Below, in pieces: positions 1-35,906 of a stretch of DNA of 35,906 nucleotides. Source of the DNA: a virus; IMG/VR virus record IMGVR_UViG_3300032242_000118, positions 1 to 35,906 of that record. The stretch is one strand, 5' to 3'. Positions within the stretch are counted from its first letter, which is position 1. Every line of letters begins with the position of its first letter. Position numbers and translations under genes: made by a program. The notes below the pieces were generated by a model that did no database searches, was not told the origin of the DNA, and was given only the letters and a program-made list of their open reading frames with translations.

Positions 1-123
1 CAACGAATACGAAGTTGAAGGCCGCATTTACATCAGCGGTCTAGTGCGTAACGCCAAAGACGCGCAACGGATGTACAACTATTGGACTAGCCAAGAGGCA
101 GAAATGCTGGCGCTGGCTCCAAA
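1..123. repeat. Terminal direct repeat, copy 1 (circular closure overlap)
   Basis: Bases 1-123 are identical to bases 35784-35906. The repeat lies inside the portal coding region, and joining the two ends keeps the frame (977 + 1192 nt = 723 codons). This is best read as the overlap left when a circular or circularly permuted genome was assembled, not as a true physical end. Confidence 0.95.
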
Positions 124-1192
124 GGCCCCGTTTATTGGTTATGGCGGTCAGTTTGAGGGTTATGAGTCCCAATGGAAGACCGCGAACACCCAGAATTGGC
201 CGTATTTGGAGGTAAACCCGGATGTAACGGACGGCCAGGGTGCGATTCTGCCGTTGCCTCAACGTGCGCAACCTCCAATGGCGTCTTCTGGCCTGATGCA
301 AGCCAAATTGGGCGCGTCGGAAGACATCAAGTCTGCAACTGGACAGTACAACGCATCACTTGGGCAGCAATCAAACGAACGTTCTGGCAGGGCTATTTTG
401 GCCCGCCAGCGTGAGGGAGATGTTGGCACTTATCATTACCAAGACAACTTAGCGCGGGCAGTTCGTTACGTTGGACGCCAGTTGGTTGACCTGATCCCTA
501 AGATTTACGACACGCAGCGGATTGCCCGCATTATCGGACTGGATGGCGAGACCAAAATGGTCAAGATTGACCCGACTCAGGTCGAGCCGGTTCGTAAGAT
601 CCAGAACCAAGAAGGGATTGTGATTGATAAGGTCTACAATCCGTCTGTTGGCAAATACGACGTGGTTGTAGCGACCGGCCCAGGCTACGCGACCAAGCGC
701 CAAGAGGCTCTTGAGGCGATGGCGCAACTGCTACAGGGTAACCCGCAGTTGTGGACTGTGGCGGGCGATTTGTTCGTTAAGAACATGGACTGGCCGGGTG
801 CTCAAGAGATGGCAAAGCGGTTTGCCAAGACGATTGACCCCAAGCTGATGGGCGACGCCGAGGATAATCCTGCACTGCAAGCAGCGCAACAGCAGATGCA
901 AGCGATGGCGGCAGAACTGGATCAACTGCACCAGATGTTGCAAAATGTCGGCAAGTCTATGGAAGCGCAGGACATGGAGCGCAAGGACTACGAAGCCAAG
1001 ATCAAGGCGTTTGACGCTGAGACTAAACGCATCGCTGCGGTTCAAGCCGGTATGTCCGAAGAGCAGATCCAAGATATTGTCATGGGTACCCTGCATGGCA
1101 TGATCACTTCTGGCGATCTGGTTGGCGAGATGCCTGGGCGGGAAACTAATGAAATGTTGCCAGAATCGGCTGAGTACGGAGCACCACAATGA
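1..1192 (+). CDS. P22-like portal protein, C-terminal part (gene wraps around the window end)
   Basis: This is the 3' part of the portal gene that starts at 34807; the frame enters at base 2. After joining through the 123-base repeat the protein is 722 residues, close to the roughly 725 residues of P22 gp1. The portal is the dodecameric ring at one capsid vertex through which DNA is packaged and ejected. This part carries the end of the portal body and, near codons 280-345 of this fragment, a Gln/Met-rich helical segment that looks like a coiled coil, as in the C-terminal barrel of P22-type portals. The methionine at base 44 is internal and not the real start. The stop overlaps the next gene by 4 nt (ATGA). 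Confidence 0.93.
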   Translation, partial: NEYEVEGRIYISGLVRNAKDAQRMYNYWTSQEAEMLALAPKAPFIGYGGQFEGYESQWKTANTQNWPYLEVNPDVTDGQGAILPLPQRAQPPMASSGLMQAKLGASEDIKSATGQYNASLGQQSNERSGRAILARQREGDVGTYHYQDNLARAVRYVGRQLVDLIPKIYDTQRIARIIGLDGETKMVKIDPTQVEPVRKIQNQEGIVIDKVYNPSVGKYDVVVATGPGYATKRQEALEAMAQLLQGNPQLWTVAGDLFVKNMDWPGAQEMAKRFAKTIDPKLMGDAEDNPALQAAQQQMQAMAAELDQLHQMLQNVGKSMEAQDMERKDYEAKIKAFDAETKRIAAVQAGMSEEQIQDIVMGTLHGMITSGDLVGEMPGRETNEMLPESAEYGAPQ

Positions 1193-1551
1193 AAGCCGCT
1201 GATTTCGTAGGTCTGCTATTCTTGGGGCGTGATGTAGCCCATAGCGTACACCTGAACACCCGCAGTTTCAGCAAGCACAAGGCGTTGCAGAAGTTCTACG
1301 AACTGATTATTGAGGCTGCGGACGATTTTGCTGAAGCGTACCAAGGCCGGCATGGTCTGATTGGCCCGATCACGTTGATGTCAGCCAAGAAAACGACTAA
1401 TATCATAGAATTCTTGGAAGCGCAGTTGGCTGAGATTGAAGCTGCGCGATATGAAGTTGTTGACAAGACTGACATGGCTTTGCAGCAGTTGATTGACAAC
1501 ATCATCGAAGTCTATTTGAGAACCCTCTACAAACTGCGCTTTTTGGCGTGA
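1189..1551 (+). CDS. Helical phage protein, DUF5856-like (possible ferritin-like fold)
   Basis: The 120-residue protein is almost wholly helical by composition. It has an N-terminal pattern of spaced His, Leu and Thr (HLNTRSFSKHKALQKFYE), followed by acidic and Leu-rich helices and a C-terminal NIIEVYLRTLYKLRFL segment. It resembles the phage DUF5856 family, which I recall as Dps/ferritin-like; this is from memory and not verified. The start overlaps the portal stop (ATGA), so it is probably translationally coupled and made with the head genes. Whether it is a virion part or binds metal is unknown. Confidence 0.7.
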   Translation: MKAADFVGLLFLGRDVAHSVHLNTRSFSKHKALQKFYELIIEAADDFAEAYQGRHGLIGPITLMSAKKTTNIIEFLEAQLAEIEAARYEVVDKTDMALQQLIDNIIEVYLRTLYKLRFLA

Positions 1552-1558
1552 GGTAATT

Positions 1559-1834
1559 ATGGCTGCGACATACAAATATCTAACGGCTTCGGCCAACGTG
1601 AAGACGATGGCGGGCAAGCTGAAAGGCATCTTTGTGTCTGCCGCTAGCGGAACGCCCACGATTACGGTCTATAACAGCGCTGCTGCCACCACAACCGACA
1701 CGCTGTTGGGTGTGTTTACGCCAACCGCCGCTACTAGCTACACGTTTACGGGCGATGAAGGCGGGGTGTCTTTCAGTTCTGGTCTGTACATTGTGATCAG
1801 CGGAACTGTCGCTGCAACGGTGTTTTTCGAGTAA
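1559..1834 (+). CDS. Small beta-rich virion-type protein, unknown
   Basis: The 91-residue protein is rich in Thr, Ala, Ser and Val, with alternating hydrophobic residues that suggest a beta-sandwich. It has no signal peptide, membrane segment or Cys. The start follows a good ribosome site (GAGG, 5 nt before ATG). It sits between the portal and a long fibre-like gene, so a head-decoration or fibre-attachment role is plausible but not shown. The family was not recognised. Confidence 0.7.
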   Translation: MAATYKYLTASANVKTMAGKLKGIFVSAASGTPTITVYNSAAATTTDTLLGVFTPTAATSYTFTGDEGGVSFSSGLYIVISGTVAATVFFE

Positions 1835-1837
1835 AGC

Positions 1838-3799
1838 ATGGCAAATACCACGATTTCGGCACTACCGTCAGCGACTACCCCGCTAGCGGGTACTGAAGTC
1901 GTTCCTATTGTCCAGGGTGGTGTAACCAAGAAGGTTGCTGTTAGCAACATTGGTGGCGGGTCTGGAACGGTTACTAGCGTATCCGTTGTTAGCGCAAATG
2001 GTTTGGCCGGAAGCGTGGCGACTGCAAGCACCACGCCAGCCATTACGCTTTCTACGACCGTTAGCGGGGTTGTTAAAGGTTCTGGCGGTGCTTTAACCGC
2101 AGCCACTGCCGGAACTGATTATCTTGTACCCCCGTCGGGAACGTCCATTCTTAAAGCTGGCGGTGGCGGCGCTCTGGCAAACGCTGTAGCCGGTTCGGAT
2201 TACCAGGCTCCAATTACGCTGACCACAAGCGGCACTAGCGGTGCTGCTACGTTTATCAGCAACACGCTAAACATCCCACAGTATTCCAGTGGCGGTGGTT
2301 CTGGAACTGTAACAAGCGTTGGCCTTTCTGCTCCCGCGTTTTTGTCGGTTACGGGAAGTCCGGTAACCACATCGGGAACGCTCGCACTATCGTATTCAGG
2401 CACTGCGCTGCCCGTTGCCAACGGAGGAACGGGTCAAATTACTGCAAACGCTGCGCTTAATGGTTTGCTTCCATCGCAAACCAGTCAAAGCGGCAAAGTT
2501 CTGTCTACTGACGGGACAAATACGTCTTGGATTGCAGCCGGTGGAACAGGAACGGTTACCAGCGTTGGTATGTCTGTTCCGGCATTTTTGTCGGTTACTG
2601 GATCACCAGTCACTGCTAGCGGCACTTTGGCTGTTTCGTTGTCCGGTACTGCTTTGCCAGTTGCCAATGGCGGTACTGGCGCAACAACTGCAACTTCTGC
2701 GTTTGATGGGCTTGCCCCAACTCAAACGGGCAATTCTGGCAAGTACCTGACAACCAACGGCACAACAACGTCTTGGGCTACGGTATCTGGAACCGGAACA
2801 GTAACAAGTGTTGCCCAATCGTTTACCGGCGGTATTGTTTCTGTTTCTGGTTCGCCAATTACAACGTCTGGCACGTTGGCATTGACAGTTGCTGGAACAA
2901 GCGGCGGCGTTCCCTACTTTTCAAGCGGAACAACCTGGGCAACAAGCGCAGCACTTGCGGCTAATGCGCTTGTAGTTGGCGGCGGGGCCGGTGCGGCTCC
3001 TGCCACAGTTACAACTGGAACTGGAGTTGTAACTGCGCTCGGCGTCAACACGGGCAACGCCGGTGCTTTTGTTGTTAATGGTGGCGCTCTTGGAACGCCA
3101 GCAAGCGGTACGGTTACAAACCTAACCGGCACCGCCAGTATCAACATCAACGGCACGGTTGGCGCATCAACACCCACAACCGGGGTGTTTACCACCGCAA
3201 CTGTTCGCTCAACCGCAGTACAAGATTTTGTTGCTTTGCAAGGTCGAGCGGGCGGGACAAACAGTTACGGCGTAACGATTACGCCAACAACGCTGACTGC
3301 CAGCCAAACTTTGACGCTTCCAGATGCCAGCGGGACTATCCTGCAAAGCGGAACAACAGTCACAGTTGGGCAAGGCGGTACTGGAACGTCAACACTGACT
3401 GGAATTGTAAAAGGTAACGGAACTAGCGCATTTACTGCCGCTACTGCTGGTACAGACTATTCAGCAGGCACCAGCGCTCTTGCAACAGGTATTGTCAAAT
3501 CAACGACTACTACGGGGGCGCTGTCAATTGCAGTTGCCAATACAGATTATCAATCTCCGATTACGCTTACAACGACTGGAACTAGCGGAGCCGCTACTTT
3601 TGTTGGAAATACGCTTAATATTCCGCAATACACTGGCGGCGGATCTTCTGGTCCCATTCTTGAATCTTACCAAACTATCAGTTCCAACTATTCTATAACC
3701 TCTGGTTCTAATGGATTTAGCATTGGGCCTGTCACCGTGGCAACAGGCGTTGCCGTAACCGTACCCACAGGCCAAGCTTGGGTTGTAGCTGTCTATTAA
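1838..3799 (+). CDS. Repetitive Gly/Thr/Ser-rich fibre protein
   Basis: The 653-residue protein is strongly enriched in Gly, Thr, Ser, Val and Ala. About residues 155-320 hold two near-copies of a roughly 82-residue unit (core TVTSVG...PAFLSVTGSPVT..SGTL...GTALPVANGGTG), and a third degenerate copy follows. Shorter repeats (KG.G.A..AATAGTDY; GTSGAATFxxNTLNIPQY) recur near both ends. This composition is typical of trimeric phage tail or head fibres. The N-terminal 35 residues (MANTTISALPSATTPL onward) probably form the attachment module. The gene lies between portal and scaffold, not with the tail genes, so a head fibre is possible. It shows no catalytic motif. Confidence 0.75.
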   Translation: MANTTISALPSATTPLAGTEVVPIVQGGVTKKVAVSNIGGGSGTVTSVSVVSANGLAGSVATASTTPAITLSTTVSGVVKGSGGALTAATAGTDYLVPPSGTSILKAGGGGALANAVAGSDYQAPITLTTSGTSGAATFISNTLNIPQYSSGGGSGTVTSVGLSAPAFLSVTGSPVTTSGTLALSYSGTALPVANGGTGQITANAALNGLLPSQTSQSGKVLSTDGTNTSWIAAGGTGTVTSVGMSVPAFLSVTGSPVTASGTLAVSLSGTALPVANGGTGATTATSAFDGLAPTQTGNSGKYLTTNGTTTSWATVSGTGTVTSVAQSFTGGIVSVSGSPITTSGTLALTVAGTSGGVPYFSSGTTWATSAALAANALVVGGGAGAAPATVTTGTGVVTALGVNTGNAGAFVVNGGALGTPASGTVTNLTGTASININGTVGASTPTTGVFTTATVRSTAVQDFVALQGRAGGTNSYGVTITPTTLTASQTLTLPDASGTILQSGTTVTVGQGGTGTSTLTGIVKGNGTSAFTAATAGTDYSAGTSALATGIVKSTTTTGALSIAVANTDYQSPITLTTTGTSGAATFVGNTLNIPQYTGGGSSGPILESYQTISSNYSITSGSNGFSIGPVTVATGVAVTVPTGQAWVVAVY

Positions 3800-3808
3800 A
3801 GGACTAAC

Positions 3809-4237
3809 ATGAGTTCAATCAAACTTCAAGGCAACGCTAGCGGCGCAGGGGCCTCTGTTCTTCAGTCGGCAAATACCGCAAGCACACTTACCCAGACGCT
3901 GCCATCTACGGATGCGGTGACGCTTGGATACCTCAACGCTCCCCCGGTTGGTACCAAGACGGCCAGCTACACGTTGGCGGTTGGTGACGTTGGCAAGTAC
4001 GTTCAGTTGGGGACGTCTGGTGCGATTGTGATCCCAACGTCTACGTTTAGCGATGGTGATTTGATTTCAATCTACAACAACACCTCGGCAACGGCTACGA
4101 TTACTTGTTCTGCGCCAACGGCTTACATTGCCGGGTCAAACACGGTTGTGACGTCAGCGACGCTTGCAATTCGCGGTGTTTGCACTGTTCTGTTTAGTTC
4201 TGCCACCACCTGCGTCCTGACGGGCAACTTGTCATGA
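3809..4237 (+). CDS. Small beta-rich fibre or decoration-like protein
   Basis: The 142-residue protein has an N-terminal GNASGAGASVLQSANTAST segment common in phage fibre proteins. A Thr/Val/Ala-rich domain of probable beta strands follows, with two Cys near the C terminus. A ribosome site (AAAGGA) lies 6 nt upstream. It sits in the same + strand run as the repetitive fibre protein and the Gly-rich protein and overlaps the latter by 4 nt (ATGA), which suggests one fibre complex. The exact role is unknown. Confidence 0.7.
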   Translation: MSSIKLQGNASGAGASVLQSANTASTLTQTLPSTDAVTLGYLNAPPVGTKTASYTLAVGDVGKYVQLGTSGAIVIPTSTFSDGDLISIYNNTSATATITCSAPTAYIAGSNTVVTSATLAIRGVCTVLFSSATTCVLTGNLS

Positions 4238-5133
4238 GTGGAATTATGCTTGCTGTGTTGGGCGGGAAAGGCAGCCTTTCCGCTCCAACAGCTGTGGAAT
4301 ATCTTGTAATCGCAGGCGGCGGGGGCGGTGCAATTGGTGGCGGGGGTGGGGGCGGTGGTGCAGGTGGACTTCTAACAAATTCTGCATACGTTGTATCAGG
4401 TGGAACATCGTATACCGTTACTGTTGGCGCAGGTGGCACAGGTGGCACGGGTGGTTCTGACCAACCCGGAACAAACGGTTCTAATTCTGTTTTTGGTACT
4501 GGCACAGTAACTAACAGCGCCGCAACCAGTGGTTCTATTACTTCTGTGGGTGGCGGCAGAGGCGCGTGTACTGGAACCACTGGAACAAGTGGTGGTTCTG
4601 GAGGCGGTGGATATATTATTACTTCTGGTATTGCAGGAACTGGAACTGCTGGTCAGGGAAATAACGGAGTTCAAGGAAACAATAATGCCGGAGCAAACGG
4701 CGGCGGCGGCGGAGGCGCTGGGGGCGTTGGAACGGGTCCCGGTTTATTAGTTGGTGGAACTGGAGGCGCTGGTCTTGCATCTTCAATTACTGGTTCGTCA
4801 GTAACTTATGCTGGCGGCGGCGGCGGCGGCGGTCAAAACGTAGCGGGTGGCGCAGCAGGTAGTGGGAACACCGGAGCCGGTGGTGGGCCGGGACCAGCAG
4901 CGGGCGCGGCAGGAACTACAAATGCAGGTGGTGGTGGCGGCGGTGCGGCTTACACATCATCTGGTGGTCCAGGAGGAGCAGGAGGTTCTGGCGTTGTAAT
5001 TATTGCTTACCCATCTACTTTTGCTCCAATCACAACGATCCCTGGTGGGTTGACATATTCTGTCAGCACTTCTAGCCGCACTGGATATCGTGTATACACA
5101 TTCACCGCCGGTACTGGCTCTATTACTATTTAA
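4234..5133 (+). CDS. Polyglycine-rich adhesin-like protein (Gly_rich_2 type)
   Basis: The 299-residue protein starts with a conserved VEYLVIAGGGGG segment near residue 23. Many glycine runs follow (up to 8 in a row), separated by short beta-like stretches such as YTVTVGAGG, and the protein ends with SGVVIIAYPS and a YRVYTFTAG..SITI tail. This matches the widespread glycine-rich phage domain (Gly_rich_2, name recalled). In some phages polyglycine-II sandwiches form receptor-binding tips (gp38 of phage S16), so a receptor-binding role is a reasonable inference. The start overlaps the previous stop (ATGA) and the stop overlaps the next start (TAATG). Confidence 0.75.
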   Translation: MSGIMLAVLGGKGSLSAPTAVEYLVIAGGGGGAIGGGGGGGGAGGLLTNSAYVVSGGTSYTVTVGAGGTGGTGGSDQPGTNGSNSVFGTGTVTNSAATSGSITSVGGGRGACTGTTGTSGGSGGGGYIITSGIAGTGTAGQGNNGVQGNNNAGANGGGGGGAGGVGTGPGLLVGGTGGAGLASSITGSSVTYAGGGGGGGQNVAGGAAGSGNTGAGGGPGPAAGAAGTTNAGGGGGGAAYTSSGGPGGAGGSGVVIIAYPSTFAPITTIPGGLTYSVSTSSRTGYRVYTFTAGTGSITI

Positions 5134-5480
5134 TGATCATGGACTATTACGCTTTCCTTGATGAAAAAAATGTTGTAACAGAAGTCATTGGCGGTAAAGA
5201 CCAAGGATCTGACAACACTGATTGGGAACAATGGTACGGTGAATTCCGTGGTCAAGTCTGCAAACGTTCTCGGACAGACGGATTTCGCAAAAATTATGCT
5301 GGCATTGGTTTTACTTACGACGCAACCCGTGACGCATTCATCCCTCCACAACCGTTTCCGTCTTGGGTATTGAACGAAGAAAATTGTTTGTGGTATTCCC
5401 CTGTTCCAATGCCTGTGGATGATCGGCCGTACTACTGGGACGAAGCCACTACGTCATGGATTGCAGTTCCAACCGAATAA
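5133..5480 (+). CDS. Small phage protein with conserved FRKNYAG..YD...DAFIPP..FPSW pattern
   Basis: The 115-residue protein has the pattern FRKNYAGIGFTYDATRD, then FIPPQPFPSW, then Trp/Tyr/Pro-rich repeats. I recall this pattern from many marine and freshwater phages, where it is unannotated and often lies near fibre or structural genes. The Trp- and Pro-rich end suggests a compact beta domain. The start overlaps the stop of the Gly-rich gene (TAATG); a second ATG two codons later is an alternative. It is the last gene of the fibre-like block before the scaffold gene. Function unknown. Confidence 0.7.
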   Translation: MIMDYYAFLDEKNVVTEVIGGKDQGSDNTDWEQWYGEFRGQVCKRSRTDGFRKNYAGIGFTYDATRDAFIPPQPFPSWVLNEENCLWYSPVPMPVDDRPYYWDEATTSWIAVPTE

Positions 5481-5530
5481 TGTAAGATAACCGTACTGGC
5501 GCGGCACACCAGGGAATCCAAGGATTCAAA

Positions 5531-6268
5531 ATGTCCGAAGAAGTAGTAGCGTCTGAAGCGGAAGTAGCGCCCGCGCCGGAACTGGAAGCCACGGCGGCCC
5601 CGGAACCTGTAGATACGCCGGAAGTTGCGCCCAAGACATTCTCGCAAGAGGAACTTGATGCCGCGATTCAGAAACGCCTCGCAAGAGAGCAGCGAAAGTG
5701 GGAGCGTGAGCGTCAAGCACCGCCGCCCGTTGCAGTTGATGTCCCGCCTGTAGATCAGTTTGATTCGGTTGATGCTTACGCAGAAGCCAAAGCAATTAAG
5801 CTAATCGAGCAGCGCGAACAGCAAAAGCAGCAAGCGGAGATTCTTGAAGCGTATCACGACCGTGAAGAAGAGGCTCGGTCTAAATACGATGACTTTGAAC
5901 AAGTCGCGTATAACCCAACCCTCAAAATCACGACTGTGATGGCGCAAGCGGTTCAAGCCTCTGATGCTGGCCCTGATATAGCCTACTATCTCGGGTCCAA
6001 TCCAAAAGAAGCTGATCGCATTTCCCGTCTTAGCCCGATTTTGCAGGCAAAGGAGATTGGAAGACTTGAGGCTAAAATAGCCTCGGATGTTCCGGTTAAA
6101 CGTACTACATCAGCGCCAGCACCGATTTCACCTGTAACTGCCAGAACTTCAGGCAATCCGAGTTATGACACCACGGACCCACGGTCCACTAAAGCGATGT
6201 CTACCTCGGAATGGATTGAAGCAGAAAGGCAGCGCCAGAGAAAAAAGTGGGACGCCAAGCATCGCTAA
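5531..6268 (+). CDS. Scaffolding protein, P22 gp8-like
   Basis: The 245-residue protein has an acidic, Ala/Pro/Glu-rich N terminus (residues 1-35) and a charged helical middle (about 40-130, QEELDAAIQKRLAREQRKW). A Ser/Thr/Pro linker leads to a basic helical C terminus (SEWIEAERQRQRKKWDAKHR). P22-type scaffolds bind the coat through a short basic C-terminal helical domain, and the gene lies directly before the coat gene. Scaffold directs procapsid assembly and then leaves. A clear ribosome site (AAGGA, 8 nt) supports the start. Function is assigned from architecture and position. Confidence 0.85.
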   Translation: MSEEVVASEAEVAPAPELEATAAPEPVDTPEVAPKTFSQEELDAAIQKRLAREQRKWERERQAPPPVAVDVPPVDQFDSVDAYAEAKAIKLIEQREQQKQQAEILEAYHDREEEARSKYDDFEQVAYNPTLKITTVMAQAVQASDAGPDIAYYLGSNPKEADRISRLSPILQAKEIGRLEAKIASDVPVKRTTSAPAPISPVTARTSGNPSYDTTDPRSTKAMSTSEWIEAERQRQRKKWDAKHR

Positions 6269-6289
6269 CTTCTTTTAGGACTTATTACC

Positions 6290-7492
6290 GTGTCAAATAG
6301 CATTCTTACGATTGACATGATCACCAGGAAGGCTCTCGAAATCCTTGAGAACAACCTTGTGATCACCCGTAACGTCAACCGCCAATACGATGACTCCTTC
6401 GCTGTTGAAGGTGCCAAGATTGGTTCGACCCTGCGTATCCGTCTGCCCGACCGCGCGCTTGTGACTGATGGTGCTGCCCTGCAAGTTCAGGACGACAACG
6501 AGCAGTTCACGACCCTGACGGTCAGCACCCAAAAGCACATCGGCGTCAACTTCACCAGCGCCGAACTGACGATGCAGTTGGACGACTTTGCAGAGCGCGT
6601 TCTTAAGCCGCGTATCTCGCAGTTGGCCTCCAGCATCGACGCTGACGTTGCTAATGCGTACAAGAACATCTACGCATCGGTCGGCACCCCAGGCACCGTT
6701 CCTGCAACGTCGCTGGTTCTGCTGCAAGCGCAACAGAAACTGAACGAAGCCGCTGCCGTCATGGACCCACGTTACGCAACGGTTAACCCCGCTGCCAACG
6801 CCGGTTTGGTCGAAGGCATGAAAGGTCTGTTTAACCCAACGGATACCATCAGCAAGCAGTTCAAAAACGGCATGATGGGAACTGGTGTTCTTGGGTTTGA
6901 CGAGATCAATATGTCTCAGTCGATCAAGCAGCACACCACGGGTTCGTGGGGAACTGCCATCACCGTTAGTTCTACCGTGACCACCCAAGGTCAATCGACC
7001 CTTGGTATTTCGTTCACCGGCTCCAGCAAAACTTGGAACGTTGGCGATATCTTCACGGTCGCTGGCGTGTACGCTGTTAACCCACAGACCCGCGAGTCCA
7101 CTGGTTCGCTCCAGCAGTTCGTTGTTACGCAAGCCGTGACTGGTTCTTCTTCCGCTACCCTGAGCATTTCGCCGGCGCTTTACACGTCGGATAACGCTCT
7201 GGCAACGGTTGATAGCTTCCCGCAGTCTGGCGCTGTTGTGACCATGTTCGGTTCGTCGGCTACTCAGTACCCACAGAACTTGGTCTACCACAAGGACGCA
7301 ATCACGTTCGCCACGGCTGACCTCCTGCTGCCGCAGGGTGTTGACATGGCTTCGCGCGCTGTCCACAACGGTATCAGCCTGCGTGTGGTTCGCCAGTACG
7401 ACATCAACAACGACCGTCTGCCATGTCGTATTGACGTTCTGTATGGCTTCTCAACGATCCGTCCGCAGATGGCTTGCCGCCTCTGGGGTTGA
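6290..7492 (+). CDS. Major coat protein, P22 gp5-like
   Basis: The 400-residue protein has the N-terminal pattern of the P22 coat family: MSNSILTIDMITRKALEIL, then NLVITRNVNRQYDDSF and GSTLRIRLPDRA. A beta-rich region (about residues 220-330) corresponds to the inserted I-domain, and the C-terminal part reads VRQYDINNDRLPCRIDVLYG. It forms the HK97-fold capsid shell. The start is GTG at 6290 with GGA about 9 nt upstream. Codon use here is more strongly biased to C-ending codons than in the flanking fibre genes, as expected for the most abundant protein. A strong terminator lies one gene downstream. Confidence 0.95.
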   Translation: MSNSILTIDMITRKALEILENNLVITRNVNRQYDDSFAVEGAKIGSTLRIRLPDRALVTDGAALQVQDDNEQFTTLTVSTQKHIGVNFTSAELTMQLDDFAERVLKPRISQLASSIDADVANAYKNIYASVGTPGTVPATSLVLLQAQQKLNEAAAVMDPRYATVNPAANAGLVEGMKGLFNPTDTISKQFKNGMMGTGVLGFDEINMSQSIKQHTTGSWGTAITVSSTVTTQGQSTLGISFTGSSKTWNVGDIFTVAGVYAVNPQTRESTGSLQQFVVTQAVTGSSSATLSISPALYTSDNALATVDSFPQSGAVVTMFGSSATQYPQNLVYHKDAITFATADLLLPQGVDMASRAVHNGISLRVVRQYDINNDRLPCRIDVLYGFSTIRPQMACRLWG

Positions 7493-7516
7493 ACCTTTTA
7501 ATCGCAAGGAAATATC

Positions 7517-7927
7517 ATGGCTCTCCCTAATGGCGCAGGTGGTTACCAAGTTGGTGACGGCAACCTGAATGAAGTTATTCTCGGCTATCAGCCGGCTCCT
7601 CTGTCTGTTGCTGCTACGGCAACCCTGACCGCCGCTCAAGTCGCCTCTGGCGTCCTGTTGGTTGGTTCGGGTGCTACTGCTGCCCAGACGTACACGCTGC
7701 CCACTGGCGCGTCTATTGACGCTCTGGTGTCCAGCGCCAAAACTAACAGCACCTTTGAGTTGGTGTTGGTTAACTTGGGTACGTCTTCGGGTACGGCAGC
7801 TTTGGCAGTTGGCACTGGCGTGACCGATGGCGGAAACGCTTTGACGTCGGTTGCCGTTACTGCAAGCGGTCGGTTCCTGTTCCGTCGTACTGGCGATTCG
7901 ACTTACGTTGTCTACCGTCTGGGCTAA
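7517..7927 (+). CDS. Small beta-rich protein after coat, possible decoration protein
   Basis: The 136-residue protein has a short N terminus (MALPNGAGGYQVGDGNLNE) and then Ala/Thr/Val-rich probable beta strands. Its codon use is as biased as in the coat gene, and it lies between the coat gene and a strong intrinsic terminator. It should therefore be made in amounts similar to coat, which fits a capsid decoration or head-stabilising protein. No family was recognised with confidence. A ribosome site (AAGGAAA) lies just before the ATG. Confidence 0.75.
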   Translation: MALPNGAGGYQVGDGNLNEVILGYQPAPLSVAATATLTAAQVASGVLLVGSGATAAQTYTLPTGASIDALVSSAKTNSTFELVLVNLGTSSGTAALAVGTGVTDGGNALTSVAVTASGRFLFRRTGDSTYVVYRLG

Positions 7928-7940
7928 AAACCTAAGACTG

Positions 7941-7971
7941 AAGGGGAGGGCCACAAGCCTTCCCCTTTTTT
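7941..7971 (+). terminator. Intrinsic terminator after coat and decoration genes
   Basis: A 9-bp stem (7943-7951 with 7957-7965; one G-U pair) closes a 5-nt loop and is followed by six T (7966-7971). The orientation is rightward. It probably lowers transcription into the tail genes relative to coat; some read-through is needed because no clear promoter follows. Confidence 0.85.
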
Positions 7972-7982
7972 AAGGAGTTAAT

Positions 7983-8384
7983 ATGTCAAATTCGCAAGCA
8001 TCTGGAGTCGCGTATAGCGATCCAGAATTTACGACCTGCTACGCAAGCCAAGAGATTGGTTACAGCGCAGCCGCTCAAGGTGCAGTTACGCAACTTACTG
8101 ACAAAACCACGGCGGTGACTCTTAACAAGTCTTCTGGCCGGATTACGATGTCTAACGCAGCGTTGGCTGGCAACACTGCCGTGTCGTTTACGCTGAACAA
8201 CAACCTGCTATCGGCTAACGATACGGTAATCGTTTGTATTTCGGGCGGTGCTACTACCGGGGCGTACACTTCGTATGTGACGTCGCTGACCACTGGTTCT
8301 GCAATTCTGACGCTTCGCAACTTGACTGGCACTTCGTACTCTGAGGCGGTGATCCTCAACTACGCAGTTATTCACGGCGCTTAA
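7983..8384 (+). CDS. Small beta-rich structural-type protein, unknown
   Basis: The 133-residue protein is rich in Thr, Ser, Ala and Asn, with a repeating beta pattern and no membrane segment. It has a strong ribosome site (AAGGAG, 6 nt before ATG) placed immediately after the terminator's T tract. The TAVTLNKSSGRITMSNAAL stretch resembles domains I have seen in phage head or fibre proteins, without a firm family. The position between coat and gp4-like genes suggests a head-decoration or head-tail role. It is followed by a very stable hairpin. Confidence 0.7.
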   Translation: MSNSQASGVAYSDPEFTTCYASQEIGYSAAAQGAVTQLTDKTTAVTLNKSSGRITMSNAALAGNTAVSFTLNNNLLSANDTVIVCISGGATTGAYTSYVTSLTTGSAILTLRNLTGTSYSEAVILNYAVIHGA

Positions 8385-8389
8385 ACGGC

Positions 8390-8403
8390 GGGGCTTCGGC
8401 CCC
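8390..8403 (+). other. Stable GGGGC-TTCG-GCCCC hairpin
   Basis: A perfect 5-bp G/C stem with a C(UUCG)G tetraloop lies 6 nt after a stop codon and 18 nt before the next start. There is no T tract, so it is more likely an mRNA-stability or processing element, or a weak terminator, than a strong terminator. Confidence 0.6.
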
Positions 8404-8420
8404 TCCTACTGAGGTTTACG

Positions 8421-9137
8421 ATGCAAACATATTCCGCTGGCGATCAGATCAACCGCGCCTTGCGCTTGCTTGGTGTGCTAGCAGAAGGTGAAACGTCATC
8501 TGCTTCGGTGATGCAAGATTCATTGACGGCAATGAATCAGATGATTGATAGTTGGAACACTGAAAAACTGTCAACGTTTAATACTCAAGACCAAACGTAT
8601 CTTTGGACGCCTGGTTTTATTACGCAGACGCTTGGGCCTTCTGGTAACTTTGTAGGCAACCGCCCAATCCTGCTAGATGATTCGACATACTTCCGTGATC
8701 CGTCTACGAACGTGTCTTACGGCATCAAATTCATCAACCAGCAGCAGTACGATGGCATCGCGGTTAAGACCGTGACCTCCACTTATCCACAGGTGATGTG
8801 GATAAACATGGAATACCCTAACATCACGATGACAATCTACCCCAAACCCACGCGGGTTTTGGAGTGGCACTTCATTAGCGTTGATGAACTGATGCAACCA
8901 GCTACGCTGGCGACCGTTATGGCTTACCCACCGGGTTATCTGCGGGCGTTCACCTACAATCTGGCGATGGAGATTGCTCCTGAGTTTGGTATTGAACCAT
9001 CAGAGCAGGTTAAGCGCATCGCCATGACCAGCAAGCGTAACCTCAAGCGCATCAACAATCCTGACGATGTGATGGCGATGCCGTACTCGCTGGTTGCGAC
9101 GCGCCAGCGCTTCAACGTCTACGCTGGTAACTACTGA
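8421..9137 (+). CDS. Tail accessory / head completion protein, P22 gp4-like
   Basis: The 238-residue protein has the pattern INRALRLLGVLAEGE...MQDSLTAMNQMIDSW near the N terminus and a conserved helical C terminus (YPPGYLRAFTYNLAMEIAPEFG). This fits the gp4-like head-completion proteins that bind the portal ring and seal packaged DNA. It is longer than P22 gp4 (about 166 residues), with a beta-rich middle part. It is followed without a gap by the gp10-like gene (TGATG overlap), as in P22. The start is supported by GAGG 7 nt upstream. Confidence 0.85.
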   Translation: MQTYSAGDQINRALRLLGVLAEGETSSASVMQDSLTAMNQMIDSWNTEKLSTFNTQDQTYLWTPGFITQTLGPSGNFVGNRPILLDDSTYFRDPSTNVSYGIKFINQQQYDGIAVKTVTSTYPQVMWINMEYPNITMTIYPKPTRVLEWHFISVDELMQPATLATVMAYPPGYLRAFTYNLAMEIAPEFGIEPSEQVKRIAMTSKRNLKRINNPDDVMAMPYSLVATRQRFNVYAGNY

Positions 9138-10663
9138 TGCAAACGCCGATTCTGGGATCGGCGTATGTTGCCCGCAGCATCAATGCTGCTGACAACCGCA
9201 TGGTCAATCTCTTTCCTGAGATTGTCCCCGAAGCCGGTAAAAACCCTGCGTTTCTGAATCGTGCGCCAGGACTGCGCCTGCTGGCTACTGCTGGCGATGG
9301 TCCCGTGCGGGGCCTGTGGACGTATGGTGGGGTTGGCTATATTGTTAGTGGCGACAAACTCTACTCAATGGCAGGGTTTGGTACGCCGGTTGTTATTGGT
9401 ACGGTGTCCGGCACTGGTCCGGTCAGCATGGCTGATAACGGTACGCAACTGTTCATTGCTTGTGGTGGGCCTAGCTATATTTACAACAACAGCACAGGCG
9501 CGTTTGGTCCGATCACTGATCCAAACTTCCCCGGCGCATTGACCGTTGGTTATCTTGACGGTTACTTTGTATTCATTGAACCCAACAGCCAAAAAGTCTG
9601 GGTGACTTCGCTGCTGGACGGTACTTCAATCAACCCGTTGGATTTTGCCAGCGCAGAAGGCTCGCCAGACAATCTGGTCAGCATGATCGTTGACCACCGA
9701 GAAGCGTGGCTGTTTGGGACCAACTCGGTTGAAGTGTTCTACGACGCAGGAAACGCAGACTTTCCGCTGCAACGCATCCAAGGTGCGTATAACGAAATCG
9801 GTTGCGCTGCAACATTTTCAGTAGCCAAACTAGACAATGGTTTGTTCTGGCTTGGGGCAGACGCTCGCGGTCAAGGCATCGTCTATCGTTCACAGGGCTA
9901 CACAGGCGTCCGTGTCAGCACCCACGCAATTGAATACGCGATTGCTCAGTACGGCAACATCAGCGATGCGATTGGCTACACATATCAGCAAGAAGGCCAT
10001 GCTTTCTACGTCCTGACGTTCCCGTCTGCCAACAAAACTTGGGTGTACGACGTATCTACACAAGCGTGGCATGAGCGCGCTGGATTTGACAACGGCAGTT
10101 TTACGCGGCACCGCAGCAATTGCCAAATGGCGTACAACAGTCAGATTGTTGTTGGCGATTTTGAAAACGGCAACCTGTACGCGTTTGACTTAGACGTTTA
10201 CGCTGACAATGGGAACACCCAAAAATGGTTGCGTTCTTGGCGGGCGTTGCCTACGGGTCAGAACAATCTAAACCGCACCGCGCATCATAGTCTGCAACTA
10301 GATTGCGAGTCTGGCGTTGGTCTTAGCGGCCCAGACTATAGCGACCCAACGTATCTAATTACTGAAAGTGGTCTTTTTCTAACAACAGAAGCCGGCGATT
10401 TTTTGATTTCTTACGAAGGCAGCGCCACCGTTGGTGTAGATCCTAAAGTTATGCTGCGCTGGTCTGACGATGGCGGCCACACTTGGTCAAACGAGCATTG
10501 GTCCCCAATCGGCAAGATTGGCGTTTACCAGCAGCGGGTCTTCTGGCGTCGCCTTGGTATGACGCTCAAACTGCGCGACAGAGTTTACGAAGTGTCCGGC
10601 ACAGATCCGGTCAAGATCGCAATCATGGGCGCTGAACTGCACTTGAGCGGGACCAACGCATAA
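9137..10663 (+). CDS. Packaged DNA stabilisation protein, P22 gp10-like
   Basis: The 508-residue protein matches the Phage_stabilise family: an N terminus with GSAYVARSINAADNRMVNLFPE, beta-propeller-like repeats (GPVRGLWTYGGVGYIVSG; VGYLDGYFVFIEP), a central AWLFGTNSVEVFYDAGNADFP segment and TWVYDVSTQAWHERAGF. In P22, gp10 is the hexameric hub below gp4 that closes the tail and keeps the DNA inside. The length is close to the family's usual 470-500 residues. It overlaps the gp4-like stop by 1 nt and the tailspike start by 1 nt, so the three genes form a tight operon. Confidence 0.93.
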   Translation: MQTPILGSAYVARSINAADNRMVNLFPEIVPEAGKNPAFLNRAPGLRLLATAGDGPVRGLWTYGGVGYIVSGDKLYSMAGFGTPVVIGTVSGTGPVSMADNGTQLFIACGGPSYIYNNSTGAFGPITDPNFPGALTVGYLDGYFVFIEPNSQKVWVTSLLDGTSINPLDFASAEGSPDNLVSMIVDHREAWLFGTNSVEVFYDAGNADFPLQRIQGAYNEIGCAATFSVAKLDNGLFWLGADARGQGIVYRSQGYTGVRVSTHAIEYAIAQYGNISDAIGYTYQQEGHAFYVLTFPSANKTWVYDVSTQAWHERAGFDNGSFTRHRSNCQMAYNSQIVVGDFENGNLYAFDLDVYADNGNTQKWLRSWRALPTGQNNLNRTAHHSLQLDCESGVGLSGPDYSDPTYLITESGLFLTTEAGDFLISYEGSATVGVDPKVMLRWSDDGGHTWSNEHWSPIGKIGVYQQRVFWRRLGMTLKLRDRVYEVSGTDPVKIAIMGAELHLSGTNA

Positions 10664-12555
10664 TGGCAGTTACCAATAACACCACCACAATTCCATCGTC
10701 GCGGGTTCCATTAACGGATGACCGCACGGGTTTGATTGCGCGTGAGTGGTATCGGTATCTCAATAACCAATACACCAAGACCAGTCAAAACGCCAACGCG
10801 GTGACTCCCGGCGACTATGGCGCGATTGGTGACGGTGCGGTTGATGACTCGGCCAGCATCCAAGCTGCGCTTAATTCTGGCTACGATGTTTACCTGCCGC
10901 CAGGACGCGTCTACGCAATTGGCACGACGCTTACGATGTCCACGCCTAATCAATCGTTTGGTGGGCCTGGAGTTCTGCGTATTGTTGGAGCAATCAACGG
11001 TCTAGAACTGATCTCGCCAACGTCTACGATTGTGACCGGCATACAGTTGGATCTGACGTTTAACTCGCCTACGCAGACTGCTGGCTGGGCGGTCTACATC
11101 AACAATAGTAGCCGCGTCAAAATCAACAAGCTGAACATCATTAGCGGCTTCGGTGGCTTGTACGTACAACAGGCCAATTGGGTAGTTGTGGACTTTATGT
11201 GGGCGTCCCTCTCCGGTCCCGGCGTTAAATGGTACGGCAACGACTCAACTCGATCTGACCTGCTGATACTTAACTCGGTGGTGGTAGATACGGGCGACAC
11301 TTACTACGGCATGGACTGGGATGGTAACTGCCATAGCCTGACGGTCAAATACCTTGGCATTGTCGGCGGCAAGGGCATGATTATCCGCAACACGGGCGGC
11401 GTGACAACTTTCCCCGCTATTGGTCGCATCGGTCAGGTTGAGGTGGACTACTCCACCGGCATCGGTGTGGAGATTCAAGCCGGTCTGGACTATGACTTTG
11501 TGATGCCCTACGTCTTGGGCGCGGCGTCTGATGGGTTCCGCATTGGAGCAGCAATTAACGCTTACGAAGTCCGCATCACTGGCGGCAAGTCTATCGGCAA
11601 CGGTGGCTACGGCATCAACAACTTGGGCGGCGTATTGTTGTACGCGGGCGATACCGCTTTGTACTCCAACAGTCTTGGTGAAATTAACGGTCAAGCGTGG
11701 AACAAATCACCTCGCCAAGCGATTGATGATAATTTTTACCTGACAACTAGCAGCAATACGCCACAAATTGTTTTTTCTCCTACAAATTTTCTTTCGTATG
11801 ACCGTACTGCCAACCAATTAAACGTTCAGATTGGCGGCACGGGAACGGCTACGTTTTCTGCTTCTGCAACGCAATCGTATGTGCCGGTTTACGCGACCGG
11901 ATTGCGTTTGCTTGGGTCTACTACCGGATACACAGCATTCTCGCCAGCAGCGTCTGGTCCGTCTGTGACGTATACGTTGCCAACGGCAATTGGAACATCA
12001 AACCAAGTTCTCAGCACAGATGGGTCTAACAATCTGTTTTGGGCAACGGTTAGCGGAGGCGGGGGCGTTACTAGCGTCGGTGTTACGTCGCCGGTTGTCA
12101 ACACAGGAACTTCAACTGCGCCTGTAATTGGGGTAAACGCAACCAACGCAAATACTGCAAACTATCTTGTTCAGCGCGATGGAAGCGGAAATTTTACCGC
12201 CGGTACTATCACGGCAACTCAGTTTACGGTTGGAACTAATTATTATCTAAATTTTTCTGGGTCAAACCCTCAACAGGTTTGGGCATCAACAAGCTATGTT
12301 TCTTATGACCGAACAAATGATCAGCTAAACTCAATTATTGCTGGTAACGGAATCTTCAAACTTGCGGCTACCTACGCTCAATCGCTCAAGCCTCTTGTCC
12401 TTCCTCAGTACACAGTGGCAACGCTTCCGTCTGGCATTCAGGGGGCAACTGCTTACGTTACAGACGCCTCTGCCCCTGCGTATAATACAACCGTCGTTGG
12501 TGGCGGAACATCAGTTGTCCGTGTCTTCTTTGACGGAACCAGTTGGAAAACCTGA
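10663..12555 (+). CDS. Tailspike 1, right-handed beta-helix (pectate-lyase-like fold)
   Basis: The 630-residue protein has an N-terminal virion-binding part (residues 1-45), then DYGAIGDGAVDDSASIQAAL (about 50-70), the usual entry into phage beta-helix tailspikes. A long beta-helix follows to about residue 345. The C-terminal part holds fibre-like repeats (FLSYDRTANQLN / YVSYDRTNDQLN) and ends in YTVATLPSG...VVGGGTS...FFDGTSWK. Such spikes bind and often cleave surface polysaccharide; catalytic residues cannot be assigned by eye. The beta-helix is clearly paralogous to the next gene. The start overlaps the gp10-like stop (TAATG). Confidence 0.85.
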   Translation: MAVTNNTTTIPSSRVPLTDDRTGLIAREWYRYLNNQYTKTSQNANAVTPGDYGAIGDGAVDDSASIQAALNSGYDVYLPPGRVYAIGTTLTMSTPNQSFGGPGVLRIVGAINGLELISPTSTIVTGIQLDLTFNSPTQTAGWAVYINNSSRVKINKLNIISGFGGLYVQQANWVVVDFMWASLSGPGVKWYGNDSTRSDLLILNSVVVDTGDTYYGMDWDGNCHSLTVKYLGIVGGKGMIIRNTGGVTTFPAIGRIGQVEVDYSTGIGVEIQAGLDYDFVMPYVLGAASDGFRIGAAINAYEVRITGGKSIGNGGYGINNLGGVLLYAGDTALYSNSLGEINGQAWNKSPRQAIDDNFYLTTSSNTPQIVFSPTNFLSYDRTANQLNVQIGGTGTATFSASATQSYVPVYATGLRLLGSTTGYTAFSPAASGPSVTYTLPTAIGTSNQVLSTDGSNNLFWATVSGGGGVTSVGVTSPVVNTGTSTAPVIGVNATNANTANYLVQRDGSGNFTAGTITATQFTVGTNYYLNFSGSNPQQVWASTSYVSYDRTNDQLNSIIAGNGIFKLAATYAQSLKPLVLPQYTVATLPSGIQGATAYVTDASAPAYNTTVVGGGTSVVRVFFDGTSWKT

Positions 12556-12556
12556 C

Positions 12557-14404
12557 ATGACCACATATATCTCGCCACAACCAAAACTGCAATTTCTGGA
12601 CAACAACGGTGTGCCGTTGTCGGGCGGGAAGGTTTACACCTACGCAGCCGGAACCACCACGCCGCTTACGACCTACACGGACTACACCGGCAACACGGCA
12701 AACTCCAATCCAGTCATTCTGAACAGCCGCGGCGAATGCGACATCTGGCTTGGCACTTCTTCGTACAAGTTCAAACTAGCGACTTCAACGGACGTTGAAG
12801 TTTGGACCGTTGACAACATCTCGGTCCTGAGCAGTTCGGCCAACATTACTTTTGTTGAATCCGGCACGGGCGCGGTTGCCGAGACTGTTCAAGCTAAACT
12901 GCGCTTGGGTTATGTCTATCCAGAAGACTTTGGCGCTGTTGGTAACGGTTCAACCAACGACACGACCGCGCTACAGAACGCAATCAATACCGGACGTGAC
13001 GTTTATCTTGCGGCTGGCAAAACCTATCTGCACACCGTTGCGTTATCGGTTACAACCAATTACCAGTGGGTTGGTGGACCCGGCATCCTCAAGACCTCTG
13101 GCGCAATCAATAGCGTCACCGTTGGCGGCGGCAGCATCGGCGTCAAGTTGTCGCTCAACTTTAACTCGCCCGGTCAGACCAGTGGCTACGCAATCTACAT
13201 CAGTAACGCTAATCGGGTGACGATTGAGCGGGCGTATTTGTACGATGCGTTCGGTGCGTTGTACGTTGAACAAGCTAACACTGTTCAGTTGGAATGGATG
13301 TGGGGCATCATTCGCGGCCCAGGCATCAAGTGGTACGGCGACGCTGCCAAGCGGTCGGACATTCTGTCAATCAACTTTTGTGTGCTTGATCCGGGTGACA
13401 ATTATTATGGGTTTGAATGGGACGGCAACTGTAACAGCCTAAACGTCAAGTACATGGGTCTGGTTTGCGGCGGTAGCAGCAGCACACAATCCAGCTATGG
13501 GTTCATCATTCAAAACACGGTTGGCGGGTACAAGTCGGTCACCAGCGGAACTATTGCTGGTACAACTTTGACGCTGACCACCGCGCCATCTAGCCCGATT
13601 GTGGTTGGCATGGTCATATCGGGTACTGGCGTAACTGCTGGTACTACGATCACCGGCCTTATCAATTCAACCAACTACACCGTGTCAACCGCTCAGTCGG
13701 TTGCAACCACTCCGATTACTGCCGTTCCGGCGTTCTTCCCCGCGATTGGTCGAGTGGGTCAGGTTGAGATTGACTACGCAAAAAGCGCGGCAATCAAGGT
13801 GTTGTCTGGCGTGGACTATGATTTTGTCATGCCTTACGTTACCGGCGCGGTCAGCGACGGGTTGTATGTTGACTCAAACATTGACAGCTACAACGTCCGC
13901 GTGAGCGGCGGCAAACTAATTGGTAACGGCGGGTACGGGATCAACAACACGACCGCTGGCATCTTGTTGATGTCCGGCAGCGTTCAATTGACCAACAACA
14001 CCAGCGGCGCAACCAACGGCAACGTCTGGAATCTAGCGCCAACCCAAGCGGTTGACGACTATTTTTATTTGAACCTTGGCGGCGACAAGACGCTTGCCAA
14101 CGGTACTTCGCAGATCAATTTCTACCCCAACGACTACATCTCCCACAACCGCGCGTCACCAAGAAAGATCAGGTTCTACATCGGCGGCGTTGAAGTATTT
14201 GATGTCGGCGCAGATTCCGTTGACACGCTTATCCCGTTCAAACTCAAGACCTACACCGTCGCTACGCTGCCAACCAGTCCAGTCAAGGGGTGGGTTGCGA
14301 TGGTGACGGACGCCAACGCTACGACGTTTGCCAGCACGGTTGTTGGTGGCGGCAGCAATAACGTACCCGTATACTATGACGGTACGAACTGGAAGATTGG
14401 ATGA
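12557..14404 (+). CDS. Tailspike 2, paralogous beta-helix with a P22-type head-binding-like N terminus
   Basis: The 615-residue protein starts with a classic phage N-terminal domain (PQPKLQFLDNNGVPLSGGKV onward, then NPVILNSRGECDIWL), seen on many podovirus fibres. A beta-helix begins at DFGAVGNGSTNDTTALQNAI. Long stretches match tailspike 1: GIKWYG, YYGFEWDGNCNSLNVKYMG, FPAIGRVGQVEIDY, GVDYDFVMPYV and GNGGYGINN. Unlike its paralogue it carries an insert of about 60 residues, near residues 330-390, rich in Thr/Gly/Val (VISGTGVTAGTTITG). The C terminus again has YTVATLP and YYDGTNWK. ATG 12557 is chosen because the domain pattern starts there, 1 nt after the previous stop. Confidence 0.87.
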   Translation: MTTYISPQPKLQFLDNNGVPLSGGKVYTYAAGTTTPLTTYTDYTGNTANSNPVILNSRGECDIWLGTSSYKFKLATSTDVEVWTVDNISVLSSSANITFVESGTGAVAETVQAKLRLGYVYPEDFGAVGNGSTNDTTALQNAINTGRDVYLAAGKTYLHTVALSVTTNYQWVGGPGILKTSGAINSVTVGGGSIGVKLSLNFNSPGQTSGYAIYISNANRVTIERAYLYDAFGALYVEQANTVQLEWMWGIIRGPGIKWYGDAAKRSDILSINFCVLDPGDNYYGFEWDGNCNSLNVKYMGLVCGGSSSTQSSYGFIIQNTVGGYKSVTSGTIAGTTLTLTTAPSSPIVVGMVISGTGVTAGTTITGLINSTNYTVSTAQSVATTPITAVPAFFPAIGRVGQVEIDYAKSAAIKVLSGVDYDFVMPYVTGAVSDGLYVDSNIDSYNVRVSGGKLIGNGGYGINNTTAGILLMSGSVQLTNNTSGATNGNVWNLAPTQAVDDYFYLNLGGDKTLANGTSQINFYPNDYISHNRASPRKIRFYIGGVEVFDVGADSVDTLIPFKLKTYTVATLPTSPVKGWVAMVTDANATTFASTVVGGGSNNVPVYYDGTNWKIG

Positions 14405-14769
14405 CCACAATTTTGGTTCCTGATCGTTCTACCGCGCTTCGTATTGGTTACGAAGCGACGGACTGGTCGCGTCCAATTTCGTTTGATGACTACGAAAAAG
14501 GCATGGCAGATTGGGATGTTCAAGTAATTGAACGTGATGGGGAGCCAATTGGCGCTGCGTATTTTTGTGACGGTGAAGTTCACACTTCTATCCTTCCAAA
14601 ATGGCGCAAACGCTGGGCAACGAAAGGGCTGTTGCAGAAATTGTTTGGCGGCAATGTGACGACTAAGGTTACCCCCGGCCACACTTATATGTATGGTATT
14701 TTGGAAAGATTAGGTTTCGTTCCTTTAGCTGACGGAACTTTTGTAAAGGAATCTGCAAATGGGTATTGA
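14401..14769 (+). CDS. P22 gp14-like / GNAT-like small protein (tentative)
   Basis: The 122-residue protein has GEPIGAAYFCDGEVHTSILPKWRKRWA, then TPGHTYMYGILERLGF and a short tail. The strand-helix order and the late ERLGF segment resemble an acetyltransferase (GNAT) core without a clear acetyl-CoA loop. It stands just before the gp7-like ejection gene, where P22 has gene 14 (DUF2824 family, head assembly), so a gp14-like role is inferred from position. It overlaps the tailspike stop (ATGA) and the next gene by 11 nt. Confidence 0.6.
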   Translation: MTTILVPDRSTALRIGYEATDWSRPISFDDYEKGMADWDVQVIERDGEPIGAAYFCDGEVHTSILPKWRKRWATKGLLQKLFGGNVTTKVTPGHTYMYGILERLGFVPLADGTFVKESANGY

Positions 14770-15487
14770 AACCGCAATCTTGGCATCTGCCGCTGCCGGA
14801 CTGTACTCGGCTAACAAATCGTCAAAGACTCAGGCGCAAGCCGCCCAGCAAGGTATTGACGCTCAACAGCAAATGTTCAACAAACAAGTTGAACTGCAAG
14901 CACCTTGGCAAAAAGCTGGAGAAGAAGCACTGAACAAACTTATTCCACTGGCGTCTAACTACACGCCTTTTGGAATGAACCAATTTCAGCAAGACCCAGG
15001 CTACGCATTTCGTTTGTCCGAAGGTATGAAAGCACTTGATCGCACCGCCGCTTCTCGCGGCGGTTTATTGTCTGGATCTGCTCTTAAAGGCGCGCAGCGT
15101 TACGGTCAAGATCTTGCTTCACAAGAGTACACAAACGCTTTTAATCGCTATCAAGCAGAAAGAGCGGCGCAACTGCAACCGTTGCAATCGTTGGCTGGCG
15201 TTGGGCAAAGTTCTGCCAATACGTTGACTAATGCGGCGGGCCAGATGGGCCAAAACTACGCTACTGGCTACGGAAACGTTGGGCAAGCTAGGGCGTCAGG
15301 GTATCTTGGCGGGACCAACGCGCTAACGTCTGCGCTTGGAACTGGCATTAACTACGCGCAAAATCAACAGTACATCAACCGCCTTCCAATGTATGGAGGA
15401 GCGGCTGGTGGCGGGGGCGCACCAATTTACGCTGCCACACCTAGCTACACAAGCCCACAATCTCTCGGCTACGACTGGGGACCATAA
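14759..15487 (+). CDS. DNA ejection protein, P22 gp7-like position
   Basis: The 242-residue protein is rich in Ala, Gln, Gly and Asn. Its N terminus (ETAILASAAAGLYSANK) may insert into membrane. A conserved block follows: DPGYAFRLSEGMKALDRTAA, RGGLLSGSALKGAQRYGQDL, ASQEYTNAFNRYQAERA. I recall this block from many podovirus injection proteins. Such proteins are packaged with the genome and expelled into the envelope at infection. AAAGGA lies 8 nt before the start. It overlaps the upstream gene by 11 nt and is 2 nt from the next, as in the 7-20-16 series of P22. Confidence 0.8.
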   Translation: MGIETAILASAAAGLYSANKSSKTQAQAAQQGIDAQQQMFNKQVELQAPWQKAGEEALNKLIPLASNYTPFGMNQFQQDPGYAFRLSEGMKALDRTAASRGGLLSGSALKGAQRYGQDLASQEYTNAFNRYQAERAAQLQPLQSLAGVGQSSANTLTNAAGQMGQNYATGYGNVGQARASGYLGGTNALTSALGTGINYAQNQQYINRLPMYGGAAGGGGAPIYAATPSYTSPQSLGYDWGP

Positions 15488-15489
15488 TC

Positions 15490-17076
15490 ATGGCAGACTA
15501 CTCCCTTGCGCTTAACGTCAAGCCTCTTCAACTTGAAGACCCGCTGACGGCTTACGGAAGATTTGCTACTATCCAAAGCGCACAAAATCAAAATGCGCTG
15601 GCTCAGTATCAGTTGGCTGCGGCTCAACGTGCTGAAGAGCAACAAAACGCTTTGTACCAGCAAGCGCAAAACCCAGGATTTAAACTGGATTTTGGCACTG
15701 CAATAAAATACGGAGCGCCAGGGATCGCTGCTTTTAAAGCGCAACGCGAAGCAGAAACTAACGCATTGCAAGCGGAAAAGCTGCGCGGAGAAGTTGCTGC
15801 TCAACCAGGGGCTATGGCAAAAACCGAAGCCGAAACAAAAAAATTTAATGAGCAAGTAAGGGAAAGCCAAACCAAGGCTCTTGGCGTTGGTCTGATGCAA
15901 GCCATGCAAAATCCAGACGATAACACCTTAAAAAATGTGTTTGATCGTTTGGATTCAACAGGGGTAAACACCAAACCTTTCCGCGATCAATTTTCCGCCA
16001 TACCGGACATGGCGGCTCGAAAACAAATTATTGAACAGTACGCACTTGCCCACCCAGAAGGTCGGCAGGCGCTGGAGTTTGTTGCTCCTAAGCCACAAAC
16101 ATTTAATTTAGGTGGGCGAGAAGTATCAGTTGATATGAATCCGCGCAGCCCAACTTTTAAACAAGAACTGCTAAGTCAAGAAAAAACCGCAACTCCTGGC
16201 GAACTGTTGGGAGCAACAAAACTGCAAAGCACACCCGAAGGTGTTGTGTCCATTGATCCGGTTACCAAAAAAGCATCTTTTGTTCTTGATGATAATGGCA
16301 AACCATTTAAGGACGTTAATGCTGCTCAGGCAGCGGAAGCAAAAAGACACGCCGCAGTTATTGAAGCGCAAGGTGCTGCCCGTATTGGGCAAGATGCTCA
16401 AAGAATTGCTCTTGAAAAACAACGGATTGCACAAGCAGAGTTTCAAGCAAAACAACCTAAGTTTGACGCATCTGCTGGCGGCTTTGTTTACGCTCCAAAC
16501 GCAGAAAATCCGCAAGGCAAATTTGTTCCTGTTACTGGTATTGACGGAAAACCTCTAACTGAGGCTCAAGGCAATTCGGTAGCGTATGGCATGAGGATGA
16601 AAGAAGCAAATTCAATTTTTGACAAACTTGCAAGTGAAGGCACGGAAAGGTCGGCGGTTGGCGCTGGCGCTCAATACGGAATTGGTGGGATTGTTAATGC
16701 TCTGCCTTCTGCACTTGGCGGAGCAAACCCTCAACAGCAGCAATTTCAACAAGCAAAACTTAACTTTATTACGGCAATTCTTCGTAAAGAATCCGGCGCT
16801 GCAATTGGTCAAGATGAATTTGAAAAGGAAGATCAAAAATATTTTCGTCAAGTTGGTGACAGCGATGCTGTTGCGGCACAGAAAAAACAAGCCAGACAGA
16901 CCGCCATTAAAGCAATGGAAATTCAAGCTGGCCCAGGTGCTAAGGAAATTCAAAAATTTGAGCCTAGAACGGAACAACCGCAATCCGTTTCTGCTCCCAA
17001 AATTGGAGCAGTTCAAGATGGTTATAAGTTTAAAGGCGGCGACCCTTCTAAGCCTTCTAGTTGGGAGAAGTTGTAA
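15490..17076 (+). CDS. DNA ejection protein, P22 gp20-like position
   Basis: The 528-residue protein is very rich in Ala, Gln, Lys and Glu, with long amphipathic helices. Coiled coils are likely near residues 35-60, 85-140 and 280-325. A conserved C-terminal block runs FQQAKLNFITAILRKESGAA, IGQDEFEKEDQKYFRQVGDS, then AQKKQARQTAIKAM, typical of phage ejection proteins. It has no membrane segment. It shares a 1-nt stop/start overlap with the next gene. Codons in this gene are more A-rich than in neighbouring genes, which may reflect its Lys/Gln content or a different origin. Confidence 0.8.
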   Translation: MADYSLALNVKPLQLEDPLTAYGRFATIQSAQNQNALAQYQLAAAQRAEEQQNALYQQAQNPGFKLDFGTAIKYGAPGIAAFKAQREAETNALQAEKLRGEVAAQPGAMAKTEAETKKFNEQVRESQTKALGVGLMQAMQNPDDNTLKNVFDRLDSTGVNTKPFRDQFSAIPDMAARKQIIEQYALAHPEGRQALEFVAPKPQTFNLGGREVSVDMNPRSPTFKQELLSQEKTATPGELLGATKLQSTPEGVVSIDPVTKKASFVLDDNGKPFKDVNAAQAAEAKRHAAVIEAQGAARIGQDAQRIALEKQRIAQAEFQAKQPKFDASAGGFVYAPNAENPQGKFVPVTGIDGKPLTEAQGNSVAYGMRMKEANSIFDKLASEGTERSAVGAGAQYGIGGIVNALPSALGGANPQQQQFQQAKLNFITAILRKESGAAIGQDEFEKEDQKYFRQVGDSDAVAAQKKQARQTAIKAMEIQAGPGAKEIQKFEPRTEQPQSVSAPKIGAVQDGYKFKGGDPSKPSSWEKL

Positions 17077-18800
17077 TGCCAGCACCTTGGGAAGCGTATC
17101 AATCTTCTGCCGGTCCTTGGTCTAAATATCAAGTTTCTCCATCGCCAGCAGACATCCCTAGTTCCATACCGCAACCAGAACTTGCCCAAGAACCATCTTT
17201 CTTTGAAAGAATAGGTGCAGCGCCGGAAACGGCAGCACGAATGATCTACAGTGGTCTGACCGGGATAGCCGCAGCGCCGATTGCTTTAGGCAAAGAAATA
17301 CTTACTGGTACTCCAAAAGAGCAGACCGCACGTCAGATCATGGAATTGGGTAGCAACGTACCCGTTAGCTCTGCTGCACAAGCCAATCTTCAAACGATTG
17401 GCAATTTGATGCCTAACCTTCCTGCGTTTGTACCCGCTGTTGGTCAAGCAGGACAAGTCGCCCAAGGCGTCAACGCGCTTGCCGCTCGAGCAACTCCAGC
17501 AGCGCAACGTGCAGTCCAGACCGTACAGAACGCTTTGGTACGCACGCCGGAACAACAGATGTCTGGTGGTGGAGCAGCGTTGACGCAAGAAGCGTTGCTG
17601 CGTGCAGAACGCGCTCAACGCCAAGGCATCCCGCTGACCAAAGGCGAGCAACTGCAAAGTCTGGCTCAACAGCAACTTGAGCAAGATTTGCTCAAATCAA
17701 ACAAGCCTCAGTTGGTAGCACCGCTGACCAATCTAAAACAACAACAGCAAGAAGCAATCGGTCGGCAGTTTCAAAAACTGACCGAAGCAACTGGTTCAAC
17801 CGTAGCTGATGTTGACCCGATCTACCTGCGCGACGTTGGCAAGATTGTTGATGCCCCGTTGATGGCAGAGTACAAAAAATCCATTGAAAACTATCGCAAC
17901 AAGTACAACGCGGCAGACAACGCTGGCGAGACTTTGCAAGAGGTACCGTACCAAAGTTTGGTAGACTACATCAACAAGCAAACGCCAACGACCAGAACTT
18001 CTTTAGCACCGATTTTGCAAGATACGTTTGAGCAACTAAAGATTAACGATCCCAACGGAACTGGCAACATTTCTATTCGTGCGCTTGAGGATGTGTATCA
18101 GAACATCGGCAAGAAAGCGCAACCAGGCACTCCAAACTCTACTTATGGCAAAGACCTCAAAAATTTGATTGACCAGACAACCGAGGGCGCAGGCGGCGAT
18201 CTGTACAAAGAAGCCCGCGCTGCCCGTCGCCAGTTTGCCAAAGAGTTTGAAGACGTTGCCGCCGTTGCCAAACTGGTTGGTAGCAAAGGCGAAGATCGTC
18301 TTGTCCGGTTGTCTGACATTTTTGACAATGTGGTGCTAGGCAGTTCAAAAGAAGACGTTCAGCACATTACCTCATTGCTTAAACGCGCCGGCCCAGAGGG
18401 TCAACAAGCAATCAATGAACTTAAAGGCCAGACAGTCCAGTGGCTTAAAGGTCAAGCTACCGGCGTCAACGGAATTACCAAGTTTGATGGCTTTCGAAAA
18501 GCTGTTGATAAACTTGAAAAAGAAGACAAGTTGACTGAGTTGTTTGGCAAGGATGGCCGCGAGCAGATTCTTGACCTACGCGATACGGTCAAAGACGCCA
18601 TGGTCAAACAACCAGGCGCTGTTAACTATTCCAACACGGCCAGTGCACTGATGCGTGGTCTTGAGAATATTGCTTTGCGTGTCCCTGGCGCAAAAACAGT
18701 TGCAGAACTGCGCCAAGACTACAGAACCAAAAAGCAAGCCAAAGAAGCCGCAAATTTTAACGCTCTTGCACCCACCAATCAAAACCAATTGGCCCCATGA
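17076..18800 (+). CDS. DNA ejection protein, P22 gp16-like position
   Basis: The 574-residue protein starts MPAPWEAYQSSAGPWSKYQ. Hydrophobic, Ala/Gly/Pro-rich segments follow (about residues 50-75 and 105-135) that could insert into membrane, then Gln-rich helices (LAQQQLEQDLLKSN) and a charged helical C-terminal half. Size and gene order match P22 gp16 (609 residues), which helps form the DNA-translocation channel. A TTG 15 nt upstream is also in frame, but ATG 17076 overlaps the previous stop (TAATG) and is the better start. No lysozyme motif was seen. Confidence 0.78.
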   Translation: MPAPWEAYQSSAGPWSKYQVSPSPADIPSSIPQPELAQEPSFFERIGAAPETAARMIYSGLTGIAAAPIALGKEILTGTPKEQTARQIMELGSNVPVSSAAQANLQTIGNLMPNLPAFVPAVGQAGQVAQGVNALAARATPAAQRAVQTVQNALVRTPEQQMSGGGAALTQEALLRAERAQRQGIPLTKGEQLQSLAQQQLEQDLLKSNKPQLVAPLTNLKQQQQEAIGRQFQKLTEATGSTVADVDPIYLRDVGKIVDAPLMAEYKKSIENYRNKYNAADNAGETLQEVPYQSLVDYINKQTPTTRTSLAPILQDTFEQLKINDPNGTGNISIRALEDVYQNIGKKAQPGTPNSTYGKDLKNLIDQTTEGAGGDLYKEARAARRQFAKEFEDVAAVAKLVGSKGEDRLVRLSDIFDNVVLGSSKEDVQHITSLLKRAGPEGQQAINELKGQTVQWLKGQATGVNGITKFDGFRKAVDKLEKEDKLTELFGKDGREQILDLRDTVKDAMVKQPGAVNYSNTASALMRGLENIALRVPGAKTVAELRQDYRTKKQAKEAANFNALAPTNQNQLAP

Positions 18801-18988
18801 TGGTTACTCTATCCGAAGTTGATCACAAAATTGACGCCCACGTGGACATCTGCGCGGTTCGATACGAAGGTATTGAGAAAGAGATGCGCGGGGTCCACGC
18901 TAGAATTAAGCGCTTAGAGCAGATTCTGGTTACGGGGTGCGGGGCAATCATTATGTTGCTGCTGACCATACTGACCAGGGGTCACTAA
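18797..18988 (+). CDS. Small XhlA-like membrane protein
   Basis: The 63-residue protein has a helical, charged N-terminal half (DVICAVRYEGIEKEMRGVHA-type helix with HARIKRLEQ) and one C-terminal membrane segment (GCGAIIMLLLTIL) with a short basic tail. The layout is like haemolysin XhlA-type holin-associated proteins: coiled coil, then one membrane span. It overlaps the ejection-protein stop (ATGA). A role in lysis or in membrane attachment of ejection proteins is possible. Confidence 0.65.
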   Translation: MMVTLSEVDHKIDAHVDICAVRYEGIEKEMRGVHARIKRLEQILVTGCGAIIMLLLTILTRGH

Positions 18989-19044
18989 ACTTTCACCGTC
19001 TGTTCATAAGATACGGTTTCCTACTACCCTTTTTGGACACTGAC

Positions 19045-19245
19045 ATGAAAGACGCAATTATTGAGGTTATTGACGGTTCGGAACCGGTTGATGCGCTTCA
19101 GGCCTTGTTTGCTGTTGTGTACGCTGTTGCCGCAGAAAACGGAATTGAGCGGTTTACTTTGAATGAATTGTTTTCGTCAACGGTTGACGCGCACTTCCAA
19201 GTTGCTGACGCTGCTGAAGAAATCGACGAACAGACTGACGAGTAA
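19045..19245 (+). CDS. Small acidic protein, unknown
   Basis: The 66-residue protein is acidic (ending EEIDEQTDE) and mostly helical (DALQALFAVVYAVAAENGIE). ATG 19045 is chosen because the upstream in-frame part translates an intergenic T-rich stretch; only GGA, 9 nt away, is present as a ribosome site. It stands apart from the previous gene by 56 nt, so it may have its own transcription start. No family recognised. Confidence 0.6.
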   Translation: MKDAIIEVIDGSEPVDALQALFAVVYAVAAENGIERFTLNELFSSTVDAHFQVADAAEEIDEQTDE

Positions 19246-19299
19246 TCTTCCAGCAACACAACCGTGGTATCTGGTGGGTTCGTTCCAAAAGGATGAATA

Positions 19300-20259
19300 A
19301 TGTCACCAGTGCCACGGTTGTCGGACAAAGAATTTTTGGAGTTGTGGGAACAACACCGATCTCCCGCAGTCATAGCGCAACTTACGGGATTGTCTCAACG
19401 ACATATCCACACCAAACGAAGAGCGATTGAAGGCAGGCTCAAGATACAACTTGCTGCCACTGGCACACAGTCCCACATCCAGAAATCTAGGCACAAAGCT
19501 GGCCTGACTGACGGCATAGCACTGGTCTTCTCGGACGCCCACTTTTGGCCTGGTATCAGAACCACAGCGTTTCAGGGTCTGTTGTGGGCCATTAACGAAC
19601 TCAAGCCGCACGTTGTTATCAACAACGGCGACGCATTTGATGGAAGCGCGATCAGCAGGCACCCTAGAATCGGTTGGAGCAATGTCCCAAACGTTAAACA
19701 GGAACTTGACGCTTGCCAATCAGCGTTAAAAGAAATTGAAGACGCCTGCGAGAAGGTACGCCACCACACTCAGTTGATCTGGCCGTTGGGTAACCACGAC
19801 TCGCGGTTTGAGTCTCGCCTTTCGCAAGCAGCGCCGCAGTTTGAAGGCGTTGGAGGCACTGCACTCAAGGATCACTTTCCCAAGTGGAAAACCTGCTGGA
19901 CGTGCTGGTTGTCTGATGACGTAGTGGTCAAACACCGCTACAAGTCAGGCATTCACGCTACGCATCAGAACACCGTTTCGGCGGGAACCTCGATTATCAC
20001 TGGGCATCTACACAGTCTCAAGGTCACGCCCTTTGGCGACTACAATGGTACCCGTTGGGGCGTGGACACGGGTACACTTGCGGAAATAGATGGCCCGCAG
20101 TTCATGGATTATCTGGAAGATGGGCCAGTCAACTGGCGTTCTGGGTTCGCTGTGCTAACGTTCAACAATGGCAAACTTCTGTGGCCGGAACTGGTCAGTA
20201 AGCACTCAGAAGGCGTGATTGATTTCCGGGGCGCACTTATAGATGTGAGCAAACTATGA
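19300..20259 (+). CDS. Calcineurin-like metallophosphoesterase with N-terminal HTH-like region
   Basis: The 319-residue protein has the full metallophosphoesterase motif set: SDAHFW (D79, H81), NNGDAFD (D111), GNHD (N165, H166, D167), GIHATHQN and GHLHS. These bind two metals and hydrolyse phosphate esters; the substrate (nucleotide, RNA or DNA ends) is unknown. The first 50 residues (EFLELWEQHRSPAVIAQLTG, LSQRHIHTKRRAIE) look like a helix-turn-helix, so it may act on nucleic acid. A strong ribosome site (AAGGA) precedes the ATG, and the stop overlaps the next gene (ATGA). Its place just before the lysis genes is unusual for a replication enzyme. Confidence 0.85.
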   Translation: MSPVPRLSDKEFLELWEQHRSPAVIAQLTGLSQRHIHTKRRAIEGRLKIQLAATGTQSHIQKSRHKAGLTDGIALVFSDAHFWPGIRTTAFQGLLWAINELKPHVVINNGDAFDGSAISRHPRIGWSNVPNVKQELDACQSALKEIEDACEKVRHHTQLIWPLGNHDSRFESRLSQAAPQFEGVGGTALKDHFPKWKTCWTCWLSDDVVVKHRYKSGIHATHQNTVSAGTSIITGHLHSLKVTPFGDYNGTRWGVDTGTLAEIDGPQFMDYLEDGPVNWRSGFAVLTFNNGKLLWPELVSKHSEGVIDFRGALIDVSKL

Positions 20260-20567
20260 GCGAGAAACTTGAAGCCAAGAGTCAGCTTATTGAGAAAACG
20301 GCTTTTGCTGTTCTTCCAATTCTTTTTACTTGCGTTGTGTACCTGATGTCGTCGCTGGACAAACTTAGCCACGATGTGACGGTCCTGAACGCAAAAATCA
20401 GTCTGGTGGTCACATCAGACAACAAGCAAGCCGCCAACTCCGGGGCTGAACTTGCTAGAGAAAAACTGCGGCAGGACATGGAGAAAGAAATCCAGCACAA
20501 CCGCGACATGATTCACGAAAACCAAAAGCACATTAGCATCATCGAAGACCGGATGGCGAGGAAGTGA
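20256..20567 (+). CDS. Small membrane protein with coiled coil, lysis cassette
   Basis: The 103-residue protein has one membrane segment (about residues 15-33, TAFAVLPILFTCVVYLMSSL) and then a charged coiled coil to the C terminus. This topology fits an inner-membrane spanin or a holin/antiholin partner, but no outer-membrane spanin with a lipobox was found. It is coupled to its neighbours on both sides: ATGA with the phosphoesterase gene and TGATG with the next small gene. The endolysin follows 154 nt later. Confidence 0.7.
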   Translation: MSEKLEAKSQLIEKTAFAVLPILFTCVVYLMSSLDKLSHDVTVLNAKISLVVTSDNKQAANSGAELAREKLRQDMEKEIQHNRDMIHENQKHISIIEDRMARK

Positions 20568-20728
20568 TGGACGCTATTGACCATCTCCTACGCTTTTGGC
20601 CGGTCATAGCTGGAATTATCACGGTAGTGATCGTGCTAGCGCAGCACCATCAGCGCACTGCCGTCTTGGAAGAAAAGGTAAAAATGCTGTTTGATCTATA
20701 CAACAAGATGAAAGACAAAAATGGCTGA
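20567..20728 (+). CDS. 53-residue membrane protein, lysis cassette
   Basis: A short gene translated as MDAIDHLLRFWPVIAGIITV and onward, with one membrane span (about residues 11-26) and a basic, helical tail (LEEKVKMLFDLYNKMKD). The start overlaps the previous stop (TGATG) and the stop lies 8 nt inside the endolysin gene, so its translation is tied to both. It is probably a holin-type or antiholin-type accessory protein; this is inferred from topology and position only. Confidence 0.7.
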   Translation: MDAIDHLLRFWPVIAGIITVVIVLAQHHQRTAVLEEKVKMLFDLYNKMKDKNG

Positions 20729-21233
20729 CTTCAACGCCGCCTTTGTAAAGATGATCCACGACGAAGGTGGGTTCCAACTAACAGACATACCGGGCGACCG
20801 GGGAGGAATGACTTATGCTGGCATCGCTCGCAACCCGAATCCACAATGGCCCGGCTGGAATTTGGTTGACCGCAAGGAGTTTGGTGGACCGCTTACTGAT
20901 ATGGTGCGGGAGTTTTATCGCCAACATTTTTGGAATGTGGTTAGAGGCGATGAGATTAAAGAGCAAGCTATCGCGGAAAACATCTTCAACTTCGCGGTAA
21001 ACACCGGCCCAAGCGTAGCAATCAAGCTGGCCCAAGTCATTGTAGGAGCAACACCAGATGGCGGTATCGGTCCTAAGACTGTTGAACTTCTCAACCAATG
21101 CTCGCCGGAGAAGTTTGTTTCTTTTTACGCAGTCGCCAAAATCCAGCGCTACGCCAACATCTGCAACAGGGACCGAAGCCAATCCAAGTTCCTCCTTGGC
21201 TGGATTAACCGCACCCTTGCAGGACTCAAGTAA
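20721..21233 (+). CDS. Endolysin, GH108 N-acetylmuramidase family
   Basis: The 170-residue protein has the GH108 N-terminal motif FVKMIHDEGGF with the catalytic Glu at residue 15, then PGDRGGMTYAGIARNPNPQW. The C-terminal peptidoglycan-binding-type segment reads NFAVNTGPSVAIKLAQ and TPDGGIGPKTVELLN. It cleaves the glycan strand of murein at lysis. No signal peptide or N-terminal membrane anchor is present, so it needs a holin to reach the wall. The length is typical of the family. It overlaps the previous gene by 8 nt and the holin start by 1 nt (TAATG). Confidence 0.92.
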   Translation: MADFNAAFVKMIHDEGGFQLTDIPGDRGGMTYAGIARNPNPQWPGWNLVDRKEFGGPLTDMVREFYRQHFWNVVRGDEIKEQAIAENIFNFAVNTGPSVAIKLAQVIVGATPDGGIGPKTVELLNQCSPEKFVSFYAVAKIQRYANICNRDRSQSKFLLGWINRTLAGLK

Positions 21234-21670
21234 TGGACTTAATCGGAATAGGATCAATAATTGAAGGCGTGGGTAAGGTTGCCGGTGACCTCATTACCAC
21301 CGATAAAGAAAGACTCCAGATGGCGCTCGAGGAACGGAAACTCGATCTGGAGGAAAAGAAGATTGACCAAGCCACCGACCTGGCCCAAGTCGAAATTAAC
21401 AAGATTGAAGCAGGAAGCGCTAGCGTATTTGTCGCTGGCTGGCGTCCTGCTGTTGGTTGGGTTGGGGTGTTTGGTCTGGCTTACCAGTTCCTAGGCTACC
21501 CGATGATGCAGTGGATCTGGGCGTTTGGGCAGGGCGTAGACATAATTCCAAAAGGTCTAGCCCCGCCGCCCGATCTGCAAACTGATCAACTGATGGTGCT
21601 ACTGTCCGGTCTTCTCGGTTTCGGCGGGATGCGATCCTTTGAGAAGTCCAAGGGAGTCGCTGCGAAGTAG
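21233..21670 (+). CDS. Holin of the 3TM (GTA-type) family
   Basis: The 145-residue protein has a charged helical N-terminal part (ERLQMALEERKLDLEEKKID) and the conserved GSASVFVAGWRPAVGWVGVF segment leading into the first membrane span. A second hydrophobic region follows (about 85-105), and the last span ends with LLSGLLGFGGMRSFEK. This matches the 3TM holin family found with GH108 endolysins. It forms membrane lesions that release the endolysin. It is the last gene of the long + strand block, and its final 72 nt overlap the last gene of the opposite operon. Confidence 0.88.
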   Translation: MDLIGIGSIIEGVGKVAGDLITTDKERLQMALEERKLDLEEKKIDQATDLAQVEINKIEAGSASVFVAGWRPAVGWVGVFGLAYQFLGYPMMQWIWAFGQGVDIIPKGLAPPPDLQTDQLMVLLSGLLGFGGMRSFEKSKGVAAK

Positions 21671-21808
21671 GTCACGATAAGCGTTAATAGCCGATTTCAG
21701 GTCTGCGTTTAGCGCTTCAATCTCTGCGTTTAGCAGGTTCATACGCTCAGTTGCTTCCTTGGCAAACTGCACAAGGTTTTGGTACTGCCACGTTTCAAAA
21801 TTAGCCAT
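21599..21808 (-). CDS. Small coiled-coil protein, last gene of leftward operon
   Basis: The 69-residue protein starts MANFETWQYQNLVQFAKEAT and continues as one long helix likely to form a coiled coil (MNLLNAEIEALNADLKSAIN). The start is ATG 21808 with GAGGA 6 nt upstream; a TTG four codons earlier is less likely. It overlaps the upstream gene by 8 nt (ATGGCTAA). Its 3' end runs 72 nt into the holin gene on the other strand. Function unknown. Confidence 0.7.
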   Translation of the reverse strand: MANFETWQYQNLVQFAKEATERMNLLNAEIEALNADLKSAINAYRDLLRSDSLGLLKGSHPAETEKTGQ

Positions 21809-22106
21809 GCGATTCCTCAAGAAGTTTAACTGAGTATTCTAGAAAATTTTCCTTCGGTAAATTTCTGAGGAAATATACCGGGTCTGATTCGTTGCGGTAC
21901 TGATGCGGACGATCTGGGCCTTGTATCGCGGTGTACGCCCACAATTCTCCTTTCGAAGTTGTCACCATTCGTCTATCAATTACGCCTTTTTCGTACATCC
22001 GGCTTAACTGACCAATCAACGTTCTGCGGTTTAGCCGTGGGAACGGCATTTCTGGCATCGTACACTCGCCGTGTGCCATCAAGAATTCAATTACTTCGTT
22101 GCTCAT
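21801..22106 (-). CDS. Winged-helix-like small protein, unknown
   Basis: The 101-residue protein has an N-terminal helix (SNEVIEFLMAHGECT), then PRLNRRTLIGQLSRMYEKGVIDRR followed by a short hairpin, VTTSKGELWAYTAI. This is the usual shape of a winged helix-turn-helix DNA-binding domain, so it may be a regulator. It could also be a structural variant of small unannotated phage proteins. The start overlaps the upstream stop (ATGA). Confidence 0.65.
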   Translation of the reverse strand: MSNEVIEFLMAHGECTMPEMPFPRLNRRTLIGQLSRMYEKGVIDRRMVTTSKGELWAYTAIQGPDRPHQYRNESDPVYFLRNLPKENFLEYSVKLLEESHG

Positions 22107-22273
22107 CTAATGACCTTCTCAATCAGGTTGCGTGCCAACGGGGTCTGCCCAAGCAACCAGCCTTGAACCCGGCCCATGTCCCAGGTAATGACGCGGAACT
22201 GGTTGGGTTTTTGGTAGCCGGTGCTGATCTGGGACTTGTCCCAATCCCGAACGATTTTTCCGTTGATAATCAA
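22103..22273 (-). CDS. 56-residue protein with TTG start, unknown
   Basis: The product begins MIINGKIVRDWDKSQISTGY and ends ARNLIEKVIR. The start is TTG at 22273, with GGAGG 7 nt upstream, and it overlaps the previous stop (TTGA). The stop overlaps the next ATG (ATGA). The Trp-rich sequence has clear coding character. Another long frame on the same strand (22119-22391) would cut across two coupled genes and was not accepted. Function unknown. Confidence 0.6.
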   Translation of the reverse strand: MIINGKIVRDWDKSQISTGYQKPNQFRVITWDMGRVQGWLLGQTPLARNLIEKVIR

Positions 22274-22407
22274 AACAATGCCTCCGGTACTTTAGATATA
22301 TCCAACTTTGGTTTGCGCGGGCGCTTCTGCACAATGTGAGCATATGGCGGCATATGCCAAACCCATCGCACGACGCGCCCTTCATCGTCAAGGATGCCGT
22401 ACTTCAC
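22270..22407 (-). CDS. 45-residue protein with GTG start, unknown
   Basis: The product begins MKYGILDDEGRVVRWVWHMP and ends LDISKVPEALF. The start is GTG at 22407, overlapping the previous stop (GTGA), with GGGAG 8 nt upstream; the stop overlaps the following TTG start. The beginning resembles small phage proteins with an ILDDEG..VR pattern. It is basic in the middle (QKRPRKPK). Function unknown. Confidence 0.6.
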   Translation of the reverse strand: MKYGILDDEGRVVRWVWHMPPYAHIVQKRPRKPKLDISKVPEALF

Positions 22408-22553
22408 GTGTTTTTCTCCCGCAGCATCTTGTCAATTTCTTCGGTCAGATCAACGAACCAGTCAATCTCTGGTTCTCCGTAATCCTTCCACAATTTACCC
22501 CATTCTTCGTCGCTCAAGCTTTCCCACGGCAGCGGCTTTCGTTCCAGATTCAT
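22404..22553 (-). CDS. 49-residue acidic protein, unknown
   Basis: The product starts MNLERKPLPWESLSDEEWGK, is acidic and Trp-rich (DYGEPEIDWFVDLTEEIDK) and mostly helical. ATG 22553 has only a weak ribosome site (GTGGA). A longer frame opens at 22646, but its extra N-terminal part lies across the zinc-ribbon gene and looks non-coding. The first 59 nt overlap the zinc-ribbon gene in another frame, and the stop overlaps the next start (GTGA). Confidence 0.55.
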   Translation of the reverse strand: MNLERKPLPWESLSDEEWGKLWKDYGEPEIDWFVDLTEEIDKMLREKNT

Positions 22554-22677
22554 TTTTAAATCCACTTGGTCTTGATTTGGTAAAACAGGTGGCGCACTTC
22601 CAACGGAAATGCCCGCCCTTTGCTGTTGGTACTTTGACAGTGCCAAGGTTAACTTGACACTGTTGGCAGATTGTCAT
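22495..22677 (-). CDS. 60-residue zinc-ribbon protein
   Basis: Two CxxC pairs (C4/C7 and C28/C31) separated by 20 residues form a small zinc ribbon in the N-terminal half; the rest is basic. The start overlaps the previous stop (TGATG), which favours this frame. The last 20 codons overlap the next gene out of frame and may be less constrained. A nucleic-acid or protein-binding role is likely but not shown. Confidence 0.6.
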   Translation of the reverse strand: MTICQQCQVNLGTVKVPTAKGGHFRWKCATCFTKSRPSGFKNESGTKAAAVGKLERRRMG

Positions 22678-22874
22678 CAGTCTCTAGCGGGGCAATCCCG
22701 TCCTTGGTTACAGTGACCATTGCAAGGCGGGCAACTGGTCTTTAATGCAGCGTCCCACCCAGCGTTCCACGATTCCCACATATGGGCTTCCAACGGGTTG
22801 TAGCTACCCGCTGGGCTGTTTTTGGCGTAGACATTTGCCCACCAGTCTCGCCACAGTTTGTTCTTGTCGTTCAT
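22677..22874 (-). CDS. 65-residue protein with CNQGRDCPAR-type tail
   Basis: The product is Trp- and Asn-rich (LWRDWWANVYAKNS; EAHMWESWNAGWDAALK) and ends with a Cys-rich tail (CPPCNGHCNQGRDCPARD). This tail recurs in small early proteins of many phages as I recall, and its four Cys plus a His could bind zinc. The start overlaps the upstream stop (ATGA) and the stop overlaps the zinc-ribbon start. Function unknown. Confidence 0.65.
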   Translation of the reverse strand: MNDKNKLWRDWWANVYAKNSPAGSYNPLEAHMWESWNAGWDAALKTSCPPCNGHCNQGRDCPARD

Positions 22875-23191
22875 AGTCTGGCCTTCAAAATAATTTCCAA
22901 ATCACCAATCGTAATGCTGCGTGGCCGCCCCTTGAAGATCGCATCTTCAACCCACGGACGCCGCCACAAGCACTTGAACTCAGGTTTGGCGCGAGAGTTC
23001 ATCAATTCATCCGTTGAATACGTCACGCCACCCAACCCAACCCACTCATGCGGTCGGATGTAGTGAGGAACAATAATCTGGTCAGTGCTGGGGATACGAA
23101 ACACCGGCTCCAGTTCGTAGTCAGTGTTGCGTTGTCCAAGTTCAGCCACGCTGAAGTTGACCTTGTATCTTGGGTTCTGTCTTTTTGTCAT
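22871..23191 (-). CDS. Unknown early protein, 106 residues
   Basis: The protein is basic to neutral, with a GLGGVTYSTDELMNSRAKPE segment and a C-terminal IGDLEIILKARL. It has no membrane segment or recognised motif. It lies between the VRR-NUC nuclease gene (ATGA overlap) and the Cys-rich 65-residue gene (ATGA overlap), so it belongs to the same coupled run. No family recognised. Confidence 0.65.
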   Translation of the reverse strand: MTKRQNPRYKVNFSVAELGQRNTDYELEPVFRIPSTDQIIVPHYIRPHEWVGLGGVTYSTDELMNSRAKPEFKCLWRRPWVEDAIFKGRPRSITIGDLEIILKARL

Positions 23192-23517
23192 CTCTGCTCT
23201 CCGATTTTGTTTTTGGCATCTTCAAATCCGTACCCCACAATGACTCGATGCCCGCAGCCCTGTAGGTATTCCATCCAATCTTTCTGTTCTGGTCGTACTA
23301 CACCTCCTTTCTGACGTTTCATCTCAATCCACAATCCCCAGGCAGGCACAAACAAGTCGGGAACTCCGGCGCTTACGCCTTCAACCTTAAGCCTAGCTGC
23401 CACACTGATGCTGCGTTTCTCGCCGTTTGGGATGGCAAAAATCCGCACATCTGGGTAAGTCTGTCTGAACCAGCGCACCATCTCGCGTTGCTCTTCATGT
23501 TCGGTCGGTACACTCAT
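23188..23517 (-). CDS. VRR-NUC domain nuclease
   Basis: The 109-residue protein is a stand-alone VRR-NUC domain. It has the early Glu pair (E8/E9), IPNGEKRSISVAARLKVEGV, then GVPDLFVP (D54), GLWIEMKR (E65, K67) and the conserved Gln of PEQKDWMEYL (Q78). These are the PD-(D/E)xK catalytic positions. Related domains cut branched DNA (as in FAN1) and small phage versions are common near helicase and primase genes. Here it shares an operon with an SF2 helicase and a Cas4-like nuclease, which suggests DNA processing during replication or recombination. Confidence 0.9.
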   Translation of the reverse strand: MSVPTEHEEQREMVRWFRQTYPDVRIFAIPNGEKRSISVAARLKVEGVSAGVPDLFVPAWGLWIEMKRQKGGVVRPEQKDWMEYLQGCGHRVIVGYGFEDAKNKIGEQR

Positions 23518-23761
23518 TGCCCTGCCTGATTGTAGTAATTTTGACCGAATGATGGTCCGCTTTCAGCGTCTGGATTCCATTAAAACTTTCTGCAAGATGG
23601 TCTGCAATCAGTTCATGAAACCCGTCTTGATACCAGTGTTCGATGTGTTTCAACAATTCTTCAACAGAAATTATTTCTTTAGTCTCAATCTTCAATTCGT
23701 ACAAAATTCTTATTTTGTTGATAGGGCATTTGCAATAAAAAGAAGTTTCGTAAATGTTCAC
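23495..23761 (-). CDS. Unknown early protein, 88 residues, GTG start
   Basis: The product runs MNIYETSFYCKCPINKIRIL and onward, with a strand-helix pattern (YELKIETKEIISVEELLKHI) and a C-terminal LKADHHSVKITTIR. GTG 23761 overlaps the previous stop (GTGA) and has AAGGA 8 nt upstream; an ATG at 23794 would lie inside the preceding gene. It overlaps the next gene by 23 nt. The paired His and the strand order are of interest, but I could not place it in a family. Confidence 0.6.
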   Translation of the reverse strand: MNIYETSFYCKCPINKIRILYELKIETKEIISVEELLKHIEHWYQDGFHELIADHLAESFNGIQTLKADHHSVKITTIRQGNECTDRT

Positions 23762-24438
23762 AACAAAAATCCTTGTGCTGGTTGTAATTCCCATTTTCGG
23801 GGGGGGGGGTTGGTTGCATCAATTCTTTTTGCCATACAACCAGCACACTGCAAGTTTCCAGAATGGTTGACAGCAACGTTGGTGGAATCGGCGCTTGCTA
23901 ACGGCCATGGGCCTTCTGACTGCCCTAACATTCTCATGCCGTGAACCCAAGGTACAGACCCGAACGTGATGGTAAGTTGGTTGAATGCTTCATCCATTCT
24001 TGCGGTCCATTTCTGCGTTCCAATCTGCCAGTATTCACCAGCTGACCCAAAACACACTCGGCCCCACTGATCGCAAAGTTCAAGAAGGTAGTCAATAGAA
24101 AGTCCAAGATGCCAAACTGGTATCCCAAACTCTTTACGAAACGGCCAAGAGGCGACCATCTCGCGTTGCTGTTCAACCGTGCCATCAATCACATCAGGCA
24201 CCACACCCCAATGTGGATGGCGCAAGATTGGCTCAACCCATTCGTAAAACCCATCGCGGTCAAACTGCAAACCACGGGTCTTTGCGCTGAATGCTCCGTT
24301 GTCCAACATCAGTGATTGACCCAAACGAAGGCAACGCTGCAACTGATCTGGTCTGGCGTAACTGACGCAAAAATGCTTGCCTCCCATCGTTTCTATGGCT
24401 CGATTAGGGGTGATGGGCGTTCCATGATAGTGAATCAT
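23758..24438 (-). CDS. TGT/DpdA-like TIM-barrel protein (tentative)
   Basis: The 226-residue protein belongs to a phage family that starts YHGTPITP and carries LDNGAFS (residues 45-51), VVPDVIDG (79-86), PVWH (107-110), CFGSAGEYWQIG (129-140), WVHGMRMLG (164-172) and ASADSTNVA (181-189). The order of the Asp/Gly motifs resembles tRNA-guanine transglycosylases and their phage relative DpdA, which exchanges guanine for a 7-deazaguanine in DNA; D46 and D184 would be the catalytic candidates. No preQ0 synthesis gene was seen, so substrate would have to come from the host. The assignment is by motif likeness only. An 11-C tract lies near the 3' end. ATG 24438 overlaps the helicase stop (TGATG). 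Confidence 0.5.
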   Translation of the reverse strand: MIHYHGTPITPNRAIETMGGKHFCVSYARPDQLQRCLRLGQSLMLDNGAFSAKTRGLQFDRDGFYEWVEPILRHPHWGVVPDVIDGTVEQQREMVASWPFRKEFGIPVWHLGLSIDYLLELCDQWGRVCFGSAGEYWQIGTQKWTARMDEAFNQLTITFGSVPWVHGMRMLGQSEGPWPLASADSTNVAVNHSGNLQCAGCMAKRIDATNPPPRKWELQPAQGFLL

Positions 24439-26039
24439 CACCAAGTCCGTTTCACAACTCTGAAGAATTTTCCATCGCGTTTGTACTCAATGGATACTGG
24501 GGGAAACCCTTGGTTCATCTGTGCCGCCACATAATCAATCGCGTCCGAATCTGTAACTTCGTTGATCTGGTTCAACACTGACTGCGCTTTGTTGGCGATG
24601 TAATACAACGTACCCAACGCCTTCTCTCCGGCAAACCCGGCGTGCAGCAGCGGCAGATACTCAGTAATCGGTTGGTCGCTCAAACCACCGTAGTACGTCA
24701 CAGACACCATCAACTTCCCGCTAGCCTGGCTAACGTGACGCCGCCACGACCACTCGCTGACCGCCATTTCGGTCCCTTGGTCGCCCATGATGTCATCTTG
24801 CTGTAGCCTCAACTTCTTAGGCTCAACAGCGGGAAAATCCGTCCCGCAGGCGGGGCATACGCGCACCGCTAACGCACAAATCTCATTGCAGTTGCTGCAA
24901 ACTTTGACCGGCGCAACACCGTCGCCTGTGCCACCTTTTCTGGGTGGCTGGACGTTAGTAATTGGCCCATGCGTTGCCACCACCTTGGCAAAGTCCAACA
25001 CCATGCAGTGATCGGTGTGGCTCTTAGGGCGCATCCCTCGGCCTGCCATCTGTAGGTACAACCCAGGCGACATCGTTGGGCGCAGCATAGCGATCAGATC
25101 AATGTCGGGGTAGTCAAACCCCGTGGTCAGCACGTTGGCGTTCGTCAGCGCCCGAATCTTGCCGGCCTTGAAATCATTGATGATTGCTTCGCGTTCTTTC
25201 TTTGGCGTGTCGCCGGTCACGCACTTGGCCGGAACACCCCAATAGTTGAGGATCTCGCAGACGTTTTCCGCGTGCGATACCCCGGTACAAAAGAACAACC
25301 AGTGCTGCCGTTCTTCAGCCAGCGCAATCACTTCTGACACCACGCGCACATTCTGGTCTTTGGTATTGACCGCCTTCTGCAACTCGCCTTCCACAAACTC
25401 ACCACCGCGCTTGGCAACGCCAGTCGTATCCAGTTTGGTTGTCGTGACTTTGGAACGCAGCGGGGCAAGATGCTTTTTGAAGATCAACTCTTCAACCGTC
25501 ACCGGCTCAATCAAAGCGTTAAAGATCGCCGGCTCATCCGTGATCATGCCGTGGCCCAAACGATATGGCGTGGCGGTCAGGCCCACGACCCGAAGGTGCG
25601 GGTTGATACGCTTGAGTTGACCCAACAAGTTGCGGTAGCCTCCCGCATCCTTATGGTTTACTAGGTGGCACTCATCAATGATCACTAGATCAATGTGATC
25701 AATCTGCGCTGCCTTGTTGCGCACTGACTGTATTCCGGCAAACGTAATAGGCTGGTGCAACTCACGCCGGCCTATGCCAGCGCTGTAAATCCCAAGCGGT
25801 GCGTCCGGCCAATGTGTGTACATCTTCTCGGCGTTTTGCTCAATCAATTCCTTTACATGGGTCAACATCAAAACCCGCGTTTCCGGCCACTTCGTGATTG
25901 CATCCTTGCAAAGCGCAGCAACAATGTGGCTTTTGCCTGAGCCGGTTGGCAACACCAAGCATGGGTTGCCTTCGTATCCGGCAAGAAACCAGTTGTAAAG
26001 GTCGTCTATGGCCCGCTGCTGGTAGTCACGCAGGATCAT
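24438..26039 (-). CDS. SF2 DEAD/DEAH-type helicase with zinc ribbon
   Basis: The 533-residue protein has motif I PTGSGKS (31-37), motif II DECH (122-125), motif III TAT (155-157) and motif VI QMAGRGMR (330-337), which define an ATP-driven superfamily 2 helicase. After the motor, four Cys (C381, C384, C395, C398) form a zinc ribbon. The last 110 residues hold a further domain ending EYKRDGKFFRVVK. It probably unwinds DNA in replication or recombination together with the nucleases in the same operon. The start overlaps the Cas4-like nuclease stop (ATGA). Confidence 0.93.
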   Translation of the reverse strand: MILRDYQQRAIDDLYNWFLAGYEGNPCLVLPTGSGKSHIVAALCKDAITKWPETRVLMLTHVKELIEQNAEKMYTHWPDAPLGIYSAGIGRRELHQPITFAGIQSVRNKAAQIDHIDLVIIDECHLVNHKDAGGYRNLLGQLKRINPHLRVVGLTATPYRLGHGMITDEPAIFNALIEPVTVEELIFKKHLAPLRSKVTTTKLDTTGVAKRGGEFVEGELQKAVNTKDQNVRVVSEVIALAEERQHWLFFCTGVSHAENVCEILNYWGVPAKCVTGDTPKKEREAIINDFKAGKIRALTNANVLTTGFDYPDIDLIAMLRPTMSPGLYLQMAGRGMRPKSHTDHCMVLDFAKVVATHGPITNVQPPRKGGTGDGVAPVKVCSNCNEICALAVRVCPACGTDFPAVEPKKLRLQQDDIMGDQGTEMAVSEWSWRRHVSQASGKLMVSVTYYGGLSDQPITEYLPLLHAGFAGEKALGTLYYIANKAQSVLNQINEVTDSDAIDYVAAQMNQGFPPVSIEYKRDGKFFRVVKRTW

Positions 26040-27061
26040 CCCGTCACCCGTCCATCAAACGTCTTACGAAACTCAATCATTCCTTCGTCAGCCTCAGCAC
26101 AGGCTTCGGCGTTAGCAACCAACTCCTTAGACCCAAACACCCCATCGCCTGGCTCACCGTTGACCACGTCTTTGCCCTTGATGACGTAGATGGTCTGCCA
26201 CTGGTCGCCGGCCTCCTTGCGCTGCCACGGCACCATGTCAGGGTGCAAGACATGACTGTCGCAACCCTCACGCTGCCATTCCACGGGGATCTCATTACCG
26301 GCGTGGCGCTCGCAGATCCACTTTGAGTCTTCCGTAGCCGTGCTATGAGCGCAGGTGCGGCAGTTGACCTCTTTGGTCAAACGGTCACCGTGGCAAAACT
26401 CATGCGCGGGACACCACTTACACTGATACCAGCTAGGATCAACGCTCAGTGGTTCTGGCATACGGTCTGACAATGCGATTCGCTTACCACGGGCTATGGC
26501 GTTTTCGGCAACGCCTTTGTCGTACTCAACTCGCTCAGTGTAGATGCGGTCGTCATCTTTGCAGATAGCAACATACAGAGCGCGATCAATACCAGTGCCA
26601 TGCATATAAGACTGCATTTGCACAAAGTGATCAAATTTTGCGCGCTCCACACCTTTGTCTTCAACCTGTTCAAACGATTTTTTGTTGTGGGTTTTGTACT
26701 CACAAACGTGTTTCTTTGATGGCGCTCCCGGCACCCCAGAGATTGCGATGTCATCTATGCTCCCGCTGATATGGCAACCAAAGTCCACGCGTTCTTGCGC
26801 TACCCCTGGCTTGAACTGGACGCCGATTGCTTGCAAGTCCGACTTGATCGTGGCCTCTTCGTTTTGACCACGCCGGAATATCCGAAGGGTGCGGCCTTCA
26901 AACTTAGATGCCACCGCCCAACGGAACGACAGCCACAACCAGCGATCACAACTGTGACCAAGCTGGCTGGCACCCAAGTGGCCCCTAGGCTTATCCGGCT
27001 TTGACGTATGGTATTGGTCAATCTGTTCGGCAATGCTATATTGGGCGTCAGGAATTTTCAC
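26036..27061 (-). CDS. Cas4/RecB-like PD-(D/E)XK exonuclease with probable Fe-S cluster
   Basis: The 341-residue protein has LGASQLGHSCDR (30-40), an acidic NEE motif (67-69), GSIDDI (D103/D104), the catalytic EYK (E121, K123) and a Q motif, FVQMQSYMHG (147-155). A lone Cys (C38) plus C214, C217 and C223 match the four-Cys Fe-S staple of Cas4 and AddB nucleases; three more Cys (C234, C237, C250) may bind zinc. It would resect DNA ends to give single strands for annealing by the Sak4-like protein. GTG 27061 is chosen because GGAG lies 7 nt upstream; upstream codons fall in a hairpin. Confidence 0.88.
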   Translation of the reverse strand: MKIPDAQYSIAEQIDQYHTSKPDKPRGHLGASQLGHSCDRWLWLSFRWAVASKFEGRTLRIFRRGQNEEATIKSDLQAIGVQFKPGVAQERVDFGCHISGSIDDIAISGVPGAPSKKHVCEYKTHNKKSFEQVEDKGVERAKFDHFVQMQSYMHGTGIDRALYVAICKDDDRIYTERVEYDKGVAENAIARGKRIALSDRMPEPLSVDPSWYQCKWCPAHEFCHGDRLTKEVNCRTCAHSTATEDSKWICERHAGNEIPVEWQREGCDSHVLHPDMVPWQRKEAGDQWQTIYVIKGKDVVNGEPGDGVFGSKELVANAEACAEADEGMIEFRKTFDGRVTG

Positions 27062-27091
27062 GTGCTGTCTCCTCTCCTCGGTTTGACATTT

Positions 27092-27118
27092 GCCCGGCGC
27101 AATGCCGGGCATTTTTTT
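27092..27118 (+). terminator. Intrinsic terminator facing rightward, against the surrounding operon
   Basis: A perfect 7-bp stem (27092-27098 GCCCGGC with 27104-27110 GCCGGGC) closes a 5-nt loop and is followed by A and seven T. The T tract is on the + strand, while all neighbouring genes are on the - strand. On the - strand the stem lacks a T tract and may act only as an RNA hairpin just before the GTG start of the nuclease gene. Confidence 0.75.
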
Positions 27119-27124
27119 GCCTGT

Positions 27125-27598
27125 TTACTTCTTAATCCAAGGCGGCGAAGCCTTGGCGTTGGTGGCGGCAGCGGCAGGTTTAGGTGCAGGCGCAGACCCG
27201 CCATGCGTTGCGCGGAACGCCTTCACTTCGTTGCTGTTGCCGTACTGCTCGGAGATTCGGATGTCCAACTTAATCGACAGGTTGCCGCCGATCATCTGGT
27301 CCGTGTCTTTCAGCGACGTCAGGCCAATCGCCCGCATAATCTCGCCCAACTGCTGCCGGCCAATCTCCTCGGCCTTCGGGTTTGGGTTGCGCACATTCAG
27401 GTTGCCAAACACAACGCGCCCCTGATGCGTTGGGCCGTTGATGTCGTAGCGCACCTTGATGTATTTGCCAGTACCCATCTTCGTCGCCATGATCTCAGCG
27501 TTGCTAATCGTTGCGTCATACCAGCCAGCAGGCAGGGGCTCAAAGTTGCGATCCGATACGGGGAGCGCGGCAACGTCAAAAGTTTCATCTAACAGCAT
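27125..27598 (-). CDS. DUF669 family, single-strand-DNA-binding-like protein
   Basis: The 157-residue protein carries the DUF669 pattern PLPAGWYDATISNAEIMATK, GTGKYIKVRYDI, GRVVFGNLNVRNPNPKAEEI and IGRQQLGEIMRAIGL. Family members act like single-strand DNA-binding proteins in phage recombination. The last 30 residues are a flexible Ala/Pro/Lys tail ending PPWIKK, similar to tails that contact partners. It is next to the Sak4-like gene with one gene between, a known pairing because Sak4 works with SSB. AAGGAAAG lies 6 nt upstream of the ATG. Confidence 0.87.
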   Translation of the reverse strand: MLLDETFDVAALPVSDRNFEPLPAGWYDATISNAEIMATKMGTGKYIKVRYDINGPTHQGRVVFGNLNVRNPNPKAEEIGRQQLGEIMRAIGLTSLKDTDQMIGGNLSIKLDIRISEQYGNSNEVKAFRATHGGSAPAPKPAAAATNAKASPPWIKK

Positions 27599-27599
27599 T

Positions 27600-28010
27600 T
27601 CAATCTTTCCTTGTGATTGTGAACGAGGGACGCCCAGCCTTGGCGGTGATCGCCTTGGACAAAGGTTTGGTTATTGACTGGTCTGCGGATTTCCAGGCAG
27701 TCATGTTGATTTCAGGTTTCCAGCGAAAGAGCGCAGAGATCTGTGTCTCTAAACCTTCTTCGTCAGCGATAGCAATCAGTTTCTCTGCGTTGACCGTCCG
27801 GTTGATCCGGCCTTCGATCTTGATTGCATAAGGCGAACCTACGGCAGTCACGTTCTCGGTACCTTCAAACGTTTCGGGAAAATTCAACCGGCAGGCAATT
27901 TGATCTTCAATCTCGCGGCGTTTCTCAACGACGATCTTCTCGGTTTCCTTGTAAACGATCCACCGGTCAGCCAAATCGTCTATAGTCACGTCATCAAATA
28001 TTGAGGTCAT
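27600..28010 (-). CDS. Phage recombination-module protein, DUF7173-like (tentative)
   Basis: The 136-residue protein has a helical N terminus (DDLADRWIVYKETEKIVVEK, then RREIEDQI) and then a beta-rich region (YAIKIEGRINRTVNAEKL). The end has paired Lys positions (RWKPEINMTAWKSAD; ITAKAGRPSFTITRK). I recall this layout in small phage proteins beside AAA ATPase and DUF669 genes, sometimes as DUF7173. Function unknown. ATG 28010 overlaps the Sak4-like stop (ATGA); the longer frame to 28061 lies inside that gene. Confidence 0.65.
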   Translation of the reverse strand: MTSIFDDVTIDDLADRWIVYKETEKIVVEKRREIEDQIACRLNFPETFEGTENVTAVGSPYAIKIEGRINRTVNAEKLIAIADEEGLETQISALFRWKPEINMTAWKSADQSITKPLSKAITAKAGRPSFTITRKD

Positions 28011-28684
28011 GCTGCACCTCCAATCTTCTTGATAATCTCGCCAAGGTCCGCGTCTTCCCAAACTTCCAGTTTCCCAGAACGGTCTTTAGCCAGCCACAGA
28101 CCATCACCGTCAGTTAGCAGTGCGCGGCGGGTGTTGCCGTCGGAATCCTTCTCAACCCGCAGGGCAAGCACTTCATCAAAGAAGTATGGCAACGACTGAC
28201 CGGTCTTGTTACCGGGCATTGATGGCGCATAAAGCACTCGGCCCATCTCATCTTGAGATTTTTCCAGCTTCGCACTCATGTAAACGTGTTTGCCGGGCAG
28301 GTCGCGGAAGCCACGGATAATGTCTGCCATCTGCTCTTGCATGGCACCGTAAGCTGCGCGGGGATCCTTGTTGACCTTCTTCTCAGTGTTGAGCACTACC
28401 TCGGCGATCTCGCTGATACTGTCCAGCGCCACCGATTGGAACTCCTTTGCTTCGGCGCTACCGTTCAACCACTTGTACGCCTCCCTAAGATCATCCATGC
28501 TAGTGATCTCAATGAAGGGCAGGTTGGTATCGGCAATTGATAGCAACCCGCCTTCGGCGCTCAAAATGACTGGCGTGGGCAGCGTTGGGATCAAGCTGGT
28601 CTTGCCCGCACCTGCCTGACCGTAAACCAGCAATTTCACCGCCTGCGCGGTGGCTTCTTTGGTTCGTTTAAGTTGAATTGCCAT
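28007..28684 (-). CDS. Sak4-like RecA-core ATPase, single-strand annealing protein
   Basis: The 225-residue protein is a single RecA-like core of the AAA_24 type. It has Walker A GQAGAGKTS (22-30) and Walker B SVALDS (D88), then a helical segment with RAAYGAMQEQMADIIRGFRD. The length and the lack of extra domains fit Sak4, which anneals single strands together with an SSB. ATG 28684 is preceded by GGGAGG at 6 nt and overlaps the stop of a 36-residue gene (TGATG). The longer frame to 28717 only translates that small gene's end in another frame. Confidence 0.88.
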   Translation of the reverse strand: MAIQLKRTKEATAQAVKLLVYGQAGAGKTSLIPTLPTPVILSAEGGLLSIADTNLPFIEITSMDDLREAYKWLNGSAEAKEFQSVALDSISEIAEVVLNTEKKVNKDPRAAYGAMQEQMADIIRGFRDLPGKHVYMSAKLEKSQDEMGRVLYAPSMPGNKTGQSLPYFFDEVLALRVEKDSDGNTRRALLTDGDGLWLAKDRSGKLEVWEDADLGEIIKKIGGAA

Positions 28685-28794
28685 CAGATGCCTCCCGACA
28701 GGCCGTAGAACAAACAAGCGCCAGCGGCAACGCCAATCAGCAGCGACACAATCGCAGTGACCCAGAGCGGGTCTTGGTAGTCTTTGTCTTCCAT
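28684..28794 (-). CDS. 36-residue single-span membrane protein
   Basis: The product begins MEDKDYQDPLWVTAIVSLLI and ends GLSGGI: an acidic N terminus and one membrane span. A strong ribosome site (AAGGAG, 6 nt) precedes the ATG, and the stop overlaps the Sak4-like start (TGATG), which together support a real gene. It is expressed with recombination genes; its purpose is unknown. A membrane role early in infection, for example in superinfection exclusion, is only a guess. Confidence 0.65.
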   Translation of the reverse strand: MEDKDYQDPLWVTAIVSLLIGVAAGACLFYGLSGGI

Positions 28795-28809
28795 CTCTAA
28801 CTCCTTGGT

Positions 28810-28825
28810 GGGGGCCGAGGCCCCC
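28810..28825 (-). other. G/C-rich hairpin upstream of the 36-residue gene
   Basis: GGGGGCC and GGCCCCC flank a 2-nt centre and would form a stem of five or more G-C pairs in RNA. It lies between the first gene of the leftward operon and the ribosome site of the second. It has no T tract on the - strand, so an mRNA-stability or translation-control role is more likely than termination. Confidence 0.5.
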
Positions 28826-28846
28826 GGTTCGGTTTACTCAGGCTTT

Positions 28847-29113
28847 TCAAATCATTTCGTACTTGGCGATGAGAACTTTCAACTTGCGAACGTCCTGCAT
28901 TGCAAGGCGTTCCTCGGCTGCACCATATTCACCGTTAAGTTCATCGTTGTTGATGTGGCCGCTCTCGAAATACGTTGACAGAACGTACTTGGCTTCATTG
29001 ACGATTTCGTAATCTGTGTAATCCTCAATCTCCTTGCCATCGTCATCGCTGATGTTCAAGAGTGTCTGGTGCAACTGACGAATCTTGAATGCTGCTTTTA
29101 TGATTGCTCTCAT
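28847..29113 (-). CDS. First gene of the leftward operon, acidic, unknown
   Basis: The 88-residue protein is helical, with a basic N terminus (MRAIIKAAFKIRQLHQTLLN), an acidic centre (DDDGKEIEDYTDYEIVNEAK) and a C-terminal helix. ATG 29113 has GAGGTG 6 nt upstream; an upstream extension to 29149 would run toward the promoter and is unlikely. As the first product from the leftward promoter it may take over host functions or block a host defence, but no motif shows this. Confidence 0.7.
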   Translation of the reverse strand: MRAIIKAAFKIRQLHQTLLNISDDDGKEIEDYTDYEIVNEAKYVLSTYFESGHINNDELNGEYGAAEERLAMQDVRKLKVLIAKYEMI

Positions 29114-29169
29114 CTCGGTCACCTCTGTGTTGCTGCACCGTCTGGCCATCAGTTCGTGCAGTTGTTGCT

Positions 29170-29198
29170 ACTTTACCCGTTTCACTTTAGAGTGTCAA
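29170..29198 (-). promoter_or_regulatory. Leftward early promoter (TTGACA, 17 bp, TAAAGT)
   Basis: On the - strand the -35 box TTGACA (29198-29193) is a perfect consensus, the spacer is 17 bp and the -10 box TAAAGT (29175-29170) matches four of six positions. Transcription would start near 29163, about 50 nt before the first leftward gene. It drives the recombination/helicase operon. Confidence 0.8.
29183..29194. promoter_or_regulatory. Candidate operator, palindrome CACTTTAGAGTG
   Basis: A 12-bp imperfect palindrome (five of six pairs match) fills most of the spacer of the leftward promoter and touches its -35 box. It lies 34 bp upstream of the cro-like gene. Binding here would block the leftward promoter, so it is the best candidate site for the Cro-like protein. 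A similar 13-bp palindrome occurs at 31328-31340. Confidence 0.55.
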
Positions 29199-29227
29199 CA
29201 GAAAGTTTCAACCGGAGTGGAAAAAAA

Positions 29228-29401
29228 GTGACAACAGAGGAAGCGATCCAGCATTTTGGTAGCCTCAAGCGGCTAGCAGATGCGCTTGGGGTCTGGCCCC
29301 AGGTGATCTATAGGTGGGGCGAACACCCGCCAATGGCGCGTCAGTACGAGATAGAAGTCAAGACAGAGGGGAAGTTGCGTGCAGACCATGAGCAAGATTG
29401 A
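29228..29401 (+). CDS. cro: Cro-like transcription regulator (P22 Cro type)
   Basis: The 57-residue protein has the P22 Cro layout: EAIQHFGSLKRLADALGVWP then QVIYRWGEHPP, a helix-turn-helix with an early HFG motif, and a short C-terminal YEIEVKTEGKL strand like the EIVTAGAL part of P22 Cro. It would repress early promoters by binding short palindromes. The start is GTG 29228 with GGAG about 10 nt upstream. It faces away from the leftward operon and overlaps the replication gene. No CI-type partner was found. Confidence 0.82.
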   Translation: MTTEEAIQHFGSLKRLADALGVWPQVIYRWGEHPPMARQYEIEVKTEGKLRADHEQD

Positions 29402-31253
29402 AGCAGCGCTGCGATATGCAGAATGGGGCTGGTGCGTCCTGCCCGTAGTACCAAACGGCAAGATCCCGGCCACCGCCCATGGCGTTAACGACGCGACCAA
29501 AGACCCAGAACAGATCAAGCGCTGGTGGGGCCAGAACCCGAACCTAAATATCGGCATTGCTTGCGGTAGCGCCAGCGGGATCGTGGTGTTTGACATCGAC
29601 CCGCGCAACGGCGGGGACCAAAGTTGGGAACGGTGGCTGTCCGATCACGGGCCTCTGCCAGACGGGGCTATGGCGTTGACCGCCGGAGGTGGGCAGCATT
29701 TCTTGGCGTTGCACGCAGATGGCGTCAGATCGTGCAAGTTAGCAGACGGTATTGATCTGCTTTCTGACGGGCGCTATTTCTTGGTGTACCCGTCAACCAT
29801 TGAGGACCGCGCCTACGAATGGGAAGCGTCCAGCGATCCGTTCGATGGCGTAGCACCAGCCAGAATTCCAGAACCTTGGATGCCACACCTTGGGCGTCGC
29901 AAGGTAGTACCGACCACCAGCGGCGATCTGATCCAAGGTAACCGTAACGATGGTTTAACTAGCCTCGCAGGTGCGATGCGTTCGTTTGGCATGACCGAAG
30001 CCGAGATCTTGGCCGCGATCAGTGTAGCTAACGAAACACGCTGCGAGATCCCACTGCCATCTAGCGAGATCAAACAGATCGCAAGATCAGTCGCACGCTA
30101 CGAACCAGAGGGCGATGTGGCGGCTAGTACGGCAATCGGCTCAGAGGCCGCAGAAGCGCTTTTGGCAGAGCCGCCCACATCAGACTACTTCCTGACCCGC
30201 GCAACAAGCTTCTTGGGCCAACCAAGCCCTGTGCCGTGGATTGTGAAGGGGTGGTTGCCTGCATATGCCACAACCATGATGTACGGCGAGTCAGGAGTTG
30301 GCAAAACGTTCGTTGCCTTGGACATGGCCTGCTGCATCGCCAGCGGTATTGACTGGCATGGCATCCGGACCAAACCCGGCATCGTGGTGTATTTGGCAGG
30401 CGAGGGTAACTACGGGATGCGGCAACGCGTGGCTAGCTGGTGCAAAGCAAAGGGTGTCCAGTCTTTGGACAACCTTCTGATCAGCAACAAGGCGCTGGAT
30501 ATGGACGCACCAGGCGCAGCAGCGCAGGTAATCGCGGCAGTGCGGGCGCTGACGTCAGAACCAGTGGCACTGGTCAACATTGATACGTTAAATAATCATA
30601 TGAGCGGCGATGAGAACTCAGCCAAAGACACGCGGGCGATGATCAATGCTTGCAACGTGGTCTCAATGGCTCTCAGTGCCACGACCATGTTGATCCATCA
30701 CCTAGGACACAACAGCGAGGCCAAACAGCGTGCGCGAGGTTCTAGCGCGTGGCGCGGGGCATTGGACGCGAGCATCTTGGTTCACGGTAAAAGCCACGAG
30801 ATCATTGTTAGCTGCACCAAGCAGAAAGACGCGGCAGAACCAGCAGATCGGTTTGGATGCCTGAGTTCAGTGGATCTGGGTTGGCAGGATGAAGATGGGT
30901 TGCCGCTACCTGGTGCCGTGTTCGAGATGTTCCAAGAGGGTGATCTGCGTATTCCTACTCCCAAGGAGGACAAGTTAGCAGAGCACAAGGTCAACTTGGA
31001 GCGGGCCTGGTTTGTTGGCGGTGCAGAGATTGTCAACAACCAGCCGTACATCTCACGCGAGGCGTTTAAGACGTTCCTGCTTGAGCAGGGTGTCAAAACC
31101 ACAGTGGTCGATCAGCACCTAAAGGCTTCAGCCAGATCTGGGATGATCATCAAGGATCTAACGGATGCTCAAATAATAGGCAAACACGATAAAGGGTGGC
31201 TGGTTAAAGATACAGTGTTGGCGTCTAAACTCATTCTAAAAGTTAGTCCGTAA
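29379..31253 (+). CDS. Primase-polymerase and RepA-like helicase fusion, replication protein
   Basis: The 624-residue protein has an N-terminal prim-pol domain: the catalytic FDID acidic motif (71-74), TAGGGQHFLAL (101-111) and DGRYFLVYPS (130-139). A helical primase C-terminal region (about 185-240) follows. The second half is a RecA-fold helicase with Walker A GESGVGKT (303-310) and a Walker B strand VALVNIDTL. A C-terminal winged-helix-like tail (about 540-615) could bind the origin. It would both prime and unwind phage DNA. GTG 29379 has GAGGGG in range; ATG 29388 is an alternative. It overlaps cro by 23 nt. Iteron-like repeats begin at its stop codon. Confidence 0.9.
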   Translation: MQTMSKIEAALRYAEWGWCVLPVVPNGKIPATAHGVNDATKDPEQIKRWWGQNPNLNIGIACGSASGIVVFDIDPRNGGDQSWERWLSDHGPLPDGAMALTAGGGQHFLALHADGVRSCKLADGIDLLSDGRYFLVYPSTIEDRAYEWEASSDPFDGVAPARIPEPWMPHLGRRKVVPTTSGDLIQGNRNDGLTSLAGAMRSFGMTEAEILAAISVANETRCEIPLPSSEIKQIARSVARYEPEGDVAASTAIGSEAAEALLAEPPTSDYFLTRATSFLGQPSPVPWIVKGWLPAYATTMMYGESGVGKTFVALDMACCIASGIDWHGIRTKPGIVVYLAGEGNYGMRQRVASWCKAKGVQSLDNLLISNKALDMDAPGAAAQVIAAVRALTSEPVALVNIDTLNNHMSGDENSAKDTRAMINACNVVSMALSATTMLIHHLGHNSEAKQRARGSSAWRGALDASILVHGKSHEIIVSCTKQKDAAEPADRFGCLSSVDLGWQDEDGLPLPGAVFEMFQEGDLRIPTPKEDKLAEHKVNLERAWFVGGAEIVNNQPYISREAFKTFLLEQGVKTTVVDQHLKASARSGMIIKDLTDAQIIGKHDKGWLVKDTVLASKLILKVSP

Positions 31254-31354
31254 CAACCGTAACACGCCGTAACACGGCGTAACATGTTACGGCGGCAAAG
31301 GCGATTTTACCGTAACGTAACGTAACACACTCTTAGAGTGTTACGGTGTTACGG
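31249..31354. repeat. Iteron cluster, putative replication origin
   Basis: CGTAAC occurs at 31249, 31258, 31268, 31278, 31311, 31316 and 31321, and its complement GTTACG at 31286, 31340 and 31348. The first four have 9-10 bp spacing, about one helical turn. 31278-31291 is a perfect 14-bp palindrome, and 31328-31340 is CACTCTTAGAGTG. The 213-bp stretch from 31254 to 31466 has no gene. An A-rich stretch follows (31400-31440). Position after the replication gene and repeat spacing suggest an origin; no binding protein is proven. Confidence 0.7.
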
Positions 31355-31408
31355 TACGATGCGGGTCGATACGGTGCGTGAAGGTTTCACTTTGAGGAGA
31401 AAATTGAG

Positions 31409-31437
31409 TTGAAGAAAAAAGATCAGCAAACTAAGAT
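31409..31437 (+). promoter_or_regulatory. Candidate rightward promoter for the terminase / late block
   Basis: TTGAAG (31409-31414), a 17-bp spacer and TAAGAT (31432-31437) match four of six positions in each box. It lies 30 bp before the next start and after the iteron cluster. It is the only promoter-like match I could find before the terminase genes, so it may drive the late block. Confidence 0.5.
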
Positions 31438-31466
31438 AGGGTTTGTACTAAGGGGGAAGGAAAGAA

Positions 31467-31781
31467 GTGAAGAGACAGTATGCCGGGAACGATCCGGGGG
31501 CAGGATGGAAAGCTGAGTTGCAGATTGAGGATGAAGGTTTGGTCTGGAACCTGTTCACCAGGATGACAGACCCAACCTTGCGCTGGTTGTCAGTCAAACT
31601 GGCCGCAGTTGGCAAGGCCCCGCAGAAAGCAAACTATTGGCTTGCATGGGATAGGAATAAACAAAGATTGATTAGCAGAAATGCAGATTTGGAATTGCTT
31701 TGTGAAAGCCGCAATCAATTGCATGAATTGCTAATTGAAGTTTTGAAACAAAGGTGGATTAGCGATGGCCCTAAACAATAG
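31467..31781 (+). CDS. Unknown protein, 104 residues, between origin and terminase
   Basis: The protein is mixed-charge, with Trp-rich segments (GWKAELQIEDEGLVWNLF; PQKANYWLAWDRNKQRLISR) and a helical C-terminal half (ELLCESRNQLHELLIEVLKQ). GTG 31467 has AAGGAAAG at a good distance. It overlaps the next small gene by 17 nt. No membrane segment or known motif was seen. Its place just upstream of the terminase genes suggests packaging or control of late genes, but this is only position. Confidence 0.65.
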   Translation: MKRQYAGNDPGAGWKAELQIEDEGLVWNLFTRMTDPTLRWLSVKLAAVGKAPQKANYWLAWDRNKQRLISRNADLELLCESRNQLHELLIEVLKQRWISDGPKQ

Positions 31782-31944
31782 TTACAGTCCAGCAGTTGGG
31801 GATGGAGGAATGGAATCATCACAATCCTCGCGCGCGCGTAGAAACGCTCATGGCGCTCAAACGTCGCTTGGTAATAGGGTAGGGTCGGGCAAAGGCTTGC
31901 GTCGCGTTGTAGCGCGTTCTAGAGGGCGTCAGAGGCATGGGTAA
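31765..31944 (+). CDS. 59-residue Arg-rich basic protein
   Basis: The product has a Ser/Gly-rich N terminus (MALNNSYSPAVGDGGMESSQ) and a strongly basic C-terminal half (GLRRVVARSRGRQRHG). A good ribosome site (GGTGGA, 6 nt) precedes the ATG, and the stop lies 8 nt inside the small terminase gene (ATGGGTAA), which suggests coupling. It could bind nucleic acid. It might also be a chance frame, because basic composition can arise from G/C-rich DNA. Confidence 0.5.
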   Translation: MALNNSYSPAVGDGGMESSQSSRARRNAHGAQTSLGNRVGSGKGLRRVVARSRGRQRHG

Positions 31945-32560
31945 CAAGGCTGATATGCGCGTGGCCCCAACTACTTCCCCGCCAAAACAAAAATTGGCTA
32001 AAAGTGAAAAACTGAATCAAGAAAAGAAACAGAACGGCGGGGCGCGAGAAGGCGCAGGTCGAATGCCGTTTGAACCGAACGACAAGGATCGCGAGATGGT
32101 CGAGAAGCTGGCGAATTGGGGAGTGGCCGAGCATCACATTTCGCCGCTCATTGGCGATGGCATAAGCGTCATGACGCTGCGCAAGTACTTCATGACGGAA
32201 CTGGAGCGCGGACGCGCCAAGGCGAGCGCTGGCATCGGGCAGACGCTGTTCCAGAAGGCGATGGCCGGCGACGTGGCGAGCCTGATCTGGTGGACGAAGA
32301 CGCAGATGCGCTGGACGGAAGCGCCGCGCCAGATCGAGGTGACCGGCAATATCAGCATTACCGACGCGCTAGCGCAGGCGCAGGCCAGGTTGATTGAGGC
32401 TGAGATCGTGGAGATGGACACGCCGTTACTCGGCGTAACAGATGCTGTTACGGCTGTTACGGATGTCGTTACGCCCGTTACGGTTGAGTACGTTGGGGGT
32501 AACAATGGGGGTAACGTCACCGACCGCGGTGAGGAAAACGCAATGAAATCAAGGGGTTAG
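31937..32560 (+). CDS. terS: Small terminase subunit (TerS)
   Basis: The 207-residue protein has a basic, flexible N terminus, then GGAREGAGRMPFEPNDKDRE and a DNA-binding helix-turn-helix (VEKLANWGVAEHHISPLIGD, GISVMTLRKYF). A helical oligomerisation region follows (RAKASAGIGQTLFQKAMAGD, ASLIWWTKTQMRW). It recognises the packaging site and hands DNA to the large subunit, which is the next gene. Residues 160-200 are a Val/Thr-repeat tail (VTDAVTAVTDVVTPVT) whose codons create a run of GTTAC/GTAAC repeats. The DNA here is more G/C-rich than in most of the genome. Confidence 0.85.
   Translation: MGNKADMRVAPTTSPPKQKLAKSEKLNQEKKQNGGAREGAGRMPFEPNDKDREMVEKLANWGVAEHHISPLIGDGISVMTLRKYFMTELERGRAKASAGIGQTLFQKAMAGDVASLIWWTKTQMRWTEAPRQIEVTGNISITDALAQAQARLIEAEIVEMDTPLLGVTDAVTAVTDVVTPVTVEYVGGNNGGNVTDRGEENAMKSRG
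32425..32515. repeat. GTTAC/GTAAC repeat cluster inside the 3' end of terS
   Basis: GTTAC starts at 32425, 32447, 32456, 32468 and 32477, and GTAAC at 32435, 32499 and 32511. Most are spaced 9-12 bp. The first two form an inverted repeat with a 5-bp gap. The core is the same as in the putative origin. It encodes the Val/Thr tail of the small terminase, so protein repetition could explain part of it; a packaging or second replication site is the other reading. Confidence 0.6.
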
Positions 32561-32713
32561 GTCACCGATTCGATTCCCCGTCCGGCTACCGAACCGGGTG
32601 CGGCGGGGTCCGACCTAGGGTTTTCCCGTACCGACCGAGGGGGCCGGGTAGGGCCGGCGGCGACCGGTCACGGTAACGGTGGCCCCACGCCAATTTTTTT
32701 TTTATTTTTCCAA
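32561..32713. other. G/C-rich intergenic stretch ending in a T tract
   Basis: These 153 bp between the terminase genes hold no gene. The first 130 bp are very G/C-rich compared with the rest of the genome. 32569-32590 looks like the 3' end of a tRNA (T-loop TTCGATT, 5 + 7 stem bases, ACC). Near the end a short stem (GGTG/CGCC, 32679-32692) precedes ten T (32694-32703), which is a weak terminator pattern. Another GTAAC lies at 32673. Confidence 0.6.
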
Positions 32714-34237
32714 ATGCAAAAAACTCGTTATAGCGCCGAAGACGAACAGATCCTGATGACCAAGCTTTGGTCGCCAACGATTGCGGACAACCCGGAGGCG
32801 TTCGTGTTGTTTGCGTTTCCGTGGGGCCAAGCGAACACGCCGCTGGCAAAGTTCAGCGGGCCTAGGAAATGGCAGCGGGAGATCTTGAGAGACATCGCCA
32901 AGCACATCAAAGACAACCAAGGCCAGGTTGATATGCAAACGCTGCGCGAGGCGGTCTCGAGCGGGCGGGGGATTGGCAAGTCCGCGCTGGTGAGTTGGCT
33001 GATCCTGTGGATGTTGACAACCCGCATTGGTTCAACGGTGATCGTAAGCGCCAACAGCGAGAGCCAGTTGCGCTCGGTGACCTGGGGCGAGTTGACCAAG
33101 TGGCAGGCGATGATCATCAACAGCTACTGGTGGGAGATCAGCGCAACGAAGATCGTGCCGGCGCAGTGGTTGACCGAACTGGTTGAGCGAGATCTCAAGA
33201 AGGGAACGCGCTATTGGGCGGCGGAAGGCAAACTGTGGTCAGAGGAAAACCCAGACGCCTACGCCGGGGTGCACAACCATGACGGCATGATGCTGATTTT
33301 TGACGAAGCGTCAGGGATACCTGATCCGATCTGGGCAGTGGGTGCCGGGTTCTTTACCGAGAACATTCTGGACCGCTATTGGTTCGCGTTTAGCAACCCA
33401 AGGCGTAACAGTGGGTATTTCTTTGAGACGTTCCATGGCAAGCGGGATTTCTGGAAGGGAAAGCAGATTGATGCGCGGGAAGTGGAAGGTACGGACAAAA
33501 ACACTTATGAGCAGATCATCGCCGAGTACGGTGAGGATTCCCCGCAGGCGAGAGTTGAGGTGTACGGCGAATTCCCGGCAAGTGGCGATGACCAGTTTAT
33601 TGGTCCGCGCCTGGTAGATGACGCGATGCAGCGCGAGAAGTACAAGGATTCGACTGCGCCGATTGTCATTGGGGTTGACCCGGCTCGCGGGGGGTTAGAT
33701 GCCACGGTAATTGTGGTGCGCCAAGGCCGGGATATTGTTGCGATCAAGCGGTTCCGTGGCGACGATACGATGACCACGGTGGGCAATGTGATTGACGCGA
33801 TTGAGGAATACAAGCCAACGCTGACGGTTATTGATGAGGGCGGTTTAGGGTATGGAATACTTGACAGGTTAACGGAGCAGCGGTATAAGGTGCGTGGGGT
33901 GAACTTTGGTTGGAAGGCCAAGAACCCGGTAATGTGGGGCAATAAGCGGGCAGAGATGTGGGGTGCTATGCGTGACTGGTTACGGTCTGCGAGCATTCCG
34001 AAGGATCGGCAGTTAAAGGCTGATCTGGTCGGACCCATGAAGAAGCCAAATAGTGCCGGTACGCTCTTTCTTGAGGGAAAGAAGGAAATGAAGGCTAGGG
34101 GGTTGGCGAGTCCTGATGCAGCGGATGCGTTGGCAGTGACCTTTGCTTACCCTGTGGCGCATCGAGAGTACAAAGAGCCGCCTAGGACGTTACGGTCTGG
34201 TGGGTCTACAATGTCTGGATCTTGGATGGGTTCATAA
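32714..34237 (+). CDS. terL: Large terminase subunit (TerL)
   Basis: The 507-residue protein is the packaging motor: ATPase with Walker A SGRGIGKS (83-90) and Walker B MLIFDEASG (D196, E197), then an RNase H-like nuclease with IGVDPARGG (D321), VIDEGG (D373) and a final acidic helix, SPDAADALAV. It cuts concatemers and pumps DNA through the portal. The N terminus (WSPTIADNPEAFVLFAFPWG) is typical, so ATG 32714 is right. No ribosome site is visible because a T tract fills the space upstream. Gene order TerS-TerL-portal fits headful packaging as in P22. Confidence 0.95.
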   Translation: MQKTRYSAEDEQILMTKLWSPTIADNPEAFVLFAFPWGQANTPLAKFSGPRKWQREILRDIAKHIKDNQGQVDMQTLREAVSSGRGIGKSALVSWLILWMLTTRIGSTVIVSANSESQLRSVTWGELTKWQAMIINSYWWEISATKIVPAQWLTELVERDLKKGTRYWAAEGKLWSEENPDAYAGVHNHDGMMLIFDEASGIPDPIWAVGAGFFTENILDRYWFAFSNPRRNSGYFFETFHGKRDFWKGKQIDAREVEGTDKNTYEQIIAEYGEDSPQARVEVYGEFPASGDDQFIGPRLVDDAMQREKYKDSTAPIVIGVDPARGGLDATVIVVRQGRDIVAIKRFRGDDTMTTVGNVIDAIEEYKPTLTVIDEGGLGYGILDRLTEQRYKVRGVNFGWKAKNPVMWGNKRAEMWGAMRDWLRSASIPKDRQLKADLVGPMKKPNSAGTLFLEGKKEMKARGLASPDAADALAVTFAYPVAHREYKEPPRTLRSGGSTMSGSWMGS

Positions 34238-34238
34238 T

Positions 34239-34265
34239 GCCTAGTCTTTTCCTAGGCGTACTTTT
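34239..34265 (+). terminator. Hairpin with short T tract after TerL
   Basis: A perfect 6-bp stem (GCCTAG 34239-34244 with CTAGGC 34252-34257) closes a 7-nt loop; after 3 nt come five T (34261-34265). It starts 2 nt after the TerL stop. It is probably a partial terminator or attenuator, since the following genes need read-through. Confidence 0.55.
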
Positions 34266-34278
34266 TACCTTAATCAAT

Positions 34279-34410
34279 ATGCTCAAGAAATCTGCCTCTC
34301 CCAAGGCGTTCAAAGAGAACGTCAAAACTGAGATTAAATCTGGGAAACCAGTGAAACAGGCAGTTGCGATTGCCTACGCTACCAAGCGCGAAGCGGCGAA
34401 GAAGAAATGA
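34279..34410 (+). CDS. 43-residue Lys-rich phage protein (GKPxKQAVAIA type)
   Basis: The product starts MLKKSASPKAFKENVKTEIK and contains SGKPVKQAVAIAYATKREA, a pattern of very small, abundant phage proteins near terminase or portal genes. ATG 34279 is preferred because it matches the usual N terminus; ATG 34237, which overlaps the TerL stop (TAATG), would add 14 hydrophobic residues that only translate the hairpin. The ribosome site is poor for 34279. The stop overlaps the next start (ATGA). Function unknown. Confidence 0.7.
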   Translation: MLKKSASPKAFKENVKTEIKSGKPVKQAVAIAYATKREAAKKK

Positions 34411-34556
34411 GTAAACCTGGCCTGTACGCCAATATTCACGCCAAGCAGGAACGTATCAAGGCTGGCTCTGGCGAGAAAATGAACAAGGTTGGCAGCAAAG
34501 CAGCGCCAACGGCCAAAGACTTTAAAGAGTCTGCAAAGACGGCCAAAAAGAAGTGA
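34407..34556 (+). CDS. 49-residue conserved Lys-rich phage protein
   Basis: The product contains KPGLYANIHAKQERIKAGSG and ends DFKESAKTAKKK. I recall near-identical proteins in many phages next to terminase and portal genes; function unknown. It is highly basic and probably partly disordered. It is coupled on both sides (ATGA with the previous gene, GTGA with the next). Confidence 0.75.
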   Translation: MSKPGLYANIHAKQERIKAGSGEKMNKVGSKAAPTAKDFKESAKTAKKK

Positions 34557-34807
34557 AAAAGGTTTCTTTATCTGTTGGTCGCGGCGAGAAGTTGCCGGTT
34601 AGCAAAGGCGCGGGGCTAACGGAAAAAGGACGCGAGAAGTACAACGCTGCGACTGGTAGTCATCTAAAAGCACCAGCGCCAAACCCCAAGACCGAAGCGG
34701 ATAAAGGCCGGAAATCCAGCTTTTGCGCTAGAATGGAAGGGGTTGTAGCCCACGCAAAAGGCGATGCGGAGCGGGCTAAGGCGTCACTTAAACGCTGGAA
34801 GTGTTGA
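34553..34807 (+). CDS. DUF6321 family small phage protein
   Basis: The 84-residue protein has GAGLTEKGREKYNAATGSHL, KAPAPNPKTEADKGRKSSFC and a C-terminal HAKGDAERAKASLKRWKC, the typical DUF6321 pattern as I recall it. It is basic, with two Cys. GTG 34553 overlaps the previous stop (GTGA), and the stop overlaps the portal start (TGATG). Related proteins often lie beside structural genes; the function is not known. Confidence 0.8.
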   Translation: MKKVSLSVGRGEKLPVSKGAGLTEKGREKYNAATGSHLKAPAPNPKTEADKGRKSSFCARMEGVVAHAKGDAERAKASLKRWKC

Positions 34808-35906
34808 TGGCTGATTACACCGGGATTAACGCTGTTGGCAACGTTGCGTTGGGTGGTAAACCACTCAAGAGCGACTCGGACGTGTTGTCAACAGCGCGGG
34901 ATCGCCTGTCAATGGCTATCTCGGCGTATTCCGAATCCCGCGAAGATGAGTTAGACGACCTGCGTTTCTACGCGGGTAGCCCGGATAACCAGTGGCAGTG
35001 GCCGGCAGATGTGCTGGCGACCCGTGGTGCGGTGCAGGGGCAGACGATTAATGCGCGGCCATGCTTGACGATTAACAAGCTGCCGCAGCACGTCCACCAG
35101 ATTACCAACGATCAGCGCCAGAACCGGCCTAGCGTCAAGGTCATCCCGGTTGATGATAATGCGGACGTTGAGGTTGCCGAGATTTTTAACGGCATGGTGC
35201 GTCACATTGAGTACATCTCTGACGCAGATGTGGCGTATGACACGGCTTGCGAGAACCAAGTCGCCTACGGCGAGGGATACATCCGGGTTCTGACTGAGTA
35301 TTGCGACGACGATAGGTTTGATCAGGACATCAAGATTGCGCGGGTGAGGAACAGTTTCAGCGTTTACATGGACCCGCTGATCCAAGACCCGTGCGGCAGT
35401 GACGCCAAGTGGTGTTTTATAACCGAGGATCTGTCTAAAGACGAATACGCAAGGCTTTTTCCGAATGCGTCGCCTCTTTCGACGCTGGAAACGCTAGGTG
35501 TTGGGGATCAAAACCTGAGCCAGTGGCTTAACACCGACACAATCCGTATCGCAGAGTATTTTTACTGCGATTACGAACGCAAAAAGCTGAATTTGTACCC
35601 TGGCAACGTCACTGCTTTTGACGGTACGCCAGAAGACAAGCAGTTAAAGGCGGTTTACGGCACGCCAAAGAAGTCGCGCGACGCAGAGATCAAGAAGATT
35701 AAGTGGTGCAAGATTAACGGCTACGAAATCCTTGAAGAACAGGAATGGGCCGGTAGTTGCATCCCTGTTGTGCGGGTGATTGGCAACGAATACGAAGTTG
35801 AAGGCCGCATTTACATCAGCGGTCTAGTGCGTAACGCCAAAGACGCGCAACGGATGTACAACTATTGGACTAGCCAAGAGGCAGAAATGCTGGCGCTGGC
35901 TCCAAA
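34807..35906 (+). CDS. P22-like portal protein, N-terminal part (continues at base 1)
   Basis: The frame runs from ATG 34807 off the end of the window and continues at base 2 after the 123-base overlap. It starts MADYTGINAVGNVALGG, then ESREDELDDLRFYAGSPDNQ, QWQWPADVL and RPCLTINKLPQHVHQITNDQ, RQNRPSVKVIP: the wing and stem region typical of P22-family portals. A further conserved part reads AYDTACENQVAYGEGYIRVL. GGAAG lies just upstream and the start overlaps the DUF6321 gene stop (TGATG). Confidence 0.93.
   Translation, partial: MADYTGINAVGNVALGGKPLKSDSDVLSTARDRLSMAISAYSESREDELDDLRFYAGSPDNQWQWPADVLATRGAVQGQTINARPCLTINKLPQHVHQITNDQRQNRPSVKVIPVDDNADVEVAEIFNGMVRHIEYISDADVAYDTACENQVAYGEGYIRVLTEYCDDDRFDQDIKIARVRNSFSVYMDPLIQDPCGSDAKWCFITEDLSKDEYARLFPNASPLSTLETLGVGDQNLSQWLNTDTIRIAEYFYCDYERKKLNLYPGNVTAFDGTPEDKQLKAVYGTPKKSRDAEIKKIKWCKINGYEILEEQEWAGSCIPVVRVIGNEYEVEGRIYISGLVRNAKDAQRMYNYWTSQEAEMLALAP
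35784..35906. repeat. Terminal direct repeat, copy 2
   Basis: These bases are identical to 1-123; see copy 1. The repeat marks where the circular sequence closes, inside the portal gene. Confidence 0.95.

Follow-up and report, generated by a model that had tools for sequence, protein, structure and literature searches.

A word array behind a RepA-type primase-helicase gene of phages, very probably a replication origin whose word changes together with the C-terminal domain of the helicase

Where does the phage represented by this DNA start to copy its genome, and which of its proteins recognises that place? The stretch that was analysed, here called the window, comprises 35,906 nucleotides (IMG/VR virus record IMGVR_UViG_3300032242_000118, positions 1 to 35,906) and contains a prim-pol/helicase gene at 29379-31253. 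From the stop codon of this gene on, a preliminary description made from the sequence alone had noticed ten copies of the word CGTAAC or its complement in 105 bp. The word count in the window phage confirmed these positions: ten CGTAAC/GTTACG copies lie within 31249-31353, with word starts at 31249, 31258, 31268, 31278, 31286(-), 31311, 31316, 31321, 31340(-), and 31348(-), the first copy containing the TAA stop and three of the ten being inverted. The spacing had also been described correctly as four copies 9-10 bp apart and three overlapping ones, since intervals of 9, 10, and 10 bp were measured between the first four copies and overlaps at 5 bp in the later trio. When the whole window was shuffled 60 times with dinucleotides preserved, the densest 6-mer in any 105-bp stretch reached 4 copies, as compared to 10 in the array. 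No open reading frame of at least 60 amino acids was found in 31254-31466, in agreement with the gene-free stretch noted earlier. By inspection, no distinct AT-rich block that might serve for unwinding is seen in or just past the array, which speaks rather against an origin, and 31380-31480 appears moderately A-rich. The parts of the array are the following.

31249..31353, no strand: iteron array of ten CGTAAC/GTTACG words (word counts, shuffles; layout kept in relatives with other words)
31278..31291, no strand: head-to-head word pair CGTAACATGTTACG, a perfect 14-bp palindrome here (in relatives inverted, with variable spacing)
31294..31304, + strand: conserved spacer GGCAAAGGCGA, CAAGGCG-like in relatives with other words (inspection)
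31310..31354, + strand: hairpin region with three overlapping direct words, a stem-loop, and two inverted words (folding, comparison of stems)
31327-31339, + strand: short stem-loop ACACTCTTAGAGT within the hairpin region
31357..31364, + strand: conserved array end CGATGCGG, in many relatives CGATGTGG (inspection)

Relatives were collected by IMG/VR scans with prim-pol queries. Nearly every related contig that reaches past the helicase gene has an array of this layout behind it. Entered in the table were non-redundant contigs in which the gene is complete and an array is present; with the array as entry condition, it is found in 81/81 of them. The contigs left out are cut near or before the gene end, except for L053, where a gene is inserted after prim-pol and no array was found in the 670 bp remaining to the contig end. 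In L005, L024, L030, L041, L044, and L046 a gene likewise follows prim-pol and the array is intact beyond it; this inserted gene has about 800 bp, and its start resembles PAPS-reductase-like proteins by eye. Most relatives share one skeleton, consisting of direct words repeated at about one helical turn, a single inverted word, the CAAGGCG-like spacer, further direct words, the hairpin, inverted words, and CGATGYGG. The 14-bp palindrome stressed in the preliminary description is exact in the window phage, but this exactness is not conserved: the head-to-head words keep their inverted orientation in relatives, while their spacing varies.

What does change is the word. Words are lineage-specific, and the 8-10 copies of an array change in concert while spacer, end motif, and layout stay. 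CGTAAC is found in the clade of the window and in L059, CGTACC in L060, CGTCAC in L052/L054, CGTAGC in L055 and L056/L057/L061/L159, CGTACT in L063/L141, CGATAC in L076/L082, TGGGACA or GGGGACA in the L069 group, GGTAACA in L097/L101/L102, GGTACA in L142, and GGGTACC in L145. On a tree of the N-terminal part of the protein the word has changed at least 11 times. Arrays of mixed content occur as well: the one of L141 combines CGTACT and CGTACC, and among the CGTACC copies of L060 a single CGTAAC is located at the stop codon, possibly as a relic of a former word. Conservation of the repeats had been proposed as a check, and the array is indeed kept in relatives, but the more distant ones carry another word in place of CGTAAC. 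Taking the absence of the repeats from close relatives as a refuting sign would therefore misfire, since the array persists with other words.

Another constant element is the hairpin, which separates the last direct word from the inverted one that follows. In 34/34 distinct inner segments its stem was longer than the mean of shuffled versions, and many different stem sequences occur among the phages with self-complementarity retained. Folding of single-stranded DNA gave z = -5.3 for the array of the window and values from -5.0 to -5.9 for the arrays of the window, L060, and L055, z scores to which the words themselves supply part of the signal. In L073 dense short CCAGGCAGCA-type repeats with Gln/Pro-rich reading frames were seen about 2.8 kb past the array (10746-11018 of that contig).

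The gene that ends in the array and its surroundings upstream are characterised by the following features.

29069..29401, + strand: Cro-like regulator overlapping the prim-pol start, a conserved neighbour with the same order in named phages
29379..31253, + strand: fused prim-pol/helicase, the proposed initiator (Pfam domains)
30963..31250, + strand: C-terminal domain, about residues 529-624, a predicted winged helix and the proposed word reader (covariation; model of the L066 homologue)
31122..31124, + strand: Lys582 codon at the end of the predicted recognition helix (aligned column Gln or Lys by word)

In the protein a prim-pol domain (residues 10-164) is followed by PriCT-1 (180-243), an AAA_25 RepA-like helicase (270-446), i.e. 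a helicase of the RecA fold, and a C-terminal stretch without a Pfam match. The nearest solved helicase to the helicase part is RSF1010 RepA (1G8Y, E = 0.004). A profile of the C-terminal domain compared with PDB sequences gave chance hits alone and none that was plausible. For the homologous domain of L066 (96 residues) a structural model was obtained with a mean pLDDT of 91 and a pTM of 0.82, in which the elements follow each other as helix, strand, helix, helix, helix, two-strand wing, and helix, which is the order of a winged helix. A Foldseek search of PDB with the C-terminal domain returned mostly winged-helix (wHTH) regulators with weak scores (E around 0.06-0.1). The fold class predicted by the model is thus likely a winged helix with no close solved relative known.

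The preliminary description had pointed to the C-terminal part of the replication protein as a candidate for binding, and it is this part which changes together with the word in relatives. Pairs of proteins at least 95% identical over residues 1-520 were compared for the identity of their C-terminal domains. In pairs with the same word (n=181) this domain was on average 92% and at minimum 77% identical, as compared to 48-69% in pairs with different words (n=9, representing two independent switches); no pair with different words exceeded 82% in this domain. Sharp word switches at high N-terminal identity number only two. The first is seen between L052 (CGTCAC) and L055 (CGTAGC), where the identity in a sliding DNA comparison is about 90% until about 300 bp before the stop codon, falls to 53-58% in the C-terminal domain, is 65-77% in the array, and returns to 92-96% in the gene of the small terminase subunit (terS), so that domain and array differ as one block between flanks which are alike. 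In the second switch, L059/L060, the divergent stretch extends into terS. As the C-terminal domain adjoins the array, physical linkage contributes to the coupling of domain and word. TerS serves as a control for linkage because it is encoded as close to the array as the C-terminal domain is. In L052/L054 and in L055/L057 the word is the same and domain and array are kept, while TerS is exchanged. Because pairs with the same word exchange TerS and a pair matched in TerS differs in the word, TerS is excluded as the reader, and comparison of these sequences indicates that the word is very probably read by the C-terminal domain of the helicase. What the sequences support is hence an array with a conserved skeleton, words changing in concert, and a word which is coupled to the C-terminal domain and independent of TerS.

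Within the domain a single column of the whole alignment stands out. At the position of Lys582 of the window protein all 17 of 17 TGGGACA proteins have a glutamine and all 5 of 5 GGGGACA proteins a lysine; it is the only column with a single residue in each set, and it lies directly after the predicted recognition helix (helix taken from the L066 model). This makes a link between Gln or Lys at this position and T or G as first base of the word suggestive, with two changes of each trait on the tree and hence at most two independent pairs, too few for a significance test.

Arrays were also found beyond the tabled contigs. The Alteromonas phages PB15 and XX1924 have 13 and 12 copies of GGTTCA, Idiomarinaceae phage 1N2-2 has 11 copies of GGTACA, Salicola phage CGphi29 has GGGGACA, and the Manatee Spring phage MW202867 has TGGGACA. 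In PB15 and XX1924 the fusion protein is annotated with TOPRIM as the primase type and likeness to the window protein begins only at the helicase, with helicase, C-terminal domain, and array all kept. Since these TOPRIM-annotated proteins match from the helicase onward, the array goes with the helicase and the C-terminal domain and not with the type of primase. Two more distant phages with a RepA helicase also have an array, Rhizobium phage 16-3 (GCGTGACA) and Roseobacter phage CRP-831 (GTATAA), and in CRP-831 the hairpin reads AACCCTTTAGGGTT. A RepA helicase is encoded as well in a plasmid record of E. coli with a weak AGTGAG set, and no array was seen in the Polaromonas and Photobacterium plasmids or in the Manatee Spring phages MW202475 and MW202444. 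A scan of a genome collection gave six weak relatives, of which L160, a deltaproteobacterial metagenome-assembled contig with 41% identity, has a CTGAAG array. In the data searched the family looks mainly phage-borne.

From these comparisons the array is very probably the place where the phage starts to copy its genome. With a probability of about 0.78 we regard it as the replication origin, or its initiator-binding half, bound by the C-terminal domain of a self-loading primase-helicase. An iteron-type origin with an adjoining replication protein, as had been put forward before, remains the best reading, the covariation of C-terminal domain and word now speaking for it; multiple short direct repeats in non-coding DNA near the gene of the proposed initiator, by which iteron origins are recognised, are all present. 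For the steps that are inferred, from the binding of DNA through the loading of the helicase and priming at the hairpin to activity as an origin, we propose the following course. The winged-helix-like C-terminal domain would bind the word; its copies in direct orientation, about 10 bp from each other, would bring several protomers onto the same side of the DNA, and those in inverted orientation would permit two opposed assemblies. The helicase ring might then assemble on the array and open the DNA, exposing the flanking hairpin, at which the fused prim-pol domain would lay the first primers for extension by a host or phage polymerase. C-terminal domain and array would form one specificity cassette that may be replaced as a unit or retuned while the remaining protein and the skeleton stay constant.

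A turn of the GC skew had been suggested as a further check of an origin here. In the window there is no turn at the array, and the minimum is found 2.1 kb away at a junction of divergent genes. In phages a skew change is a supporting sign of an origin rather than a defining feature. In four genomes the minimum was located at a distance from the array, namely at 2.1 kb (window), 2.4 kb (PB15), 4.7 kb (CRP-831), and 13.5 kb (MW202867). The skew marks the array in none of them and is uninformative here, being confounded by gene orientation, which the minimum seems to follow. In the window the minimum lies at 28700-29400, where the divergent junction precedes the Cro-like and prim-pol genes, and PB15 has the same layout and skew position.

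Downstream of the array two further features have to be considered.

31937..32560, + strand: terminase small subunit (TerS), tested and rejected as word reader
32434..32482, no strand: second CGTAAC cluster of five copies in the 3' end of terS, overlooked in the preliminary description

The second cluster is kept in the checked loci of the CGTAAC clade of the window and absent from L059 and from the other word clades sampled. It encodes a Val-Thr repeat (VTDAVTAVTDVVTPVT), and further GGTAAC copies come after it (32434-32515 and 32672-32676 for cluster and further copies together); it could be an auxiliary binding site or merely a repeat due to the coding of Val-Thr. Between array and terS the window has a 104-amino acid reading frame (31467-31781) without a Pfam or PHROG match, in many close relatives terS follows directly after the array without this frame, and a long T-rich run (32694-32709) lies between terS and the gene of the large terminase subunit. 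In L052/L054, L055/L057, and L002/L007 the N-terminal region of TerS is exchanged while its C-terminal part is constant, which is a second, independent specificity swap beside the array. An adenine-specific DNA methyltransferase-like protein, annotated as such in MW202867, is encoded between array and terS in L007, L054, L069, and MW202867, and where this gene intervenes TerS has a different N-terminal DNA-binding region.

This neighbourhood raises the question whether the array might be a packaging site. Sites of the cos or pac type are often located in or before terS and can hold repeats, and a pac or cosB site read by TerS would fit both the many relatives in which terS starts 50-60 bp beyond the array and the second cluster inside terS. 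Against it, the TerS proteins of L052 and L055 are nearly identical and their words differ, L052/L054, L055/L057, and L002/L007 have a common word and different TerS DNA-binding regions, the array of PB15 is about 6 kb away from terS and yet beside the helicase gene, and the one of CRP-831 is beside repA and about 4 kb from terS across the record ends. As the word does not track TerS specificity, a site read by TerS is largely refuted and we consider it very improbable. The same sharp switches bear on the idea that recombination merely drags neighbours along, so that the array would accompany the C-terminal end of the gene through adjacency alone. Domain and array are contiguous, and the stretch replaced between L052 and L055 is indeed one block; adjacency leaves unexplained, however, why 8-10 copies are altered on an otherwise constant skeleton, why terS on the other side is uncoupled, and why two words which differ by one base are told apart by a single column of the protein close to the predicted recognition helix. 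Drag as the whole explanation is accordingly quite unlikely.

Strong hairpins whose stems change in sequence while self-complementarity stays would also suit an element acting as RNA, e.g. a structured 3' untranslated region or the leader of a transcript for packaging. However, pairing is not possible for all of the four direct words upstream, and yet they change in concert with the others, which is expected of binding sites for one protein; the window compared with Rfam gave no family matches, and an RNA leaves the coupling to a predicted DNA-binding domain unexplained, so that this reading has hardly any probability left. More weight has to be given to an array which is read by the C-terminal domain but acts mainly as an operator or in copy control (autoregulation, timing of late genes), with the origin elsewhere. 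Iterons have control roles in other systems, the coupling that was observed is one to a protein and not to replication, the array precedes the packaging genes, and the GC skew does not turn there. On the other side, a search of 31100-31950 for patterns of sigma-70-type promoters and of terminators was negative, though it would overlook phage promoters of other types, and the hairpin, the layout of direct and inverted words, and the place after a self-contained primase-helicase match known origins (PMC4234260, PMC7581432). We therefore regard an operator with the origin elsewhere as unlikely.

In phages with RepA helicases, C-terminal winged helix and array may form an exchangeable origin-specificity cassette with a word under diversifying selection. 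A few recognition-helix residues might then suffice to predict the word, the change of Gln to Lys at the position of 582 accompanying a change of T to G where NGGGACA begins. We put this forward tentatively, at slightly less than even odds. The diversifying pressure could perhaps be escape from origin-directed nucleases, from satellites, or from interference with replication when phages infect the same cell. How phage initiators recognise their origins has usually been learnt from few examples. The present set offers about a dozen pairs in which domain and word are matched while protein and origin skeleton are otherwise constant, and it contains near-identical phages with sharply different cassettes. 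With such pairs one can test directly which residues determine origin specificity and whether origins diversify so that interference is avoided. In addition, a word array after a RepA-type helicase gene provides a simple rule for marking candidate origins in uncultured phages.

How does this arrangement compare with known systems? Phage P4 differs in the TOPRIM primase of its alpha protein, in a helicase of the SF3 type, and in that ori and crr are separate sites, and a profile search of PDB sequences detected no similarity between the C-terminal domains. Alpha is alike in that a single polypeptide unites primase and helicase with a winged-helix domain by which origin repeats are bound (PMC4234260). 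An origin directly downstream of the initiator gene is found for SaPI Rep and SCCmec Cch2 (PMC7581432) and for pRN1 (PMC4234260), and the isolated C-terminal domain of Cch2 binds the putative SCCmec origin (PMC7581432). SaPI Rep and Cch2 resemble the phage protein as self-loading initiator helicases whose C-terminal domain recognises short iterons directly downstream of their own gene (PMC7581432). They differ in that their helicases belong to other families and reside on islands or cassettes, whereas the phage system has an AAA_25/RepA-like helicase in tailed phages, a prim-pol fusion, a hairpin that separates direct from inverted words, and a single skeleton that occurs with at least a dozen words. 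As in the SaPI/P4 type, a helicase chain with a C-terminal winged-helix domain is predicted from the model. Membership in the SaPI Rep/P4 alpha family was rejected, the helicase being AAA_25 by Pfam and nearest to RSF1010 RepA, with no plausible PDB hit for the C-terminal domain; the fused helicase would work like these proteins without being filed as a member.

The IncQ plasmid RSF1010, of whose RepA the phage helicase is a distant relative, likewise has iterons, a hexameric RepA helicase, and short stem-loops as start sites of the primase, and its RepC, RepA, and RepB' act together at the origin (PMC4234260). These are three separate proteins, as compared to one fusion here, in which the helicase chain itself would provide the domain that reads the iterons. 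Membership in the IncQ/RSF1010 group was rejected as well: a hairpin is present, and a single fused protein stands in place of separate RepA, RepB', and RepC. ORF904 of pRN1 is also a prim-pol/helicase with a C-terminal winged helix and a small regulator gene upstream, and a required stem-loop downstream of the gene changes in sequence with its fold kept; it differs in its SF3 helicase and in a large stem-loop without iterons (PMC4234260). Covariation of an initiator DNA-binding domain with the origin is known from PLE RepA, where an origin-directed phage nuclease may be behind the exchange of modules, with unrelated proteins and iterons of about 30 bp (PMC8263062). Closely related geminiviruses often differ in short iterons matched by Rep, again with unrelated proteins and with rolling circle replication (PMC12548392). 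In the open-licence papers that were searched, no description of the phage array and cassette was found. Iteron origins and the covariation of initiator and origin are already known, and what sets the phage system apart as a variant is its helicase of the RepA type, together with one skeleton on which many words occur and a cassette that is swapped.
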